Assembly: GCA_013426805.1 (NCBI GenBank)
Contig: JACDZG010000021.1
Coordinates: 1 to 64,000, forward strand
Source: Chromatiaceae bacterium
GTDB taxonomy: Bacteria; Pseudomonadota; Gammaproteobacteria; Chromatiales; Chromatiaceae
Length of the DNA: 64,000 nt
Reading direction: 5' to 3'
Shown here: positions 1 to 64,000 of the stretch, in pieces
Layout of the letters: every line of letters begins with the position of its first letter
Numbering within the stretch: position 1 is the first letter of the stretch
Notes under the pieces: model-generated
The model's database searches: none
Told to the model about the DNA's origin: nothing
The model's input: only the letters and a program-made list of their open reading frames with translations
Made by a program: the position numbers and the translations under genes

Positions 1-172
1 TATGACGAACGGATATAGGTCGTCGGTCCGCGCAGCGGACTCTACGGATCAATGGCTTGCCGTAGGGTCCGCTGTGCGGACCAAACTATGACGAACTGAT
101 ATAGGTCGTCGGTCCGCACAGCGGACCCTACGGATCAATGGTTCGGCGTAGGGTCCGCTGTGCGGACCAAAC
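1..172. repeat. Two tandem 86-bp palindromic repeat units
   Basis: Two near-identical 86-bp units lie head to tail (1-86 and 87-172). Each starts with TATGACGAAC and ends with GCGGACCAAAC. In the second unit a 21-bp arm at 111-131 is perfectly inverted at 148-168 around a 16-base loop. Each arm is itself a small palindrome (GGTCCGC aca GCGGACC). The first unit has a few mismatches in its left arm. The block ends 45 bases before the start codon of the large ATPase gene, so a transcript reading into that gene could carry these hairpins. It looks like a dispersed genomic palindrome family rather than CRISPR, since there is no unique spacer between copies. Confidence 0.85.
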
Positions 173-217
173 TACTTTTGTAGTGGTTGGCAGATCAGAG
201 GCAAACGGAGGTTGGCA

Positions 218-3200
218 ATGCAGATCGGTGATGTCGTTCATTTTGAAGAAGGACAGTTCTTCAACGGCGCGGTGCAGCTCGGTTGGGTACTCGATGAGCC
301 CGAGTTGGCGCAGGTGGTCGCGCGCGCCTTCGTTTTCCATGGGCCTCGCTATCATGGTGCGGGCACCGCGGAGCAGGATGGCATCGCCGCTGCGTATCGG
401 CTGAAGGACACCGCCGGCTTTGTTTGCGACCTCCTGCGCGTCATGGGGGCGGCGGCGAGCGGCCAAGAAACCAATCCCTACTGGTTGGCAGTGGCCGGGT
501 ACGGGTCCGGCAAGTCGCATTTGTCGGTCACTATCGCGGCATTGCTCGCGGATCCGGATAGCGCGACCGCGGCTCATATACTGGCTCAGGTTGGCAGTGC
601 CGACGCCGACTTGGGCGCGGACCTGGGCCGACGCCTCACCGCACTCGGCAAGCCGGTCCTGGTGCTGCCGCTCGACGGTTCTAAGGGGTTCCACCTGGGT
701 GCCGCGCTGAGCCGGGTGGTCTTGACGCGGCTCGCGGCGGCCGGCGTCGATGCGGATGCGATCCGTGCGCTGTCACCCCGGTTTCAGACCGCCGAACAAT
801 TCGTCGAGCGCAACTTCGCGTTCCGCACCGACGCCTTGTCAGCGGTATTGCCTGGTCGAGATGCAGCAACCATCTGCGCAGCGTTGCGGGACCAGGACGA
901 AGGTGTATTCGACGCCGTCAACGCTGTCTACTTGGAGGCGAATGGACACCCGATTCCTATAGAAGGCCAGGAGTCCGCGCAGGATCTGATGGATGCCCTG
1001 GCCCGTATCTACTGCGGCGAGGATGGACCCTTCTCACAAATCCTGATCCTGTTCGATGAGTTGGGCCTCTATCTGGAACATGCGGCGGATCATCCGGAGC
1101 GGGCCGGGGCGCGGGTATTGCAGGAGATCTTCCAGGGTGTGCAGAATAACCACAACAAGGTCCAGTTCGTCGGGTTTATCCAATACGAGCTAAAGGCGTA
1201 TCTGAAGCGCTTTAGCTCATCAGATCTCAAAGAATTGCAGCGGTACATCACGCGCTTCGACGCGGCCGAGAAGTGCTATCTCTCGACCAATCTGGAGACC
1301 CTCTTCGCCCACCTGATCCACAAGGATGAGGCTGCGCTCAATGCGCTCTGGGGACGCGCCGATCCGGCGGACCAGGGGCGCCAAACTTGGCAGCGGCTGT
1401 CTGCCGCGCTACCCGGATTCGACCGGGTCGCGGTCTGGAGCGACGAGGGCCAGTTTACCCGTGTGATCCTGCGCGGTTGCTGGCCGCTGCACCCGCTGGC
1501 GGTGTGGTTTCTCACCCGCCAGCACGATCTGGTACAGCAGCGTTCGGCGCTTGCGTTCGTCAAAGACGTGACGGAACGTTTGCGTGATCAGCCCGCCTTG
1601 GACGGCACCCGCTTACGGCAGATCGGTGCCGCCGGACTGGTGCTGGACTACATGCTGCCGGACCTGGTGGCCGCGGAGCGGGGGGGCGGCGGGACTGTTG
1701 CCGAGACCCTTCAAGGGCTACTCACCAAGTATTCGGCGATCCTCGATGACCCCCAGCGACTGGTCTTGGCGGGCATCGCGGTACTGGACAAGGCACACAT
1801 TGGACGCCGGAGCCAACCCACGGTCAATGCGCTGCTGTGCGAGGCAACGACGCTGGACGAAACGCTGGTTAGCGCCACGCTATCCGCGCTCTCGGCGCTG
1901 GGCGCTGCCGAGTGGAATCCTGACCTGCAGCGCTACGAACTGCTGAGCGACGGCGCGAGCCGAGCCCAATTCGAGCATTGGCTGCGAAGTCAACGACAGG
2001 CGATGTCCGCCGACGCTATCCGCCAGGTGTTCGTTAGTCCGGAGGCAGCGGATTGCCCGACTGGAGACATCCGGCCTGATTTTGACCGAGTCCATGACAT
2101 CCGGACGCCGGACTGGATCTTCAGCGCGCGTCACGCCCACCTCGGCATCATTGAAAACCTGATCCGACTGGCGTTCGACGAGTGGCGCCAGGCGACCCTG
2201 CCGACGGATGCCAAGGGCAAGCTGCTCTATCTCTTTCTGCATGAGGACGACGACCCCCTGGAGGCGGACCAGCGCGTGGCGGCGTGCTTCGACCTGGAAT
2301 TGCGGCGCTGCCAGCTTGACCAAGCCCCGATTTGGGTGATCCTGATCGCGGATCGACAGGGCCGCATCGCCGATCACTTGGCGCGGTTGGTCATCCTCAA
2401 TGGGAAGGTGTCCTCCGCTGACCAGGAGAGCTTCCGCCGTTTCATCCCCGATGAGCGTGAGCGCAGTCGGTTCGTCTTAAAGGAGACGGTGCAGGATGCC
2501 CTGATGGAAAGGCGCTATCGGATTGCCGGCTTTACTGAGCCGCCCGGTGATCGCCTCGCCGAGACCGCGGGTAAGATATTTTCGACGATCTATCCGAAGA
2601 CACCGCCCTTCCCGTTCGATGGCTTCAGCACGGCCAACGGCGGCGGCGCGCGCGATGCGGTTGAGGTGGCCAAGGCACTGATGGCGGGCGGCGTGAATTA
2701 TCCATGGATCCAATCCAAATCGACTCAGTTGCGTAATCGTATTGAATCGGTGCTCAACCAGAGTTGGCAGGTACTGAATGCGAATGGCGAGCCGGGTGTC
2801 CCTAGAGCGCCGTTGCTGAAGGCATTGATCGAGGAGATGGAGCAGGCACACGAGCGTGATCCGTCGTGTACGCTCTTGGCGACTTACCGACAGCTCATCG
2901 GTCCGCCCTACGGCTTAAACGCGTCATCGGCGGCCATACTGCTTGGCTTGTTCTTGGGTTTGCGCCATCCCCAGCGCGCTGTTGAATATGCCGGGCAGCA
3001 AGTGCTTCCCGCCAACTGGATCGCGCAGGTATTTTCAAATCGGTCCGGTCGGCATCACTTTGACGAGGTGACGCTGGGGGCCGCGACATTACGATTCTTC
3101 GATGGGGATGTGGAAGCGCAGTGGCGGGTGTTTCTGGATGAGTGGGAAGCGGTGGAACGCTACGACACGAAGTTGACATACGCCCGAAAGGCGAAAGAGA

Positions 3201-4705
3201 CACTTGTTGTCAAACCGCTGCCGCCGACCCTGGCGCTGGACTACACCCGTCTGCACGCGGATGCCGATCAGGCAGCCGTGCGGATTGGGGAGATGCAGCG
3301 CGTGATCAGCAAGTTGCAGGAGGAAATCGAACGGGCGGTCAGGAGTGCTAGTGTTCCGCACGCACTACAGTACGGCGCTAAGGCTCTGGAACTGAGTCGA
3401 AAACTGGCCACCGAACAGCTATGGCCAAGGAGCCTGGAAAAAGAGTTTGTCGCATTCGCCGAGATTGCCGAGGAGTTAGTCGCCAGCGAGGTCGCGAACT
3501 GGGTGCCGGGGCGGATTTGCCATAATCCACAGCAGGTCAATGAATTCCGGCGCCGTACCGAGTCTGAGGCATCCTGGCTGACCGCGCTGGGGTTCGTTGC
3601 GCAAGCGCAGGCACTGACCGCGCAGGCGCAACGCTCCATTGCGAGGGTGGAGGAGCTTCAGCGGCATACGTTGACACTGGCCAAGTGTGAAGACTACCCA
3701 CGCCAGCCGAACCCAATGAAGTCCACATCCGTGCTCCAACTGCGTGCGGAAGTCGATCAAGGTGATGAACTCGCCGCAAGCCTGCAGTCTATCCAGGCGT
3801 TAGCTACAGCCGAAAAGGATGCGCATATCAGTCTGATCCGGCGCCGCCAAGCGCAGTTGAAGGAGGCCATCGCGCAACGTGAAACTGAGCTTGGAAGGCT
3901 CGATGACCTGCGACTCGACAGCGAGGAAAGTGTGCGAGAGGCGCTGGCGACCGTCGAACGTCTACGGCAAGTTTTCGCCGGGACGAAGCACGAGGGCGCG
4001 ATGATCAACGATCTGGCCATCGTGCTCAACCGCCTATTGGCAGACGTTCAATCTTGGGAATCCGGCAGCGTCAGCGTCGAACGCCTGGCCGAGATCCTGC
4101 TTACGCTTGCCAAGCATCAAGTGGCTGATTTCCGCTGCTGGGCGGAACAAGGCGACATCGAGCCGCCGCCGCAGTGGGACTTGGACGCAATTTACCGCTC
4201 GCTGGTGAACGAGCGCGTCGCCGCGGCCAGCCGACGGTCCGCGGACTGGCTACGGCCAAGGACCGCGGGGGAGGGCAGCATCGCAACGCTGGACTTGGTC
4301 GCCTGTGCTTCGCTGGAGCGCGAGCTGATCGAGGCGCCGGCCTATCTCGCGGACGCTGACCGAGCGGAAGCGATCCGCCTGCATGAAGCGGTGCAACAGC
4401 GTCAAGCACAATTGCTCGAAAAGGAGCGATTTCAGCAGATGGCAGGGTGGCAGCGCCACTTCGTGGAGTTCAGCGACGTGATCACGCTCGACCGCCCGAC
4501 GGTTGAGCATTTGTTTAGTCTATTGGACAGTCCTCCCTGTCCCCTGCGATCGGAAGAACTGTCATGGCAGCGTGAAGTCGCGACCCGTCTGACGGCTCGC
4601 CTGGACGAACTCAGCCTTGATGACCTCGTCGCCCGCATCGAGCGCCTATCGCCGCTCATGCGCCTGGCATTATTCGACCGGCTGTCTCGATTGATGACGT
4701 CGTAG
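218..4705 (+). CDS. Large P-loop ATPase, BrxC/PglY-like (1495 aa)
   Basis: A very large cytoplasmic ATP-binding protein. A Walker A motif, AGYGSGKS, lies near residues 93-100 and a Walker B-type ILILFDELG near 275-283, followed by an arginine/phenylalanine-rich segment (QFVGFIQYELKAYLKR). The middle and C-terminal thirds are long helical, partly coiled-coil regions rich in Q, E and R. Size and order resemble the large ATPases of BREX-type systems (BrxC/PglY), but that assignment is by general pattern, not by alignment. ATG at 218 is chosen because GGAGG sits about 7 bases upstream; an in-frame TTG lies at 212. No methyltransferase, PglZ phosphatase or Lon-like BREX partner lies in the window, so this is not a standard BREX locus. 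The next same-strand genes encode membrane proteins of a probable shared system. Confidence 0.6.
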   Translation: MQIGDVVHFEEGQFFNGAVQLGWVLDEPELAQVVARAFVFHGPRYHGAGTAEQDGIAAAYRLKDTAGFVCDLLRVMGAAASGQETNPYWLAVAGYGSGKSHLSVTIAALLADPDSATAAHILAQVGSADADLGADLGRRLTALGKPVLVLPLDGSKGFHLGAALSRVVLTRLAAAGVDADAIRALSPRFQTAEQFVERNFAFRTDALSAVLPGRDAATICAALRDQDEGVFDAVNAVYLEANGHPIPIEGQESAQDLMDALARIYCGEDGPFSQILILFDELGLYLEHAADHPERAGARVLQEIFQGVQNNHNKVQFVGFIQYELKAYLKRFSSSDLKELQRYITRFDAAEKCYLSTNLETLFAHLIHKDEAALNALWGRADPADQGRQTWQRLSAALPGFDRVAVWSDEGQFTRVILRGCWPLHPLAVWFLTRQHDLVQQRSALAFVKDVTERLRDQPALDGTRLRQIGAAGLVLDYMLPDLVAAERGGGGTVAETLQGLLTKYSAILDDPQRLVLAGIAVLDKAHIGRRSQPTVNALLCEATTLDETLVSATLSALSALGAAEWNPDLQRYELLSDGASRAQFEHWLRSQRQAMSADAIRQVFVSPEAADCPTGDIRPDFDRVHDIRTPDWIFSARHAHLGIIENLIRLAFDEWRQATLPTDAKGKLLYLFLHEDDDPLEADQRVAACFDLELRRCQLDQAPIWVILIADRQGRIADHLARLVILNGKVSSADQESFRRFIPDERERSRFVLKETVQDALMERRYRIAGFTEPPGDRLAETAGKIFSTIYPKTPPFPFDGFSTANGGGARDAVEVAKALMAGGVNYPWIQSKSTQLRNRIESVLNQSWQVLNANGEPGVPRAPLLKALIEEMEQAHERDPSCTLLATYRQLIGPPYGLNASSAAILLGLFLGLRHPQRAVEYAGQQVLPANWIAQVFSNRSGRHHFDEVTLGAATLRFFDGDVEAQWRVFLDEWEAVERYDTKLTYARKAKETLVVKPLPPTLALDYTRLHADADQAAVRIGEMQRVISKLQEEIERAVRSASVPHALQYGAKALELSRKLATEQLWPRSLEKEFVAFAEIAEELVASEVANWVPGRICHNPQQVNEFRRRTESEASWLTALGFVAQAQALTAQAQRSIARVEELQRHTLTLAKCEDYPRQPNPMKSTSVLQLRAEVDQGDELAASLQSIQALATAEKDAHISLIRRRQAQLKEAIAQRETELGRLDDLRLDSEESVREALATVERLRQVFAGTKHEGAMINDLAIVLNRLLADVQSWESGSVSVERLAEILLTLAKHQVADFRCWAEQGDIEPPPQWDLDAIYRSLVNERVAAASRRSADWLRPRTAGEGSIATLDLVACASLERELIEAPAYLADADRAEAIRLHEAVQQRQAQLLEKERFQQMAGWQRHFVEFSDVITLDRPTVEHLFSLLDSPPCPLRSEELSWQREVATRLTARLDELSLDDLVARIERLSPLMRLALFDRLSRLMTS

Positions 4706-4795
4706 CCCACCAACTCGATCCGATCGGGCAGGGAGTGATCTGTGTCCGGTCCGCCGACACGCCTCGCAAACCCGACCGCTGACCCGTTCTTGAGG

Positions 4796-5410
4796 TTACC
4801 GCCCCATCAATCGCGCCAGCCCGTCCCAGCCGAGTTGCACGGCGAACAGCGCGAGTACGATCCCTAAGGCGCGACAGGCCAGGCGGTATCCCCCGCCGGT
4901 CAGACCCCGCCCCCAACGCGCGGTGAGCAGCGCCAGCACCACCTTGGTGCCGACGAGCAGTGTATAGAAGGCCAACAGGAACCACAGGGCCAACCAGGGA
5001 GATCGGTCCGCGGCGGCGGCCAGCAGCGGGCCGCCGAGGGTGATCCAGAACAGCCAGGGGTGTGGGCTCAGCAGGTTGACCGCGATGCCCCGCCCGAGCG
5101 CGCCGCCGGCTTCGGCACCGCCCGGTGTGGGCAGTACGGCGCGCCATTGCGCGAGCGCCAGGTGTGCGACCACCAAGGCTCCGCCCAACGACAGCGTGGC
5201 CAACCAGGGGGACCGGGGGTCAAGGCTGCCGGCCAGGCCCCAACTGAGTGCGACGATCGGCGTGTCGGTGAGCAGCGGGGCGAGCGCCACGCGGATTCCG
5301 GCGGACGCACCGCCGCGCAGGCTCTCGGTCATCACCAGGGCGAGCAGGGGGCCTGGCGCGAGTCCCGCGCCGAGGCCGAGCAGGACTGCTTGCAGAGTCA
5401 TCGCGAACAT
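4796..5410 (-). CDS. LysE-family amino-acid exporter
   Basis: A 204-aa inner-membrane protein of about six hydrophobic segments. The N-terminal stretch GLGAGLAPGPLLALVMTESL matches the LysE/RhtB pattern (a glycine-rich first helix followed by APGP). Family members export amino acids or related small molecules by proton antiport; the substrate cannot be told from sequence. Length is normal for the family. Two starts are possible, the ATG at 5410 or an ATG three codons later. The gene is on the opposite strand to its neighbours and interrupts the run of probable system genes, so I read it as a bystander. Confidence 0.85.
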   Translation of the reverse strand: MFAMTLQAVLLGLGAGLAPGPLLALVMTESLRGGASAGIRVALAPLLTDTPIVALSWGLAGSLDPRSPWLATLSLGGALVVAHLALAQWRAVLPTPGGAEAGGALGRGIAVNLLSPHPWLFWITLGGPLLAAAADRSPWLALWFLLAFYTLLVGTKVVLALLTARWGRGLTGGGYRLACRALGIVLALFAVQLGWDGLARLMGR

Positions 5411-5589
5411 GCTGATGGAAGCGCTGTCGGTCGTCGGTTTTTTGGGGTTAGCGGTGATCGCCGCAATCAGGATTTGCCACGGGTTCCGTCAACAGGCCCT
5501 GTCCAACACCCAGGCGGCTGAGGATAGGCTTCCGCCGCGGCGCCGCGCCGGGGCTTGCCCGCTGACATGAATGGTTTCATAGTACAGCT

Positions 5590-5994
5590 ATGACTTCTGT
5601 TGTCGCACTCTACGATGCCCTGACCGCGGCCCCCGACGATCGCGCCCGTGCCCGGGTGATCGCCGAGGCGTTCGAGCGTCTGGAAGAACGCTATCCCCAC
5701 CTGCCGGATTTGGCCACTCAAGGCCATGTGCGGGAGGCCGAGTTGCGTCTGCAGAAGGAGATCGCGCAGGTGCATGCCGAGTTGAAACTCGACATCGAGC
5801 AGGTGCGCAGCGATCTGCGGGCCACTGAACTGAGCCTGAAAAAGGACATCGAGCAATTACGGGCCGAACTCAAGCTCGATATCGAGCGGGTCCGCGGCGA
5901 GGTGGCGCGCACCAAGATCGACTTGCTGAAATGGATCGTTCCGCTGATGTTTGCGCAAGTGGCCGCCATCGCTGCCTTGGTGAAGCTCCTCTGA
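5590..5994 (+). CDS. Coiled-coil protein with C-terminal membrane anchor
   Basis: A 134-aa protein. Residues 1-45 look like a small helical domain. Residues about 46-110 form a regular heptad coiled coil with repeated LKLDIEQVR / LKLDIERVR blocks. The last 20 residues (WIVPLMFAQVAAIAALVKLL) make one membrane helix ending at the C-terminus. This resembles DUF1640/CCDC90-like tail-anchored proteins and would place the coiled coil in the cytoplasm. There is no strong ribosome binding site in front of the ATG. It precedes the tubulin-like gene on the same strand by 84 bases and may be co-transcribed with it. Its function is unknown; a tether or oligomerising role is inference. Confidence 0.7.
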   Translation: MTSVVALYDALTAAPDDRARARVIAEAFERLEERYPHLPDLATQGHVREAELRLQKEIAQVHAELKLDIEQVRSDLRATELSLKKDIEQLRAELKLDIERVRGEVARTKIDLLKWIVPLMFAQVAAIAALVKLL

Positions 5995-6078
5995 ATTGAG
6001 GCTCCAGGTTGCACATCCGGGCCGCCTGACGCGGAACCAGCCCCCGCCGGTATCAGCTGACGAGCCAGACCAGGGACC

Positions 6079-8511
6079 ATGCCCAGACGCACACTCTTGA
6101 TTGGTTACGGCGGATTCGGTCTGGATGCCATGCAGCGGCTGCTGCATCAATCCGCGCTGCGCGGCGTGCTGCGCTGGCGCGAGACGCAGACCGGCGGGGT
6201 CGCCTCGGCCCAGCGTCAGCTCGAAGATCTGGGTTTGCTGGCGCTGCCCGACCCATTCGACGGCGCGGTCGGCACCGCCGCCCAGGCCGCGGCCGGTGCG
6301 CCCCAGTTCCTGACCGACCTCTACCGCCAGATCAAAGTGCTGCCGGCCGATGCGTCGGCTGTCGAGGGTGGGGTCGCGCACTGGGTGCGGCGCGCGGCCG
6401 ATGCGCTCATGGCGCAGGGCGCCTTCGATCAGGGCGACCTGGTGGGGCTCGACCTGATCGTCCTGGCGCGTCCGACCGTCCCCGAGACCATCCCCCATCT
6501 GGACATCCTGCTCCAAGATATCCTGAAAACACTCGCCGACTCGCGCTTCTTCCAGGTTGCGGTGCAGGGCGCGGAGAATCTCAACTGTATCCTGGTGCTG
6601 GACTTCGACGACTATTGGCTGGGCGCCGGCGCACCGGAGGCGGTCGCCACTGCCGAAGGGTTGCGCGCGGCCTTGCGCAATTCCATGCTGGGCTGGGAGC
6701 GCCGACAGGCCCAGCGGCTGGCGGCGGTCGACCGCTGTTATCTGGTGGACGGCCGCACGGCGATGGGTCATCGTCCGCCGCCGGTGCGGCTCGATGAGGT
6801 GGTGCTGTTTCTCGAACTGCTGTTGTTCGAGGGGCTGCGCGCCGTCAGGCAGGGGCTCTTTCAGCAGCAGTCACTGGCCCAGCCCATTACCGCGACCTTT
6901 GGTATCCGTCTCCTGGAAGAAAGCACCCTGGTGCTGAGCCGCGAGGCGGCGGCGACCTTCGGACGGCGCTGGCTGGATGCCCTGATCGGGGATCAGGAGC
7001 AGTGCCCGGACCGCGCGGCCCGGCGGGTGCAGGAGACCCTGGAACCCTATCGCCGCCGGACCATCGAGCAGGGTATCGACGATGCCCGTCTGGAACAGTT
7101 GTTCGCGGTCGGCGGCACCCGGTTGACCCAGGCGCTGATGGCGGTGCCGGACCGGCAGGCGGCGGACTGGCCGGAGCGCCTCCGGGCCGTTTTCGAGCGC
7201 GAGCGCCAAGCCCTGGCGCAGACGCTGGACCGCGCCGGCTGGGAGATCGTCAGCGCGCTCAAGAAGGCGCACTTTCAGGACCTGGATCAGCAGGTCGCGG
7301 CGGCGGTCGAGGCCGATCTGCATGACGCGCGCGCCCCGGCCTCGCTGCGCCTGGTGCGCGAGGCGATCGACAGTCTGCACGATGAGGGCCGTCTGGGGTC
7401 TGACGGCTTGTTCCCGGAGGCCGCGGTCGACGCCGATCCGCTGCGGCGCCTGCGGCTGCTGCACCGGCGCTATCGTGATCACTCCGACGAATGGCTGGCC
7501 CGTCAGGGCCGCGCGCTGCAATGGTTCTGGCCGCTGTTCGCGCTGGTGCTCGCACTCGGCCTGGCACCCCTGTCGGTGCGGGTGGCGGGTCAGCTCAAAC
7601 CGCCCGGTCCGACCTGGCTGAATGGCTGGCTCGATCAGGCGGTGACCACGCTGCACACGGTCAATCAGCCGCTGCTCTGGACGCTGGTGTGGCTGCCGCT
7701 GCTGTGGCTGCTGTTGGCGCTGCTGATTCAACCGCTGATCACCGCCCGCATCGCGCGCGCCCAGCGCTTTTTCACCAGCGCCGAGCGCGGACGCTTTCAT
7801 GACCATATTCGCGACCTGCTGGCGCCGCTGCGCGAGTCTTTGCTGGAGCGCGTGCGCCGTAACATCCGCTCCAGTCTCGCCAACGACCTGCAGAAAACCC
7901 TGAGCCGCATCGGCGAGCGGCTCGCCGAGCGCGGGCGGGAGATGGACTGGCTGCGCCGTCAGCTCAACGAGTTTCTGCGGCTCAGCAGCCAGCCGACCAC
8001 CCCGGTGCGCAAATGGGTCAGCCGCGACGGCGCGCTGGAGACCATGCTGGAGGCCAATCCGCCGATCCGCGACCGCATCTGCTATCGACAGGAAGCGCTG
8101 CCCCAGCCCTTCGCCGGCTGGAACGCGCACTTTTGCGATGCCTTCCTCGACCCGCTGCGCTTCATCGACAGTCTGAGCAAGCCCTATGCGGACGGCTATG
8201 AGCACGCCTTGCAGCGGCGTGATGCCGGTGAGGATCTGCCGCTGCGCCGCCGCGAACTGATCGATTTCATCGACCATAGCCGTCTGGCGCCGGCCTGCCG
8301 GTTCATGCAGGACACCGGCGTCACCGATGAGCAGCGCTGGTGCATCACCGCGCAGCGCTGGCGCAGGGTGCCGGGCATGGTCGAAGAATTGAACAATCGG
8401 CTCGGGATCATCGCCGAGGACATCATCCCGGCCCGCGATCACGCGCGGGTCTATCTGCTGGTGCTGCAAACCGGGGTGGCGGCGGTGAACCTGGAGCGGG
8501 AGCAGGTATGA
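6079..8511 (+). CDS. Membrane protein with tubulin-like N-terminal domain
   Basis: An 810-aa protein. Residues 5-18 read TLLIGYGGFGLDAM, a beta strand followed by a glycine-rich loop and helix, as at the start of bacterial tubulin-like (Tubulin_2-type) and other Rossmann-like nucleotide-binding proteins. I do not see a canonical tubulin/FtsZ signature GGGTGTG, so GTP binding is unproven. Two strong membrane helices lie near residues 478-503 and 531-558 with a short loop between. The C-terminal 250 residues are highly charged and helical (for example RRNIRSSLANDLQKTLSRIG). Both ends are therefore probably cytoplasmic. The stop codon overlaps the ATG of a 24-codon ORF (ATGA), which in turn overlaps the next large gene, indicating tight translational coupling. 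Confidence 0.5.
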   Translation: MPRRTLLIGYGGFGLDAMQRLLHQSALRGVLRWRETQTGGVASAQRQLEDLGLLALPDPFDGAVGTAAQAAAGAPQFLTDLYRQIKVLPADASAVEGGVAHWVRRAADALMAQGAFDQGDLVGLDLIVLARPTVPETIPHLDILLQDILKTLADSRFFQVAVQGAENLNCILVLDFDDYWLGAGAPEAVATAEGLRAALRNSMLGWERRQAQRLAAVDRCYLVDGRTAMGHRPPPVRLDEVVLFLELLLFEGLRAVRQGLFQQQSLAQPITATFGIRLLEESTLVLSREAAATFGRRWLDALIGDQEQCPDRAARRVQETLEPYRRRTIEQGIDDARLEQLFAVGGTRLTQALMAVPDRQAADWPERLRAVFERERQALAQTLDRAGWEIVSALKKAHFQDLDQQVAAAVEADLHDARAPASLRLVREAIDSLHDEGRLGSDGLFPEAAVDADPLRRLRLLHRRYRDHSDEWLARQGRALQWFWPLFALVLALGLAPLSVRVAGQLKPPGPTWLNGWLDQAVTTLHTVNQPLLWTLVWLPLLWLLLALLIQPLITARIARAQRFFTSAERGRFHDHIRDLLAPLRESLLERVRRNIRSSLANDLQKTLSRIGERLAERGREMDWLRRQLNEFLRLSSQPTTPVRKWVSRDGALETMLEANPPIRDRICYRQEALPQPFAGWNAHFCDAFLDPLRFIDSLSKPYADGYEHALQRRDAGEDLPLRRRELIDFIDHSRLAPACRFMQDTGVTDEQRWCITAQRWRRVPGMVEELNNRLGIIAEDIIPARDHARVYLLVLQTGVAAVNLEREQV

Positions 8512-8582
8512 GTCAAGCCGCGCGCTTATCGGCCGGGTCGCCCCGCGGCGCGACGCCGCTTCCCTGGGGGTGGGGCCAATGA
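8508..8582 (+). CDS. 24-codon ORF coupling two large genes
   Basis: A mini-ORF that begins MSQAARLSAGSPRG and ends in WGWGQ. Its ATG overlaps the TGA of the tubulin-like gene (ATGA at 8508-8511) and its TGA overlaps the ATG of the next gene (ATGA at 8579-8582). A purine-rich GGAGCGGGAGCAGG precedes it. The double 4-base overlap suggests that ribosomes pass from one long gene to the next through this short frame. Whether the peptide itself has a role is unknown; its composition is unremarkable. It could also be a chance frame filling a 67-base gap. Confidence 0.45.
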   Translation: MSQAARLSAGSPRGATPLPWGWGQ

Positions 8583-11500
8583 GCCTGGTCGCCGCGTTGC
8601 CGGTCTGGCTGATCCCGGTTGCGGCCTTCGCCGTCGCGCTGGGGTTGGCGTTCGCGCTCAATGCCCTGGTCATCGCGCGGCGGCCGGACCGCGACAGCGG
8701 CGCCTTCTGGAGCCCGGTCCTGGTCTGGTGCGGCGGCTTGCTGGCGCTGTCGCTGCTCTATGCCTGGACCCTCCAATGGCTTGAGGCGGTCTGGTGGTTC
8801 AAGGGCTGGCATCCCTTGTTCGACGCGACCGGACTCAAGGTCGCCCTGCCGGGGCTGCCCGCTCTGGAACTGCCGGTGCCGACGCCCCTGGGCGCGGACG
8901 GGCTGCGGCTGGCGCATCCCGAGTGGTGGGCGCTTGCCATGCCGTTCGCCGTCTGGTTCGCGGTGATCCTGATCCGGCTCCTGCTGCCCGCGGCGCAACG
9001 CGGACCGGAACAGCCGCGCCCCGGCGGCTGGCTGGCCGGTTCCGCCGGGTTCGCGTGTTCGCGGCACTGGGTGGGGTATGCCCTGGCGTCGCCGCTGTTG
9101 CTGCTGCTGGTCTGGAGCGCCGATCAGCTCGGCGAAGGGCCGATCCAGGCGCGTGCCGCACTCTGGGGGACCCTGGCCGTCCTCGCCGTTACCCTCATCG
9201 TCCTTGCCTTCAGTCGCGGCCGGGCGGGCGCCGCGGCAGTCGAGCCCGCGGTGGCGCCGGCGCCTGAAACCGACGCCGACGACTGGGTGGACGCGCTGCG
9301 CCGCCGCGGCTTTGCCGTCACGCCGCTCGCGCGGCTCGAACCCAGTCTTGAGGGGATCCAGACCCAGGACCCCGGTGCCTGTGCACTGCTCGACCAATGG
9401 CCCTTCCTGCGCGAGCGCCAGGTGGCCCCGGAGCTGGTCGAGGCCGTCGCCGATCTGTTCGGCGCCGGTGTCGGCGGGCGCCGCCATGGGCTGGACCGGC
9501 TGATCCTGGCCCCGGACGATGCCGGCCAGTTGGAGACCCTGGCCGCGGCCATCCGCCTCACCCACCTGCGTCTGGAACTGGTCACCCTGGTGATCTGTCC
9601 GCGGGGCGCGACCGCGCTCGCGGAGCGTCTTGCGCCCTGGCTGCCGGGCCGCGAGCTGATCCAGCTGCCGCGGGCCAATGCGCCCATCGACACCACGGCC
9701 ATGGTTTGGGTGCTCACGGCCGGCACCCTGTCGGATCAGTTGGCCGACCTGTCCGATCATCCGCTGCTGCTCAATCGCATCGGTCTTGTCGCCTGGTGGG
9801 ACCTGGACGCCTATTCCGGCGTCATGGCCGCCAACTTCTGGGCCGTCTCCCATCGTCTGCACCGGCTGATCAAGGGTAAGGGCCGGCAGGAGACCCGCTC
9901 GCTCACCTTCGCCCGCTATCACCAGAGCCACGAGGCCAATTTCGCCGCCTTCGCCGCGCAGACGCTGCCCTATGACTACCAGGCCGAGGATCGGGTGGTC
10001 GTCGCCCAGCGCCGACGCCATCCGCTCTGTATCCACCTGCTGGAGCCGACGGCCGATCTCAAGCCCGCGGACCTGGTCGCACAGGATCATTGGGACCCCA
10101 GCCTGTTGGCCGCCCGGACCTCGGTGGAGGCCGGCTGGCGTACCCGCTTCGAGCCGCCGCGGGGCCTGGATCGGATCAAGGCCGCCGACTTCCTGCAACA
10201 GCGGATCGACGGCCGCCGCCTGGCGCAGTGGCTGCCGCCGGGGCCGGCCGACGCCGGGGCGCGGATCATGGAAGCGCGGGCCGAGGACGTGCTCGCGCTC
10301 GGTCAGTTGCTCTCCCAGGGCGGACGCTGTATCGAGTACCTGCCGGCCCATCATGTCGGTGTGCTCCTGCCGCCGGGGAACCCCTATGTGCGTCGACTGC
10401 TGCTGCGTCTGGAGCAGGATCCCGCGGCCTTCTTCCGCCTGGTGCGCCGGTTGGTCCCGGGTGTACCGCAGCCGGCGATCGTGCGCCGTCATCTGCTGCT
10501 CGCCTTGCGTGAGATGGAAGCGGTGGCCAACGGCCTGCTCACCACCTTTCAATGGCGCGACAGCATCCTCGATCCGGTCTTGGAAGACCTGGCCAACCAT
10601 CACCAGATCGAACGCCGCGACGTGCGCTTTCTCGACCACGACAACCGGCTCAAGGTCGATACCGGCTATACCAGTTCGGTCGCGGAATATCGCCCCGGTC
10701 CGCTGGACACCGTCGGCGATCAGTTGGTCTCGATCATTCTGCGCGAGGCCGGTGAAGCGGAGGAACTGCTGCTGCGCATCGACCCGGAGCGGGTGACCAT
10801 CGTCGCCTATCCGCGGCGTGTCTTTCAGGTCAAGGGCCAGACCTTCCGTATCAACGCCTGGCCCGGCACCGATGCACAGGAGATCAAACGCCGCGGCGTG
10901 CTCTATTGCACCCGTACCGATGACCCGGTGCTGACCTGGCGGGTGAGTGAGCCGCGGCTGCGCCGCACCCTGGTCGACCCCAGCCAGAACCAGGCGTTCT
11001 TCGCCAACAATACGCTCAATAAGGTCGTCATTCAGACGCAGTACGCGGAGGAGGTCAGCGGCCTCATTGAGGTCCGGCGCGATGGCCAGGGCGATTTACA
11101 GTCAGGCGCGAGGCACCGGAGCGAGACCGACTGGGGCGAACCCATCGAGAGCCTGACCTTCCCGACCAAGGGGCTGATGCTGCGCTTTCTCGAAGAAGAT
11201 CTGGCCGAGCGCGCCGCCGCCCTGCATTCCATCGCGCTGGCCTTGAGCCAGGTCCTGGCGGTGCATGTTGGTGTCGAAGAGGACGCGGTGCGCGTCATGG
11301 CGGCGGAGAACCTCAAGGTCGGCCGCCGCCGCGAATCGGGTCTGGTCATCCTTGACCTGTATCCGCATGGCATTGGCCTGATCGATGCGCTGAACGACGA
11401 CGACGCGCTGTTGCGCCGCATGCTCGAGCACACCCGCGACTGGCTCGCCGAATGCCCCTGCGCCAGCGAGTCCGGCTGCGCGCTCTGTCTGCAATCGCCA

Positions 11501-11590
11501 CCGTCCATCGCCGCGACTCGCTATTCAGTCGACCGTCATTTGAGCCGGCGCGAGGCGGTGGAGGTGTTAAGGCAGGTGTTGGGGGATTGA
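8579..11590 (+). CDS. Membrane-anchored degenerate MrfA/DUF1998 helicase-like protein
   Basis: A 1003-aa protein. The first 220 residues hold about five membrane helices. From about residue 235 the order follows the MrfA/DUF1998 helicase family: a segment DRLILAPDDAGQLETL where the family has its TGTGSGKT P-loop, then LVAWWDLDAYSGVMAANF (about 402-419) where it has the DEAH-box VVIDEVHTYRGVFGSH, then a DUF1998-type region (YPRRVFQVKGQTFRI) and a C-terminal cysteine cluster CPCASESGCALC near 959-970. The catalytic lysine of motif I and the DEAH acids are not conserved, so helicase ATPase activity is probably lost while the nucleic-acid or zinc-binding scaffold remains. ATG at 8579 is chosen over an in-frame GTG at 8570 because of the GGGGGTGGGG just upstream and the overlap with the mini-ORF stop. 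Confidence 0.65.
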   Translation: MSLVAALPVWLIPVAAFAVALGLAFALNALVIARRPDRDSGAFWSPVLVWCGGLLALSLLYAWTLQWLEAVWWFKGWHPLFDATGLKVALPGLPALELPVPTPLGADGLRLAHPEWWALAMPFAVWFAVILIRLLLPAAQRGPEQPRPGGWLAGSAGFACSRHWVGYALASPLLLLLVWSADQLGEGPIQARAALWGTLAVLAVTLIVLAFSRGRAGAAAVEPAVAPAPETDADDWVDALRRRGFAVTPLARLEPSLEGIQTQDPGACALLDQWPFLRERQVAPELVEAVADLFGAGVGGRRHGLDRLILAPDDAGQLETLAAAIRLTHLRLELVTLVICPRGATALAERLAPWLPGRELIQLPRANAPIDTTAMVWVLTAGTLSDQLADLSDHPLLLNRIGLVAWWDLDAYSGVMAANFWAVSHRLHRLIKGKGRQETRSLTFARYHQSHEANFAAFAAQTLPYDYQAEDRVVVAQRRRHPLCIHLLEPTADLKPADLVAQDHWDPSLLAARTSVEAGWRTRFEPPRGLDRIKAADFLQQRIDGRRLAQWLPPGPADAGARIMEARAEDVLALGQLLSQGGRCIEYLPAHHVGVLLPPGNPYVRRLLLRLEQDPAAFFRLVRRLVPGVPQPAIVRRHLLLALREMEAVANGLLTTFQWRDSILDPVLEDLANHHQIERRDVRFLDHDNRLKVDTGYTSSVAEYRPGPLDTVGDQLVSIILREAGEAEELLLRIDPERVTIVAYPRRVFQVKGQTFRINAWPGTDAQEIKRRGVLYCTRTDDPVLTWRVSEPRLRRTLVDPSQNQAFFANNTLNKVVIQTQYAEEVSGLIEVRRDGQGDLQSGARHRSETDWGEPIESLTFPTKGLMLRFLEEDLAERAAALHSIALALSQVLAVHVGVEEDAVRVMAAENLKVGRRRESGLVILDLYPHGIGLIDALNDDDALLRRMLEHTRDWLAECPCASESGCALCLQSPPSIAATRYSVDRHLSRREAVEVLRQVLGD

Positions 11591-11972
11591 TGCAGCGCCC
11601 GCAAATGAACGCGAATACGATGCTTGGGGCCTTGAGCATCGTTTCGGCCATCGAAACCATCGGTGCGGCGCCGTCGGGTGGGGATTTAGCAACGGAAGAA
11701 TACGGACAGGCTTCGATCATCGTTCCAGCCCGCTGCAATCACTCCGCACAGTCAACCCTATTTTTTGTCGAAGGGGGATAAATCTCTACGTTCCCGAACG
11801 AAGAAACAAGTGGCGGAATGTTTGTGCTTACGAACGTGGAAATGCCGAGAAATGCATTACCATTCGTCGTTCACGAGGATATTGTCTTAAGAAAGGCAAC
11901 CTCGCTTGCTACCCGCCTTCGGGCAGGCGCCGAGGTTTGCCAATCTGCACATTTGTACATAAGATCGCAGTC
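11591..11972. other. Intergenic stretch without a recognised gene
   Basis: About 380 bases lie between the helicase-like gene and brnT. Open frames here (for example one starting at the ATG 11590) do not resemble known proteins and have no convincing ribosome binding site. The composition is less G+C-rich than the flanking genes around 11760-11930. No clear terminator was found. This is the left boundary of the toxin-antitoxin patch. Confidence 0.4.
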
Positions 11973-12248
11973 ATGGAGATTGAGTTTGACCCCGAGAAAG
12001 CCGCCGCCAACCCCCTGCGGCAAGACGGCGTCACGTTCGATGAAGCTGCTGCCGTCCTGCTCGATCCCTACGCGTTGACGCGCGAGGACACCGACGCCCA
12101 AGACGAGACCCGGTTGGTGACACTGGGTATGGGCGCCAGGGGGAACATTCTGGTCGTAGTTTGGACCGTGCGCGACGACCGCATCCGTCTGATTTCCGCA
12201 TGGAAGGCCAACCAACCGCAACGCAATCGCTATGAGCAACAATTCTGA
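11973..12248 (+). CDS. brnT: BrnT-type toxin (RelE-fold ribonuclease)
   Basis: A 91-aa protein beginning MEIEFDPEKAAANPLRQDG with the BrnT hallmarks: an N-terminal beta strand with FDPxKAxxN, a central EAAAVLLDP, and a C-terminal RDDRIRLISAWKAN. BrnT toxins are ribosome-independent RNases neutralised by BrnA. ATG at 11973 gives the family length; an upstream TTG at 11937 would add 12 residues of no homology. The 3' end overlaps the antitoxin start by 17 bases, as is usual for brnTA. The partner antitoxin appears frameshifted, so toxin control here is uncertain. Confidence 0.85.
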   Translation: MEIEFDPEKAAANPLRQDGVTFDEAAAVLLDPYALTREDTDAQDETRLVTLGMGARGNILVVVWTVRDDRIRLISAWKANQPQRNRYEQQF

Positions 12249-12529
12249 CCCACTGTTCGACCGGTATGCAGATTTGGACTTCGCCGACGGCAAGCCGGTG
12301 GCCGAGGTGCCGGCCTTGGCACGGCTGCAAGCCGCGGGGCGGCAAGTGGCAGATCACCATGCGCGTGGATAACGCCGTGCTCGCGGCGTTCAAGGCACAT
12401 GCCGTTCGCACCGGAAGCAGCTATCAAACCCTCATGAACGAAGCCCTGCGCCAGTTCGTCGAGGGTCAAACGCTGGCCGATGTCGTGCGCGAGACCATCC
12501 GCCAGGAGCCGCATCATGGGCGAACCTGA
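12232..12529 (+). pseudogene. brnA: brnA antitoxin with a frameshift
   Basis: The frame from ATG 12232 gives the BrnA N-terminus (FADGKPVAEVPALARLQAAG) but then stops at TAA about 12370. The C-terminal BrnA domain (ITMRVDNAVLAAFKAHA, then YQTLMNEALRQFVEGQ) continues in another frame to the TGA at 12527-12529. The two frames join at GCGGGGCGGCAAG: removing one G from the GGGG run restores ALARLQAAGGKWQITMRVDN. This may be a real inactivating mutation, slippage on the G run, or a sequencing error. BrnA is a ribbon-helix-helix DNA-binding antitoxin that autoregulates brnTA. Confidence 0.75.
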
Positions 12530-12713
12530 GCGCCAGGTCGATGCGTCCGTGGTTGGTCGCGTCGGCGTTGGTCATCGTTCCGGCCAGTTCCACTTCCCGC
12601 CAGTCGAACCTAGCCCGTTGATCCTCGCAGCTAAACCGAGTCCAACGCGAAATGCGTAATTTTCATGGTGTGTTCGGCCTTGGGGATTTTACCAACCGCG
12701 GTGGAGACACGGT

Positions 12714-13682
12714 TTAATCGTTCGAGCCATTCATCAAGAGCCGCTTCAGCCGCTCGACTTCGGCAAGCGCCGCGGCTTCGCGTTGCAATGCCGCTTCGGT
12801 CTGCGCATGTGCCTGCTCCTTTTCCCAGCGCGCCCGCTCTTCGGCGGTCCGCGCCTGCTCCGCGGCGGCTCGCGCCTGCTCCTCGGCAGCGCGCGCCTGC
12901 GCCTTCTCCGTCCGCTCGCACTCCAGTTGCGCCCGCGCCTGTTCCGCCGCCGCGCTCAGTTCGGCGATCTGCCGCTGAATACTGCGCTGCTGGCGCAGGA
13001 AGTTCTGGCGCGCCTGGTAGGCATGGTAGGCGCGCTCTTTCTCTGAAAAGGCCATCAACACGCTCATGGCTTGTTGCATCTCCTCGGTTTGCATCCAAAG
13101 GGGCAGCGCGTTCTCGTCGAGCCGCTCGGCTTCGGTGAAGAAGCGCAGCCAGCGCTCCATCTCGTTGGCCACGTCGTCGGTGTGGGCCTGGCTGCGGGCG
13201 AATTTGCCAAGCTCCAAGAGATAAATCCCGCCGTGGTCAAGCAGTCCGCGGCCCTGTTCGTCGCGCATCCGGAAGCGGTGGGCGTAGCCCAGCACGTCGC
13301 GCAGCAGGGTTTCGCCGAGCAGCCAAATCGAATAGGTCGGCTTGAGTTCGCCGTAATCCTGACCGTCCTTGAGCTGGTCGCTGTAGAGATCCGCCCACCC
13401 GTACAAGATACGGGCCAGGAGATCGGGCACGGCCAGCAGTTGGATCTCGACCTGGAAGACCCGTTGCCGGGCGTCGCGCGCCTTGACATCGACGATGCTG
13501 AGTTTGTCGTCGAGAAACTCCCGCTCATTATAGGGGTCGAGGATCTCGACCTCGACCACCGGGCAGGCCAACTCCGCCCCTAGGACCGCGTTCAGGAAAT
13601 GGATCAGCAGCCTACGATTCGCCTCGGCACCAAGCAATGCTTTGAAGACGCAATCGATTTTGGGGTCGATGGGGTGGCGCAT
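12714..13682 (-). CDS. Rpn/PD-(D/E)XK family nuclease (transposase_31-like)
   Basis: A 322-aa protein starting MRHPIDPKIDCVFKALLG, the usual start of Rpn-type PD-(D/E)XK proteins. The nuclease core is visible in LDDKLSIVDVKARD followed by VFQVEIQL (the E-x-Q/K motif). After residue about 225 comes a long low-complexity coiled coil of A, E, Q and R (AEEQARAAAEQARTAEE), a common tail in this family. Rpn proteins are DNA nucleases linked to recombination or phage defence. An in-frame upstream extension to 13724 is not homologous and is rejected. The gene sits between the broken brnA and a second brnA 3' remnant, which suggests insertion or duplication here. Confidence 0.85.
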   Translation of the reverse strand: MRHPIDPKIDCVFKALLGAEANRRLLIHFLNAVLGAELACPVVEVEILDPYNEREFLDDKLSIVDVKARDARQRVFQVEIQLLAVPDLLARILYGWADLYSDQLKDGQDYGELKPTYSIWLLGETLLRDVLGYAHRFRMRDEQGRGLLDHGGIYLLELGKFARSQAHTDDVANEMERWLRFFTEAERLDENALPLWMQTEEMQQAMSVLMAFSEKERAYHAYQARQNFLRQQRSIQRQIAELSAAAEQARAQLECERTEKAQARAAEEQARAAAEQARTAEERARWEKEQAHAQTEAALQREAAALAEVERLKRLLMNGSND

Positions 13683-13722
13683 GACGAGACTATAGCGCAG
13701 GCTCGCCTGAAGGCAAGTCTTC

Positions 13723-13800
13723 ATGACCGAAGCCCTGCGCCAGTTCGTCGAGAGTCAAATGCTGGCTGATGTCGTGTGCGAGACGATCCGTCAGGAGTGA
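13723..13800 (+). pseudogene. Remnant of a second brnA 3' end
   Basis: A 26-codon piece reading MTEALRQFVESQMLADVV and ending at TGA matches the end of the brnA gene at 12437-12510 (NEALRQFVEGQTLADVV) at both DNA and protein level. No brnT or brnA 5' part precedes it; the Rpn-family gene on the opposite strand occupies that place. It is best read as the tail of a duplicated or deleted brnTA copy. Confidence 0.8.
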
Positions 13801-13820
13801 CGTCATGGCTGAGTACGAGG

Positions 13821-13982
13821 TTACGCAAAGTCCGCGATGCGGGCATTGAGCGCCGGGCGCGAATGCAGCACGCCTTCGGCGAAGCTCAGCCGGATCACCG
13901 GATAGTGTACTGACCAGTCCCAGTGCGGGTGGATCATGAGGCCCCGGAAACAACGCTCGTTGCCGGCAAAGAGTTCCCCCAT
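13821..13982 (-). pseudogene. Fragment of an AAA-ATPase-like (PF09820-type) gene
   Basis: A 53-codon frame beginning MGELFAGNERCFRGLMIH and continuing with WDWSVHYPVIRLSF matches the conserved region just after the P-loop in the AAA-ATPase-like family that is usually fused to a PD-(D/E)XK domain. The upstream P-loop part and the whole C-terminal part are absent, and the frame ends at TAA 13821-13823. It is a short relic. Confidence 0.65.
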
Positions 13983-14049
13983 GGTGTCGGGTCATAATTG
14001 AGCCTGGCCCCTTTTCCTTTCTGTCCCCCGGAATTTCGGACTCGGAGAA

Positions 14050-14247
14050 TTAAGTGAACTGTCCCCGGAATTCGCGTCGATCGATCTCTTGAAAGATGTC
14101 GTCCGCGGCGCGTATCAGTTCTTGGTCCGACGGGGCCTCGTAGGGCGTCTCCGGGGTGTTGCGAAGAAGTTCCAACAGAACCTCGCGCCGCTCTGCCTCA
14201 GCTAGCGCGGCGAACGATTGGAGCAATTGACGGGCGGCTGTGCTCAT
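14050..14247 (-). CDS. Orphan antitoxin-like small protein
   Basis: A 65-aa protein starting MSTAARQLLQSFAALAEAER and ending in an acidic tail with DDIFQEIDRREFRGQF. This N-terminal helix followed by an acidic DEIFxxLDxRE tail is typical of small antitoxins encoded just before MazF/PemK- or PIN-type toxins. No toxin frame follows on the same strand; the region 13990-14050 holds only short repeat-like sequence. The longer frame extending to 14553 is rejected because its first 102 residues look noncoding. Probably a leftover antitoxin. Confidence 0.6.
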   Translation of the reverse strand: MSTAARQLLQSFAALAEAERREVLLELLRNTPETPYEAPSDQELIRAADDIFQEIDRREFRGQFT

Positions 14248-14831
14248 GATTGACCCATAACGTTTGGCGGCAAGGCGCCAGGGACGGGATCTGGTGCCAG
14301 GCTCGAATACATCTGCGCTGCGGCAAGAGCCCGGCTCTTGGCCGGCGGCATCCGCCAAGCCGCCAACGCGGCACTCAGCCGGAACTCCCGTCGATTGCGC
14401 CGGTTGCGAAGCCCCCGCGGAGTTTACCGCCACTGCACGGGAACACCGTGGCCGTCTGCGTCCTAGAATACTGGCACCGAGCGACTCTTTCGGTACTGGT
14501 TCAGCTTGAATCCAAAGTAAACCGCTTATAATCAGTAATCTACGGACGCCCACACGTATCTCGTTCTCCTGTGAGTATCACCTATCGCATTATTTCCACG
14601 AAGATGATGCAGAGACTCCCGCGGAGCCAACGTGCGAAGACGCACCGCAAGGCTCTGATAAACAAAATCACTGACAAAGGGTTGAACTCTGGGGCAAAAG
14701 GAAAGACCTGACCCCCACCCGTGTGCTTTTCCCCCTTTCCCCCTTTCCCGCCGGGTCCCTTTCCTGCCGCGTTCATTTCTCGCGGAAGGTGATTCGTAGT
14801 CTTGGGGCTTGGGAACAAGCCATGCCTACGA
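14248..14831. other. Noncoding stretch in the toxin-antitoxin patch
   Basis: About 580 bases without a convincing gene. It contains homopurine/homopyrimidine runs (CCCCCTTTCCCCCTTTCCCG near 14731-14750) and a short ACCTGACCCCCACCC string resembling the GGGGTCAGAGCCC string near 16077-16095. Open frames here have unnatural composition. Confidence 0.4.
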
Positions 14832-15271
14832 TCAGCGCTCGGTTGGATCGATCACCACTGCCCCTACGCCGGGTGCGAACGGGTTGCACACGGTCAAGCG
14901 GCCCTCGAACACCTGTCCGTCTTGTAAGTCCTCGGAGTAGAGCTTATCGCAGGCGGCAGCGAGCGCTGCCGAGATGATCAACGCATCCCAGTGCGAAATC
15001 CGATAGCGTTCGCCGAGTGTGATGGCCGTGCGCACCATTCCCGCTTCAGGTCCACGACCTCGCACCTGCGCAGCAGGATGGCGGCCAGCCGGCCGGCGGT
15101 TTGGCGAGGCAGCCGCATCTTTCCCAAAGCGACATTCAGGAATTCGTTGACGACCTGAACGCTGATGACCGGGCGGGCCTTCATGACGGACAGCGCTACG
15201 CGCCGCCGCGCTGGGTTCGCGTCGAGTGTGTAGACCGCGATATTGGTGTCAGCGAAGGATCGGGCGGTCAT
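14832..15271 (-). pseudogene. PIN-domain (VapC-like) toxin with frameshift
   Basis: From ATG 15271 the frame reads MTARSFADTNIAVYTLDAN with the first PIN acidic residue, and continues to ILLRRCEVVDLKREW. The second half (VRTAITLGERYRISHWDALI, then LYSEDLQDGQ and NPF) lies in the next frame, ending at 14832. The shift falls near 15045-15055 around AAGCGGGAATGG. Both halves together give a normal PIN toxin of about 145 aa. An intact relative is encoded at 61705-62139. The paired antitoxin at 15249-15479 overlaps its start. Confidence 0.75.
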
Positions 15272-15479
15272 AACACGCCTCCCGATCAAACTGGCCGGAC
15301 CAGGCTCCGGCCAGCTTCTCAAACTCGTCCCACTCGTCATCGGTGCCGTCCGACAGCGCAGAATTTGTTGGGGCCAAAACGCCCTTGTGTTTCAAATGCC
15401 CGATGAAATCCAGTACCTCCCGAGCCTGGGCCTCGGGGAGCGTCTTGATCTGCTCGTACGCCAACTCTGCAATGTTCAT
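15249..15479 (-). CDS. DUF2281-type antitoxin
   Basis: A 76-aa protein starting MNIAELAYEQIKTLPEAQAR followed by EVLDFIGHLKHK, the pattern of DUF2281/VapB-like antitoxins, with an acidic middle (DGTDDEWDEFEKL). It overlaps the start of the PIN toxin frame by 23 bases, the usual antitoxin-first order. Because the toxin is frameshifted, the antitoxin may persist without a target. Confidence 0.75.
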   Translation of the reverse strand: MNIAELAYEQIKTLPEAQAREVLDFIGHLKHKGVLAPTNSALSDGTDDEWDEFEKLAGAWSGQFDREACYDRPILR

Positions 15480-15540
15480 GGCTATTTCTCCCGGCTCAGC
15501 GCCAGCATTCGAATTTCCTTAGTCGCCTTTACCGACCTGA

Positions 15541-15768
15541 CTAAATTGGCTCATGATCGATTTCATATGCCTCTACGAGATCGCCAACCACGGAAACGAG
15601 CGAGTAAAGAGGATGTCCGGCATCGTCTCGGACGACATCGAGCAAGTCATTGAGGAAAGCCGTGACCTGCTCATAATCACGTTCCGACTCAATATGAGAT
15701 ATTGGTGCCGCCGACCTGAGCGCTTGCCAAGCGGGAACGAGCTTTTCAACATCAAGCGCCGCGTTCAT
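15541..15768 (-). CDS. HigA-like antitoxin lacking the HTH domain
   Basis: A 75-aa protein MNAALDVEKLVPAWQALRSA with the HigA N-terminal signature IESERDYEQVTAFLNDLLD and VGDLVEAYEIDHEPI. In most relatives a Cro-type helix-turn-helix follows this region; here TAG ends the frame immediately and the next gene starts about 60 bases later. Its ATG overlaps the stop of the upstream higB by 4 bases. Either a naturally short antitoxin variant or a truncated one. Confidence 0.7.
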   Translation of the reverse strand: MNAALDVEKLVPAWQALRSAAPISHIESERDYEQVTAFLNDLLDVVRDDAGHPLYSLVSVVGDLVEAYEIDHEPI

Positions 15769-16055
15769 TTCTTTCTCCAGGCATTTCTGTCGTACTCCGT
15801 ATGGGTCATGACTTGGCGAACATAAAGCCGCCGCTTATCATAGTGGATCACGGTAACGATTCGATACTTGTTGCCACCCACATCGAACACTGTGAATCCA
15901 TCGACGTAATCTGCGGAGCGGAATGATTGCCGCAGCTCGGGAAAAGACTCTGCTGCGAGTTGACCGACTTTCCTAAACCACTCATCCAAAGCGGGTCGAG
16001 ACTCCGGATGACGTTCCCAGAATTCTCTTATGGGCTTCTTTGAGATGACGCGCAT
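15765..16055 (-). CDS. higB: HigB-type mRNA interferase toxin
   Basis: A 96-aa protein starting MRVISKKPIREFWERHPES with the family features LDEWFRKV, GNKYRIVTVIHYDKRRLYVR and a final THTEYDRNAW. HigB toxins are RelE-fold, ribosome-dependent RNases. Toxin-first order with a 4-base overlap to the antitoxin is typical for higBA. The longer frame to 16250 is rejected since residues before MRVIS have no homology pattern and cross a GGGGTCAGAGCCC repeat-like string. Confidence 0.9.
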   Translation of the reverse strand: MRVISKKPIREFWERHPESRPALDEWFRKVGQLAAESFPELRQSFRSADYVDGFTVFDVGGNKYRIVTVIHYDKRRLYVRQVMTHTEYDRNAWRKK

Positions 16056-16171
16056 AGTTATTCCTGAAGACAAAAAAGGGCTCTGACCCCTTTTCCGCTT
16101 TTCCGTAGTCCGCAGGCCGCAGACATCGGCATCGACGTTCTTCCCGGCCACCCCTTGAAGCGTCAGTGTCC

Positions 16172-18301
16172 TCACGGCAGATCGGTCAGCGGAATAGGAT
16201 AGGCCTGCTCGGCGGGATCGACCGCCGCCCGCTGGGCCAGGTCGACCCACCGGCCCTGGTCGCCATAATAAACACTATAGCGCCGGATTTTCTTCTTCAA
16301 CTGGTCAATGAATTCGACCTGCCGCATGGTGCCCCAGCGGGTCCAGGTGTCCTGGGTCAGGGTGAGTACGTCGCTCTTGTAGGGGAGGCCCTGGAGGTAT
16401 TCGCCGAGCAGACCCAGGTCGGCCAATTGGGTGGCTTTGTCGATGCCGCCGGCGGTCGGGTCGACGCTGAATTTGGCGGCGACCGAGGCGAGACGGTCGA
16501 AGAAACGGCGCGAACTGTCGTCCGCGTTCAGATCGGATTCGGCGGCCTCGACGATGCTCTTCAAGACTTGCTGCAGGTCTGAAAGCTGGTCTTTGGTGAG
16601 CAGGACGCGCACGTCGACCGCGGTGATGGAGGGGTCGGCGAAGTCCTTGTCGCTGATCCAGGCCTGGAAGACTTCCGGGGCCCGCGTGCCCTGGACCTGA
16701 CCCAGATAGGCCAGCCGGGCGGCATGGCCCAGGCTGTCGACGATGGCGCGGATGCGCGCGGCCTGGTCGTCGTCGGGTGGTGCCGCGGCGCCGGCCGGTC
16801 GGGTTGCGGTCTGGCCGCTGCCGAGCGGCCTGGGTTTGGGGTCCGGGCTGCCGGTCGCGCCGGCGAGGTTCTCGATCAGGCGCCCGGCATAGACATCGAT
16901 GGCCCGGCCGAAGGCGGCGACGCTGCCGTCGGGGATGGGGAAATAGGCGCTCTGCTGATTCAGCGCATTGTCGGACAGGGTCTGGTACTGGGCGGCGGCG
17001 CGCTCTGTATCGTTTTGGCGGCGCGCTTCCGGGGTCAGCAGATGCAGGACGGCGATCGAGGTCCCGGTCTCGGCGGCGATGCCGCGGATTTGGTCGGCAT
17101 TGAAGCCGGTGGTGGACTGGACGGGCTGCCCGGTCGTCGGGTCGCGTTGGCTGCCGTCGAGCGCCCCGGCGTCGGTGATCAGGATGAGATGGCGCTCGGC
17201 GAAGCGCTGTTTCCAGTCGGGCGTGTCGAGCGCGGTCTTGAGACCAGCGTAGGGGTCCTCGTCGAAGTGGTCGGTGGAGATCCGCGCCTCATCCAGGTCG
17301 CGGACCCTGGTCAGGAAGTCCTGTCCGCCCTGGACCTGGGCCGGGTTGACATAGGTGCGGGCGACGAATTCGAGTGCTTGCGTCTTGGCCGGGTCCTGGG
17401 ACGCGGCGCGGAAGGCGACCAGGCCGAAGGCGACCCGATCACCCAGCCCGGCTTGCTGGATCTGCTTATAAAAGCGCGCGATGGCGGCCTTGGTTTTGGC
17501 GATATAGGGTCCCATCGAGACCGTGGAGTCGATGACGAAGAGGACGGCGGCGCGATAGTCCGTGCCGGCCAGGGGCGCGGCGCCTGGTGCTGCGGTTCCC
17601 GCGGGTGCGGCGGCCGGATCGGGCAGGGTGACCGAGGCGACCTTGAGTGCCCGGACTTTATCGCCGGTGGCGGCCCGGTATTCGGCGAAGTCGAGGATCG
17701 GCAGCAGGTAGAACTGTTTGCTGAAGTCGATGAAATTGGCGGGTTCGACGGCCAGGACCCGCGGGTCGGGTTGGCCCTGGGCGACGCTGGTCCGCAGGGC
17801 CTGCGCCGCCGGCCCCGGGCCCGGGCTGTCGAGGATCGCCCGCAGATCATCCCAGTCGCGCAGGAACAGCATCGGCTCGCGTCCGGCGCCCTGGTTGGTG
17901 AAGGCGAGCGTGAGTTGCTGTTTCCAGGGCACGGTCTGCGCCGCGGGCAGCCAGCCGAGGATGCTCTGGTCCTGAATGCCCGTCCCGACCTGTAGCCACT
18001 CCTGCCCGGCGCTGTCCTGCCGGGCGAAGACATAGAGTCGGGACAGGGCCTTGATCAGCTCCTGCCCCGAGGTGCCGGGGGTCGCGGCGATCATGGCGCC
18101 CGGTCGGGTCAGCACCCGCTCGTAGATATCGCGTTTGCCCTGGGGGTGCAGCGGCTCGGCGGCCGTGGCCGGCGCGCCGGCCCCGATGGCGAGCAGGCCG
18201 ATCAGCAGCCAGGCGAGCCGGTGCCGCGCCCGGACCGGGGTCCACGACTCCCGGCCAAGGACGATCATTCGGTGTCTGCGTCGATCCGTTTGGCCGTTCA
18301 T
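16172..18301 (-). CDS. Periplasmic vWA protein related to the C-terminus of PpkA
   Basis: A 709-aa protein with a long basic N-region and a signal peptide (RLAWLLIGLLAIGAG, then ATAAEP). A region with RLYVFARQ and GWLQ/GWLPAAQTVPW-type motifs precedes a von Willebrand A domain near residue 255: VLFVIDSTVSMGPYIAKTKA with a DxTxS MIDAS site. This resembles the vWA half of the type VI secretion kinase PpkA, but there is no kinase domain and the protein seems exported. The C-terminal 200 residues are a helical domain. Its ATG shares one base with the stop of the upstream Sel1-type gene (TGATG), so the two are co-translated. Its role is unknown; metal-dependent protein binding is the family function. 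Confidence 0.75.
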   Translation of the reverse strand: MNGQTDRRRHRMIVLGRESWTPVRARHRLAWLLIGLLAIGAGAPATAAEPLHPQGKRDIYERVLTRPGAMIAATPGTSGQELIKALSRLYVFARQDSAGQEWLQVGTGIQDQSILGWLPAAQTVPWKQQLTLAFTNQGAGREPMLFLRDWDDLRAILDSPGPGPAAQALRTSVAQGQPDPRVLAVEPANFIDFSKQFYLLPILDFAEYRAATGDKVRALKVASVTLPDPAAAPAGTAAPGAAPLAGTDYRAAVLFVIDSTVSMGPYIAKTKAAIARFYKQIQQAGLGDRVAFGLVAFRAASQDPAKTQALEFVARTYVNPAQVQGGQDFLTRVRDLDEARISTDHFDEDPYAGLKTALDTPDWKQRFAERHLILITDAGALDGSQRDPTTGQPVQSTTGFNADQIRGIAAETGTSIAVLHLLTPEARRQNDTERAAAQYQTLSDNALNQQSAYFPIPDGSVAAFGRAIDVYAGRLIENLAGATGSPDPKPRPLGSGQTATRPAGAAAPPDDDQAARIRAIVDSLGHAARLAYLGQVQGTRAPEVFQAWISDKDFADPSITAVDVRVLLTKDQLSDLQQVLKSIVEAAESDLNADDSSRRFFDRLASVAAKFSVDPTAGGIDKATQLADLGLLGEYLQGLPYKSDVLTLTQDTWTRWGTMRQVEFIDQLKKKIRRYSVYYGDQGRWVDLAQRAAVDPAEQAYPIPLTDLP

Positions 18302-19455
18302 CAGTGTTCTCCAAGTGCCTCAAGCCGCCGTTGCGCCGCGTCATCGCCCGCCGCGGCGGCCTTGCGCAGCCAGTCGAGCGCATCCTGATAGATGGGTCCA
18401 GCGGCCGCCTCGCCGAGCAAGAGTTCGCCGTAGCGCCGCTGTGCTCTGGGGATCGCTTGCTCAGCCGCCCCTTGATACCAGACCAGCGCGCTGTCCGGCT
18501 TGGGTGCGGGGAAGCAGGCGGATGACTGAAAGCCCTCGGGGTCATAGCGTCGACCCAGACGCTCGGCGAGTCCCGCGTCGCCTTTGGCCGCGTCGATGAA
18601 GAGGCGGATGGCGGCCTCGCAGTCGCCGGTCTGTTCCGCCTGCTCGGCGCGGGCGAAGAGGTCTGCCGCGGGGAGGCCCCGGCGTTTCAGGTCCAGGTAG
18701 AGTGCTTTGCCGGTCCCGGCGGCACTTGCTGATGTGCCGGTGCGCCCGGTCGCGGTTTCCGTTCCCGCCGGGGTCGGCGGCACCCGGTCGATCGCCAGAT
18801 AGGCCCAGAGCAGGCCCCCCAAACCGATGATGACGAGGGCCGACAGCGCCAGCCGCCACTGGATTCGGAAGGGGACGGGGTCTGGGTCCGGCACCCTGGC
18901 ATCCAGTGTCCCCGCCGGCGTCCGCGGGATGGCCGGCACCGCGTTGACGGCCTTGGTCCAATTGAGCGAGGGACCGGGTCCGCGAGCTGCCGGCGCGGTG
19001 CGGCCCTCCGGCGATTCGAGGGGCGCGGCGGCACCCGTGGCGGGCGGGGCCGGCGGACCCCAGTCCGGGATCGGGCGGGCGCTGGGCTCCGCTGCCGGGT
19101 CTTGGTCGACCGTATCCGTCGGCAGGGCAGGAGCCGTGACCAGGACCGCAAGCGGCGCACTCTCCGCGAAGTTGCCGCGCCGCAGATGCACCCGCAGCGG
19201 GGTGGCGCCGGCCGCACGGATCCCCGCGGTCAGCGCCGGGCCGGCGTCGAATCGGGTTTCCGCGGCGCCGCCGTCCAGTCGGGCGCAGGGATGCCAACTG
19301 GGGGCCTGAGCCCACAGCCGGTGAACGGTCAGGTAGCTGTCGTCAGCGCCGCGCTGCACCGCGACCAGCACCTCGGGCCAGTCCTGCGGTACACCGTGAA
19401 CGACCAGGGTCCCGCGGTCCGGCGGGTCGGCTGAGAATGCGATCGTCAATGGCAT
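18301..19455 (-). CDS. Membrane protein with C-terminal Sel1-like repeats
   Basis: A 384-aa protein. Residues 1-105 look beta-rich with no signal peptide; 106-195 are a proline/alanine-rich linker; one membrane helix lies at about 197-222 (LALSALVIIGLGGLLWAYLA). The C-terminal 120 residues carry Sel1-like helical repeats, for example SALVWYQGAAEQAIPRAQRR and ALDWLRKAAAAGDDAAQRRL. The inferred topology puts the N-terminal domain in the cytoplasm and the Sel1 part in the periplasm, beside the coupled vWA protein. GGAG lies about 12 bases before the ATG. Sel1 repeats are protein-interaction modules, so a scaffold role is a reasonable inference. Confidence 0.7.
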   Translation of the reverse strand: MPLTIAFSADPPDRGTLVVHGVPQDWPEVLVAVQRGADDSYLTVHRLWAQAPSWHPCARLDGGAAETRFDAGPALTAGIRAAGATPLRVHLRRGNFAESAPLAVLVTAPALPTDTVDQDPAAEPSARPIPDWGPPAPPATGAAAPLESPEGRTAPAARGPGPSLNWTKAVNAVPAIPRTPAGTLDARVPDPDPVPFRIQWRLALSALVIIGLGGLLWAYLAIDRVPPTPAGTETATGRTGTSASAAGTGKALYLDLKRRGLPAADLFARAEQAEQTGDCEAAIRLFIDAAKGDAGLAERLGRRYDPEGFQSSACFPAPKPDSALVWYQGAAEQAIPRAQRRYGELLLGEAAAGPIYQDALDWLRKAAAAGDDAAQRRLEALGEH

Positions 19456-19873
19456 AGTGCGAATACTCCGTGATGCTCGTCAGCGGTTCCTCGCGGCAGG
19501 CTAGGCGGGATCGGTGGACTGCGCTGTCGCTTGTCCACCAGACGACCGCAACGCTGTTCAAGGCCGGCCCCTGCGGAAGGGCCTGCCGTGTCGATGGGCA
19601 CTATTCTAGTCGGTCGCGCGCTGCGGCGGCGGTCGACGCAGCGCCGCGCGGGGAGCAAAATCAGCGCACGGGATCGATGCAGGGCCGACGTGCCTTGACG
19701 AGCAGAGACGCGATGACGCAGATGAACCGAGTGATGACGACAAGAAAACCGGAGGTCGAGGCGTTAGCCGGTCGACAGCGCGTCTGCGCGGCCCTGGTCC
19801 GGCTAGAGCCTCGACCTCGAGTGCGCGAAACCCGGGCGCCGGCCGGAACGATGATCAACGCCGGGGTGGACGC
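19456..19873. promoter_or_regulatory. Divergent intergenic region between two vWA operons
   Basis: About 420 bases separate the start of the Sel1/vWA pair (minus strand) from the first of two coupled vWA genes (plus strand). Promoters for both directions should lie here. I could not define clear -35/-10 boxes. A frame at 19470-19877 has no recognisable features and is not called. Confidence 0.4.
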
Positions 19874-22321
19874 ATGAGTCGGGTATTTCGGATGATCATC
19901 TGCGCATTCCTCCTCCATGGCGGCGGCGCTATGGCGGCATCGCGCGATCTCGGCTCGACCGGCGACCATGTGCGCGTCATCATCGATACCTCCAAGTCCA
20001 TGTGCGGCCCGGCCTGCGGCTGGCCGGAGCCGGCCAATGACCCGGGCCGACTGTCGATCCTCTCGACCATCCTGCTGCATGACTTGCTGAAGCCCGATCC
20101 CGATAAGGCGGACAATCCGGACAGCTTTGCGGTCATCCCTTTCGACAATCAGAAATGGACCGGCGCTCAGCCGCCGCTCAGCACGGCGACGCCGCGCCGC
20201 GCCGGGGGCATGGCCGCGCGCCCGGCCTTCATCGCGGAATTGAGCGCGGCGCGGCTGCCGTTCGATACGATGAATACCTATTACGCACCGGGCATCGCGC
20301 GCGCACTCGCTGACCTGCCCCCGGTATCGAGCCGGGACAGCGCGGCCATTACCCGGACCATCGTGCTGATTACCGACGGCAAATCGGTCAATCCCGAGGG
20401 TGACCGGGCGACTATCGAGGGGCAGTTGCTGTCGGCACTCGCGGCCAGGCAGGCGCGGCTCTATGTCATCATGTTCGGCCCGGAAGCCGAGCAGTCCGGC
20501 CGGCCGTTCTTCGCGGCCATCGAGCGGGCGGATGAGGCCAATGTGGCGGCCGGCCGCTATGCCGAGCGTGCCTTTCCCGGCTTCTTCATCATCCTTACCG
20601 GTGATGAACTGCCCGCGACCATGATCAAGCTCTTTTCGGAGAGTTTCGGCTATCTGCACTTTCCGGATGACCGCAAGGATCGGATCGGCACGGCGACGCT
20701 CGGGTTGAATCTGCATCGTGATGTCGGTCCGGCGGAGGCGGCGGTGGTGGCGCTGAAGCTGGATCCGGTCGGGCTCTCCACGCCGGCACCACCCGACTTG
20801 GTGCTGCTGCCGCCGCCCGGCGGAAGCCTGATGAAACAACACCAGCTCGCGGCCAGTGCGGCCGGCGGCAGCTATACCTTGCGCTGGGAGTTGACGCCCT
20901 CGCCGGGGGAGTATCCGGTGCGGATCGAGGGTGGCGGCGACGTGTCGCTCTTCGTCTTGCGTCCGACGAACCTGACCGTGGCCCTGCGTGAGCATCGCGA
21001 GCCGCCCGGTGCACGGGAAGGCGGCGCGATGTCCTGCCTGGCGGCGGGGGCCTTCGTCACGATGGCCGAGCGCCCCTGTCTGCTCGATTTTCTCGTGACC
21101 TCGGCCGCCGGTACCCAGGGCATCCCGGCGACACTGAAGCTGACGTATTGGCTCAAACAGCCGCGGCCGGATGGCGGGTCGCCCTGGAACATCAATGACG
21201 CCGATGGGACCGGCATCGCCGACAGCCATCATTGGGATGATCCGGCGGCCGGCGGGCGGCGTTATTGGTCGCAGACTCAGTTCACCAGGAATCAGATCGT
21301 CGGAGCGGAGATTGAGCCCCATACCGTGCATATCACCGTGAATGTCGACCGGCAGAATAAGACGGTGGCCATGCGCGGTGCGGATGATCCATTCGAAGTG
21401 CTGGTCTATCCGCGGTTGGGGATCGCCGTGCAGCCGCCGAGCGGTACGCTCAAGAATCAGGCGAGCGGTGCGCTCGGACGCGGTGAACGGGCCTGTACGC
21501 GTTTCATCCTGAGCGAGGATTACGGCACTGGTCTGGAGAGCGCCAAGGGCAATCCCGGCTTCAATGTCCGGGCCTCGCTGATCGCGGACGCCGGCGCCAT
21601 CACCGGCGATCTGCGCGGCGCGCGCTTTACGCTGGACGGCGAGGGAATCGGCTTCCAATCGGTTCAACCCCAGCCGCGTGATACGTGGTCGCAGAGCAAA
21701 CAGCGGTCGCTGGAGTCCTTGGTGCGTCGCGGCGGTGTCGGCGGCGAGCATGCGCTCTGCGTGACGCTTGGCCCCTATGCGGACGGGGACCCGCTAACAC
21801 CGCCGACGGTCAAGCTGCGGTTCATCCTCGATCATGCACCCTATGATCATTTCAAAGTGATCGACGAATTCCAGACCACGGTGCTGGTCGCGCGGGCGCC
21901 GGATCTGCGCTGGTCATCGTTGCTCCCGTTCCTGCTATTGGCGCTGGGTCTGCTGCTGGCGCGCCTGCTGCTGCGCCCGCGCGTGGCCTTGCCGGCGGAC
22001 TTGGGCTATGCGGTTGCCGGTGCGGCCAATCCGCAGCGGTTCGTGGCCCAGCACCTGCCGCGTGCCCATCCGCTGCGGCTGCTGTTCGCGCGCAAGGCGG
22101 AACGCCAGGTGACGGACGGCCAAGGCGCCCTGCTGGGCTGGGTCCGCCCCGCGGCGGATGCGCTCTATGGGCTGCGGCCGGCGCGCGGGGTCAAGGTCAG
22201 CAGCAGCGACGGCGTGCCCTTGGAGCCCGACCGGGCCGGCATCTACCTGCTGCAGGTCCACCAGGCTTACCAATTGACGACCAGCGAGGACAGTCTGTGG
22301 TTCCGGATACAATTCCTATGA
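19874..22321 (+). CDS. Periplasmic vWA protein with one membrane anchor (815 aa)
   Basis: A signal peptide (MIICAFLLHGGGAMAA) leads directly into a vWA domain with the MIDAS motif DTSKSM at about residue 38 (VRVIIDTSKSM) and TIVLITDGKS further on. A long beta-rich region follows, then a membrane helix near residues 680-702 (LPFLLLALGLLLARLLL) and a cytoplasmic tail of about 110 residues. The protein should display its vWA domain in the periplasm. Its stop overlaps the next gene's start (ATGA at 22318-22321), so both are made together. No close named family is recognised. Confidence 0.75.
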   Translation: MSRVFRMIICAFLLHGGGAMAASRDLGSTGDHVRVIIDTSKSMCGPACGWPEPANDPGRLSILSTILLHDLLKPDPDKADNPDSFAVIPFDNQKWTGAQPPLSTATPRRAGGMAARPAFIAELSAARLPFDTMNTYYAPGIARALADLPPVSSRDSAAITRTIVLITDGKSVNPEGDRATIEGQLLSALAARQARLYVIMFGPEAEQSGRPFFAAIERADEANVAAGRYAERAFPGFFIILTGDELPATMIKLFSESFGYLHFPDDRKDRIGTATLGLNLHRDVGPAEAAVVALKLDPVGLSTPAPPDLVLLPPPGGSLMKQHQLAASAAGGSYTLRWELTPSPGEYPVRIEGGGDVSLFVLRPTNLTVALREHREPPGAREGGAMSCLAAGAFVTMAERPCLLDFLVTSAAGTQGIPATLKLTYWLKQPRPDGGSPWNINDADGTGIADSHHWDDPAAGGRRYWSQTQFTRNQIVGAEIEPHTVHITVNVDRQNKTVAMRGADDPFEVLVYPRLGIAVQPPSGTLKNQASGALGRGERACTRFILSEDYGTGLESAKGNPGFNVRASLIADAGAITGDLRGARFTLDGEGIGFQSVQPQPRDTWSQSKQRSLESLVRRGGVGGEHALCVTLGPYADGDPLTPPTVKLRFILDHAPYDHFKVIDEFQTTVLVARAPDLRWSSLLPFLLLALGLLLARLLLRPRVALPADLGYAVAGAANPQRFVAQHLPRAHPLRLLFARKAERQVTDGQGALLGWVRPAADALYGLRPARGVKVSSSDGVPLEPDRAGIYLLQVHQAYQLTTSEDSLWFRIQFL

Positions 22322-24705
22322 TCCCGCGGCTGTCGCTCATGCTGTTCACGCTGGCCCTGCTGCCGGCCGCGGCGTTCGGACAGGCCGACCCCGGGGTCAA
22401 GCCCAAGCCGCAGCGGCACCTGGCCGTCGTGCTGGATACCTCGACCTCGATGCGCGAGGCCCGCAACGATCGGCCGCGGCTGGCCATTCAGGCGATCAAG
22501 ATCCTGGCTGACATGCTGGGTCCGGACGATGACCTGACGCTCGCCTGGATGCCCGACAGCCCCGACTGCGTGATGCAGCCGGAACCCGGTCGGCGTCTTG
22601 ACTTGCAGGCGGGTGATCGCGAGGGTTTCAAGCAGGCGCTGGATGCGCGGGCGACCTATGGCGGACCGACCAATTTCATCGTACCGCTGCTGAGCGCCAA
22701 ACAGGCGCTCGAACAGTCGCGCGCGTCGGAGCGGCTGCTCATCGTCATCGCCGACGCCGGCCGCGACTCCTGCCGCGCGGAGAGCAATCAGGTCCTGCAA
22801 GGGCTGCGGGAGGCCGGGGTGCACACCGCGTTCGTCGGTCTGGGCATCGGCGGCAAGCTGCCGCACAGTGAGTACGACATCCCCACGACGGCGCAGACCC
22901 CGACCGAACTGCTCGCCGCCATCGGCCTCATTTACCAGCGCTTTCTGGGCGCCAAGGCGCCGGATTCCGGTGAACTCGCTCCCGGCGCGGCGACCATTGC
23001 CGCCAAGGTGGCGCCCTTCGTGCGCGAGGCGTTCCTGCTGGTCGCGGCGCAGGGGCCGGTGGGCGATATCAGTGCCGATGCCGATAATCCGTCGGCCGCG
23101 GGGGTCGAACTCGGCTACCGGTCGGGCGAGACCCGCGGTCGCGATGACCTGACCCGCGGCTATCGCATCGTGCGGCTGGTGCGGCCGGCCGCGGGGACCT
23201 GGCGGTTCACGGTGAGCGGGCTGACCAGCGCGGCCGGCTGGTACCTGATTCAGGACTTCTCGGTCAGTCTGCGGGTCAACACGCCGCCCACGGCGGCTCA
23301 GGGCGAGCCGGTGCCGTTGACGCTCGAACTGATCGACGACAGCACCGGTCAACGCATCCCACGGCCGGAGGAAATCCCCGGACTCGCCGTGGAGGCACTG
23401 ATCGACGGCTCCCGCTATGCCTTCCGGGACGATGGTCAAGACGGCGACGCGAGCGCCGACGACGGCGTGATGACCGCCCGGGTCCAGTTCATGAAATCGG
23501 GTGCCGCGACCTTCTCGGTACGGCTCGCCAGCCAGTATCTCGAAGCCGAGCAACAGCAGCGCACCCAGGTCGCCTCGGCCGCCTGGAAACTGGCGATCCT
23601 GACACCGCCTGCGACTTTCATCGGCGGGACGATTCAGGTGGCGGTCCAGATTCAGCCGGCTGGAGTGGCGGCAGCACTGACACCGCCCGATCTGGTGCGG
23701 GCGCGCCTGGGCGACAATCAGCTCCAACTCGGCGATGACGGCCGCGACGGTGACCAACTGGCCGGTGACGGGATTTACGCCCGCGACTGGATCCCTGATC
23801 AGGTCGCGGCACTGGAGGTCACCTACACCCCGGTGGGCGGCAGCGAGTCGGCGGCGGCTCAGGGGCACCTGGACGTCAAGGGAACCATCCGCTTCGGTCC
23901 GCCCGGCGCGCTGGACCTGGGGCGGCTCACCAGCCGGTCGGTCGGTGAGGCGTCACTCGATCTGCGCTTCGTCGAGGTCCGCGGCCAGTTCGACTTGAAA
24001 GTCTCCAGCGACTACGCGCGCGGCCGTTCGGTGCTGGAAGTCGACCTTGGCCAGGGCTTCACTGAGCTGAACGCCCGCGGGCTCGCGCTGCGTATCCAGG
24101 AAGGCGGCAACCAGCGCTATCCGTTACGGCTGCGGGTCAACAACTGTCCGGAAGGCGTGACGGCGGGAGCCGAGCCTGCCGGGCGTGTGATCCTGGAGAC
24201 GATGGATCAGTTGGGTCAGCCGTTGCGTGCCGAGATCCCGATCCGCGTCGAGATCATCGCGGATGCCTGGCTGCATTGCTGGTGGCCGGTCATCGCCGCC
24301 ATCCTGCTGGGGCTGCTGGCCGTGTTCATCCTTTACGGCATCCTCAGCCCCGCGCGTTTCCCGCGCAACCTGGCCGTGATCCTCTCGCCGGAATCCGACA
24401 TGGACGAGGGCTACCCATTCAATATCCGCTCCCAGAAAGGCGCCCGCAGCGGCTTCTACCGCAATGCGCGGATGCACATCACCACCGACTTCCAATTACG
24501 CCGGTCGGCAAACGGTGCCCTGGCCCGACTGCGCGCCGATCGGCTCGGCGTCTTCATCCAGCCGCTCCCCGGCAACAGCGTCCTGCACCTCGACGAAGAC
24601 AACCGGTGGGAGCCGTTGAGCACAGAGCAGGAGACGCGGGTGCGGTTTTCGACACTCTACAAAAACCCGTCGGAGACCTTGTTCTTTGAATTTCGTAATC
24701 TCTGA
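22318..24705 (+). CDS. Second periplasmic vWA protein with membrane anchor (795 aa)
   Basis: Same layout as the preceding gene: signal peptide (LMLFTLALLPAAAFGQ), vWA domain with DTSTSM at about residue 40 and an RLLIVIADAG strand, several beta-rich segments with repeated DDGQDGDASADDGVM / DDGRDGDQLAGDGIY loops, one membrane helix near 650-675 (VIAAILLGLLAVFILYGIL), and a cytoplasmic tail of about 120 residues. The DGxxGDxxAxDG loops resemble the choice-of-anchor type domains seen in surface proteins. ATG at 22318 is preferred over GTG at 22297 because it overlaps the upstream stop and begins a proper signal peptide. Confidence 0.75.
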   Translation: MIPRLSLMLFTLALLPAAAFGQADPGVKPKPQRHLAVVLDTSTSMREARNDRPRLAIQAIKILADMLGPDDDLTLAWMPDSPDCVMQPEPGRRLDLQAGDREGFKQALDARATYGGPTNFIVPLLSAKQALEQSRASERLLIVIADAGRDSCRAESNQVLQGLREAGVHTAFVGLGIGGKLPHSEYDIPTTAQTPTELLAAIGLIYQRFLGAKAPDSGELAPGAATIAAKVAPFVREAFLLVAAQGPVGDISADADNPSAAGVELGYRSGETRGRDDLTRGYRIVRLVRPAAGTWRFTVSGLTSAAGWYLIQDFSVSLRVNTPPTAAQGEPVPLTLELIDDSTGQRIPRPEEIPGLAVEALIDGSRYAFRDDGQDGDASADDGVMTARVQFMKSGAATFSVRLASQYLEAEQQQRTQVASAAWKLAILTPPATFIGGTIQVAVQIQPAGVAAALTPPDLVRARLGDNQLQLGDDGRDGDQLAGDGIYARDWIPDQVAALEVTYTPVGGSESAAAQGHLDVKGTIRFGPPGALDLGRLTSRSVGEASLDLRFVEVRGQFDLKVSSDYARGRSVLEVDLGQGFTELNARGLALRIQEGGNQRYPLRLRVNNCPEGVTAGAEPAGRVILETMDQLGQPLRAEIPIRVEIIADAWLHCWWPVIAAILLGLLAVFILYGILSPARFPRNLAVILSPESDMDEGYPFNIRSQKGARSGFYRNARMHITTDFQLRRSANGALARLRADRLGVFIQPLPGNSVLHLDEDNRWEPLSTEQETRVRFSTLYKNPSETLFFEFRNL

Positions 24706-24816
24706 ATCATATACCCCAGCAGCCGGGGACACCGGCAAACGGAAGCTGATCGCGCAGATCCGCATATCGTTGCCCCTATCCGGTCTCGGGTGGTTGATTT
24801 CCTTATCCGCTATACG

Positions 24817-25227
24817 TCAGTTGGACCGCATCTGCGCCAGCAGGCCGGCGATTGCTCTGTGCACTCGGCCCGATTGCAGGACTTTCTCTACGGCTTCCTC
24901 GAATGCATCCTGATCCGCGCACTCCATGCGTTCCTGTTCTGCTTCCACCCAGGCAGGGTAGAGCTCGATACCGTGGGTGACCGTCAAGATCTGGAAGCGA
25001 TAGTTGTTGAGCGCAGTGGCGACGAGATGCATGGTCACTTGGAACCCTCCCCTAGTGTACTGGTCCACGCGCGTGTCTGTAATTAAAAGACCGTTCGTGG
25101 CCCGTGCCAGCAGATCCCCTTGTTGCCTCAGGATTGCAACCGGTGCGAGAACCGATGGCCCAATGGGCAGGGCGCCCCACAGGTTTTTGACGGCTCGACC
25201 CTCAGTCGGTTCGGTTTTCGTGGGCAT
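24817..25227 (-). CDS. Hypothetical protein (136 aa)
   Basis: A soluble 136-aa protein with the stretch WGALPIGPSVLAPVAILRQQ and a helical acidic C-terminus (VEAEQERMECADQDAF). No signal peptide or membrane segment. I do not recognise a named family. Codon use is like that of the neighbours and the frame is closed by a normal start and stop, so it is probably real. It stands alone on the minus strand after the vWA pair. Confidence 0.5.
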   Translation of the reverse strand: MPTKTEPTEGRAVKNLWGALPIGPSVLAPVAILRQQGDLLARATNGLLITDTRVDQYTRGGFQVTMHLVATALNNYRFQILTVTHGIELYPAWVEAEQERMECADQDAFEEAVEKVLQSGRVHRAIAGLLAQMRSN

Positions 25228-25255
25228 CGGCTGGGCCTCGGTTTAGGTTCTTACG

Positions 25256-25456
25256 TTATATAGCGCTTACTGGGATAATGTACTGCAACCAGAAGAATCG
25301 GCTTTCCCAATGGCGGATCAATCGTGCGAATAGACCAGTAATCGGTATACGGCATTCCGCGAGCACCAAAATATCGGCGTCGTGAATGTCGCACAGTTGC
25401 CTGAGCGGCGCGGTCAGAGGCTTCCTGTTGATGTTCCAAGAAAGCACGCGAACCAT
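25256..25456 (-). pseudogene. Fragment of an endonuclease/exonuclease/phosphatase-family gene
   Basis: A 66-codon frame beginning MVRVLSWNINRKPLTAPLRQ, then DADILVLAECRIP, is the N-terminal strand and metal-binding segment of the EEP superfamily (the W-N-I and A-E-C/S motifs). Normal members run for 250 residues or more; this frame ends at TAG and the catalytic histidine region is absent. A relic. Confidence 0.65.
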
Positions 25457-25796
25457 AACGAATCCTTAGAAGTGTCATCGCGTCGTCAGCAACGCGGCTC
25501 AACCGGGCTCAGGTCAAAAGCCGTCATCCACCACGTACTCGACGGTGTAGGAGCATCCCTGCGAAAGGCTCGTTTCAGCAAGACCTATGAGCAGGTGCAG
25601 CAGTACCGCGATATGCCTTTCAACCGCGCGCTTCTTGTCGCATTCCCTGTCGTCGATCTCCTCAGGCGATGTTGACCATGTCCGCCTCGCCGAAGCGCCG
25701 CTGCCGCATAACAGCACACAAACGGTCGACGGCCTTCGGGCCTGACCGGCGGCCCAGCCGGGGCCGCCATCCCTGGCGGCGCAGACCCGTGTCCGA
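25457..25796. other. Stretch with only relic coding signal
   Basis: About 340 bases. On the minus strand a frame with EEIDDRECDKKRAVERHIAV followed by LLHLLIGLAE loosely recalls DUF29 proteins (EEIExM...ER...HLxxLLxHLLK), but the frame is only 67 codons and lacks the rest of that family. I treat it as a possible remnant and do not call a gene. Confidence 0.3.
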
Positions 25797-26456
25797 TCAG
25801 GCGGCGTTGCGCGCCGCGGACGCGCGCTTGCTCATCATCGCGGCGCGCATCATGACCAGCACGAACAGGCTGGCAACGAAGCCGATGCCGGCGACCACCA
25901 GGCTCGCCGTCGTGGGATTGGTTTGCGCATCGGCGATGTGGAAGATGTCGCCGACCAGCCCCAGCGCCGGATTCGCCGTGGGAACTGCGATCACATAGGC
26001 ACAGAAGGCCAGGAACAGTCCAAAAACCAGCAGCTTGAGGTCCATGTGCAGGGCGGCCAGCACGGTGCCGAACGCCAGCAAATAGATCAGCACCGCGGTG
26101 TATTGCTGCGCATTCATCAGGGCGCGGATGCCATGGGTGTTCAGGACATAGAGTAGTGCGATCAAGGCGCCCCAATGCACCGCCTGCTTTATTACGTACC
26201 AGATCCGGGAGTTGCCGGAGAGATAGGCCTGGCTCCAGCCGGAGACCAGCGACACGACCGCGACGATCGGGATAAAGATCTCCCAGTAGCGGAAGGCGCC
26301 TTCCATCTTCGATTCGCTCAGCCAGAACAGCAGCACGGCAGCGGCAAACAACACCAGTAGCGGGAAGGCCGCCAGGATAAATGGCATTGAATGATCGGAC
26401 CTGCGCTGCGCGCTTGCCGGCTTGTGGGCTTTTTCGGGGACTAGGGTTTCGGACAC
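25797..26456 (-). CDS. Hypothetical polytopic membrane protein (219 aa)
   Basis: A short basic N-terminus is followed by about six membrane helices (for example FILAAFPLLVLFAAAVLLFW and VVAGIGFVASLFVLVMMRAA). No transport or enzyme motif is visible. It is flanked by noncoding stretches, so context gives no function. The frame has a clean start and a basic C-terminus (SKRASAARNAA) as expected for an inner-membrane protein. Confidence 0.6.
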   Translation of the reverse strand: MSETLVPEKAHKPASAQRRSDHSMPFILAAFPLLVLFAAAVLLFWLSESKMEGAFRYWEIFIPIVAVVSLVSGWSQAYLSGNSRIWYVIKQAVHWGALIALLYVLNTHGIRALMNAQQYTAVLIYLLAFGTVLAALHMDLKLLVFGLFLAFCAYVIAVPTANPALGLVGDIFHIADAQTNPTTASLVVAGIGFVASLFVLVMMRAAMMSKRASAARNAA

Positions 26457-27008
26457 GAGGGTTTCTCCAAATCGACCTGTGGTTGGGTAGAGACCGACGG
26501 TCGGATCAGCCAGGGCACAGGACGACCAAGGCTCGGAATCGCACCACCAGCGGGCACGCGACCGTCGGGGCAGATGATCTCAGCGATATGTTGCGCGTTG
26601 TTCCTAATCGCAGTTTGCGGGCAGTGGGCGTGCTGGACAGGCACCACGGCAGGCCGCCGCGATGTCAAGTATAGAGACCTAACGTTCGCACGGTTAGACT
26701 CATTACAACAAGAAGGGTTGCGGCGGTCTGTGCGGCAGCAAACAGGCGTCCAACTTCACCGGTTCCCACGCGGGTCGACGGTGTGTCGCCGCCGCCCCGG
26801 CACGCCATGTCTCTGCCGCCGTTCGGGCTCCTGTCGGCCGGGTCGCACGACGTCGGCGCCGATCGGGTCATCAAGCCGCCCTGCCGGCGTCGGTTGTGCG
26901 CACAGGTCGGCCAGTCGGAATTGCGGACCCAGGCGATCTTGCGTCCATTTGCGGACCGCCCCCTCTCCTCTTCATACTGGCGGGTATGCCGCCCGACTGG
27001 AGCCCGCC
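26457..27008. other. Intergenic stretch of 550 bases without a gene
   Basis: No convincing coding frame. The plus-strand frame continuous with the next gene from 26574 is rejected as an N-terminal extension because it lacks homology-like features before the ATG at 27009. The upstream region of the membrane protein on the minus strand and of the YkgJ-type gene on the plus strand must hold both promoters. Confidence 0.4.
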
Positions 27009-27926
27009 ATGACCGATACCACGTTCGACATCCCGTTCAAGAGCCCGACGATCCCGGCCGCGCTGACCGCGGACACGCGGATCCCGTTCCGCTGTTACCC
27101 CGGGATTTCGTGTTTCAACGCCTGCTGCAAGCAGGCGGACGTGACCCTGGCCCCCTACGACATTCTGCGCCTGAAGCGGCGGCTGGGGCTCACGTCCACC
27201 GCGTTTCTGCGCGACTACTCGGTCCCCTTCCAGATGGACGGGGACGGGCTCCCGGGGGTCAAGCTCAAGACACAGGATAACGGCACTTGTTTACAACTCG
27301 ATGGAGACGCGGGCTGCGGGGTTTACGCTGACCGCCCGACGGTGTGCCGTTACTATCCGGTGGCGCTGCTGGCGCTGCGTGAGAAGGGCTCGGCGGAGTC
27401 CGAGGAGCGCTATTCACTGGTCAAAGAGGACCATTGTAAGGGTCACGCCGAGGAACGGGAGGTCAGCATCGGCGACTACCGGACTGAGCAGGGTTGCGCC
27501 GAGTACGATGATCACAACCGCGAGTGGTACCAACTGCTGCTCAAGAAAATGTCCGCCGGACCCACGGTGGGCAAGCCGCCGCAGACCAGCCTCCAGCTCT
27601 TTTTCATGGCCTCTTACGACGTCGACAACTTCCGCAAGTTCGTCCTGTCCGCGGGCTTCCGGCGCACCTATGTGTTGCCCGACGCCTTCTACACCGTGAT
27701 CGAGCAGGACGACGAGGCCCTGCTCGCGTTCGGTTTCCGCTTGCTGCGTCAGGTGCTGTTCGGTGAGCGCACGCTGGAAGAGGTGGCCAACGCCTGGGAG
27801 CAACGGGTGGAGCAGCGCCGGGACGTCTGGGATGCGCGCAAGCAGGCGGAGATCGAGCGACGGCTGGCGGACGAGGATAAGAAATATGCCGGTGACGGGG
27901 GTGAGACGCCGTGCGGCGACAACTGA
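27009..27926 (+). CDS. YkgJ-family cysteine-cluster protein
   Basis: A 305-aa cytoplasmic protein. The Fe/Zn-cluster cysteines are seen at CYPGISCFNACCKQ (about 29-41) and later in DGDAGCGVYADRPTVCRYYP, the standard YkgJ/UPF0153 arrangement. The C-terminal third is helical and charged. GGAG precedes the ATG by eight bases. Members are believed to bind zinc or an iron-sulfur centre; the reaction is unknown. It ends 13 bases before the first possible start of the gmhA-like gene, so the two may share a transcript. Confidence 0.85.
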   Translation: MTDTTFDIPFKSPTIPAALTADTRIPFRCYPGISCFNACCKQADVTLAPYDILRLKRRLGLTSTAFLRDYSVPFQMDGDGLPGVKLKTQDNGTCLQLDGDAGCGVYADRPTVCRYYPVALLALREKGSAESEERYSLVKEDHCKGHAEEREVSIGDYRTEQGCAEYDDHNREWYQLLLKKMSAGPTVGKPPQTSLQLFFMASYDVDNFRKFVLSAGFRRTYVLPDAFYTVIEQDDEALLAFGFRLLRQVLFGERTLEEVANAWEQRVEQRRDVWDARKQAEIERRLADEDKKYAGDGGETPCGDN

Positions 27927-27933
27927 CCGGTGC

Positions 27934-27981
27934 GACTCCATGAGCGACTCCATGAGCGACTCCATGAGCGACTCCATGAGC
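27934..27981 (+). repeat. Four tandem copies of a 12-bp repeat at a gene start
   Basis: The unit GACTCCATGAGC occurs four times in a row (27934-27981). Each unit carries an in-frame ATG, giving the N-terminus MSDSMSDSMSDSMSE. A change of copy number would add or remove four residues and one start codon without changing the frame. Confidence 0.95.
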
Positions 27982-28569
27982 GAGACACCCGACCTCGAGC
28001 GCCTGCTCACGCAACGGCTTGCGGCGACTGCCGCCTTGCTGGAGCGGGTGCGAGCGGACACGCCGCTGCTTGCCGCCACGGTGGACGCTGCCGCCAGGAC
28101 GGCGCGCGCCATCCAGGCCGGGGGCACGATTTTCATCTGCGGCAATGGCGGCAGCGCGGGCGAGGCGACGCACCTCAGCGGCGAGTTGATCGGCCCCTTC
28201 CTGAACAAGACCCGGCGGCCGCTGCCGGCCATCGCCCTGGGCTTCGACACCAGTGCGACCAGCGCGGTGGCCAACGACTTCTCCTTTGCCGAGGTCTTTG
28301 CCCGCCAGCTCGCCGCGCTGGCCCGGCCCGGCGACGTGCTCTGGGCGCTCAGTACCAGCGGGCGTTCGCCCAATATCCTGCGCGTCCTGGAGGCTGCCGC
28401 GGAACGCGGCTGCCTGCGCGTCCTGATCACCGGTGAGCGCGGTCGTGACCTGACCGGGATCGCGGACATCGTCCTGGCTGTTCCCTCCGGCGAGACGCCG
28501 CGCATCCAGGAGGTCCATCTGATGCTCGGGCACTTTCTGTGCGAGGCGGTGGAGGCACTGGCGAGTTGA
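27940..28569 (+). CDS. gmhA: Phosphoheptose isomerase-like SIS protein
   Basis: A SIS-domain sugar isomerase of up to 209 aa. The GmhA landmarks are present: FICGNGGSAGEATHLSGEL, SAVANDFSFAEVFARQL, LSTSGRSPNILRVLEAA, and the zinc/catalytic segment RIQEVHLMLGHFLCE. GmhA converts sedoheptulose 7-phosphate to D-glycero-manno-heptose 7-phosphate for the lipopolysaccharide core; DiaA, a DnaA-binding relative, is an alternative. Four in-frame ATGs (27940, 27952, 27964, 27976) are possible starts because of the 12-bp repeat, and none has a strong ribosome binding site. Other heptose genes are not nearby. Confidence 0.85.
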   Translation: MSDSMSDSMSDSMSETPDLERLLTQRLAATAALLERVRADTPLLAATVDAAARTARAIQAGGTIFICGNGGSAGEATHLSGELIGPFLNKTRRPLPAIALGFDTSATSAVANDFSFAEVFARQLAALARPGDVLWALSTSGRSPNILRVLEAAAERGCLRVLITGERGRDLTGIADIVLAVPSGETPRIQEVHLMLGHFLCEAVEALAS

Positions 28570-28870
28570 GGTCCGCCGCTTATGAGCCGACGACCGTGAT
28601 CACCGGACGTAGGGGCGGGTTTTAAACCCGCCCTCACACCGAAGCTCGGTCTGGATCGCAGGTGTGAAGGCTCGATCAGGGGGTCGGCAAAGGTGCGCGG
28701 CAACGCTGTGGGAGCGGCCTGGGGCCTCGCGGGTACGGGCGTGTCGGTGCTCACCACGATGCCCCGTCGCGGCCGCAGGCCGTTTCCACAAAGGGCAAGA
28801 AATCTGTAAAAACGTCCCTATTCATTTGTCTCCATCCGCGGATTCCAGGATCACCAGCGACCATCGCCCC
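28570..28870. other. Intergenic region with a perfect palindrome
   Basis: About 300 bases between gmhA and the vWA/J-domain pair. The palindrome GGGCGGGTTTTAAACCCGCCC at 28613-28633 could end the gmhA transcript, although no T-run follows; the same sequence also looks like a dispersed repeat. No gene is seen. Confidence 0.6.
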
Positions 28871-29587
28871 ATGACTTCCGATCGCAAAGATCTCGACAGC
28901 ACCGGTGAGGTGAATGACTTCCTCCAGCAAGTGGCGGCCACCCCGCGGGTGGGGCCGCCGGGCGGCCGCGGGCGCCTGATCTTCGCCATGGACGCCACCG
29001 CGAGCCGGGAACCCACCTGGGATCAGGCGGCGCGCATCCAATCGGCCATGTTCGCCGACACCCGCGCGCTGGGCGGACTCGAGGTCCAGCTCTGTTTCTA
29101 CCGGGGCTTCCAGGAGTTCGAGTCATCCGACTGGATTGGGGAATCGGATCTGCTCCTGCGGCGCATGAATCGGGTGTTTTGTGCGGCCGGGCTGACCCAA
29201 ATCGGGCGAGTCCTGGATCACGCGATTGCGCAGGCCGGGCGCGGGCGGGTGAATGCACTGGTCTTTGTGGGTGACTGTATGGAGGAGGACCGGGAGCGGC
29301 TGGCGGATCTGGCCGGACGGCTCGGGTTGCTGCATGTGCCGGCGTTCGTGTTTCAGGAAGGTCGGGACCCCACGGCGGAGCCCAGCTTCCGGGAGATCGC
29401 GCGGCTGAGCGGCGGCGCCTGGTGCCCGTTCGACGCCAACAGCCCCGGGTTGTTGCGCGATCTCCTGGGGGCGGTCGCCGTCTACGCGGCAGGCGGGCAC
29501 AAGGCGCTCGCACGGTACGGCCAGACGCGCGGCGGGGCGGTGCTGGCGCTGACGCATCAGGTCAGCGGCCGGGGCAAGGGGGATTGA
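28871..29587 (+). CDS. Cytoplasmic vWA-domain protein
   Basis: A 238-aa protein without signal peptide or membrane helix. [19 protein letters not shown] gives a DxTxS MIDAS motif; [13 protein letters not shown] supplies another vWA strand. The family is usually found next to a membrane J-domain protein, as here: the next gene starts four bases after this stop. The ATG at 28871 has no good ribosome binding site, and the frame is open upstream to 28664, but that extension looks noncoding. Function unknown; the pair may be a chaperone-linked assembly or quality-control unit. Confidence 0.75.
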
Positions 29588-29591
29588 GGGC

Positions 29592-30380
29592 GTGATCCTG
29601 CGCGTCCTGCTCGTTGCGCTGCTGCTGCTGGGGGTCTTCTGGTTCCTGCACTGGTTCCGCAAGACACCGCCGACGCGCGTCGCCTGGGTCCTGCGTAAAG
29701 TCGGGCTCTGGACCCTGATCGGTGTGCTGGTACTGGCGGTGCTCACCGGGCGGTTGAACCCGATCTTCGCCGCCTTGGCCGCCCTGGTTCCCACCACGCT
29801 GCGGCTCCTGCATCTGGTCCAGATGTTGCCGGCCCTGCAACGGTTGTTGCGTGCGTTGGGTGTGGGGTTGCCGGGCGTCGGCGGGACCGGGACCGCGACC
29901 GCCGGCACCGGTGGCAGTGCGGCCGGGATCTCGACGATCCGCACGCGGTTCCTGGTGATGAACCTGGATCACGCCAGCGGAGCCATGGACGGTGAGGTGC
30001 TGGAGGGGCCCTTCACCGGGCGACGGCTCAAGGATCTGGGGCTCGACGAACTGCTGCGGATGCTGGAGCTTTATCGGGAGTCCGATGCCCAGTCGGCCGC
30101 TGTGCTGGAGGCCTATCTGGACCGGGAGCGGGGCCTGGAGTGGCGCGATCGGGACCCGGGTCCGGGTGCCGGCGTCAGTGGCGGCAGTACCGGCGGGGGA
30201 CCGATGAACGAGGCGGAGGCCGTGGCGATCTTGGGGATCGATGCCGCGGCGGATACGACCGCTATTCGCGACGCCCATCGCCGGTTGATGCAGAAGCTGC
30301 ATCCGGATCGGGGCGGGTCCGATTACTTGGCGGCCAAGATCAATGAGGCCAAACAGGTGCTGCTCAAGCGACGGTCCTGA
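29592..30380 (+). CDS. Membrane-anchored J-domain protein
   Basis: A 262-aa protein. Two membrane helices lie within the first 75 residues ([17 protein letters not shown] and [14 protein letters not shown]). The C-terminal 60 residues are a J domain with the HPD tripeptide in [20 protein letters not shown], of the TIM14/DnaJ-like type. J domains stimulate Hsp70 (DnaK) ATPase, so this protein should recruit DnaK to the membrane. GTG at 29592 is used, with GATTGAGGG just upstream. The coupling to the vWA gene suggests a joint role. Confidence 0.85.
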
Positions 30381-30535
30381 GTCACTGTCCGATCCGTCGG
30401 GCGCGGACCGACTCCTCGCGCTCCAGCGCTTCCAGTGCGCCCGGTTTGCATTCGACGTCGTGCTTGCGGCAATGATCGGCGGCTGGCGGGTTGTGTGTTG
30501 CAGTGATCGCATAGGATCGCTCATCCCCCGTTGGC

Positions 30536-31507
30536 TCAGGGCGCGGCCTTGATCCCCGCTGCCTGGAGCAGGGCGCGCACATGTTCCACTGGAATTGCAT
30601 AGGTGATGCCGCTGGGGTCGGAGAGGGCGACTTCTTTGGTTCCCTTGATGAAGACGCTGTTGATGACCCCCACCACCCGCCCGGAGTCCGGCTCATACAG
30701 CGGTGATCCCGAGTTACCGGGGTAGGCGGTGGCGTCCAACTGGATGATGTCGAAGGGCTCGTTCAGGCGCTTCACCATCTCGGTGGTCAAGTCGCGAGCC
30801 GAACCGACCGGGATCACGATCGGCGCGATGGCCGCAACGATGCCCTGGTGGGTCGCGGGGAACAGGCCCAGGGCGTTGAGGATCGGGTAACCGGTAAAGG
30901 CGACCGCCTCGCCTTCGCGCAGATCCGTGCCCCGGCCCAGGGCCAAGGGCGGCAGCGGTGCGCCGCCGAAGCGCAACAAGGCCAGGTCATGGGTCTCATC
31001 GCGGCGTACCAGATCAGCCTCCCGGACCTGGACCCGGTCCTGACCCGCCGGAAGAAAGACGGCATAGACCTCACGGCGGTTGGTGTCGAGCCGCGGCGGC
31101 AATACATGGGCGTTCGTGACGGCGTGGTTGCCCGCGACGACGAATCCGCTGCCGCGCAGGTCATGCGGTTGTGCGCGTACCCTCATGTAGGTGCCCACCG
31201 CGACGACGCCGCGCTTGATCGACACCAGGGTGTCCGGCAGGCCGGCGGCTGCCGTGGGCAGCGTCTGGTGCAGGCACAGGGTCAGGGTCAGGACGATCAA
31301 TGACCACAGAGACACCCGCGTGGATCGCGTGTCCCGGCCGGCTCTTGGGTGGTTGTCCGGACGAACGCGGCGGTCTCGCCGCGCGCCAAGCGGCCGCCGC
31401 GCCGCGCATTTCGCGATGCCGGGCGATTCAATGAGGGTGGGTCCCGACTGGTACATGACAGGTCCGTGGTTCCCTGGGATTTGTCGATAGTGTAGACGCT
31501 CCAGCAC
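30536..31507 (-). CDS. Exported trypsin-like serine protease
   Basis: Up to 323 aa. After a hydrophobic signal or anchor (LWSLIVLTLTLCLHQTL) comes a chymotrypsin-fold protease with the triad visible as VTNAHVL (His), HDLALLRF (Asp) and AYPGNSGSPLY (Ser). There is no PDZ domain, unlike the DegS-like protein at 43163-44296. The true start is uncertain: the first 68 residues before the hydrophobic segment look poorly conserved and a GTG closer to the signal (about 31315) is possible. It should act in the periplasm. Confidence 0.75.
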   Translation of the reverse strand: MLERLHYRQIPGNHGPVMYQSGPTLIESPGIAKCAARRPLGARRDRRVRPDNHPRAGRDTRSTRVSLWSLIVLTLTLCLHQTLPTAAAGLPDTLVSIKRGVVAVGTYMRVRAQPHDLRGSGFVVAGNHAVTNAHVLPPRLDTNRREVYAVFLPAGQDRVQVREADLVRRDETHDLALLRFGGAPLPPLALGRGTDLREGEAVAFTGYPILNALGLFPATHQGIVAAIAPIVIPVGSARDLTTEMVKRLNEPFDIIQLDATAYPGNSGSPLYEPDSGRVVGVINSVFIKGTKEVALSDPSGITYAIPVEHVRALLQAAGIKAAP

Positions 31508-31540
31508 TGACCGGGCGGCGCACCCGCCTGGTATCGGCGG

Positions 31541-31981
31541 TCAGTCAGGTCCCGCGGCGGGCGTGTCGGTACCGGTGCAACCCGCCTGTGCGTCCCCGGC
31601 CGCCGCCTGCAGGCGCGCGCGGTAGTCCGAAAAATGACGCAAAAACAGCGCTTCCAGGTCATCAATGACGACTGCTTCGTTGCGGCCCTGGAGCACATGA
31701 GCGGACATCAGGGCCGAGGTTTCGTTGAGCATGGGGCCGCGATCGAGCATCGGGTAGGTGCGGGAGAGGCGGCGGATGGCGGCAATGACGGTCTCCTGTT
31801 CCGGTCGCGGCAGCGGTGTGGGTGCAACGGGTGGCGCGGGCGCGGCGGTCGGTTGCCGACCCGCGGCGAGGAACTCGGCAAAGGCCAGCAGGGTGCGCCG
31901 ATCGTCTTCGCCCAGGGAGCGGAACAGTCGCGTCAGGCGTGGCTCGTCAGTGCCATGCCGCGGGGCTTGATGGTCATTCAT
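31541..31981 (-). CDS. Hypothetical 146-aa protein next to the LysR regulator
   Basis: Starts MNDHQAPRHGTDEPRLTRLF and continues with LGEDDRRTLLAFAEFL, a proline/alanine linker near 45-60, and a helical segment with RLSRTYPMLDRGPMLNE and VLQGRNEAVVIDDLEALFL. No membrane segment. I do not recognise a named family, though the composition and codon use look coding. It follows the LysR gene on the same strand by 31 bases and is probably in its transcript. Confidence 0.6.
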   Translation of the reverse strand: MNDHQAPRHGTDEPRLTRLFRSLGEDDRRTLLAFAEFLAAGRQPTAAPAPPVAPTPLPRPEQETVIAAIRRLSRTYPMLDRGPMLNETSALMSAHVLQGRNEAVVIDDLEALFLRHFSDYRARLQAAAGDAQAGCTGTDTPAAGPD

Positions 31982-32012
31982 GGCAGTCACTTCAGGGTAT
32001 CGCTCCGACCGC

Positions 32013-32918
32013 TCAAGGCTCAGCGCGGGAGCGGCAGTAAGCGCGGGCAAACTCGAGGAGTTCCTCCATCACCCGCAGGCGAAACTTCTGCTTTTGGTGC
32101 ACGAATGAAAAGGGCCGATCCAGCGGCGGGTCCAGATTCACCGCCACCAGGGTACCGAGCCGCAGTTCTTTCTGGATGGTTGCCCGCGATACGACCGACA
32201 CCCCCATCCCGGCCTCTACCGCACCCTTCACGGCTTCGGGGCTGCCAAGTTCCATCGCGATTTTGAGGACGGCATGGCACTGCGGCAACTGCCCCAGGTA
32301 GTCGCTGATCACCTCGCGTGTGCCCGAGCCCTCCTCGCGGCAGATGAAGGGGTATTCCAGCAGACGGGCGAAGGTGAGTTGTTCGGCTCCGGCCAGGGCA
32401 TGCCCCGGGGGCAGGATGGCAACCAGTTGATCGCGTTTGCAGTTTTCCACTACGAGGTTCTTGTTGCTGACCGGCGCTTCCACCACGCCCAGATCGATGG
32501 CGTTGTTCTCGACCATGGAGACAATGCCCTCGCTGTTGGACACCTTCAGGTGAATGGTGACGTCCGGATAGCGCTCTTTGAAGTCGCCGAGCAGGGTGGG
32601 GAGCATGTACTCGGCGATGGTGGTGCTGGCACCGATGGTGAGCGCTCCGCTGATCTCTCCGGTGATCGTGCGCACGGCGTTCTCCATTTCAGCATAGAGC
32701 TCGAAAATCCGATCCGCGTAGGAGAAGACCTGACGGCCGGCGTCCGTCAGGCTGATCCGGTTGTGGGTGCGGTCGAACAACCGGGTATTGAAGTGCTCTT
32801 CCAACTGGCGGACCTGGAAGGTGACCGCCGGCTGGGTCATGTGCAGGCTCTCCGCGGCCTTGGTAAAGCTCAGGAGTCGCGCGACGGTGTGGAATACCTG
32901 GAGTCTGCGGTCCGCCAT
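32013..32918 (-). CDS. LysR-family transcriptional regulator
   Basis: A 301-aa protein starting MADRRLQVFHTVARLLSFTK with the LysR helix-turn-helix (AAESLHMTQPAVTFQVRQLE, LFDRTHNRISLT) and an effector domain from about residue 90 (LTIGASTTIAEYMLPTLLGD). It belongs to the CysB/CbbR-like branch by overall look, but the ligand cannot be told. ATG at 32918 gives the usual LysR start; nine extra codons upstream are not needed. It is divergent from the fadL gene, so it may control that gene as well as itself. Confidence 0.9.
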   Translation of the reverse strand: MADRRLQVFHTVARLLSFTKAAESLHMTQPAVTFQVRQLEEHFNTRLFDRTHNRISLTDAGRQVFSYADRIFELYAEMENAVRTITGEISGALTIGASTTIAEYMLPTLLGDFKERYPDVTIHLKVSNSEGIVSMVENNAIDLGVVEAPVSNKNLVVENCKRDQLVAILPPGHALAGAEQLTFARLLEYPFICREEGSGTREVISDYLGQLPQCHAVLKIAMELGSPEAVKGAVEAGMGVSVVSRATIQKELRLGTLVAVNLDPPLDRPFSFVHQKQKFRLRVMEELLEFARAYCRSRAEP

Positions 32919-33319
32919 CCGGGTCGATCTCGGTGAATGCATCAATAAAAAACGCTTATATCATACAAAGCTGATGTTTGGTAAGTTTCACCGTAATTTC
33001 AACGGCATTATCGCATTTCCGGAGCGATTGTTAGGGATCGAGCTGGCGTTGCTTTCGCGCAACTGCAATGTTGTTGCAACAAGTGGTGGAAATCGGCGGT
33101 CGCTTGGCCTACAGTTCCAGGCGGTCGTCAATCGTCGCGAATAGACCGATTTACATGGTATTTCTTCTTGCACACAAGGGCTTTGCAGGCTTCTGCCAGG
33201 GCTGCTCGCCTGGTCGCAACCGCACAACTCGCGGTGGCCGACAGAGGTCGGAGTGGGGCGCTGGACCGGGCGATCGAACCGCATTTGCAACAGGCAACCG
33301 TGTTTCAGGGGGATCTCTC
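32919..33319. promoter_or_regulatory. Divergent lysR/fadL control region with a 12-bp palindrome
   Basis: About 400 bases. A+T-rich sequence just upstream of lysR (32940-33010) probably contains promoters. The perfect palindrome TTGTTGCAACAA lies at 33071-33082, partly resembling the TTGTGCACTGCAACAA elements of the PHA locus. It could bind PhaR or the LysR protein; both are guesses. Confidence 0.5.
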
Positions 33320-34609
33320 ATGTACGAAAAGGCGGCAGGTTCAGTCGCAACCGCCCTGGTCGCCGCAGTGATCGGGACCTTTGGTGCGCATGGCGGTGCG
33401 CAGGCGTCCGGCTTTCTGTTGCCCGAGGCGTCGACCGCGGGTATCGGTACTGCCAACGCGATGGTTGCCAACCCCACGGAGGTCGGCGCAATCCCTTACA
33501 ACGCGGCGGCCATGGGGTTCCAGGACAGATCCAGTCTCGCGCTGGGCGCCCTGCTCATCGGACCATCCTTCTCGGTGACCAACGCCACCGGTACCCATGA
33601 CAGCGACGGGGCCGAATGGGTCGGCGCGCCCCTGTTGCAGGCGGCCATCAAACTCAACCACCAATGGCGGATGGGGCTCGGGCTGAACGTGCCCTACGGA
33701 CTGGAGACGCGCTGGGCCTATGGGACCTTCCCGGCGCTGAGCCAATCGCGCACTGTCCCCGGGCTCGGCACCATCCCGACCGGCAATCACCCCACCGCGA
33801 GCAAGTTGGAGGTCCTGGACCTGGTGCCGAGCGCGGCCTATCGGGTCAACGACAATCTGAGTCTGGCCCTGGGCCTGGATATCTACTCGGCCCAAACCGC
33901 GCAACTGGACTCCAATCTGGGACAGATGGAAGGCAGCGGCTATGGACTCGGTTTCAACCTGGGCGTCATGTACCGCATCCAGGCCCTGTCCCTGGGCCTG
34001 ACCTATCGGTCTGCCGCTACCCTGGACATCGAAGGGAACTACACACCGAGCAACATGGTGCTGGTCGCGGCGGGGAGGCTGCAGCAGGGGCAGCGTGCCA
34101 GTGTGGACGTTAACCTGCCCTGGCGTCTGCAACTCGGGGCGCGCTATGCGTTCACCGAGACGATCGCGGCCGAGTTCGATTGGAGCTACACCGGTTGGGA
34201 TGAGTTCGACCGCCTGGAGATCACCGGTAACCGCACCAACACCCTGATCTCTGCCGACACCAACGCCTGGAGTAATTCCAACGCCTACCGCCTGGGTCTG
34301 ACCTGGCAGGTGCAGCCGCAGACCCAGTTGCGCGTCGGCTATGCTTATGACGAGACCGGTCAGAGTGACGATCACTTCAGCGCCAGGGTCCCGGACAGCG
34401 ACCGCCAACTCTTCAGTATCGGCATCGCGCAGGGGCTTGGCAACGGGTTCTCAGTCGAGGCCAGTTACGCCTATGTCTTGGGGGAGAATCGGACGTTTAC
34501 GGCGGCCATCCCTTACACGAGCGGTGAAGCCATCGGGACCTCGGCACTCGACGGCGAATACGCGATGGATGCCAACATCATCGGGATCGAGCTGGTCAAG
34601 ACCTTGTGA
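33320..34609 (+). CDS. FadL-family outer-membrane transporter
   Basis: A 429-aa outer-membrane beta-barrel protein. The signal peptide ends near GAQA, followed by SGFLLPEASTAGIGTANAMV, the FadL N-terminal hatch pattern, and PYNAAAMGF. Later strands include GLGLNVPYGLETRWAYG, and the protein ends with an aromatic-alternating strand. FadL proteins import long-chain fatty acids or hydrophobic compounds. A good ribosome binding site (CAGGGGGA) precedes ATG 33320. The neighbouring PHA genes make a lipid-related role plausible. Confidence 0.88.
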   Translation: MYEKAAGSVATALVAAVIGTFGAHGGAQASGFLLPEASTAGIGTANAMVANPTEVGAIPYNAAAMGFQDRSSLALGALLIGPSFSVTNATGTHDSDGAEWVGAPLLQAAIKLNHQWRMGLGLNVPYGLETRWAYGTFPALSQSRTVPGLGTIPTGNHPTASKLEVLDLVPSAAYRVNDNLSLALGLDIYSAQTAQLDSNLGQMEGSGYGLGFNLGVMYRIQALSLGLTYRSAATLDIEGNYTPSNMVLVAAGRLQQGQRASVDVNLPWRLQLGARYAFTETIAAEFDWSYTGWDEFDRLEITGNRTNTLISADTNAWSNSNAYRLGLTWQVQPQTQLRVGYAYDETGQSDDHFSARVPDSDRQLFSIGIAQGLGNGFSVEASYAYVLGENRTFTAAIPYTSGEAIGTSALDGEYAMDANIIGIELVKTL

Positions 34610-34674
34610 GGCGACTGACTGCGCTGGTTGGGATCAAGACCATGGCGGAGTGCGGTGCGACAGCTGAGCCGCCC

Positions 34675-34704
34675 GCCCCGCAGGCGATTGCCGGCCTGCG
34701 GGGC
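34675..34704. terminator. Hairpin between convergent fadL and dsrE2
   Basis: A perfect 11-bp stem, GCCCCGCAGGC at 34675-34685 and GCCTGCGGGGC at 34694-34704, lies between the two convergent genes and could terminate transcription from both sides. There is no strong T-run. Confidence 0.65.
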
Positions 34705-34710
34705 ACCCGG

Positions 34711-35190
34711 TCAGATGTAGAGACAGATGTCGCTCTGGCCGGCAAATTCAAAAAAGGCCGCGGCCCCGGCGTACTCGATCCCGTCGATGAACTGGGTGGA
34801 GTCCATGTCGAACAGGTCCACGGTCATCTGGCAGGCGATCAGCTTGACCTCGGCCTCCTGGCAGAGTTCGCGCAGTTGTTCGATGCTGGCGACTCCCTTC
34901 TTCTTCATTTTGGCCTTCATCATGCTCGTCATGACGCCTTGCATGAACGGCAGGGCCGTGACGATGACCGGCATGAACTTCTCCATGCCGCCGGGCATGG
35001 GCATCCCGGGATTGCCCAAGGGCGTGACCTGCAGGTCCAGCTTCTTCTTGAGCAACTGCAGTCCGTAGAAGGTGAAAAAAATCTGCACCTCGTAGTCCAG
35101 CGCGGCGGCGGTCGAGGCCAGGATGAAAGGGGGATAGGCCCAATCGAGCGAGCCCTTGGTAGCGATGATGGCGAGCTTCTTCTGAGCCAT
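34711..35190 (-). CDS. dsrE2: DsrE2-like sulfur-relay protein
   Basis: A 159-aa DsrE/F-fold protein starting MAQKKLAIIATKGSLDWAYP, with EVQIFFTFYGLQLLKKK, a methionine- and glycine-rich loop (NPGMPMPGGMEKFMP) and the conserved cysteines in LRELCQEAEVKLIACQMTVD. In sulfur oxidizers DsrE2 is encoded with TusA and often a rhodanese and takes part in moving sulfane sulfur in the cytoplasm. Here tusA lies 139 bases upstream on the same strand. It is a marker of the dissimilatory sulfur-oxidation machinery although no dsr operon is in this window. Confidence 0.85.
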   Translation of the reverse strand: MAQKKLAIIATKGSLDWAYPPFILASTAAALDYEVQIFFTFYGLQLLKKKLDLQVTPLGNPGMPMPGGMEKFMPVIVTALPFMQGVMTSMMKAKMKKKGVASIEQLRELCQEAEVKLIACQMTVDLFDMDSTQFIDGIEYAGAAAFFEFAGQSDICLYI

Positions 35191-35329
35191 CGGTTCCTCC
35201 GGAAAATTGTTGTATGTTCAGTCGCTGACCGGAACATGGCCGCCGACTGGCGATGCTCAGCACGGCTTGATCGGAACTGCTGTCAAGACCGCGGCAAGCC
35301 GATGGTCATCATGGGCTGACTGGCGAGGC

Positions 35330-35557
35330 TCAGCACTTCTTGATCAGGAAGTGGAATTTGCCGCCTTCTTCCTTGGATTCGATCAGATCGTTGCCGGTCT
35401 GCTTGGCAAAGGCGTCGAAGTCCTTGACCGAGCCGGGATCCGTGGCGATGACGTGTAACACCTGACCCGGGGTCATCGCATTCAGGGTTTTCTTCGCGCG
35501 CAGGATGGGCAGGGGGCAGTTCAGACCGCTGGCGTCGAGTTCTTGATCATGGGCCAT
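35330..35557 (-). CDS. tusA: TusA sulfur-carrier protein
   Basis: A 75-aa protein MAHDQELDASGLNCPLPILR with the TusA active-site motif CPLPILRAKK; the cysteine carries persulfide. GGAGGTTCCCC just before the ATG is a strong ribosome binding site. In purple sulfur bacteria TusA accepts sulfur from rhodanese and passes it toward DsrEFH/DsrC. The gene precedes dsrE2; the rhodanese gene commonly found with them is missing here. Confidence 0.92.
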   Translation of the reverse strand: MAHDQELDASGLNCPLPILRAKKTLNAMTPGQVLHVIATDPGSVKDFDAFAKQTGNDLIESKEEGGKFHFLIKKC

Positions 35558-35735
35558 GGGGAACCTCCGCAGTTTCGCTGTTTTAGAATATGTGAAAACA
35601 CTAGAGCAGGTATTTTTAAGCGAAAGCTGGACAAAAGGCAAGGAAGAGGCGGCCGGACGGCCGCCGTTCGATGCCTTGGGGAGAGCGCCGACCTGGCGGC
35701 GCCGTCCCGCGGCGGCCATGCGCCGGGCTCACGCG

Positions 35736-35772
35736 AAAAAAAGCCCGCGCGGATCAAGGGGCCGCGCGGGCT
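35736..35772 (-). terminator. Terminator of the phaEC transcript
   Basis: Stem arms AGCCCGCGCGG (35742-35752) and CCGCGCGGGCT (35762-35772) are perfectly complementary, and a run of seven A on the plus strand just to the left reads as a T-run on the minus strand. It lies 18 bases after the phaC stop, so it is a classic intrinsic terminator for phaE-phaC. Confidence 0.9.
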
Positions 35773-35789
35773 GGTCAGTCACTGACCGA

Positions 35790-36863
35790 TCAGGCCGCTG
35801 AGCGCTCGTTGAGCCACTTGCCGATGGAGGGGGTGACCTCCTTCTGGGCCTTGCCGCTGACGTAGATACCGATGTGCCCGCCGGGGAAGGCGAGTTCGGA
35901 ATAGTCACTGCTCGAGGTCAGCGTTTTGAGGGCGCGCGAGGCATCCGGCGGAACCAGATGGTCTTGCAGGGCGTAGATGTTGAGGATCGGGCAGGTCAAC
36001 TCCTTGAGGTTCACCTCGCGGTCGCCCAGGACCACGCCGCCGTTGATGAAGCCGTTCTTCTGGAAGAAATCCTTGGCAAATTGCCGGAAGGTCTCGCCCG
36101 CCTGGTCGGGGCTGTCGAAGATCCATTTCTCCATCCGCAGGAAGTTCTTGACCTTGTCCGGGTCGTCCAGCAGATCGACCATGTTGACGTATTTCTGCCC
36201 GGTGAGGCTGAACGGTTTCAGGGACAGGAAGGTCCAGTTGAGCAACTCGCCGGGGACGTTACCCATGGTATCCACGGCCAGATCGATATCCATGGCGCGC
36301 GTCCAACTGGCAAGCAGGTTGCCCGGGGCCTCGAAATCGACCGGGGTCACCATGGTCACCAGATTCTTGACCTTCTCCTGATGCATGGAGGTGTACATCA
36401 GGCTGAAGGCGCCGCCCTGGCAGATACCCAGGATGTTGATTGCGTCGAGCCCATGGGACTCGCGGATGAAGTCGACGCAGTTGTCGATGTAGCCGTTGAT
36501 ATAGTCGTCCAGGGTCAAGGACCGATCGGCCCCGTCCGGATAGCCCCAGTCGATCAGATAGACATCCTGGCCGGTGGCCAGCAGGCCCTTGATGGTCGAG
36601 CGATCCTCCTGGATGTCGGCCATGTAGGGCCGGTTGACCAGGGCGTAGACGATCAGGAGCGGCACCGGCTTGGGTGTGATGCCCGCGGGGGTGTCGTAGC
36701 GATACAGCACCAGCTTGTCTTCCTTGTAGACTGGGTGCTTGGGGCTGACGCCCGTGTCGATCTTGTCCGCGTTCAGCAGGTTCTCCATGCCCTGGCCAAG
36801 CTTGCGGGTGTAGTCCAGCATTTCTTCGGCCAGTTTGTCCGGCCGGATATCGATTGGAATCAC
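35790..36863 (-). CDS. phaC: Class III PHA synthase catalytic subunit PhaC
   Basis: A 357-aa alpha/beta-hydrolase-fold polymerase. The lipase-like box GICQGGAF holds the catalytic cysteine; ALQDHLVPPDASRA supplies the aspartate and FPGGHIGIYVSGKAQKE the histidine. Length and sequence closely follow the short PhaC of Allochromatium, which works only together with PhaE to polymerise 3-hydroxybutyryl-CoA. GTG at 36863 is chosen since it begins IPIDIRPDKL, as in relatives, with GAGGAG ahead of it; the longer frame to 36932 is rejected. It lies downstream of phaE in one operon. Confidence 0.95.
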   Translation of the reverse strand: MIPIDIRPDKLAEEMLDYTRKLGQGMENLLNADKIDTGVSPKHPVYKEDKLVLYRYDTPAGITPKPVPLLIVYALVNRPYMADIQEDRSTIKGLLATGQDVYLIDWGYPDGADRSLTLDDYINGYIDNCVDFIRESHGLDAINILGICQGGAFSLMYTSMHQEKVKNLVTMVTPVDFEAPGNLLASWTRAMDIDLAVDTMGNVPGELLNWTFLSLKPFSLTGQKYVNMVDLLDDPDKVKNFLRMEKWIFDSPDQAGETFRQFAKDFFQKNGFINGGVVLGDREVNLKELTCPILNIYALQDHLVPPDASRALKTLTSSSDYSELAFPGGHIGIYVSGKAQKEVTPSIGKWLNERSAA

Positions 36864-36935
36864 TTGGTTCTCTCCTCGTTTGATGGGTTCTGCCCGAGGC
36901 CCCCGGTGCGGCTGGGGACTGGAATTCGGCATGCG

Positions 36936-38009
36936 CTACTTGGTGGCGGGCTTGGCCGCGACGGGCTTGGCTGCCATGCTCTTCTTGCTGTCCGGCCCTT
37001 CGATGAGCGCCGTGCGCAGCCCGCTGGTCAAGCTCTTGGGCGCTTCGCCGCCGAGCAGTGTCTGGACCTGTTGCTGCAGGGCGTGCAGGTCACGGCGCAT
37101 CCGCTTGTTCTCGCGGCGGGTCTCCTGGAGGCGGTCCTGCAGCGTCCGGATCTCGGTGCGCGTGGGCATGTTCATGGCGCCCAGGTTCTCGTCGACCATG
37201 ACGGCCATGCGGTGCTTCAACGCCATCTGGGTGTTGACGAGCTTGCCGTGCAGCTCGGCGTAGTGCGGTGTGCTCACCTCTTCCGCGTAGACGGCCTCGC
37301 AGCAGCCGACCCAGTTGTCATAGATGGCGCGGGCCGAGTCGATGGTCTTCCCGCTTTGGATCAGGTCCTGCATGTAGCTGCGCATGCGCTCCACCGCTTT
37401 CAACCCGAGCTTGGAGTTGAAGGCCAGATAGTCCTGAAGGGCTTTCTGATAGTCGATGGAACAGCGCATCAGCGCCTGGTATTGGGCCTGTTCCTCGCGG
37501 TGGTAGCCGAGTCCGGGGGCCGACAGGAGTCGATCCACGCTCCCCTGCATGTCCCCGTGAGGCATGTTGCGCAGGAAATCACCGGGCACCGGCGACATGG
37601 AGGAGACCATGCGCTGCCAGTTGTCATACGGCAGTTCCCAGAAGGCCATCAGGCGATGCAGGGTGTTGCCGCCATCGTCCACCGAGCCGCGGAAGCCTTG
37701 CTGCATGTCTTCCAGGGTCTTGGTGAAAGCGGACCAGCCGTCGACGCCCCCGTTGGCGCCCGGCAGGAAGGTCTCGGCCATTTTGAAAAAGGCCTTGCCC
37801 TGATCCATCATCCGCTCCATGAACTGCTTGGACGCGTCCGGGGCGGCCGGCGAGAGCGCCTTCCACCAGTGATCCAGGGCCGCCTCCCAGGGGGCGGTCG
37901 GGCTTCCGCCCGCGACGCCCATGGCCTTGCGGCTCATCGCCATCCAGTTTTCCCAGTACTTGCGCTGGGTCTCCATCCAATCGTTGGAAAAAAAGCTATC
38001 GTTGTTCAC
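36936..38009 (-). CDS. phaE: Class III PHA synthase subunit PhaE
   Basis: A 357-aa protein beginning with GTG at 38009 (NNDSFFSNDWMETQRKYWEN) with a very good GAGGAGG ribosome binding site. Landmarks shared with known PhaE include GKTIDSARAIYDNWVGCCE and MPTRTEIRTLQDRLQETRRE, and the C-terminus is a lysine/alanine-rich tail. PhaE activates PhaC at the granule surface. The phaEC order on the minus strand, divergent from phaA, is as in other Chromatiaceae. Confidence 0.92.
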   Translation of the reverse strand: MNNDSFFSNDWMETQRKYWENWMAMSRKAMGVAGGSPTAPWEAALDHWWKALSPAAPDASKQFMERMMDQGKAFFKMAETFLPGANGGVDGWSAFTKTLEDMQQGFRGSVDDGGNTLHRLMAFWELPYDNWQRMVSSMSPVPGDFLRNMPHGDMQGSVDRLLSAPGLGYHREEQAQYQALMRCSIDYQKALQDYLAFNSKLGLKAVERMRSYMQDLIQSGKTIDSARAIYDNWVGCCEAVYAEEVSTPHYAELHGKLVNTQMALKHRMAVMVDENLGAMNMPTRTEIRTLQDRLQETRRENKRMRRDLHALQQQVQTLLGGEAPKSLTSGLRTALIEGPDSKKSMAAKPVAAKPATK

Positions 38010-38056
38010 GTTGTAACCTCCTCTTGGTGTAAGTTCCGGAACGCTAACACGGAAAT

Positions 38057-38072
38057 TTGTGCACTGCAACAA
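38057..38072. promoter_or_regulatory. Probable PhaR operator between phaE and phaA
   Basis: TTGTGCACTGCAACAA, an imperfect palindrome, lies 47 bases before phaE within the phaE/phaA divergent region. The identical 16 bases occur before the phasin gene at 40112-40127. PhaR of Paracoccus and Rhodobacter is known to bind TGC/GCA-rich palindromes (CTGCN3GCAG), so a PhaR operator is likely by inference. Confidence 0.7.
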
Positions 38073-38253
38073 TCTCCGCTATGATGCACGACTAGGAGGA
38101 CTCAAGGGGCATTCGAACCCCATCATAGACCGTCATAGACCGCTTCGCCGCAGCCTTGACCGTCGGCGGGTGCACGGGCGCGCGTCGCCCCCTCGTGTGG
38201 TCCTCCGCAGTCAGGCCATACCATTCTAACCAGCCACAGGGCAGACCACATCC

Positions 38254-39438
38254 ATGAGCGAGAACATCGTCATCGTCGCGGCGGCACGGACCGCGGTCGG
38301 CAGCTTCGGCGGCAGCCTTTCCACCCTCACGGCGAGCGAGCTTGGCGCAACCGTACTCAAGGCCTTGCTGGACCAAACCGGTGTTGCCCCGGACCAAGTC
38401 GATGAAGTCATCCTGGGTCAGGTGCTGACCGCGGGAGTCGGTCAGAACCCGGCGCGCCAGACCGCCATCAAGGCCGGCCTGCCCCATCAGGTCCCGGCTA
38501 TGACCATCAACAAGGTTTGCGGCAGCGGGTTGAAGGCGGTGCAGCTGGCGATGCAGGCGATTGCCTGCGGGGACGCGCAGATCGTGATTGCCGGCGGCCA
38601 GGAGAGCATGAGCCAGTCGGCGCACATTCTGCCACGCTCCCGCGAGGGGCAGCGGATGGGCGACTGGAAGATGGTGGACACCATGATCGTTGATGGGTTG
38701 TGGGACGCCTTCAACCAGATTCACATGGGCGTCACCGCCGAGAACATCGCCAAGAAATATGCGTTCAGCCGCGAGGCCCAGGACGCCTTTGCCGCCGGCT
38801 CGCAGCAGAAGGCCGAGGCCGCGATCAAGGCCGGCCGCTTCGTCGATGAGATCGTCCCGGTCAGTATCCCGCAGCGCAAGGGGGAGCCGCTGGTCGTCGC
38901 TCAGGACGAATTTCCGCGTCCCGGCACCACCGCCGAGTCCCTCGCCAAGCTCAAACCGGCCTTCGACAAGACGGGTACCGTGACCGCGGGTAACGCCTCC
39001 GGCATCAACGACGGTGCGGCCATGGTCATGGTCATGACCGCGTCCAAGGCCAAGGAACTGGGTCTCAAGCCGCTGGCGCGCCTGGTCGCCTTCGCCTCCG
39101 CCGGCGTGGACCCGGCGATCATGGGCACCGGCCCGATCCCCGCCACCACCAAATGTCTGGCGAAGGCTGGATGGGCGCCCGTTGACCTGGACCTGGTCGA
39201 AGCCAACGAGGCGTTCGCCGCCCAGGCGATGTCGGTGAATCAGGAGATCGGCTGGGACCTGAGCAAGGTGAACGTGAATGGTGGTGCCATTTCCCTGGGT
39301 CACCCGATCGGCGCTTCCGGCGCGCGAGTACTGGTGACCTTGCTGCATGAGATGCAGAAGCGCGACGCTAAGAAGGGCCTGGCGACCCTGTGTATCGGCG
39401 GCGGTCAAGGTGTCGCGCTGGCGGTTGAGCGCGACTAG
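38254..39438 (+). CDS. phaA: Acetyl-CoA acetyltransferase (beta-ketothiolase)
   Basis: A 394-aa thiolase. [15 protein letters not shown] holds the nucleophilic cysteine, [13 protein letters not shown] the histidine and [13 protein letters not shown] the second cysteine. It condenses two acetyl-CoA to acetoacetyl-CoA, the first step of polyhydroxybutyrate synthesis. It lies divergent from phaEC and upstream of phaR, phaP and phaB. Full family length and an intact active site. Confidence 0.95.
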
Positions 39439-39450
39439 CACTTGGGCCGA

Positions 39451-39483
39451 CCCTGGCCGCTGTGCTACCCGCGGCGGCCAGGG
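39451..39483 (+). terminator. Hairpin after phaA
   Basis: Perfect 10-bp stem CCCTGGCCGC (39451-39460) and GCGGCCAGGG (39474-39483), 12 bases after the phaA stop. No T-run follows, so it may only slow or stabilise the transcript before phaR. Confidence 0.55.
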
Positions 39484-39597
39484 AATGCCGGGTAACTGCG
39501 CAAGCGAGTTGGGACTGACCCGGTGGTCCGAGTTAGGATGCCCCGGTGCCGTACTGCGGTACACTTGGGCCCGCAATCATCCACTCAGGCAAATGCA

Positions 39598-40062
39598 ATG
39601 AGTCGCGAGCGCATCATCAAGAAGTATCCCAACCGGCGTCTGTACGATACGGAACTCAGTCACTACATTACCTTAGCGGACGTGCGTGCCTTGGTCATGG
39701 ATTCCGCCGAGTTCCGGGTGGTGGATGCAGCCAACGACAGCGACATCACCCGCGCGATCCTGCTGCAGATCATGCTGGAGGAGGAGAGCGGCGGCGAACC
39801 GCTGTTCAGCGCCAACATGCTGTCGCAGATCATCCGTTTTTACGGCGGCACGGTCCAGGGACTGTTCGCCCGTTATCTGGAAAGTTCACTGGACCTGTTC
39901 GCCAAGCAGCAGAAGCAGTTGACCGAGGCGTGGGGCGACAGCCCCTTCGATGCGGTGACCCGCGTCACCAAGCGCAACATGGATCTCTGGTCGAACCTCC
40001 AGGACGAGTTCATGCGTGCGGCCGGTTTCCCGCTGGGTCAGGAACGTAAGAAAAAAGGTTAA
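39598..40062 (+). CDS. phaR: PHA synthesis repressor PhaR
   Basis: A 154-aa regulator starting MSRERIIKKYPNRRLYDTEL, the diagnostic N-terminal DNA-binding domain of PhaR, followed by the PHB-accumulation region (RYLESSLDLFAKQQKQ). PhaR represses phasin and its own genes and is released by binding nascent PHB granules. ATG at 39598 fits all relatives; the longer frame to 39523 is rejected. The TGC/GCA palindromes before phaP and phaE are its likely targets. Confidence 0.93.
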   Translation: MSRERIIKKYPNRRLYDTELSHYITLADVRALVMDSAEFRVVDAANDSDITRAILLQIMLEEESGGEPLFSANMLSQIIRFYGGTVQGLFARYLESSLDLFAKQQKQLTEAWGDSPFDAVTRVTKRNMDLWSNLQDEFMRAAGFPLGQERKKKG

Positions 40063-40111
40063 TTCGAAATATTGCGAAACTCTTCCTTGACAGGTGCGGA
40101 TCTTACGGCTA

Positions 40112-40141
40112 TTGTGCACTGCAACAAATGCTGCATTGCAG
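40112..40141. promoter_or_regulatory. Probable double PhaR operator before phaP
   Basis: Two adjacent elements: TTGTGCACTGCAACAA (40112-40127), identical to the copy before phaE, and CTGCATTGCAG (40131-40141), an exact CTGCN3GCAG palindrome as described for PhaR binding in alphaproteobacteria. They end 20 bases before the phasin ATG, a position suited to repression. Confidence 0.78.
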
Positions 40142-40160
40142 CAAAATGTCGGAGACTGAA

Positions 40161-40526
40161 ATGACCTCTGCAGAAACACTGAAGACCGTTAACGAGATCA
40201 CCAACAAGGGCGTGGCGCAGATGACCAGCCTGGGCGAGATCAACCTGCGCTACTTCGAGCGTCTGGCTGCGCGTCAGATCGATGCGCTCAATCTGTCCGT
40301 CGAGCACGGCAACCGGCTGGTGAAGCTGGCCTCCGAGTCCGCGGACTTCAGCACGTTCGTGAAGGGCCAGGTGGCGGTCGCCAAGGAGCTGAGCGAGCGC
40401 GTAGTGAACGAATCCAAGGCCAACATGGTGCTTGCCGATCAGGCCCGCGACGACTATCGTGCCTGGTTCGAGAAGAACATGGCCGCCGTCAGCGCGGATC
40501 TGCGTAAGGGTGTCGTCGCCGCCTGA
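40161..40526 (+). CDS. phaP: Phasin (PHA granule surface protein)
   Basis: A 121-aa all-helical amphipathic protein: LGEINLRYFERLAARQIDAL, VKLASESADFSTFVKGQVAV. This is the Phasin_2-type pattern. Phasins coat PHB granules and control their number. ATG at 40161 is chosen because GGAG lies 10 bases upstream; two earlier in-frame ATGs overlap the CTGCATTGCAG operator. It sits between phaR and phaB. Confidence 0.88.
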   Translation: MTSAETLKTVNEITNKGVAQMTSLGEINLRYFERLAARQIDALNLSVEHGNRLVKLASESADFSTFVKGQVAVAKELSERVVNESKANMVLADQARDDYRAWFEKNMAAVSADLRKGVVAA

Positions 40527-40566
40527 GTTCTGGTGATAACATCCGTGCAGTCCACGGAGGGACTGT

Positions 40567-40610
40567 CATTTTCAACGCCTGACCCGCGCGCGGGGCAGGC
40601 GTTGAAAATG
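40567..40610 (+). terminator. Long hairpin between phaP and phaB
   Basis: A perfect 15-bp stem CATTTTCAACGCCTG (40567-40581) with CAGGCGTTGAAAATG (40596-40610). No T-run follows. It may partly terminate or stabilise the abundant phasin message so that phaP is expressed more than phaB. Confidence 0.65.
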
Positions 40611-40693
40611 GGGAAAAGGTAACCCCAACTCGTCGTCCGATCCACGGACGGCTTGATGATCTTCAAAAACCAAAGACCTGGAGGAGAGAGATA

Positions 40694-41434
40694 ATGGCAC
40701 GTATTGCACTGGTCACCGGCGGTATTGGCGGCATCGGTTCCGAGATCTGCACGCGTCTGGCGACCGACGGCGCGACCGTGATTGCCAACCATATCCCGCA
40801 GGAGACTGCTCAGGCTGAAGCCTGGAAGGCGGAGCGCATTGCCGCTGGTCTGAATGTCGACATCGCCGTCGGTGACGTATCGTCGTTTGACGATTGTGCT
40901 CGCATGGTCGCCGAGATCACGGCCAAGCACGGCCCGATCGACATCCTGGTGAACTGCGCCGGCATCACTAAGGATGGAACCTTCAAGAAGATGGTGCCGG
41001 CCCAGTGGAACGCTGTCATCGGCGTCAACCTGAACAGCGTCTTCAACGTGACCCGTCAGGTATGGGAAGGGATGTTGGATCGTGGCTTTGGTCGCATTGT
41101 CAACATTTCGTCGGTTAATGGTCAGCGCGGACAGTTCGGTCAGACCAACTATTCGGCGGCCAAGGCCGGCATGCACGGGTTTACCATGGCGTTGGCGCAA
41201 GAGGGTGCTGCAAAGGGTATCACTGTCAACACTTTGTCTCCTGGTTATGTCGATACTCCGATGACCTTGGCGATGGATGAGAAGGTCCGTAACTCGATCA
41301 TCAGCGGAATCCCGATGCGTCGCATGGCCCAGCCGGCCGAGATCGCCTCCGCGGTGGCCTTCTTGGTGTCTGACGCGAACGGTTATGTCACGGGTTCTAA
41401 TCTTCAGGTGAACGGCGGCCTGTTCATGCACTGA
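40694..41434 (+). CDS. phaB: NADPH/NADH-dependent acetoacetyl-CoA reductase
   Basis: A 246-aa short-chain dehydrogenase. The cofactor loop is VTGGIGGIGSEICTRL, followed by NCAGITKDGTFKKM, the catalytic serine in NISSVNGQRGQFGQ and YSAAKAG. It makes (R)-3-hydroxybutyryl-CoA from acetoacetyl-CoA. GGAGGAGAGAG is a strong ribosome binding site. Codon use in its second half is slightly less G+C-rich than its neighbours. Confidence 0.94.
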   Translation: MARIALVTGGIGGIGSEICTRLATDGATVIANHIPQETAQAEAWKAERIAAGLNVDIAVGDVSSFDDCARMVAEITAKHGPIDILVNCAGITKDGTFKKMVPAQWNAVIGVNLNSVFNVTRQVWEGMLDRGFGRIVNISSVNGQRGQFGQTNYSAAKAGMHGFTMALAQEGAAKGITVNTLSPGYVDTPMTLAMDEKVRNSIISGIPMRRMAQPAEIASAVAFLVSDANGYVTGSNLQVNGGLFMH

Positions 41435-41532
41435 TTGGTTGCGCGAACTGAGGGGAGCGGCAAAGAACAACACGAACGCCGCCCCAGGAACTCAACCGAG
41501 TCCTCCTCGTCTCTCTCAAAATGAGACGTTCC

Positions 41533-41559
41533 AGCCCGGCACCCTGCCGGGCTTTTTTT
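41533..41559 (+). terminator. Intrinsic terminator after phaB
   Basis: Stem AGCCCGGC / GCCGGGCT with a 5-base loop followed directly by TTTTTTT. A textbook terminator closing the phaR-phaP-phaB block. Confidence 0.93.
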
Positions 41560-41654
41560 GCCCAGGAAAATCGACAGCGACAAGGGTGCGAAAGGCGTTC
41601 CTCAAGGAACTGATTTAACTTGTCATTGAGCCGTTGTCAGGGCGGCACGGGGAA

Positions 41655-42302
41655 CTAGAATACCGGAAAAACATCCGGCCAGGGATTGGCTGGACGCGCG
41701 GCTCCCTTGCCTTTCACCAGGATGCGATCACCAACTTTCATCCGGCTGAACAGGAACTTCGCGTCCTCGTAATGCAGGCGCACGCAGCCATGGGAGTCGG
41801 GATGACCAGGCACCCAGCCCTCGTGGACGAAATAGGGTCCGGAGAACTGTAGCGAGTAAGGCATTGGTGTGTTCTCGTCGAAATAATTCGTATATTTCCC
41901 GGAGCGTTTGTTGATGTCTTTGCTGAGGACGCGAAAGTCCCCCGTGGGCGTCGGGTGCTCCGGGGTCCCCGTGGATACCCGCCCACTGGCGACGATCAGG
42001 TCATCTTCGACATAGTCGAATGACTGCGAGCCCAGATAGATGGTGAGCGCCCGCTGTTGGCCGGGGGGTAACCGGTAACGCAGATCCTTTTCCGGTGTCA
42101 CCGCGGGTTTGCCCGTATCAACCCGGTTGTCTGCTCTGTTATCCGTGGTCGCGGCCGTGCTGTCCGCCGCCTGGGGTTCTGCGTCGGTCCGCTCGGGAGC
42201 CAGCCCATCGGGCGTGCTCGTAGGTTGATGGCCGCAGCCGGCGCTGATCAGTGCGCCCGCCAACAGGACCAGTGGCGGGATAAAGCGTTGTGGGTTGTGC
42301 AT
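41655..42302 (-). CDS. L,D-transpeptidase (YkuD-type) lipoprotein
   Basis: A 215-aa envelope enzyme. The N-terminus has a lipobox (LLAGALISAGC), then a threonine/aspartate-rich linker, and a YkuD catalytic domain with HPDSHGCVRLHYEDAKFLF (catalytic His and Cys). Such enzymes crosslink peptidoglycan or attach lipoproteins to it. Start at 42302 gives a correct lipoprotein signal. It lies 54 bases downstream of the DUF302 gene on the same strand. Confidence 0.9.
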   Translation of the reverse strand: MHNPQRFIPPLVLLAGALISAGCGHQPTSTPDGLAPERTDAEPQAADSTAATTDNRADNRVDTGKPAVTPEKDLRYRLPPGQQRALTIYLGSQSFDYVEDDLIVASGRVSTGTPEHPTPTGDFRVLSKDINKRSGKYTNYFDENTPMPYSLQFSGPYFVHEGWVPGHPDSHGCVRLHYEDAKFLFSRMKVGDRILVKGKGAARPANPWPDVFPVF

Positions 42303-42356
42303 CGGAAATTTCTCAGGTGTCCGTCCGCGCGGCACTAGCCGAGCGCGATGCAGATA

Positions 42357-42935
42357 TCAGAATTCGCCGGCCGCTGCTCCCTCCATGATGTCACGGATGG
42401 TATCGCGTACCCGCATGGCCGACGCCTTGAGGTCGGCGGGCAACTGGGTGCCGCCGTAGATCATCAGGTCAAGATTCATGCTGTAAAGCCACAGTTGTCC
42501 TTCCTTGTCCTCGACCAGGGCGATGCGGCAGGGCATGAAGCCGCTGTATTGATCCCGGTACTCCAGCATCTGCTTGCCGACCTGGGCGTCGCAGAACGAC
42601 AGAAAGTTGACGTAGCGGTACTTCTCGCCGGTAATCGCCTCGATCTGCTTATAAAATGGTGACTCGCCAACGAACAAAAAGTTGCGGGCGGAGGCGATGC
42701 TGTTCATGGCCTCGATCACGTCATCGGGACTTAGCCCTTCTTTAACCGGAATCGCCCACATCATCGCCACGCCCGGGTCCCCGGTCGCCAGCAGTCGCTG
42801 GGCAAAGTCTCCATAGGTTCCGGCGAATCCAGGGTCGAAGGAAGCCAGTCGCTGACCGTAACCAAGCGCGACGGCACCGACCGCGAGCACGGTAGCGAGG
42901 CCGATGATGGCCAGTAGGTTTCTGATGAATTTCAT
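42357..42935 (-). CDS. DUF302-family exported or anchored protein
   Basis: A 192-aa protein with an N-terminal hydrophobic helix (LLAIIGLATVLAVGAVALGY) and a DUF302 domain (KYRYVNFLSFCDAQVGKQML, FMPCRIALVED). DUF302 proteins are common in sulfur oxidizers and may bind small ligands; the function is not known. Start at 42935 is preferred to the frame opening at 42989 because it begins MKFIRN directly before the hydrophobic helix. Confidence 0.82.
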   Translation of the reverse strand: MKFIRNLLAIIGLATVLAVGAVALGYGQRLASFDPGFAGTYGDFAQRLLATGDPGVAMMWAIPVKEGLSPDDVIEAMNSIASARNFLFVGESPFYKQIEAITGEKYRYVNFLSFCDAQVGKQMLEYRDQYSGFMPCRIALVEDKEGQLWLYSMNLDLMIYGGTQLPADLKASAMRVRDTIRDIMEGAAAGEF

Positions 42936-43162
42936 GTTTGTGTCTTGTGTAAGGCGGTTTGTTAACGAGTCAAGCACAAGTGAAAACACTCGTTGTCGTT
43001 GTTTAGCTGATTTCCGACTCGTTATTGGGGACCCTCGCCGAGCCCTGCGACGGCTCGACAGACCCGCTCCGGACGAAGGGCGGGATCGGCAGCGAGCCCG
43101 CCCTGGTCGTGGGCAAGGGTGATCTTGCCACCCGGTGCGGGTCGATTACCAGTGCCTCCGTC

Positions 43163-44296
43163 TCACTTCGCGGGTACCGGCCGCCGCTCCGTCACGGTCC
43201 GGGTCTCCAGTCGTTCGCTGCCGCGCCAGACCTCCAGCGATACGGTTTGATCGGGTCCAACGCCCGCGATTGCGTCCAACAGGTCACGCGGGGTCTGGAC
43301 CGGGTGCTCATCGACGCGGGTGACCACGTCGCCCGGCCGCAGACCCGCCTGTGCCGCCGGGCTGTCGGGTAGCGTGGATGACACCAGAATACCCGCGGCG
43401 GCGCGCAGTCCGAAGGTGGCGGCCAACTCCGGGGTGACGCTACGGCCGCGCAGGCCGATCCAGCCGCGCGGGACCTGACCCCGCTCGGCGATGGTAAAGG
43501 CGACCGCAACAGCCAGGTCGGAGGGGATGGCAAAGCCGATGCCATCGGCGGTGCCGGTTTCGGAGTAGATCGCGGTGTTGATGCCGATCAGTTCGCCGTG
43601 CTCGTTGATCAGTGCCCCCCCGGAATTGCCGGGGTTGATGGCGGCGTCGGTCTGGATGAAATCCTCGATGGGTGTGAGGCCGAGCTCGGAGCGGCCGATG
43701 GCGCTGACGATCCCCTGAGTCACCGATTGGCCGATGCCATAAGGATTGCCGATCGCCAGCGCGACGTCGCCCGCCCGCAAGATGCGCGGGTCGCCGAGCG
43801 GGACCGTCGGCAGGTCAGTGGCGTCGACCTTGAGTACGGCCAGGTCCGTGTCGGGATCTTGACCCAGTTCGCGCGCTGCCAAGGTCCTTCCGCCGGCTAT
43901 GACCACACGGATGCCGGTGGCGCTTTGCACCACATGGCGGTTGGTCAGGATCAACCCGTCGGTTGTCAGGATGACGCCCGCACCCAAACCGGTCGCGCGT
44001 GCCGCGCGTGCGGTCAGCGGCGGGCCGGGTAGATGGGGTGGCCGCGGTTCCGGCGCGGAATCAGCCGCTAAGCCCTGCGGTACGTGTGCGGCATAAATGC
44101 TGACGACCGCCGGTGTCGCGCGCGCGACCGCGTCGGCGAATGAGGTCGCGTAAGACACGCGGTCCTCCGGCCGCGGGTGGGTGCAGGTGTCTGGTCGTGG
44201 CGGAACCGGTGTCGACAGCGACAGGGTCAGCAGGGCCCCGGTCGATCCGGCGGCAACGGCGGTGACCAGGAGTGGGATTGGACCGAAACTGCGCAT
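43163..44296 (-). CDS. DegS/AlgW-like periplasmic serine protease
   Basis: A 377-aa HtrA protein with an N-terminal anchor (LLVTAVAAGSTGALLTLSL), protease domain with ILTNRHVV (His), DTDLAVLKV (Asp) and AINPGNSGGALI (Ser), and one PDZ domain (GLRPGDVVTRVDEHPV). One PDZ plus an anchor is the DegS/AlgW layout, which starts the sigma-E envelope stress cascade. Divergence from nif3 and closeness to petABC-ssp match gammaproteobacterial order. Confidence 0.9.
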   Translation of the reverse strand: MRSFGPIPLLVTAVAAGSTGALLTLSLSTPVPPRPDTCTHPRPEDRVSYATSFADAVARATPAVVSIYAAHVPQGLAADSAPEPRPPHLPGPPLTARAARATGLGAGVILTTDGLILTNRHVVQSATGIRVVIAGGRTLAARELGQDPDTDLAVLKVDATDLPTVPLGDPRILRAGDVALAIGNPYGIGQSVTQGIVSAIGRSELGLTPIEDFIQTDAAINPGNSGGALINEHGELIGINTAIYSETGTADGIGFAIPSDLAVAVAFTIAERGQVPRGWIGLRGRSVTPELAATFGLRAAAGILVSSTLPDSPAAQAGLRPGDVVTRVDEHPVQTPRDLLDAIAGVGPDQTVSLEVWRGSERLETRTVTERRPVPAK

Positions 44297-44344
44297 CGCT
44301 TTAAGCTACCACGATTGGGCCATGGCTCGGTGACCGGAGCGAAC

Positions 44345-45097
44345 ATGATAGAACCCCAGGGTCTGACGGCCTACTGTGACGCCTTACTGGATGTTGCGAC
44401 CTTTGCGGACTCCGCGCCCAACGGGCTCCAGGTCGAGGGCGTGCGGCCGATTCGCCGGCTGGTCAGCGGTGTCACCGCCTGTGCGGCTTTGATCGATGCG
44501 GCCTGCGATCCGGACACCGATGCCCTGCTGGTCCACCACGGTTGGTTCTGGCGGGGGGAGAGCCCGTGTCTGACCGGCGCGAAAGGCCGCCGTGTACGCG
44601 CTCTGATGCGCAGCGGCATGAGCCTCATCGCCTACCATTTGCCGCTCGATGCGCACCCGACGTTGGGGAATAACGCGACGCTGGCGGTACGGCTTGGTAT
44701 TCTGGATGCGCAACCAACCGCCATCGGTCACGGGGTGGTGTGGCGCGGCCGACTCATGGACGCGTTGCCGCCCGAGGTCTGGGCGCGGGCCGTCAGCGAA
44801 CGCTTGGGACGAACCGGGACTTTGGTTGCCGCGCACGACCGGCCGGTGCAGCGCGTGGCCTGGTGCAGCGGCGGTGGTCAGGGCTATCTCGAGGCTGCGG
44901 CTGCGCTCGGGATCGACGCCTTTTTGAGCGGTGAGATTTCCGAGCAGACCACGCACGCCGCTCGCGAACTCGGGGTCAGTTTCCTTGCGGCCGGTCATCA
45001 CGCTACCGAGCGCTATGGAGTCCAGGCGTTGGGAGCGCATTTGGCCGAGCGTTTTGCTCTGTCTCATCGGTACCTAGAAATCGATAACCCGGCTTGA
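44345..45097 (+). CDS. Nif3-like dinuclear metal centre protein
   Basis: A 250-aa cytoplasmic protein of the Nif3/YbgI family: ALLVHHGWFWRGE and IAYHLPLDAHPTLGNNA near the N-terminus and FLAAGHHATERYGVQALGAH near the end carry the metal-binding histidines and glutamate. YbgI-type proteins are hexameric toroids with possible GTP cyclohydrolase-like activity, role uncertain. GGAG precedes ATG 44345. Confidence 0.9.
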   Translation: MIEPQGLTAYCDALLDVATFADSAPNGLQVEGVRPIRRLVSGVTACAALIDAACDPDTDALLVHHGWFWRGESPCLTGAKGRRVRALMRSGMSLIAYHLPLDAHPTLGNNATLAVRLGILDAQPTAIGHGVVWRGRLMDALPPEVWARAVSERLGRTGTLVAAHDRPVQRVAWCSGGGQGYLEAAAALGIDAFLSGEISEQTTHAARELGVSFLAAGHHATERYGVQALGAHLAERFALSHRYLEIDNPA

Positions 45098-45288
45098 TTC
45101 GTACTCCGATTGACCCTGGCGCCAGGTGAGAACAGCGCTCGCTCCTTGACCGCGTATGCGCTGATCACGGAGAATGCCCGGTCGGTTTCGTAGAGATTTT
45201 GCACATTCGTATCTTTCATCTCAACACGTGCGTGGAGTCGGCTTAAGAGGAGTCGGCGGCGCTGGTGTCACCCGAGGGTTAGTCGCAT

Positions 45289-45882
45289 ATGAGCGCAGTA
45301 GGCGTAAATCACAGCAGGCGACGGATGCTCGTCGCCGCGACCAGCGCGGTCGGTGCCGTCGGCGCCGGTTTCGCGGCCGTGCCGTTCGTCGCGTCCATGA
45401 ATCCGAGCGCCAAGGCCCGTGCCGCCGGCGCACCGGTGGAAGCGGACATCAGCAAGTTGGAGCCGGGTGCGCTCCTGGTCGTCAAATGGCGTGGTAAGCC
45501 GATCTGGATCGTCAAGCGGACCCCCGAGATGCTTGCCGCATTGCCGACGCTCGATTCGCAGTTGGTGGATCCGGCTTCGATCGTCCCGCAGCAGCCCGAG
45601 TACTGCAAGAACCCCATGCGTTCGCTCAAACCCGAGGTCTGGGTCGCGATCGGCATCTGCACGCACCTGGGCTGCTCGCCGACGTTCCGCCCGGAAATGG
45701 CACCGAACGACTTGGGCGCGGGTTGGAAAGGCGGGTTCTTTTGTCCCTGTCACGGTTCCCGGTTCGATCTGGCCGGGCGGGTCTTCAAGGGTGTTCCCGC
45801 GCCGACCAATCTGGTGATCCCGATCCACATGTATCTCAACGACACCACGATCCTGGTGGGTCAGGATCAAGGAGCCGCCTAA
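45289..45882 (+). CDS. petA: Rieske iron-sulfur subunit of cytochrome bc1
   Basis: A 197-aa protein with a Tat-type signal/anchor (SRRRMLVAATSAVGAVGAG). The [2Fe-2S] ligands are in CTHLGC and CPCHGS. It takes an electron from quinol and hands it to cytochrome c1 in the periplasm. First gene of petABC; petB follows with no gap. Confidence 0.96.
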   Translation: MSAVGVNHSRRRMLVAATSAVGAVGAGFAAVPFVASMNPSAKARAAGAPVEADISKLEPGALLVVKWRGKPIWIVKRTPEMLAALPTLDSQLVDPASIVPQQPEYCKNPMRSLKPEVWVAIGICTHLGCSPTFRPEMAPNDLGAGWKGGFFCPCHGSRFDLAGRVFKGVPAPTNLVIPIHMYLNDTTILVGQDQGAA

Positions 45883-47136
45883 ATGAGCGCAGAAGAGCAG
45901 ACCACGACCGGCGTCCTGGGCTGGTTCGACAAGCGGTTCCCGGCCACCAAGGTCTGGAACGAGCACCTCGCCCAGTATTACGCGCCGAAAAACTTCAATT
46001 TTTGGTATTTCTTCGGGTCGCTGGCGATCCTGGTCCTGGTGATCCAGATCGTGACCGGCCTGTGGCTGGCGATGAGCTACAAGCCCTCGGCGGCCGAGGC
46101 CTATGCCTCCGTCGAGTACATCATGCGCGATGTGGAGTGGGGCTGGCTGATCCGGTACGTGCATTCGACCGGCGCTTCGGCCTTCTTCATCATTATCTAC
46201 CTGCACATGTTCCGCGCCCTGATGTACGGTTCTTACCGCAAGCCGCGGGAACTGCTCTGGATCATCGGCGTGGTGATTTATCTGGCGATGATGGCCACGG
46301 CCTTCTTCGGCTATTTGTTGCCCTGGGGCCAGATGTCCTACTGGGGCGCGCAGGTCATCGTGAACCTGTTTGCGGCCGTGCCCGGGATCGGTGAAGACCT
46401 TTCCACCTGGGTGCGTGGTGACTACGTCATCTCGGACGTCACCCTGAACCGTTTCTACGCCTTCCACTTCGTGGTTCCCTTCATCCTGGCCGGTCTGGTG
46501 TTTGTCCACATCGTCGCGCTGCACGCGGTCGGCTCGAACAATCCGGACGGCATCGAGATCAAGGATGGCCCCAAGGGCAATCGCTGGAGCCCCAACGCGC
46601 CCGCTGACGGCATCCCCTTCCATCCTTACTATACGGTCAAGGATATCGTCGGCACCGTCGTCTTCCTGGCGTTGTTCTTCGCGGTGGTGTTCTTCGCCCC
46701 GACCGGCGGCGGGATCTTCATGGAGGCGCCGAACTTCCAGCCGGCCAACCCGATGGTGACCCCGGTCCATATCGCCCCGGTTTGGTACTTCACTCCCTTC
46801 TACGCCATGTTGCGGGCGATCCCGCCGATGTGGGATTCGCAGTTCCCGGGCGTGGTTGTGATGTTCGCGGCGATCTTGATCATGTTCGCTCTGCCCTGGC
46901 TGGATCGCAGTCCGGTGAAGTCGGTGCGCTACAAGGGGACGCTGACCAAGATTGCCTTGGCCGTGTTCGCCGTGTCGTTCGTCGTGCTCGCCTATCTGGG
47001 CCTGCAGCCCGCGAGCCCGCTGTCGACCCTGCTCGCACAGATCTTCACCGCATTGTATTTCGCATTCTTCCTGCTGATGCCGATCTACAGCAAGTTGGAC
47101 CAGGTCAAGCCGGTTCCGGAGAGGGTAACCGAATGA
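45883..47136 (+). CDS. petB: Cytochrome b of the bc1 complex
   Basis: A 417-aa full-length cytochrome b with eight predicted membrane helices. Heme-ligating histidines are seen in RYVHSTGASAF, IIIYLHMFRALMYG, FYAFHFVVPF and VFVHIVALHAVG. The Qo-site motif usually PEWY is PVWY here (APVWYFTPFYAML, near residue 299), a known variant. Stop overlaps petC start by four bases (ATGA). It is central to cyclic photosynthetic and respiratory electron flow. Confidence 0.96.
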   Translation: MSAEEQTTTGVLGWFDKRFPATKVWNEHLAQYYAPKNFNFWYFFGSLAILVLVIQIVTGLWLAMSYKPSAAEAYASVEYIMRDVEWGWLIRYVHSTGASAFFIIIYLHMFRALMYGSYRKPRELLWIIGVVIYLAMMATAFFGYLLPWGQMSYWGAQVIVNLFAAVPGIGEDLSTWVRGDYVISDVTLNRFYAFHFVVPFILAGLVFVHIVALHAVGSNNPDGIEIKDGPKGNRWSPNAPADGIPFHPYYTVKDIVGTVVFLALFFAVVFFAPTGGGIFMEAPNFQPANPMVTPVHIAPVWYFTPFYAMLRAIPPMWDSQFPGVVVMFAAILIMFALPWLDRSPVKSVRYKGTLTKIALAVFAVSFVVLAYLGLQPASPLSTLLAQIFTALYFAFFLLMPIYSKLDQVKPVPERVTE

Positions 47137-47858
47137 AAAAGCTGATAGCCGCTTTCGCTTTATCGCTGCTGCCAACGCTCGGGTTCGCCTCTGCCGGCCC
47201 GCAAACACTGCCGGCGAACATCGACTTGCGCGACCAGGCTTCGTTGCAGAACGGCGCTAAGTACTTCATGAACTATTGCATGGGGTGCCATTCGCTGAAG
47301 TACATGCGTTACAACCGCATGGCCGCCGACTTGGGGATCGATGACATCACCCTGCGCAAGACCATCCTGGTCGGTGATGCCAAGCCCGGCGACCCCATGA
47401 CGAACGCCATGCGTCCCGAGGACGGTGAGAAGTGGTTCGGGGTTCCGTCGCCTGATCTGACGCTGGTGACTCGCTGGCGCAGCCCGGACTGGGTCTACAC
47501 CTATCTGAAGACCTTTTATGCGGACCCAACCCGGCCTTACGGCGTCAATAACCTGATGTTCCCGAGTACGGCGATGCCGCATGTCCTGGCTGATCTCCAG
47601 GGTCTGGCGCCGCCGGTCATGGCCGCGCATCAGACGGGCACGCCAGTGGCGGAAGGCGTCGGCCCCGCCGTCGGCGGCAAGCTGAACGCGGCGCAGTACG
47701 ACGCCATGGTGCGCGACATCACCGCCTTCCTCACCTACGCGGGCGAGCCGGTGCAACTGGAGCGGCGTCGCCTCGGCGTCTTCGTCCTGTTGTTCCTGGG
47801 GCTCTTCTTCATCGTCGCCTACAGCATGAAGAAGGAATTCTGGAAAGACGTGCACTGA
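47133..47858 (+). CDS. petC: Cytochrome c1 of the bc1 complex
   Basis: A 241-aa protein with a Sec signal (LIAAFALSLLPTLGFA), heme c motif CMGCH at residues 49-53, axial methionine region FPSTAMPHVL and a C-terminal membrane anchor (VFVLLFLGLFFIVAYSM). It passes electrons to soluble cytochrome c or HiPIP. Start is coupled to petB. Confidence 0.96.
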   Translation: MKKLIAAFALSLLPTLGFASAGPQTLPANIDLRDQASLQNGAKYFMNYCMGCHSLKYMRYNRMAADLGIDDITLRKTILVGDAKPGDPMTNAMRPEDGEKWFGVPSPDLTLVTRWRSPDWVYTYLKTFYADPTRPYGVNNLMFPSTAMPHVLADLQGLAPPVMAAHQTGTPVAEGVGPAVGGKLNAAQYDAMVRDITAFLTYAGEPVQLERRRLGVFVLLFLGLFFIVAYSMKKEFWKDVH

Positions 47859-47875
47859 GATCCCGCCTCGCCCCC

Positions 47876-47896
47876 GGCCCCCGATTCGCGGGGGCC
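47876..47896 (+). terminator. Hairpin after petABC
   Basis: Stem GGCCCCCG (47876-47883) with CGGGGGCC (47889-47896), 18 bases after the petC stop; only a weak T-rich tail follows. Confidence 0.65.
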
Positions 47897-48122
47897 GTTC
47901 CCCATCTTCGTAAAAAGCGCCATCGGTGCGCTCGCCGACACGGTATACTCCGAGGGAGGCGAGCACGCACCCTTTCCGTAAGAGGGTGAGAACTGACCCT
48001 CAGGCCTCGGTCTGGGTCGGTCCCGCGCCGCTAACACGCTGCGCGGTCCGGAAGGACCCGCAATTGGAGTTCTTCGGTCGCTGCCGGGCTCAGCCTCGGC
48101 GCTGAATGAGGGAACGAAGGCA

Positions 48123-48749
48123 GTGGCCGTAAGCAGACGAGCAGTGATGACGTTATTTTCTGATCCCCTGTGTCCCTACTGCCATCGCGTCAGGATGGTC
48201 CTTGCCGAGAAAGGGATTGCGGTGGACGTCGTGGATGTGGATGCCCAGAGTCTTCCCGTCGAGGTGCTGGACTTCAATCCCTACGGAACCGTGCCGACCC
48301 TGGTCGACCGCGATTTGCGCCTCTTCGAGTCGCGCATCATTATGGAGTACTTGGACGAGCGCTTCCCGCACCCGCCATTGCTGCCGGTCGACCCCGTCTC
48401 CCGCGCCAATGCCAGACTGTTCATGTACCGTGTGGATCGGGATTGGTACGATATGATGGGGCGGATTTTCAAGGGTGTCGAGGCGGAGCAGATCAAGGCG
48501 CGTAAGGAGTTGCGAGACAGTCTGATCGCCATGGCGCCGGTCTTTGCTGCTCACCCGTTCTTCATGAGCGACGAATTTTCCCTGGTCGACTGCTGTGTTG
48601 CCCCCGTCTTGTGGCGACTTCCCGCCTTGCGGATCGAACTGCCGGATCAGGCGAAGGCGGTCCGCAACTACATGACGCGGATCTTCGCCTGGGAGGCGTT
48701 TCGCTCCAGCCTGACCGAGGCCGAACGGGAACTGGTCACCGACCTGTAA
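48123..48749 (+). CDS. sspA: Stringent starvation protein A
   Basis: A 208-aa glutathione-transferase-fold protein (MTLFSDPLCPYCHRVRMVLA, YGTVPTLVDRDLRLFES). SspA binds RNA polymerase and acts in stationary-phase and stress gene control. GTG at 48123 gives the typical MAVSRR start with GAAGG in front. An SspA protein keeps a CPYC here, whereas many SspA have lost the cysteine. sspB follows. Confidence 0.92.
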   Translation: MAVSRRAVMTLFSDPLCPYCHRVRMVLAEKGIAVDVVDVDAQSLPVEVLDFNPYGTVPTLVDRDLRLFESRIIMEYLDERFPHPPLLPVDPVSRANARLFMYRVDRDWYDMMGRIFKGVEAEQIKARKELRDSLIAMAPVFAAHPFFMSDEFSLVDCCVAPVLWRLPALRIELPDQAKAVRNYMTRIFAWEAFRSSLTEAERELVTDL

Positions 48750-48790
48750 ACCGCACAACCGACGTGGTCCAGCCGCCACAGGAGCCCCGG

Positions 48791-49282
48791 ATGAACCCTG
48801 AAGACGGGTCCATGACTTCCACCAAACCTTACCTGGTACGCGCCATCTACGAGTGGATTCTGGACAACCAGATGACCCCTCACTTGTTGGTGGATGCCCG
48901 CTATCCAGGCACCCAGGTGCCTACGGATTTCGTCGAGGACGGACAGATCGTTCTCAACATTGCCCCGACTGCCGTGCAGGCGCTGGTTATGGGTAACGAC
49001 TGGATCCAGTTCAATGCACGGTTCGGCGGGAGTGCACGCGAGATCCAGATCCCGAGTGAGGCGGTGGTCGGCATTTTTTGCCGGGAGAACCATCAAGGGA
49101 TGGTCTTTCCCCCCTCCGAGCGCGACGCACAGACCGCTGCGCCGGCGGCTGCAGACACCGCGACCCCCGCGCTGCCCGCGCGGCGCCCAGGTATTCCTGC
49201 CCGCTCCACGGGTACTGGAAGTCCACCGCGCAAGGGGCCGGGGAAGGGTAAGGGCGGCCCGACGCTGAAAGTCGTTAAGTGA
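48791..49282 (+). CDS. sspB: ClpXP adaptor SspB
   Basis: A 163-aa protein. STKPYLVRAIYEWILDN and TPHLLVDARYPGTQVP begin the SspB fold that binds ssrA-tagged peptides; the C-terminal tail is flexible and ends in GGPTLKVVK, the ClpX-binding motif. GGAG precedes ATG 48791. Cotranscribed with sspA. Confidence 0.94.
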   Translation: MNPEDGSMTSTKPYLVRAIYEWILDNQMTPHLLVDARYPGTQVPTDFVEDGQIVLNIAPTAVQALVMGNDWIQFNARFGGSAREIQIPSEAVVGIFCRENHQGMVFPPSERDAQTAAPAAADTATPALPARRPGIPARSTGTGSPPRKGPGKGKGGPTLKVVK

Positions 49283-49303
49283 GGCGATTTCCGTCAAATC
49301 GCC
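49283..49303 (+). terminator. Hairpin after sspB
   Basis: GGCGATTT (49283-49290) pairs with AAATCGCC (49296-49303) directly after the sspB stop. No T-run, so the strength is uncertain. Confidence 0.5.
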
Positions 49304-49354
49304 GCATCCCATGTCGGCATGTGTCCGCGACCGGCCCGGAGACATCGGGCCTGG

Positions 49355-49669
49355 TCACCGGTCCGTAGCCTGATCGGGCAATCCGAAGCTCAGGTCCTCC
49401 AAGTCGATGCCGCGCATGATCAAATACCCGACGCGTCGCCCCAGCCCTTCCTCGCTGAAATCGAACCGGTAAACCCGGCGCAGACGCACCCCGTTGACAC
49501 CCCAACTCAGGCCCAGACGCCGCAGGGCCACCGCCTGATCCAGAAGTTGCAGATCACGCCGCTCACACGCGGCGCGGCAGATACCAAGGGCGATTTCTCG
49601 GGCGCGCAGGCTATCGAGCCAGAACCAGCCCAGCAAGCATAAGAGTGAGACGGCGAACAGATTGGTCAT
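49355..49669 (-). CDS. DUF3301 small membrane-associated protein
   Basis: A 104-aa protein with an N-terminal membrane helix (LFAVSLLCLLGWFWLDSL) and the DUF3301 pattern RAREIALGICRAACERRDLQ, LLDQAVALRRLGL, RRVYRFDFSEEG. Function unknown. Its ATG overlaps the stop of the upstream kinase-like gene (4 bases). Confidence 0.82.
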   Translation of the reverse strand: MTNLFAVSLLCLLGWFWLDSLRAREIALGICRAACERRDLQLLDQAVALRRLGLSWGVNGVRLRRVYRFDFSEEGLGRRVGYLIMRGIDLEDLSFGLPDQATDR

Positions 49670-51240
49670 GGGGCTAGTTCGGCGATCTGTCGCACAATGC
49701 TCGGCAGCGGCGGCAGGTCGGTGCTGTTGATGACGATGGTGTTGCGGCGCTCGGCAAGGCTCAGTCGCTCCCAGGCGGCGCGCTGGTGCTCTAAGACGGC
49801 GATGCTGGCCTCCGACGCATCGCTACCCGCGGCGAGTCGCTGCGCGACCCGCGTGCGCAGCAGCCCAAGCGGCGCCATCAGGGCAATGATCGCAAAACCA
49901 GCCTCCCATCGACGCGCCAGGTTTTGGAATGTCGCGCGGCGTGCCCGCGTCAGAAAAGTGGCGTCCACCACCACATCATAACCGCACGCGAGGATGCCGC
50001 CGGCCAAGCATTGAAGACGCAGGTAGGTCCAGGCGGTCGCTTGGGGAAAATAGATTCCGGCGCCGCGGCCGGCGTCCGACCGTGTCTCGCCAGGCAAGCC
50101 GAAGAGGCGTTTGCGCTCCACGTCGGAGCGTAAGTGAATCATGGGCAGAGACTCGCTCAAGCGGCGAGCGAGCGTGCTCTTGCCGGACCCGGACAGCCCG
50201 CAGGCGATCAGGAGGCGGGGGCGTCGAGTGAGTGTGTAAGACTCTGCCAAGCCCAGATAGCGGGCACAATCGCCGCGTTCCGTCGCACGCTCCGCGGCCG
50301 TCAGGTCCGCCTGATCGAGCCGAATGGCCAGCACTTTGGCGCGTACCATGGCCCGGTAGACCTTGTACAGATCCAAGACCTCGAGTGCGCCGAAGTCACC
50401 GGTGTGTTCCAGGTACTGGTTGAGCAGTCGGCCAGCCAGCTCCGGCGTTCCCGCTTCTTCGAGATCCATGATCAGGAAAGCGAGTTCGCTCGCGGTATCG
50501 ATCCAGCGCAGACCGGGATTGAACTCGATGCCGTCGAAAAACAGCGGTTCGCCATGGGCCAGGGCGATGTTGGCGCGGTGCAGGTCGCCGTGGCACTCCC
50601 GGACCCGCCCCGTCTCGAGGCGGTGCACAATCGCCGGTGTGAGCGTCTGCCAACGCTCCAGCGTCCAGGTCCGGAGCCGATCCAGGCGATCGGCAACGCC
50701 GGGGTCGCGGACCCGGGTGCGGACCTGCTGCAGGTTCTCCAGCATCGGGGAGAGTACCGCCGAGGGTGTGCCGAACGGGCCCAGCGGATCGGCACGCGGG
50801 ATCTGCTCGTGGAAGACCGCCACCCGCGTGGCGATGCGATCGATCAAGTCCGGGGTCAGGGTCACCCGGGTAAGCAAGGTGTCCTGTGCGAAGCGGCCCA
50901 TGTCTACGGCGTATTCCAGCACGGGACCGTCGCCGCCCAGCCGCGGCTGCTCCGGGCTCCCGGTGATTGCCACCACCCCGCGGTAGAGGTCCGGGGAAAG
51001 TCGACGATTGAGTCGGACTTCTTCCTCGCAACAGAAGTGCCGCCGCTCCAGCGTCGAATAATCCAGAAATCCCAGGTCGATCACCTTCTTGAGCTTGTAG
51101 GCGTGATCTCCGCTCAGGAAGACGTGAGAGATATGCGTCTCGAGATGCTCGACGGGCCCGGCGGCAGCGTCCGAAACGCGCGCGTAAGCCTGCGGTTGCA
51201 GCAGTCCGGCGATCAGGCGGGGATCAGTGTCGGCATCCAT
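49666..51240 (-). CDS. Aminoglycoside-phosphotransferase-like / P-loop kinase fusion
   Basis: A 524-aa two-domain protein. The first 320 residues resemble APH-type kinases, with ECHGDLHRANIAL (catalytic loop) and LFFDGIEFNPGLRW (metal site). The last 190 residues are an AAA_33/gluconate-kinase-like P-loop domain with LLIACGLSGSGKSTLARRL. Such fusions are widespread and uncharacterised; the substrate is not known. Start at ATG 51240 (MDADTDPRLIAG). Confidence 0.85.
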   Translation of the reverse strand: MDADTDPRLIAGLLQPQAYARVSDAAAGPVEHLETHISHVFLSGDHAYKLKKVIDLGFLDYSTLERRHFCCEEEVRLNRRLSPDLYRGVVAITGSPEQPRLGGDGPVLEYAVDMGRFAQDTLLTRVTLTPDLIDRIATRVAVFHEQIPRADPLGPFGTPSAVLSPMLENLQQVRTRVRDPGVADRLDRLRTWTLERWQTLTPAIVHRLETGRVRECHGDLHRANIALAHGEPLFFDGIEFNPGLRWIDTASELAFLIMDLEEAGTPELAGRLLNQYLEHTGDFGALEVLDLYKVYRAMVRAKVLAIRLDQADLTAAERATERGDCARYLGLAESYTLTRRPRLLIACGLSGSGKSTLARRLSESLPMIHLRSDVERKRLFGLPGETRSDAGRGAGIYFPQATAWTYLRLQCLAGGILACGYDVVVDATFLTRARRATFQNLARRWEAGFAIIALMAPLGLLRTRVAQRLAAGSDASEASIAVLEHQRAAWERLSLAERRNTIVINSTDLPPLPSIVRQIAELAP

Positions 51241-51338
51241 CGTGTCCGTTCCCTGGCCGGCCAACGGCAGGCTTGAAGTGAGCAATTGCGACGCTTAATA
51301 TTGAGTGATCGTTGTTTCAAATACACTTGGAGTCTTCC

Positions 51339-51539
51339 ATGTCGATTGACCGTATCGTCTTGGCCGTCGCCGGCACCTTTATCCTGCTGTCTGTCCTGTT
51401 AGCGGTCTATGTCAACATCAATTGGCTATGGTTTACCGGTTTCGTCGGTGTCAACCTGATGCAGTCCGCCTTTACCGGCTACTGTCCGATGGCCGTGATC
51501 TTGAAAAAGCTGGGCCTTCGGCCCGGTGCGGCCTTCTGA
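51339..51539 (+). CDS. DUF2892 small inner-membrane protein
   Basis: A 66-aa protein with two membrane helices ([19 protein letters not shown]) and the ending [15 protein letters not shown] typical of DUF2892, a domain often fused to rhodaneses such as YgaP. GGAG precedes the ATG. In sulfur bacteria this family may be linked to sulfur handling, which is inference. Confidence 0.88.
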
Positions 51540-51557
51540 CCGGCGCACGAGCGCACC

Positions 51558-51583
51558 GCCGGCGGGGCCATGGCCTCGCCGGC
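51558..51583. terminator. Hairpin between convergent DUF2892 and uspA-like genes
   Basis: GCCGGCG (51558-51564) pairs with CGCCGGC (51577-51583), with a further GGCC inner pairing. It may end both convergent transcripts. Confidence 0.5.
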
Positions 51584-51655
51584 TTGCGTTGCCGTCACAC
51601 CGGTCGGCGGTATCGACCATCCGCCGAATCACATCCTGCGATCCGGCTGACGCAC

Positions 51656-52078
51656 CTACTTGACCAGGGTGACCGGGACATTGGCCTTCTCGACCACCTC
51701 GCCGGCCACCGAGCCCATCAGCAGCTTCGACAAGCCGCCCCGTCCATGGGTGCCCATGATGATGATGTCGCAGCCCTGTTCGTCCGCATAGCGGGCGATG
51801 GTTTCAGCGACCGGACCCGCCATCACCTTGACCTGATAAGTCAAGCCGGCGGCCTCGATCAAGGCGCAGTTCGCCCGAATCTCCTCCTCGCCCTCGTGGA
51901 TCTGCATCTTCGCAATCTCGGTGTCGCTGAGGAAGCGGCGCACCTCCCAGGCATCGACCTGACCGCGCACATTGAGCAGGTGGATCTCGGGCGGGTCGCC
52001 GCGCCGGGCCAGCCGAATCACATGTTCGACTGCCCGTCTGGAACTCTCGGATCCGTCGATCGGCACAAGGAATTTCAT
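51656..52078 (-). CDS. Universal stress protein (UspA family)
   Basis: A 140-aa protein starting MKFLVPIDGSESSRRAVEHV and ending in the ATP-binding GTHGRGGLSKLLMGSVAGEV (G-2x-G-9x-G-S). It starts 5 bases after the stop of the permease gene, so the two are co-transcribed and the Usp may regulate the transporter, as is common for such pairs. Confidence 0.92.
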   Translation of the reverse strand: MKFLVPIDGSESSRRAVEHVIRLARRGDPPEIHLLNVRGQVDAWEVRRFLSDTEIAKMQIHEGEEEIRANCALIEAAGLTYQVKVMAGPVAETIARYADEQGCDIIIMGTHGRGGLSKLLMGSVAGEVVEKANVPVTLVK

Positions 52079-52083
52079 CGTTT

Positions 52084-53535
52084 TTATGACTCCCGGCCCG
52101 AGTGGCACGGGCCAGCGATCGCTTGGGTGACTTGGCAGAATAAGGCCGAATGGCCGGAGTTGACGGCACCTACCGGCTGGGTCGGGGCCGCATCATGCGG
52201 TTGCCAGCCCAAGGTCAGCAGCAGGACCATGAAGCCGACGACGTAGGCCAAGACTACGTGCCAACCGCTCTTGACCCAGGCCCCGACTGATTTGGCCTGA
52301 GGATAAAGATTAGACAGCGCGACTCCGGCGGAACTCCCGAACCAGATCATGGATCCGCCGAAACCGACCGCGTAGGCGAGCATACCCCAATCGAATCCAC
52401 CCTGTTTGAGCGCCAGGGCCGTCAGCGGGATGTTGTCGAAGATCGCGGAGACGAACCCGAGTGACAGCGCCGAGTACCAGGAAGCGGGCGGGAGCCGATC
52501 GACCGGCATCATGGAGGCGCAGAGCACCAGCGACAGCAGGAACAGGGTGCCCTTGAAAGTGTCGGGCAGCAAGCGCCATTCGGGTTCGCGCAGCCCTCTG
52601 GTGAGCAGGATGGCGATCCAGACGGCCACTCCCAGGAAGGGAAAGCTGTCGGCCAAGCCCTTGAAATACAGATTCACAAACAGGTTGGCAATGACCGCGG
52701 TCACCAGGATGATCGCGACGATGCCCACCCGTGTCCAATCGACCCGGGTTCCGACCGGCACATCCCGGATGACCGGCTGGAAGCGATGCTGCTGGATGGC
52801 GGCGGGGATGCCGAAGACGACCAGGGCCGTCCCCGCGGCCACGTAGGCGTGCAGTACCTCGAGCGGCCCGACGCCGGAGATCCACATCATGGTTGTGGTC
52901 GTGTCACCCACCACGCTGCCCGAGCCGCCCGCGTTGGAGGCGGCGACGATGGCGACCAGGAAGCCGATGTGCACCTTGTAGCGGAAGACCCCGGCGGCGA
53001 TGGTGCCGCCGATCAGTGCCGCGGCGATATTGTCCAGAAAGCTGGACAGCACGAAGATCATGACGAGCAGGGTGAATCCACCCAGCCAGCCGGCCGGCAG
53101 GTAGCGCGGCAGCACCTCGGGGACATGGCTGTCCTCGAAGTGGCGGGCCAGGAGCGCGAAGCCGAGCAGCAGGCCGAGCAGATTGGCCAGCAGCACCCAT
53201 TCATGTCCCAGATGGGTCACGAGCCCCAGGAGTCCGGGGCCCGCGGTAAAGCCGGTGAACGCGAGCTTGAAGGCGGTAATGGTCGCGAGACCGCCGAGTG
53301 CGACCTGAAGGGTGTAATTATGGAACAGGGCCACACCGAGCAGGGTCAATGCGAAGAGGATGAATTCCACTGGGATACAGAGTTGAACGTCAGTTTGCTG
53401 GTAACCCGGCTCGGTGGCCAGCAGGAGTCCGGAGACGATCAGCAAGCCCAGGAACAACAGAACCTGCAACGCTGGACGTGACGTTCGGAGCCGGTGGGAC
53501 AAGGGGGTGTCATCGAGTTGCGTGAAACGGTGCAC
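52084..53535 (-). CDS. Ion-transporter superfamily permease (NhaD/ArsB/SLC13-like)
   Basis: A 483-aa protein with about eleven membrane helices. Motifs include SSFLDNIAAALIGGTIAAGV, ASNAGGSGSVVGDTTTTMMW and AIFDNIPLTALAL, the paired DNxxx hairpin and GGxxSxxGD motifs of the IT superfamily. The substrate (sodium/proton, sulfate or organic acids) is not decidable. GTG at 53535 is the first start available. Coupled to a Usp gene downstream. Confidence 0.85.
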   Translation of the reverse strand: MHRFTQLDDTPLSHRLRTSRPALQVLLFLGLLIVSGLLLATEPGYQQTDVQLCIPVEFILFALTLLGVALFHNYTLQVALGGLATITAFKLAFTGFTAGPGLLGLVTHLGHEWVLLANLLGLLLGFALLARHFEDSHVPEVLPRYLPAGWLGGFTLLVMIFVLSSFLDNIAAALIGGTIAAGVFRYKVHIGFLVAIVAASNAGGSGSVVGDTTTTMMWISGVGPLEVLHAYVAAGTALVVFGIPAAIQQHRFQPVIRDVPVGTRVDWTRVGIVAIILVTAVIANLFVNLYFKGLADSFPFLGVAVWIAILLTRGLREPEWRLLPDTFKGTLFLLSLVLCASMMPVDRLPPASWYSALSLGFVSAIFDNIPLTALALKQGGFDWGMLAYAVGFGGSMIWFGSSAGVALSNLYPQAKSVGAWVKSGWHVVLAYVVGFMVLLLTLGWQPHDAAPTQPVGAVNSGHSALFCQVTQAIAGPCHSGRES

Positions 53536-53651
53536 GGCGCCGCCGATCGGTCAATTGAAGATGCCTAATCATAAAGCGCGCGGCGGAGCGCGGGAACTCT
53601 TTTTCGTAAGGACTGGCGCCGCTTCTAGTGGCGGCTCGTGTCCATGCCGAC

Positions 53652-54511
53652 TCAGAGCGCTTTCTCCAATGCCTGCCGCAGGTTTGCCACTGTACGCTCG
53701 ACATGGTGCAGTTTGTCGAGCCCGAAGAGACCGATGCGGAAGGTCTTGAATCGGTCGGCAGGGTGGCGTGGTAGGCGTGGCCGCCGGCCTCGTAGGCGGC
53801 CATGATCTGCAGCCATTTCTTGAGATCACCGGCGAAGCTGGTACTGGTGGTGGCGTCGATGCGCGCCCGGGCCAGGGGGCTCAGCATCACCAGCGCCGCG
53901 CAAGGCGAACTCGTCCAACCCTTTTGCGGTGCGCTGATCAGTATATCGACCCCGCTCGCGGCCATATCCACCCAGATCGCGCCTGAGGCGACGCAGTCGA
54001 GCACGAACAGGCCTCCGACCGCATGTACCGCGTCGGCCACGGCGCGCAGGTAGTCATCAGGCAGGATAATGCCGGCCGAGGTCTCGACATGCGGTGCGAA
54101 CAGGATATCCGGCCGCTGCCGGGCAATCGCGGCCACCACCTCCGCGATCGGCGCCGGCGCGAACGGTGCCTGCGGACCTTCGCCCACCGGCCGCGCCTTC
54201 AGCACCACGGATTCGGCCGGGATGGAACCCATGTCGAAGATCTGTGTCCAGCGGTAGCTGAACCAGCCGTTGCGGATCACCAGCGCCTTCTTGCCGGTCG
54301 CGAACTGGCGTGCCACGGCCTCCATGCCATCGGTGCCGCCGCCGGGCACGATCACCACGGCGTGGGCCTGATAGACCTTCTTGAGCGTGGCCGACAGGTC
54401 GCGCATCACGCCCTGAAAAGCCAGGGACATATGATTGAGTGAGCGGTCGGTGAACACCACCGAATACTCGAGCAGGCCGTCGGGATCGACGTTGGGGAGC
54501 AGGCCGGGCAT
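53652..54511 (-). pseudogene. Class V aminotransferase with internal deletion and frame change
   Basis: From ATG 54511 (MPGLLPNVDPDGLLEYSVVF) the protein follows a normal fold-type I class V aminotransferase through the PLP lysine segment ISAPQKGWTSSPCAALVML to YHATLPTD. There the frame changes. The family C-terminus (RFKTFRIGLFGLDKLHHVER, then LRQALEKAL and TGA at 53652) continues directly in another frame. Relatives have roughly 90 more residues between these points, so the gene has lost an internal block. The junction sequence CCGACCGAT could fit both sides, suggesting deletion between short repeats. The unbroken frame to 53510 is out-of-frame read-through. Confidence 0.8.
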
Positions 54512-54674
54512 GGTCACCTCTCAAGGACCCGGCGGCGCCGGGCGGATGTGGGGCAGGTTGAACACCTGGGCGATGTGTTGGATTGTAGCGGGTGTCGGCG
54601 GGAGCGGGCGTCGTGGAGGGCCTTGATCATCGTTGCGGCCAGACCTTCCGTCGAGGCCCTGTGGGGGAAATCTG

Positions 54675-54743
54675 ATCCACAGATGAACACAGATGAACAC
54701 AGATGTTGTTTTTCATCTGTGAACATCTGTTGCATCTGTGGAT
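54675..54743. repeat. CACAGATG-type repeat and hairpin
   Basis: ATCCACAGATG (54675-54685) is inverted at 54733-54743, and between them AACACAGATG is repeated in tandem. It is an AT-richer island of a kind often dispersed in bacterial genomes. The whole gap 54512-55085 has no gene apart from this and the next repeat. Confidence 0.75.
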
Positions 54744-54831
54744 AAATCCGAGTGGCCGCTTTGGCCGGAACGGCGATCATGGCCGTAGGTTCCATGCCGC
54801 GGACCCGTACCACACTCGGTCGTCGGGACCG

Positions 54832-54877
54832 GCGCGGAGCACCAAGGGATGCGTTACACCGCGGAGCGGTGTAACGA
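54832..54877. repeat. Dispersed repeat copy A (GCGCGGAGC...GTGTAACGA)
   Basis: GCGCGGAGCACCAAGGGATG followed by CGTTACACCGCGGAGCGGTG and TAACGA. It recurs at 60146-60192 and in shorter form at 59388-59425. The GTTACACCGC / GCGGTGTAAC part forms a 10-bp inverted repeat. A second GGCGGTGTAACGAGG follows at once. Confidence 0.8.
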
Positions 54878-55085
54878 GGGGGCGGTGTAACGAGGGGCAA
54901 CTGCGCTCTGCGTGACCCCACCGGGTCAGAGCCAGCAGCCGCCAGTCTTCGTGCGGGTATGTTGCGCATCAGCTCGAATCAGCGTATCTTTTGGCGCTTA
55001 TTCTTGTCAGTGAATACAGGCAGTTGGCTGACAGAGACTGACTGGTTGAATCTATCCTTCGCTGCGTCTACTGCAAGCCTAACCC

Positions 55086-55292
55086 ATGACAGTTGAGAGT
55101 AACGCCCGCCGTCGCCTCCGGGAATATATGGCGCGCCATCACATTGATCCGCGGGACGAACGTCCTGACTTACCTATTGGTCTCTATCGGACCGATATCG
55201 TCCCCTTACGCGGCAGCGCCCATATCGCCTCCGGTCGAGTGGCGAAAAAGAAGGACATTGATGCCCTTTTCAAGCGCCTACGGTTCCGCTGA
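55086..55292 (+). CDS. Small basic protein (68 aa), hypothetical
   Basis: MTVESNARRRLREYMARHHI then DERPDLPIGLYRTDIVPLRG and KKKDIDALFKRLRFR. Short, charged, no membrane segment. No recognised family. It ends 21 bases before a possible start of the broken membrane gene and may have formed an operon with it. Confidence 0.4.
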   Translation: MTVESNARRRLREYMARHHIDPRDERPDLPIGLYRTDIVPLRGSAHIASGRVAKKKDIDALFKRLRFR

Positions 55293-55313
55293 TCCCTTAG
55301 AGCAGGGACGCAC

Positions 55314-55836
55314 ATGTCCGAAGAGTCCGAGAAACAAGAGATCGCTCGACAAGTCATCGCTGTCATCGAGCAGGATTACTGTCAAGCGTGACCAGATCGC
55401 GAGTGCAGTCTTTCGCATCGAGACGGTGGAGGGCGCCATTCCCCGGGCACTGAAACAGCGGCTCCGGCAGATCGAGACGAAGCGCAGGACGGCGTTTCGC
55501 ATCGAGACCAATGGCGATCAGCAGGTCAGTGCCCCTCTTGAGGAGATCCTGGCCGACGCATTGGAACTCGAAGAGCAACTGCTTGGCCAGTTCACCGTTC
55601 CGGGAAAAGGCACCACAGCAACCTATCGGTTCATCCGCAGTTTCATACGGGTCCTATTCGCAGGATCGTTCGCAATCCTCTGCAGCATCGTCGCCGCGCA
55701 CGTCTTTGCAGTGGTCCTTCCCGAAGGTTCTTCGATCCTCAATACTTCGCGAAGCTTTTGGTCAGCCATTATGGCGCCGGTCCTCGGAACCGGCACGCCT
55801 GGCCCCAGTCAGCCGCCTGCTTCATCTAGTCCCTAG
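55314..55836 (+). pseudogene. Frameshifted hypothetical membrane protein
   Basis: ATG 55314 starts MSEESEKQEIARQVIAVIEQ but meets TGA after 25 codons. A second frame continues in register with VKRDQIASAVFRIETVEGAI, RAFRIET-like repeats and ends with a membrane helix (VLFAGSFAILCSIVAAHVFA) at 55836. The simplest reading is one gene of about 170 aa broken near 55375-55390. No family recognised. Confidence 0.4.
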
Positions 55837-55887
55837 CGCTTTGTCGCCGGCAACGTCGGCCGGCACGACAGCGCCACCTTATGGACA

Positions 55888-56235
55888 TTACAGTGAAATC
55901 GGCAGATCGCTCCAAACATGCTCAAGCCCTTCGCCGTCATAGTCCTCCGGCCGGAGTTTGATGACGAAGTTGAGCCGCGAAGGGCGCCGCTTCGGCTGCT
56001 CTGCAAGCCACGGGCGGGTCCACGGGCGGGATTTCGTCAGCGTTCGGCGGTCGGCGGCCTGTTCCGTCCAGTACCATCGCCCATTGACTTCGGCGCGTTG
56101 CCAATGCGGCAACAGCCGTTGTAGAGGATCGGCATCCAGTTTCCCGTGGTCCCGGCATGGAAAGTTTGAACTTCGGGTGGGGGTTACCAAGCAGGAGCTT
56201 GGTAACCAGAGAGGGAACGACCTGGGCCAGAACAA
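55888..56235 (-). pseudogene. Possible coding remnant (tryptophan-rich C-terminus)
   Basis: A frame with DADPLQRLLPHWQRAEVNGR, YWTEQAADRR and RPSRLNFVIKLRPEDYDGEG ends at 55888. The composition looks coding from about 56165 down, but no start codon with a ribosome binding site is visible and the N-terminal portion (VTPTRSSNFPCRD) looks noncoding. Treated as a remnant of an unrecognised protein; a short shadow is also possible. The gap 55837-56349 has nothing else. Confidence 0.3.
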
Positions 56236-56349
56236 GAACTAAGCACTTGTCCATCCGGAAACATCCGATAATCCGGCTGCTTGCCACCGCTCCTTATCTA
56301 CTCCCAACACCTCAACCGGTCGCGCTCCGCGACCGGCATACCGTGATCA

Positions 56350-58418
56350 TCAAATCCCGAGCAACCCAACGATCTGCTCGATGATCTTCAATACCGGCGA
56401 GAGTGTATCAGTCACCGCGCGAGCCGCCTTCATCAACCCCTCGGCGGAGATCCGCAGCAGGCTCTGATTTGGCGGCTCGGCTTTGGCCTTTTCGATCAGT
56501 TCCCAGGTGAGTGCGGCGACCGTCTCAGCCTCCTGTGCCCGGTCTGCCGGAACCTGGGTCAGGGCCTCCGACAGGTCCGCCAGCAGTTCGGTCAATCGCT
56601 GCTTTGTCGCGTCGTCGCCCCGCGGCAAGGCCCCGATGCCCTGGCTGACCCGCTCCAGCCTGGACTTGATGTTGACAATGCTGCCGCTGAAGTCGCCGGA
56701 TTGGTTGATGATATCGCCGCTAATCATTTGAGCGCTCTTCCCCGCGTGCTGGACAATGTTGTGGATGGTTACCGGCTGGGGGCGGGCAGCGATGGTCGCA
56801 TCGATCATCCGCTCCAGGACGGCATTATGCCGACGCTCACTCGCGAGCAGTTCCTTGTGGTGCTCCAGGCGCCCGGCGAGCCGACTGCGTTCGGTCTCCA
56901 GCGCGGCGAGCCGCTGCTCATAGTCGGTGACCAGGCGCCGATAGTCCGCGTCCTTGTCCCCATGGTCGGGCACCGCGATACGAATGATGATGCGTCCGTC
57001 CTCGGTGTTGTCGATTGACTGGACGCGCACCTGCGCCTCACTGCCGTCGCCCGTCTCGGCATAGTGCGTGCGAAGGTCCTCGAAGGCGGCGCGGAAGGCG
57101 TCCCAGTCGATGCCGTTGCGGAAGATGAGGTCCACGGTTTTCAGCGCCTGCTTGAACAGGGTCGTGAAGTCGCCGGGGCCGAAGGTACCCTCGCCTTGGG
57201 GTCGGCGCTCGCGGCGCTCGCCGTTCGGGCCGGATTCCAGGAAGACATAATCGGCGACGACGCCGTCGAGGCGCGTGGCGGTGTCGATGTTCCAGCCGTC
57301 CAGCAGGGCGCCGGTCATGGTCGCGCCGGTGAGATCCACACCGATCAGGGTGGCGCGGCTGAGATCCGCACCGGTCAGGTCGGCTTGGGACAGGTCAGCA
57401 CCGGTGAGTTCCGCGTCGCACAGGCGGGCATCGCGCAGGCTGGCACCGGCGAGCCAGGCCCCGTGCAGGTCGGCGTGATCGAAGTCCCCGCTGGCGCCTT
57501 CCCCGCTCACCAGCAGTTCGCGTACCCGGCGATCAGCGAGTATGGTTCCTTGGACATGGGCCAGGTGCAGGTCGCGGGCACCCCGCAAGCGGGTGCGGGT
57601 GAGGTCGGCGGGTCGGCCGAGGCCGGCGAAGGTCATGCGGGCCTTGGTGAAGTCGGCGCCGGTCAGGGTGCCGTCGCGGAAGTCGGTCGTGGGCCAGGCA
57701 GCGACGGCCAGTATCCAACGGCGGAGCCTGGGAAACTGCGGGTCTTCGGCCAGAGCGCGGCGGCGCAGATACCAGCCCAGCAGGATGAACGATGTAATCC
57801 CAACTCCCGCCGCAATTTTATCCACAGCTATAACGATAGCCATAGCCACACTTACAGTCACGCCCACAGCCCCACCCGCAGCCGCCACGGTCATAGCAAC
57901 AGCAGCAGTGCCAGCCATAGCCACACCCATAGCCACAACTACCGCCGCCGGATTAGTAGCCGCCACAACGACTGCTAAGAAACCCGCAAGCCCGATTCCG
58001 AGCGTCCCTAGGATGCCCCAGAAACGCCCCAGCCGGACCGCAAGCGCCAGGGCAATCTAAGGCCGACGACCAGCAAGCTGCCGAGCCACACGTCAGAGGC
58101 GAGGACACTGGAGTTTATGGCAGTTTCGAATCGGGTAGATTCCACCACCTTGCGGATTTGATAGACCGTTGCATAAGAAAAAAACAAGCCGATGAATGAA
58201 AGCAGCCCAGAGGTGAGTCCAGCCAAGGATGCGGCTAGGTTCCAGGCCCAAGCCCGCCATCCGCCCCGCCCCAGCCGCGCCCCGCTGAAATCGGCCCCGG
58301 CCAGGTTCGCCCCACGAAATGAGGCTCCGCGCAGGTCTGACCCGCGGAAGCTCGCCCCCCGCAGGTCCCCGCTGAAGCGTCGCCCGCGCAGCCGTTGTCC
58401 GGAAAAGTCCTTCGCCAT
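56350..58418 (-). pseudogene. Pentapeptide-repeat membrane protein split by a frameshift
   Basis: ATG 58418 begins MAKDFSGQRLRGRRFSGDLR with pentapeptide repeats (LRGASFRGANLAGADFSGA) and two membrane helices up to SLLVVGLRL. There the frame runs off to a stop at 58008. In the next frame the protein continues ALALAVRLGRFWGILGTLGI into a hydrophobic low-complexity stretch, a second pentapeptide block (LTGADLSQADLTGADLSRAT) and a helical C-terminal domain (IVNIKSRLERVSQGIGALPR) ending at 56350. The two pieces join near 58040-58060 at CTTAGATTGCCCTGG with a one-base change, giving about 690 residues. Reinitiation at the GTG near 57966 could still yield the C-terminal 538-aa part. Confidence 0.75.
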
Positions 58419-58610
58419 TCCACTCTCCCTCTCGATCAATCCAAGCCCTGTCTCGACTGAGGGCCACCATCACGTCCGGTTGGGACCTGCCGAGAGTCCA
58501 GCGTCGCATCGCCACCCACACGGCCCCAACAACCGAAGCCGCCCTCGGATTCGGATCAGGTTCGCGTCGCAGGAGAGTAGCGAGTCCTGACCGCCGGTAT
58601 CAGTTCGGAT

Positions 58611-59042
58611 TCAGGCAATTACTGGATTCCAGACACGCCGGAACCCGAACCCACCGAAATCCTTCGCATTGGCGGTCGCCAGTTCGGTCACGCCGTGATG
58701 GAGCAAGGTCAAGGCGATGCGGGCGTCGAAGATCCGCCGTCGTGCGAACTGCGGTTGCCCGGCAAGTTGCCAGATCTGATCCATGACGGGTGCGTTCTCG
58801 ACCAGGCGCCAGCGCGGATTGTTGCGATAAGCCATGCAGGTGTCTGCGGCCATTTCGGCGGAGAGGGGCGCGGTGAGGACGGCCGGGTTGCGCAGCAACA
58901 GGTAGAGTTCGACCAGCACCAGTTCGCAGATCGCCACGTCTTCGCGGGTCCCGCAGGCGGCGACGAAACCAAAAGCTGCGCCATGCTCGGCGCAATCGGC
59001 GTTCTGGGCGTAGAGCAGAATGTTGGTATCAATCGAGATCAC
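58611..59042 (-). CDS. vapC: VapC-type PIN-domain toxin
   Basis: A 143-aa protein: [20 protein letters not shown] (first acidic residue), [17 protein letters not shown], and [20 protein letters not shown] with a late D. The PIN acids look complete. Its ATG overlaps the stop of the antitoxin gene by four bases. VapC toxins cleave tRNA or rRNA. Confidence 0.88.
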
Positions 59043-59290
59043 GGCAGGGCGCGATCTGTCGGCTCATTGGCGAGCAGCCGCCAGTCTTCCTCCGGGGCTT
59101 GAAAGGTCCCCAGGGCTCGGGGTGGCGGCGGCACCCATGGGGGCGCACCGGATGGAACTGGCGGGTAGATGCGCACGATGTACTCCAAACCGCGGCGGAC
59201 GACCTCGGCGAGCGAGATCTCGCGGTCGCGGGCGACTCGCTTTGCCTCTCGGTAGAGTGCGTCAGGAAGTTGGATCTGAGTCTTGATCAT
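59039..59290 (-). CDS. vapB: VapB-type ribbon-helix-helix antitoxin
   Basis: An 83-aa protein: [40 protein letters not shown] is a ribbon-helix-helix DNA-binding domain, followed by a proline-rich tail ([14 protein letters not shown]) that should wrap the toxin. Antitoxin-first order with the VapC gene. Confidence 0.85.
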
Positions 59291-59387
59291 AATGGGAAAA
59301 TACCACCATGGCGATTCTGTATCAATGTTGCCGGTGACATCGGTGAGATCTGACCGGTGACAACCCCAGTTCGGTCGTCGGTATTTG

Positions 59388-59425
59388 GCGCGGAGCGCCA
59401 GAGGATGCGTTGCACCGCGGAGAGA
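59388..59425. repeat. Dispersed repeat copy B (short)
   Basis: GCGCGGAGCGCCAGAGGATG then CGTTGCACCGCGGAG is the left half of the repeat at 54832 and 60146; the right arm GCGGTGTAAC is missing. Confidence 0.65.
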
Positions 59426-59466
59426 CTGTGAAAGTATTCACTGTCGGCTCGGTCCGCGCGCGATCT

Positions 59467-59554
59467 GTAGGCTGGGTAGAGCGCAGCGAAACCCAGCATT
59501 CAACGCCTTATGCGCGCGCCAACGATGGGTTTCGCTGCGCTCTACCCATCCTAC
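59467..59554. repeat. Long inverted repeat with 29-bp arms
   Basis: Left arm 59467-59495 (GTAGGCTGGGTAGAGCGCAG...) pairs with right arm 59526-59554 (...GCGCTCTACCCATCCTAC) with one or two mismatches around a 30-base loop. GGGTAGAGCGCAGCGAAACCC elements of this kind are dispersed in many proteobacterial genomes. Confidence 0.85.
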
Positions 59555-59647
59555 GGGAATATTTTCACAATCTCGGGAGCGCGGTCACGAGTGAAGGGCT
59601 GGGAACGATGCTGCCGTTTGGGCTGATGGCAATTGCCCCATGTTTGC

Positions 59648-59995
59648 TCAGGCGGCCAACTGCTGATCGTCGAGGAGCGTCAGGCACAGGGTGCGGATCG
59701 CGGCGATTTCGCGCTGAAACTCCTGTTGGGCCTGTTCGACCGGCAGGGCGTCGAAGATGTCGGGAAGTTGGACGCCGCGCCCCATGATGTCATCGGCGAT
59801 CTTGTGCCTTAACTGCCGACGGACATAGAGGCAGTTATCCGCGTGGAAGAAGACTTCGACCGCTCCGGAGGCGCTGATGGTGCCGGCGACCAGCGATTCG
59901 AGGACACCGAGTGACAGCAACGCGAAGGATGCGAGCCGTTGTTCCTCGCTGCCGGAGTGCGCCAAGAGCGCTTCGATCTCAACCCGCTGTTTCAT
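59648..59995 (-). CDS. Hypothetical helical protein (115 aa)
   Basis: MKQRVEIEALLAHSGSEEQR, FALLSLGVLESLVAGTISAS, then RRQLRHKIADDIMGRGVQLP and a helical C-terminus. No membrane span is certain. Start ATG 59995 has GGAAGCGA before it; the longer frame to 60265 crosses a dispersed repeat and is rejected. No named family recognised. Confidence 0.5.
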   Translation of the reverse strand: MKQRVEIEALLAHSGSEEQRLASFALLSLGVLESLVAGTISASGAVEVFFHADNCLYVRRQLRHKIADDIMGRGVQLPDIFDALPVEQAQQEFQREIAAIRTLCLTLLDDQQLAA

Positions 59996-60145
59996 GGCTC
60001 GCTTCCATTTGGGAAGAATTTCACCCCGGCGACTAGCACCATGGGGGACTCGTATCAAACCCGGATCGTTACCGAGTCTTGGGGTCATGGAGTCGGGCTC
60101 CGTGCCGCGGACCTTGCCGTACCAGGCCGGGTGTTGGGTCACTGG

Positions 60146-60192
60146 GCGCGGAGCGCCAGGGGATGCGTTACACCGCAGGAGCGGTGTAACGA
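60146..60192. repeat. Dispersed repeat copy C
   Basis: GCGCGGAGCGCCAGGGGATG, CGTTACACCGCAGGAGCGGT and GTAACGA: nearly the same as the copy at 54832-54877 with the GTTACACCGC / GCGGTGTAAC inverted arms kept. Flanked by GTGCCGCGGACC-like sequence as in copy A. Confidence 0.8.
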
Positions 60193-60292
60193 GAGTGAAG
60201 CCCTTTGGTTCACCGCTGTGGCAGCGTTGCCCGAGCGGCCCGAAACGTTCGGGACGGGGTCTCAAACCCCGTCCCGCCTGGCCGGAAGCGAA

Positions 60293-61369
60293 TCAGCACC
60301 CCGCCCGATACCGCAAGTCGAGCGTATAGGGATGCTCCCCGGCCGGCTCCTCCGGCGGGGCGTCGATGATCCCCGGCGTATGGCCCATCAGCCGGAAGCG
60401 GGCGATACGCCGGCTCTCGGCCTCATAGCTGTTGACCGGGAAATTGCTTTCACTGCGCCCGCCCGGGTGGGCGACATAGTGCGGGAAGCGGAATTCGAAG
60501 AAGGGATCGAACCAGGCGGGATCGAAGGGGTAGCCGGCGCGGCGCAGATCGCAGATCACGTCGTCGAAGTCGACCCGCGCGAAATGCGGCAGCAGGAAGC
60601 GGTCGTGCAGTTCGGTGCCCCAGCGCACCGGCTTGCGGCTGTAGGGCTCCTTCCAGAAGCGGGCGACCAGGGCGCGCATCAGGCTCATCTGCGCCAGGCT
60701 CATGCGCGCGTGCGGCGGCATTTCGAAGCCGCGGAACTCGACCAGCCCCTGGCGGCCGGACGCGCTGTCGGGCGAGTAGAGCTTGTCGATGCAGAACTCG
60801 GTGCGGTGGGTGTTGCCGGTGACATCGGTCAGCAGGTTGCGCAGCACCCGGTCGACGATCCAGGGCTGCGGGACCTGACCCTGGGGCATCTGCTGGAAGG
60901 CGATGGCCAGCTCATAGAGCCGGTCGTCGCGCGCCTCGTCCACCCGCGGCGCCTGGCTGGTGGGGCCGATGAACATCCCGGAGAACAGATAGGAGAGGCT
61001 CGGGTGGTGCTGCCAGTAGGTGATCAGGCTTTGCACCAGATCCGGCCGACGCAGCAGCGGACTGTCGGCCGGGGTGGGGCCGCCGAGTGTCACATGGTTG
61101 CCGCCGCCGGTGCCGGTGTGGCGGCCGTCGAGCATGAACTTCTCGGTGCCGAGCCGGGCGAGCCGCGCCTCCTCGTAGAGGATGTGGGTGTCGCGCACCA
61201 TGTCGTCCCAGGCCTCGGAAGGGTGGATGTTGACCTCAATGACGCCCGGGTCCGGGGTGACGGCGAGCTTTTGCAGTCGGTGGTCGCGCGGCGGCTCGTA
61301 GCCCTCGATGATGATGGGCATCTTCAGTTCCGCCGCCGTGTCCTCCAGGCACAGCGCGAGATCCAGCGA
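60293..61369 (-). pseudogene. DUF2126 gene remnant, N-terminally truncated and internally deleted
   Basis: The frame shows strong DUF2126 features: [78 protein letters not shown] and [20 protein letters not shown]. Normal members exceed 1000 aa and carry an N-terminal transglutaminase-like part that is absent here. In addition FEFRFP joins directly to [20 protein letters not shown], whereas relatives have over 100 residues between these. Both losses leave one open frame, but function is unlikely. Beyond 61369 the open frame to 61522 is unrelated sequence. Confidence 0.8.
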
Positions 61370-61505
61370 GTGCTCGGGTGAGCGGCAGACCGGAGTCCCT
61401 GAGGACTTTCCGAGTTTCAACCCCGGCTGACCGCTGGACGCTGGAGCACGACGGCCAAGTGTGCGATATTTGCAGCTACATCTAGCGAATCCGAGGAGCA
61501 TCCGA

Positions 61506-61715
61506 TTGGAAGCACTACGCAAAGTCTATGACGACGCGCCCGATGAGATACTGCTGCCCATCCCCAGCGAATGGCGTCATCGCCGCGTCGAGGTCGTTCT
61601 CTCGGCGCTGGACCGGCCTGACGATCCCTGCCTCGCGAACCAGGCACCGCCTTACCGGGTTCTCAAGGTGGATCGGCGAATAGTCGCCAACCGCGATTCG
61701 CTGCATGAGCGCTGA
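61506..61715 (+). CDS. Antitoxin of the second vapBC pair
   Basis: From TTG 61506: [39 protein letters not shown], about 69 aa. The pattern of a small antitoxin preceding a PIN toxin. GAGGAG lies upstream; the in-frame ATG at 61461 would add 15 residues. It overlaps the vapC start by 11 bases. Confidence 0.7.
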
Positions 61716-62139
61716 GCCCTTTGTCGACACCAATATCTGGGTATACGCCCATACGGCGGAGCAGGAGGATATCCGTGGGCCGGTGGCGCGTGCACTGGTG
61801 GATGATGGTCGGCGCTTCGTCATCAGCACCCAGGTCTTGAGCGAATATTATTCCGCCATGTTGAAGAACCGGGCGTCGGATGCGCTGATTCAGGACAACA
61901 TTGAGTCCATGATCCTGCGTTGCGAGGTCCTGCTCATCGATACCGCAACGATCCGCACAGCACATAAGCTCAAGCTGCGTTATCGGTTCTCGTATTGGGA
62001 CAGCCTGGTCATTGCGACGGCGCTGCAGGGCGACTGCGGAATTTTATACTCTGAAGACCTTCAGGACGGGCAGTTGATCGAAGAAAGACTCCGCGTGGTC
62101 AACCCCCTGAATGTGACAGATACTCGCGATTGCAGGTAA
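61705..62139 (+). CDS. vapC: VapC-type PIN-domain toxin
   Basis: A 144-aa protein with PFVDTNIWVYAHTAEQED (acidic residue 1), STQVLSEYYSAML, RYRFSYWDSLVIATALQGDC and LYSEDLQDGQLIEERL. All PIN acids look present. It is the intact counterpart of the frameshifted PIN gene at 14832-15271, with which it shares the YSEDLQDGQ segment. Confidence 0.9.
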   Translation: MSAEPFVDTNIWVYAHTAEQEDIRGPVARALVDDGRRFVISTQVLSEYYSAMLKNRASDALIQDNIESMILRCEVLLIDTATIRTAHKLKLRYRFSYWDSLVIATALQGDCGILYSEDLQDGQLIEERLRVVNPLNVTDTRDCR

Positions 62140-62391
62140 CCAGTGCCCAGCACAGGACTTCGAGTACGGCAGACCGTTGCGCGACGCAGTCGAACGGGAG
62201 GAACCAGATCAGGGATTGCCGAAGCACCGACTGAAGCCCAGCCTGTAGGGTCCGCTTTGCTTACCGATCGCGGCTGGACCGGAGTCATGATCAAGGTCCC
62301 TAGCCTTAGCCGATGGCCCTGACTGGTGAGCGCAGACAATGCTCGAGTTCGTTCTTCGCTCCAGCCCACGGCTCCAGTTCGACCTGCGAGA

Positions 62392-64000
62392 CTATCCAGA
62401 CATCCGCTGGACATTCCAACCCTTCGCAACAAGCGACTCGACATCGCCATCTTGGGCCCTGTCCTGGTTCATCGCGAGGCACAGTAGATGCCGGGGCCGT
62501 GACATCGCAACATACAGGTTGCGATACAGGTTCCTTTGTGATCCCGATGCCTTCGAGCCAATGGGCGTCGAACGGCTTATGTTCGGAAGGGCCATTCCCA
62601 AGTCGAAACACTTACCTTTGCCTCCATATGCCTCCAATACAAGCGTTGCTGCGTGAGTTTCGCCCTTCACCGATGCGATAGTGCCAATATGGATGCAAAC
62701 GGACCTACCGTCTTGACTGACCAAGCACATATTCATATCCTGAGCAGTCGGCGTCAAGCTCTCGGGCATCTTAAAAATTGGGAAAGCCCCAAAATCATCG
62801 CGGCTTATGCTAGTTGGTAAGAGTGTTCTGAGCCGACCGTAGATCAAGTCCACCGTAGCTGTCCACGCAGCAAGGTCTGCCGTATGACCTCTTCCTAAAG
62901 TCAGCTCGCGGCACAATACCCGAACAGCGGAAGAGCTCACGCCAGCAGCTTCAAGTTTCCATAGCAGAGTTGAAGCATCGCGCACTCCCTCCACGGCTTG
63001 ACAGCGAGCCGCTCTCAGGGCTAATAGTATGGCGCGCTTCACGTCCAGCACACGACCATGAAGTAACATCGGCGACACGCCCATTTCAGGATGATCGGCA
63101 AGCAGCCGAATGATGCTCTCATCATCTGTGGTAGCGCCTCCCCCGATAATGTATGCCGGCCAGTAGTCTCCAATATGTCGCCCTGGCGGCTGATTTGCCG
63201 TACCTTGCTTGCGGGCGCAGATGGCCTTAACTGGGCCGGAAAACAGAGCATCGTTCGGGAGCGTCCGGAGAACGAGTCTCCCGAATTCTTCGATAACCCC
63301 TTGTGCTGCATTGGACTTGTATAGGAGAAGCATAGGTGCGAGCGCACCGTGATCTGACTCAGCCGTCACTGGCTCGCCGTGCTCCTGCACCGTTCGGACA
63401 GCGGCGGCAATCGATTTTCCAAAACGCTTGGTCGTCGTGACGTTCAGATGACCGGAGCGAGGGAAGCTAAGCTTCTCGACGTCTTTTTCGGAGTTCAAGA
63501 TACGCTGGTTGCGGTCGCCAAAGCGCTGCATCACCACGGATTCGTCAAACAACTGTGCCAGCAAGTATTCCTGAGCCCAACTCGTGTCTTGCATTTCGTC
63601 AATAAGCAGAAGCGGAAAGCGCCAGGACAAGCGTTTTCGCAGGTCCGGAAACCGTTGTAAGAGGTATGCTGCAAAGGCAAACATGTCATCGTGCCGGAAT
63701 ATGCCACGCTCGGTTAGTCTGTCTTTTATCTCTTTCGCTTGAGTATGAGAGTCGGTGCCTGCGCCTGGCAGGCTGCCTTTTTCCCACCCAAGCGTCAAGT
63801 CGGGGCCTTCGTAGCGCAGGGTTGCGATCGCGTCTGGACCTTGATACGGATTCCGCTTTAGCCATTCCTTTAGCGTATACTTATGCTTAACTAGCGATAG
63901 AGCCCGAGCGGAAAAGATATCGTTGTCGATCACGTCGACTGATTTGCCTTCGCTTCGTAGCAGCGGCAGCGCTAGGAACTGATTCACGAAGCCGTGAATC
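62392..64000 (-). CDS. UvrD-like helicase, 5' end beyond the window
   Basis: At least 535 residues of a superfamily 1 helicase. The visible part starts at IHGFVNQFLALPLLRSEG (motif Ic region) and includes LLLIDEMQDTSWAQEYLL (motif II), MQRFGDRNQRI (motif III), and the C-terminal motifs TIASVKGETHAATLVLEAYG and NLYVAMSRPRHLLCLAM. The Walker A part lies beyond 64000, so the gene is cut by the window edge. Size and layout resemble the GajB helicase of Gabija defence, but other UvrD-like proteins fit equally; the gene upstream would decide. Confidence 0.75.
   Translation of the reverse strand, partial: IHGFVNQFLALPLLRSEGKSVDVIDNDIFSARALSLVKHKYTLKEWLKRNPYQGPDAIATLRYEGPDLTLGWEKGSLPGAGTDSHTQAKEIKDRLTERGIFRHDDMFAFAAYLLQRFPDLRKRLSWRFPLLLIDEMQDTSWAQEYLLAQLFDESVVMQRFGDRNQRILNSEKDVEKLSFPRSGHLNVTTTKRFGKSIAAAVRTVQEHGEPVTAESDHGALAPMLLLYKSNAAQGVIEEFGRLVLRTLPNDALFSGPVKAICARKQGTANQPPGRHIGDYWPAYIIGGGATTDDESIIRLLADHPEMGVSPMLLHGRVLDVKRAILLALRAARCQAVEGVRDASTLLWKLEAAGVSSSAVRVLCRELTLGRGHTADLAAWTATVDLIYGRLRTLLPTSISRDDFGAFPIFKMPESLTPTAQDMNMCLVSQDGRSVCIHIGTIASVKGETHAATLVLEAYGGKGKCFDLGMALPNISRSTPIGSKASGSQRNLYRNLYVAMSRPRHLLCLAMNQDRAQDGDVESLVAKGWNVQRMSG

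What the first reader, a model, noticed from the sequence alone, without database searches (positions are those of the whole stretch)
218..4705. BrxC/PglY-like ATPase without other BREX genes
A giant P-loop protein with the GYGSGKS and LFDELG motifs of BREX-type ATPases sits alone of its kind, with no methylase, PglZ or BrxA/B in the window. It may be recruited to a different machine.
Basis: inference. Interest (0 to 1): 0.5.

Follow-up and report, generated by a model that had tools for sequence, protein, structure and literature searches.

The report
Second ATPase of sulfur-DNA phage defence
The giant ATPase is not an orphan: it is the last gene of a DNA-phosphorothioate (sulfur-mark) defence locus cut apart by contig ends, of a variant in which the attack genes carry their own DNA-binding protein and ring ATPase.

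Summary
Window 218-4705 encodes an intact 1495-aa ATPase with the quoted motifs. Its N-terminal model is closest to BREX BrxC (Z 18.8), yet no BREX core gene was found in the window. Position 1 is a contig start. Contig C312 overlaps the window's first 55 bases exactly and carries most of sspH plus a DUF4007-like gene whose last codons and stop are window 1-18. Contig C48 carries sspA, B, C, D, F, G and the 5' part of sspH. The locus is therefore a phosphorothioate (PT) Ssp system, not BREX. Of 38 related loci, 33 have the DUF4007-like gene upstream and 32 have SspH. Published SspFGH has three genes; two plasmid examples lack the extra DUF4007-ATPase pair. The ATPase forms its own clade beside the PglZ-side ATPase of type-4 BREX, apart from SspC. 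Best reading: an effector-side scanning/loading ring for SspFGH, mirroring the writer-side SspB-SspC pair; this mechanism is inferred. In this strain sspH is split by an insertion element, so restriction is probably off. New variant of a known kind.

The parts
1..18 (+). last five codons and stop (YDERI*) of the DUF4007-like gene; the rest is on contig C312 (4459-5334)
1..172 (.). two 86-bp direct repeats (93% alike) with 22-23-bp inverted repeats, spanning the end of the DUF4007-like gene and the gap before the ATPase; site of the assembly break
207..211 (+). ribosome-binding-site-like GGAGG ahead of ATG 218
218..4705 (+). ATPase gene, 1495 aa, SspC/BrxC-like, ORC/Cdc6-type AAA+ fold in the N-terminal part; effector-side partner of the DUF4007-like protein
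497..517 (+). Walker A, GYGSGKS (residues 94-100)
1049..1066 (+). Walker B region, LFDELG (residues 278-283)

Best explanation
The gene is the fifth gene of an effector (restriction) module sspF-sspG-sspH-DUF4007-ATPase that belongs to an Ssp DNA-phosphorothioation defence system (sspA-sspB-sspC-sspD-sspF-sspG-[fic]-sspH-DUF4007-ATPase in this genome, on contigs C48, C312 and C144). Shown by sequence: gene content and order, homology, conserved ATP-binding motifs, BrxC-like fold of the N-terminal part, a DUF4007-ATPase pair separate in its trees from the writer-side SspB-SspC pair, and an insertion in sspH in this strain. Inferred: SspA-D put PT marks on self DNA; the second DUF4007-like protein (DNA-binding) and this ring-forming AAA+ ATPase load on and scan unmarked DNA and hand it to SspF (ATP-binding, here with a putative sulfur-binding domain), SspG and the HerA-type translocase SspH, which damage it. 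In this strain the split sspH probably makes the attack arm inactive.
For: Exact 55-bp overlap of the C312 end with window 1-55; in the loci held the 55-mer lies only in stretches of C144 and C312, and of ten genome places with up to 3 mismatches to the 31-base core only these two share the same variant. C48: SspA 7e-135, SspB 2.9e-74, SspC E 0, SspD 8.6e-105, SspF 8.9e-25, SspG 5.6e-16 (PADLOC). C312: SspH 1.4e-24, DndH 1.2e-56. The C48 and C312 ends show near-identical inverted ends and a 9-bp target duplication in sspH. Of 38 related loci: DUF4007-like gene upstream 33 (28 within 300 bp), SspH 32, SspG 23, SspF 20, writer-side PAPS reductase 6, PT-associated methyltransferase 21. ATPase group of 34 rows 95/98 against SspC group of 12 rows 100/99; the DUF4007 tree splits likewise. 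Identity matrices: ATPase and DUF4007 r 0.93 (31 loci), ATPase and SspH r 0.958 (24 loci), 0 of 2000 permutations each. BrxC fold Z 18.8, rmsd 6.0, 482 residues.
Against: The link between contigs rests on a 55-bp overlap and on gene order in relatives, not on a read. SspF/G/H matches to PADLOC models are partial, and the longer aligned stretches are 20-31% identical to the two plasmid SspFGH sets. The DUF4007 name is weak: the C312 protein scores 21 bits against Pfam's cut-off of 27, and 3 of 10 effector-side proteins tested pass it; profile comparison with SspB gives 97.7%. Only 6 of 38 loci show the writer's PAPS reductase within the DNA held. Published SspFGH works without this pair, so its need is unproven. 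In G000 sspH is split and sspC is in two frames. Co-divergence can be common descent. The ATPase's tie to type-4 BREX has only 82/82 support, with long branches. PT and anti-phage activity were not tested.
Confidence: 0.78

Rival explanations
1. A BrxC/PglY of a BREX system whose other genes lie off the window.
For: BrxC-like fold; closest cousins outside its own clade by BLAST are the PglZ-linked ATPases of two type-4 BREX plasmid loci (E 6e-20 and 1e-19).
Against: None of 12 BREX queries matches the window, C312 or the 15 kb of C48 held; among 38 related loci the only match is a BrxL in L093. The queries cross between BREX types poorly (type-4 PglZ and type-1 PglZ did not find each other), but the large genes of the C48-C312 stretch are accounted for by Ssp genes and a Fic gene.
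Confidence: 0.05
2. A spare SspC: a second copy of the PT-writing ATPase, acting in modification rather than attack.
For: PADLOC SspC is the best model (5.2e-14); its neighbour is DUF4007-like, as SspC's is SspB.
Against: Separate groups for ATPase and DUF4007; operon position after SspH, not with the PAPS reductase; six of 38 relatives, and G000, carry both versions.
Confidence: 0.12
3. A decaying leftover with no function in this strain: the locus is broken and the intact ATPase frame is only not yet decayed. (This can hold together with the best explanation, which is about the system.)
For: sspH split by an insertion element, sspC in two frames; 5 of the 55 genomes of the relatives search match, two of them only in short pieces (G004, G006); the G025 copy is broken.
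Against: ATPase and DUF4007-like frames are intact over 1495 and 291 aa; many relatives have full-length frames of the module.
Confidence: 0.4
4. A partner of the downstream genes in the window (810-aa protein and MZB-domain protein, 6079-11590).
For: Same strand, next large genes.
Against: The MZB-domain protein matches in 9 and the 810-aa protein in 7 of 55 genomes, the ATPase in 5 of 55; G025 and G033 have the ATPase but neither of the two; a LysE gene on the other strand lies between.
Confidence: 0.03

Closest known systems
SspABCD-SspFGH (mBio 2021, PMC8092258; passages read)
   Same: Writer genes sspA-D next to sspF-G-H, with matching PADLOC models; order CysDes-SspB-SspC-SspD-SspF-SspG-SspH as in a Microvirga plasmid.
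   Different: Published as a three-gene effector; two plasmid examples lack the second DUF4007-ATPase pair. F/G/H are 20-31% identical over the longer stretches; SspH's translocase domain matches DndH models best.
Type-4 BREX (PMC12839542, section 34 read)
   Same: PT-type BREX; two plasmid loci hold two ATPases with DUF4007 proteins, one set by the PAPS reductase, one by PglZ-BrxL; the latter ATPase is the nearest cousin.
   Different: No PglZ or BrxL found here; SspFGH stands in their place.
BREX-related capture (BRC) systems (PMC12839542, section 36 read)
   Same: BrxC-like ATPase, DUF4007 and HerA translocase together.
   Different: BRC is described with PglZ, a STAND NTPase and sometimes TGT/GNAT; no PglZ found here, and SspF/G are present.
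HerA/FtsK capture systems with Orc/Cdc6 ATPases (PMC10853773, section 22 read)
   Same: HerA-type translocase with an ORC/Cdc6-type ATPase and, in a subset, an SspB-related winged-helix protein.
   Different: Those are described with REase and inactive-REase domains; the section names no SspF/G or PT writer module. REase domains were not tested here.

Membership tests
SspABCD-SspFGH phosphorothioate system | PT writer genes sspB, sspC, sspD (with sspA or iscS) | tested here: met
   C48: SspA 7e-135, SspB 2.9e-74, SspC E 0 (895-aa part; frame split), SspD 8.6e-105
SspABCD-SspFGH phosphorothioate system | effector genes sspF, sspG, sspH | tested here: met
   SspF 8.9e-25, SspG 5.6e-16, SspH 1.4e-24; partial, divergent matches; the sspH 5' part alone has no PADLOC match and is named by 54% identity to the L097 SspH; sspH is split here
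SspABCD-SspFGH phosphorothioate system | effector of three genes without a second DUF4007-ATPase pair | tested here: not met
   pair present in this locus and in 33 of 38 relatives, not found in L116 and L117; treated as a variant
SspABCD-SspFGH phosphorothioate system | PT marks in DNA and PT-dependent phage restriction | not testable with these tools
   needs bench work
DUF4007 (PF13182) | Pfam cut-off of 27 bits for the protein before the ATPase | tested here: inconclusive
   C312 protein 21.0 bits; 10 of 10 effector-side proteins have DUF4007 as best family, 3 of 10 over the cut-off; hhalign to SspB 97.7%, 2.5e-12
BREX | PglZ | tested here: not met
   four PglZ queries, no hit at 1e-4 in the window, C312, 15 kb of C48 or the 38 loci; PglZ types cross poorly, so sensitivity is limited
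BREX | BrxC-type ATPase | tested here: met
   fold only: BrxC Z 18.8, rmsd 6.0, 482 residues; by sequence far from BREX-1 BrxC
BREX | methylase (PglX) or, in type 4, PAPS reductase with BrxL | tested here: not met
   no methylase hit; PAPS reductase is SspD (8.6e-105; BrxP model only 5.7e-11); BrxL in 1 of 38 loci (L093), none in the G000 stretches tested
BREX-related capture (BRC) | PglZ with DUF6079 ATPase, DUF4007 and HerA | tested here: not met
   PglZ not found; no Pfam hit for the ATPase at E <= 1
DISARM or PglY | relationship of the ATPase to DISARM-linked ATPases or PglY | not tested
   no reference sequences fetched

The most novel reading that the evidence does not exclude
PT defence is built from two copies of one chassis: a DUF4007 DNA-binding protein plus a BrxC/SspC-type ring ATPase. 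One copy drives the writer (with SspD); the other drives the attacker, and this attack chassis is swapped between PglZ-BrxL (type-4 BREX) and SspF-G-H (this locus). Self/non-self choice would then be a contest between two related rings loading on the same DNA.
Probability: 0.3. Interest if true: 0.65.

Novelty: new variant of a known kind. Interest (0 to 1): 0.45.

Why it matters
How SspFGH tells sparsely PT-marked self DNA from foreign DNA is open. It also corrects the filing: this is no lone BREX ATPase, and PADLOC's SspF/G/H models match only parts of these divergent proteins.

Tried and rejected
BREX with genes off the window: rejected, since the upstream contigs hold Ssp genes. In one search the type-4 and type-1 PglZ queries did not find each other's control loci, and the BrxA and BrxB queries found only their own locus though the Haloarcula control is annotated with both; so those absences are weaker than the PglX and BrxL ones. 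Link to the downstream pair 6079-11590: rejected by independent occurrence. A tubulin-like nature of the 810-aa window protein was my first guess; Pfam gives no Tubulin_2 hit. The tubulin-like protein is a different neighbour in relatives.

Searches that gave little: the search for related loci with the single protein (none confirmed); PDB by sequence (none useful); PADLOC SspH model across the class hits 353 of 369 genomes, which I take to be FtsK-type proteins, so no prevalence of SspFGH could be taken from it. The alignment search over the class matched 6 of 369 genomes: G000 and G231 over nearly the whole length, G149 over 348 positions, G109, G258 and G281 over other parts or with weak scores. 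With the long ATPase as query no second SspC was seen in G000 (best E 0.039), although C48 holds one: that search was too insensitive.

In one search the script took the longest plus-strand ATPase of each locus, so for L089 it took SspC; L089's long ATPase is in two pieces behind a short DUF4007-like frame. Of the 5 loci without a DUF4007-like gene, L073 has 508 bp upstream and L077 about 1.7 kb before the contig end; L093 and L098 have about 10 kb and lack it; L089 is the fifth. Dropped from the ATPase tree: L009, L010, L099 (taken as duplicates of L070, L073, L071), L096 and L077 (no intact N-terminus); frames under 1000 aa never entered, save the 895-aa C48 and 805-aa L120 rows. In the DUF4007 tree frames under 240 aa and L009, L099, L100, L107 were left out, and one BREX-4 row went in twice.
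Full report
What was claimed and what is there. The frame exists: 212-4705 + by the ORF list, better from ATG 218 with GGAGG at 207-211, 1495 aa. The quoted motifs are there, and their key residues are invariant in 20 aligned sequences including the window's. Pfam gives nothing at E <= 1, NCBIfam one chance-level hit, PADLOC gives SspC (5.2e-14 best) and no BrxC.

Why it looked alone. The window is the start of contig C144 of genome G000, which has 349 contigs. A relative in G025 has a DUF4007-like and a DndH/SspH-like gene in front of the ATPase and a methyltransferase-like gene behind it. The DUF4007-like protein of G025 led to G000 contig C312 (59% identity). C312 ends with exactly the first 55 bases of the window, and the last codons and stop of its DUF4007-like gene are window 1-18. 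The break sits in two 86-bp repeats with inverted repeats; a 31-base core of them, with up to 3 mismatches, lies at ten places in the genome, two of them in the window, a normal cause of a contig end.

The rest of the locus. C312 carries 1479 aa of an SspH/DndH-like protein from about residue 374 of relatives on, then the DUF4007-like gene. Its left end begins with 54 bases shared with three other contigs. The missing sspH start (residues 1-380 of the L097 protein, 54% identity) is at the left end of contig C48. C48 (first 15 of 33 kb held) reads, on its minus strand, cysteine desulfurase (SspA model 7e-135), DUF4007 (SspB 2.9e-74; Pfam 2.8e-74), SspC (E 0; frame split 895 + 254 aa), PAPS reductase (SspD 8.6e-105), SspF (8.9e-25), SspG (5.6e-16), a Fic-domain frame, and the sspH 5' part. 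The two ends facing each other carry near-identical inverted ends (GGGTGCGATC[G/C]AAACTGATG) and the same 9 bases of target, GCCGAGGCC (read by eye from that print-out). So a mobile element most likely sits in sspH in this strain. Its body was not looked for beyond the 40-base end pattern.

Relatives. The first genome-contig scan confirmed nothing; with a three-row alignment the second gave 38 loci. By record title about half are Chromatiaceae or Methylococcaceae; others include Marinobacter, Caballeronia, Desulfuromusa, a planctomycete MAG and a Bacillota MAG. Clustering of their frames gives the order SspF-SspG-SspH-DUF4007-ATPase. Counts, k of 38, with loci cut by contig ends counted as misses: DUF4007-like gene upstream 33 (28 within 300 bp), SspH 32, SspG 23, SspF 20, PAPS reductase 6, PT-associated methyltransferase 21, cysteine desulfurase 8. 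The methyltransferase's name is confirmed for L088 (TIGR04096, 5.8e-156); SspF and SspG names come from PADLOC for L063 and L088. The loci are not all independent: L081/L086 and L069/L091 are close.

The name DUF4007. The writer-side protein of C48 is a full DUF4007. The effector-side ones are remote: of 10 tested, all have DUF4007 as their best Pfam family, but only 3 reach the cut-off of 27 bits, and the C312 protein has 21.0. A profile of the ten against a profile of eight SspB proteins gives 97.7% probability, 2.5e-12, over 203 columns. I take them as distant SspB relatives; DNA binding is inferred from that kinship.

Two pairs. Six of the 38 loci (L063, L066, L085, L088, L090, L095) carry a writer set DUF4007-SspC (1116-1195 aa)-PAPS reductase besides the effector set; with G000 that makes seven. 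The ATPase tree (50 rows, 621 columns) puts 34 effector-side ATPases in one group (95/98), 12 PAPS-linked SspC in another (100/99), and two PglZ-linked type-4 BREX ATPases nearest the effector group (82/82, long branches). BLAST agrees: window against the BREX-4 pair E 6e-20 and 1e-19, against the best SspC 1e-4. The DUF4007 tree separates 34 effector-side rows from 14 writer-side and BREX-4 rows (SH-aLRT 100). Pairwise identities of ATPase and DUF4007 run together (r 0.93, 31 loci), as do ATPase and SspH (r 0.958, 24 loci), each 0 of 2000 permutations; ATPase and SspC r 0.878 in 7 loci, 10 of 2000. Shared descent alone could give this.

Comparison with published SspFGH. The 2021 paper describes a three-gene module, each gene needed, in which F has a Walker A motif and the C-terminal end of H resembles FtsK/SpoIIIE (PMC8092258, passages). 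Two plasmid loci of that kind, Microvirga and Sphingobium, hold SspA-D and F-G-H. Three effector-side ATPases and three effector-side DUF4007 proteins as tblastn queries find no second pair there: the ATPases match nothing under E 0.006, and the two DUF4007 matches under 0.001 fall on the loci's own SspB genes; the control locus L090 gives 5e-173 or better for the ATPases and 5e-44 or better for DUF4007. Their F, G and H are 20-31% identical to those here over the longer stretches. Two comparative-genomics papers on PT and BREX systems (PMC10853773 sections 16, 22 and passages; PMC12839542 sections 13, 16, 34, 36 and passages) do not hold the terms SspF or SspH in their main text. Searches for 'DUF4007' (3 papers), 'SspFGH' (21 papers, 20 listed), 'BREX, phosphorothioate, BrxP' (3) and a five-term search (7) showed me no description of this five-gene effector; of these papers I opened five, in passages or sections (the three named here, PMC12707154 and PMC11931770), and supplements were not searchable.

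Fold. AlphaFold2 on residues 1-900 with 20 rows: pLDDT 85.0, pTM 0.58. Residues 1-579 match Acinetobacter BrxC (Z 18.8, rmsd 6.0, 482 aligned; 18.5 for the ATP-bound dimer), then Cdc6/Orc1 (12.8). PMC12839542 section 16 describes BrxC as an ORC/Cdc6-type AAA+ followed by wHTH, alpha+beta and coiled-coil parts; beyond residue 579 the model was barely tested, and residues 901-1495 were not modelled.

Mechanism. Shown: gene set, order, conserved ATP site, fold, separate groups, and the split sspH. From the literature: SspA-D make PT marks and SspFGH damages DNA without them (PMC8092258); SspB has a triple winged-helix DNA-binding module and SspC-type ATPases are predicted to ring DNA (PMC10853773). 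Inferred: the second pair is the scanning and loading arm of the effector. SspF of this genome has at residues 12-140 a match to a type IV restriction enzyme model (5.8e-11) and at 4-153 to plasmid proteins, two of them annotated as phosphorothioated DNA-binding restriction endonucleases, which suggests a sulfur-reading domain; Pfam finds nothing in SspF at 0.01. Among 21 SspF frames of relatives, L071, L078 and L081 show the same N-terminus; many frames are cut by the locus edge, and the L097 frame lacks it.

Verdict. A good catch of a BrxC-like ATPase; the lone position is an assembly artefact. The system is a variant of a known kind, with an unproven but testable role for its second DUF4007-ATPase pair.

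Noticed in passing
window 6079-11590: A two-gene pair (810 aa; 1006 aa with an MZB domain, PF09369 1.1e-7) conserved in close relatives. In L038-L041 it follows a protein of about 1100-1184 aa that is Tubulin_2 (PF13809, 2e-40 and 5e-40) in the two tested, with double-GTPase, GmrSD or weakly VWA-like proteins near in single loci; the first 14 kb of the window lack that gene.
   Followed up: partly
L119 11210-17587 (Thermus oshimai plasmid): A tubulin-like protein of the same cluster stands two genes before BrxL and after a vWA protein.
   Followed up: no
G000 contigs C48 and C312 (L060 1-60, L043 1-60): Insertion element in sspH with a 9-bp target duplication; its 54-bp end also opens contigs C278, C244 and C343.
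   Followed up: partly
L060 1172-2533: A Fic-domain protein (PF02661 2.6e-20, Fic-like_C 1.5e-24) between sspG and sspH; L061 and L072 also have extra frames at that place.
   Followed up: partly
L090 14688-16889 and L085 14330-16555: A gene of 730-740 aa just behind the ATPase; the L090 one is GmrSD (PF03235/PF07510), which I recall to be the DUF262-DUF1524 architecture that one search gives for SspE, so both PT effectors may share one locus.
   Followed up: partly
L085 and L090: Six proteins of the locus are 82-96% identical between a Rhodopirellula (Planctomycetota) MAG and Marinobacter: recent transfer, or MAG contamination.
   Followed up: no
L069, L080, L091 (Thiocapsa), e.g. L091 1724-8847: A cassette of five frames, one in L091 a DEAD-box helicase (PF00270), sits between sspH and the DUF4007-like gene.
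   Followed up: no
G000 contigs C221, C56, C255 (L057, L058, L059): Three dndC-family genes (TIGR03183, all above the cut-off) besides sspD: possibly more PT systems in the same genome.
   Followed up: partly
window 1-172: The second 86-bp repeat copies the last codons of the DUF4007-like gene (YDELI* against YDERI*), so the repeat includes the gene's 3' end.
   Followed up: partly
L009 and L070 (G025): A decayed copy: a stop inside the sspH frame and a frame break in the ATPase.
   Followed up: no
L093 3519-4922 (Thiocystis minor): A BrxL relative upstream of the ATPase, the only BREX core match among the 38 loci; no DUF4007-like gene there.
   Followed up: no
G006:C537 2696-2968 and G004:C262 16884-17162: Short matches to the ATPase in two same-genus genomes (E 2.7e-10 and 2e-4), perhaps remnants.
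   Followed up: no
window 4796-5410 and 5590-5994: A LysE-type exporter gene on the minus strand (PF01810 2.5e-13) and a CCDC90-like coiled-coil gene (PF07798 2.9e-8); relatives of both lie by the downstream pair in L036, of the coiled-coil gene also in L037.
   Followed up: no
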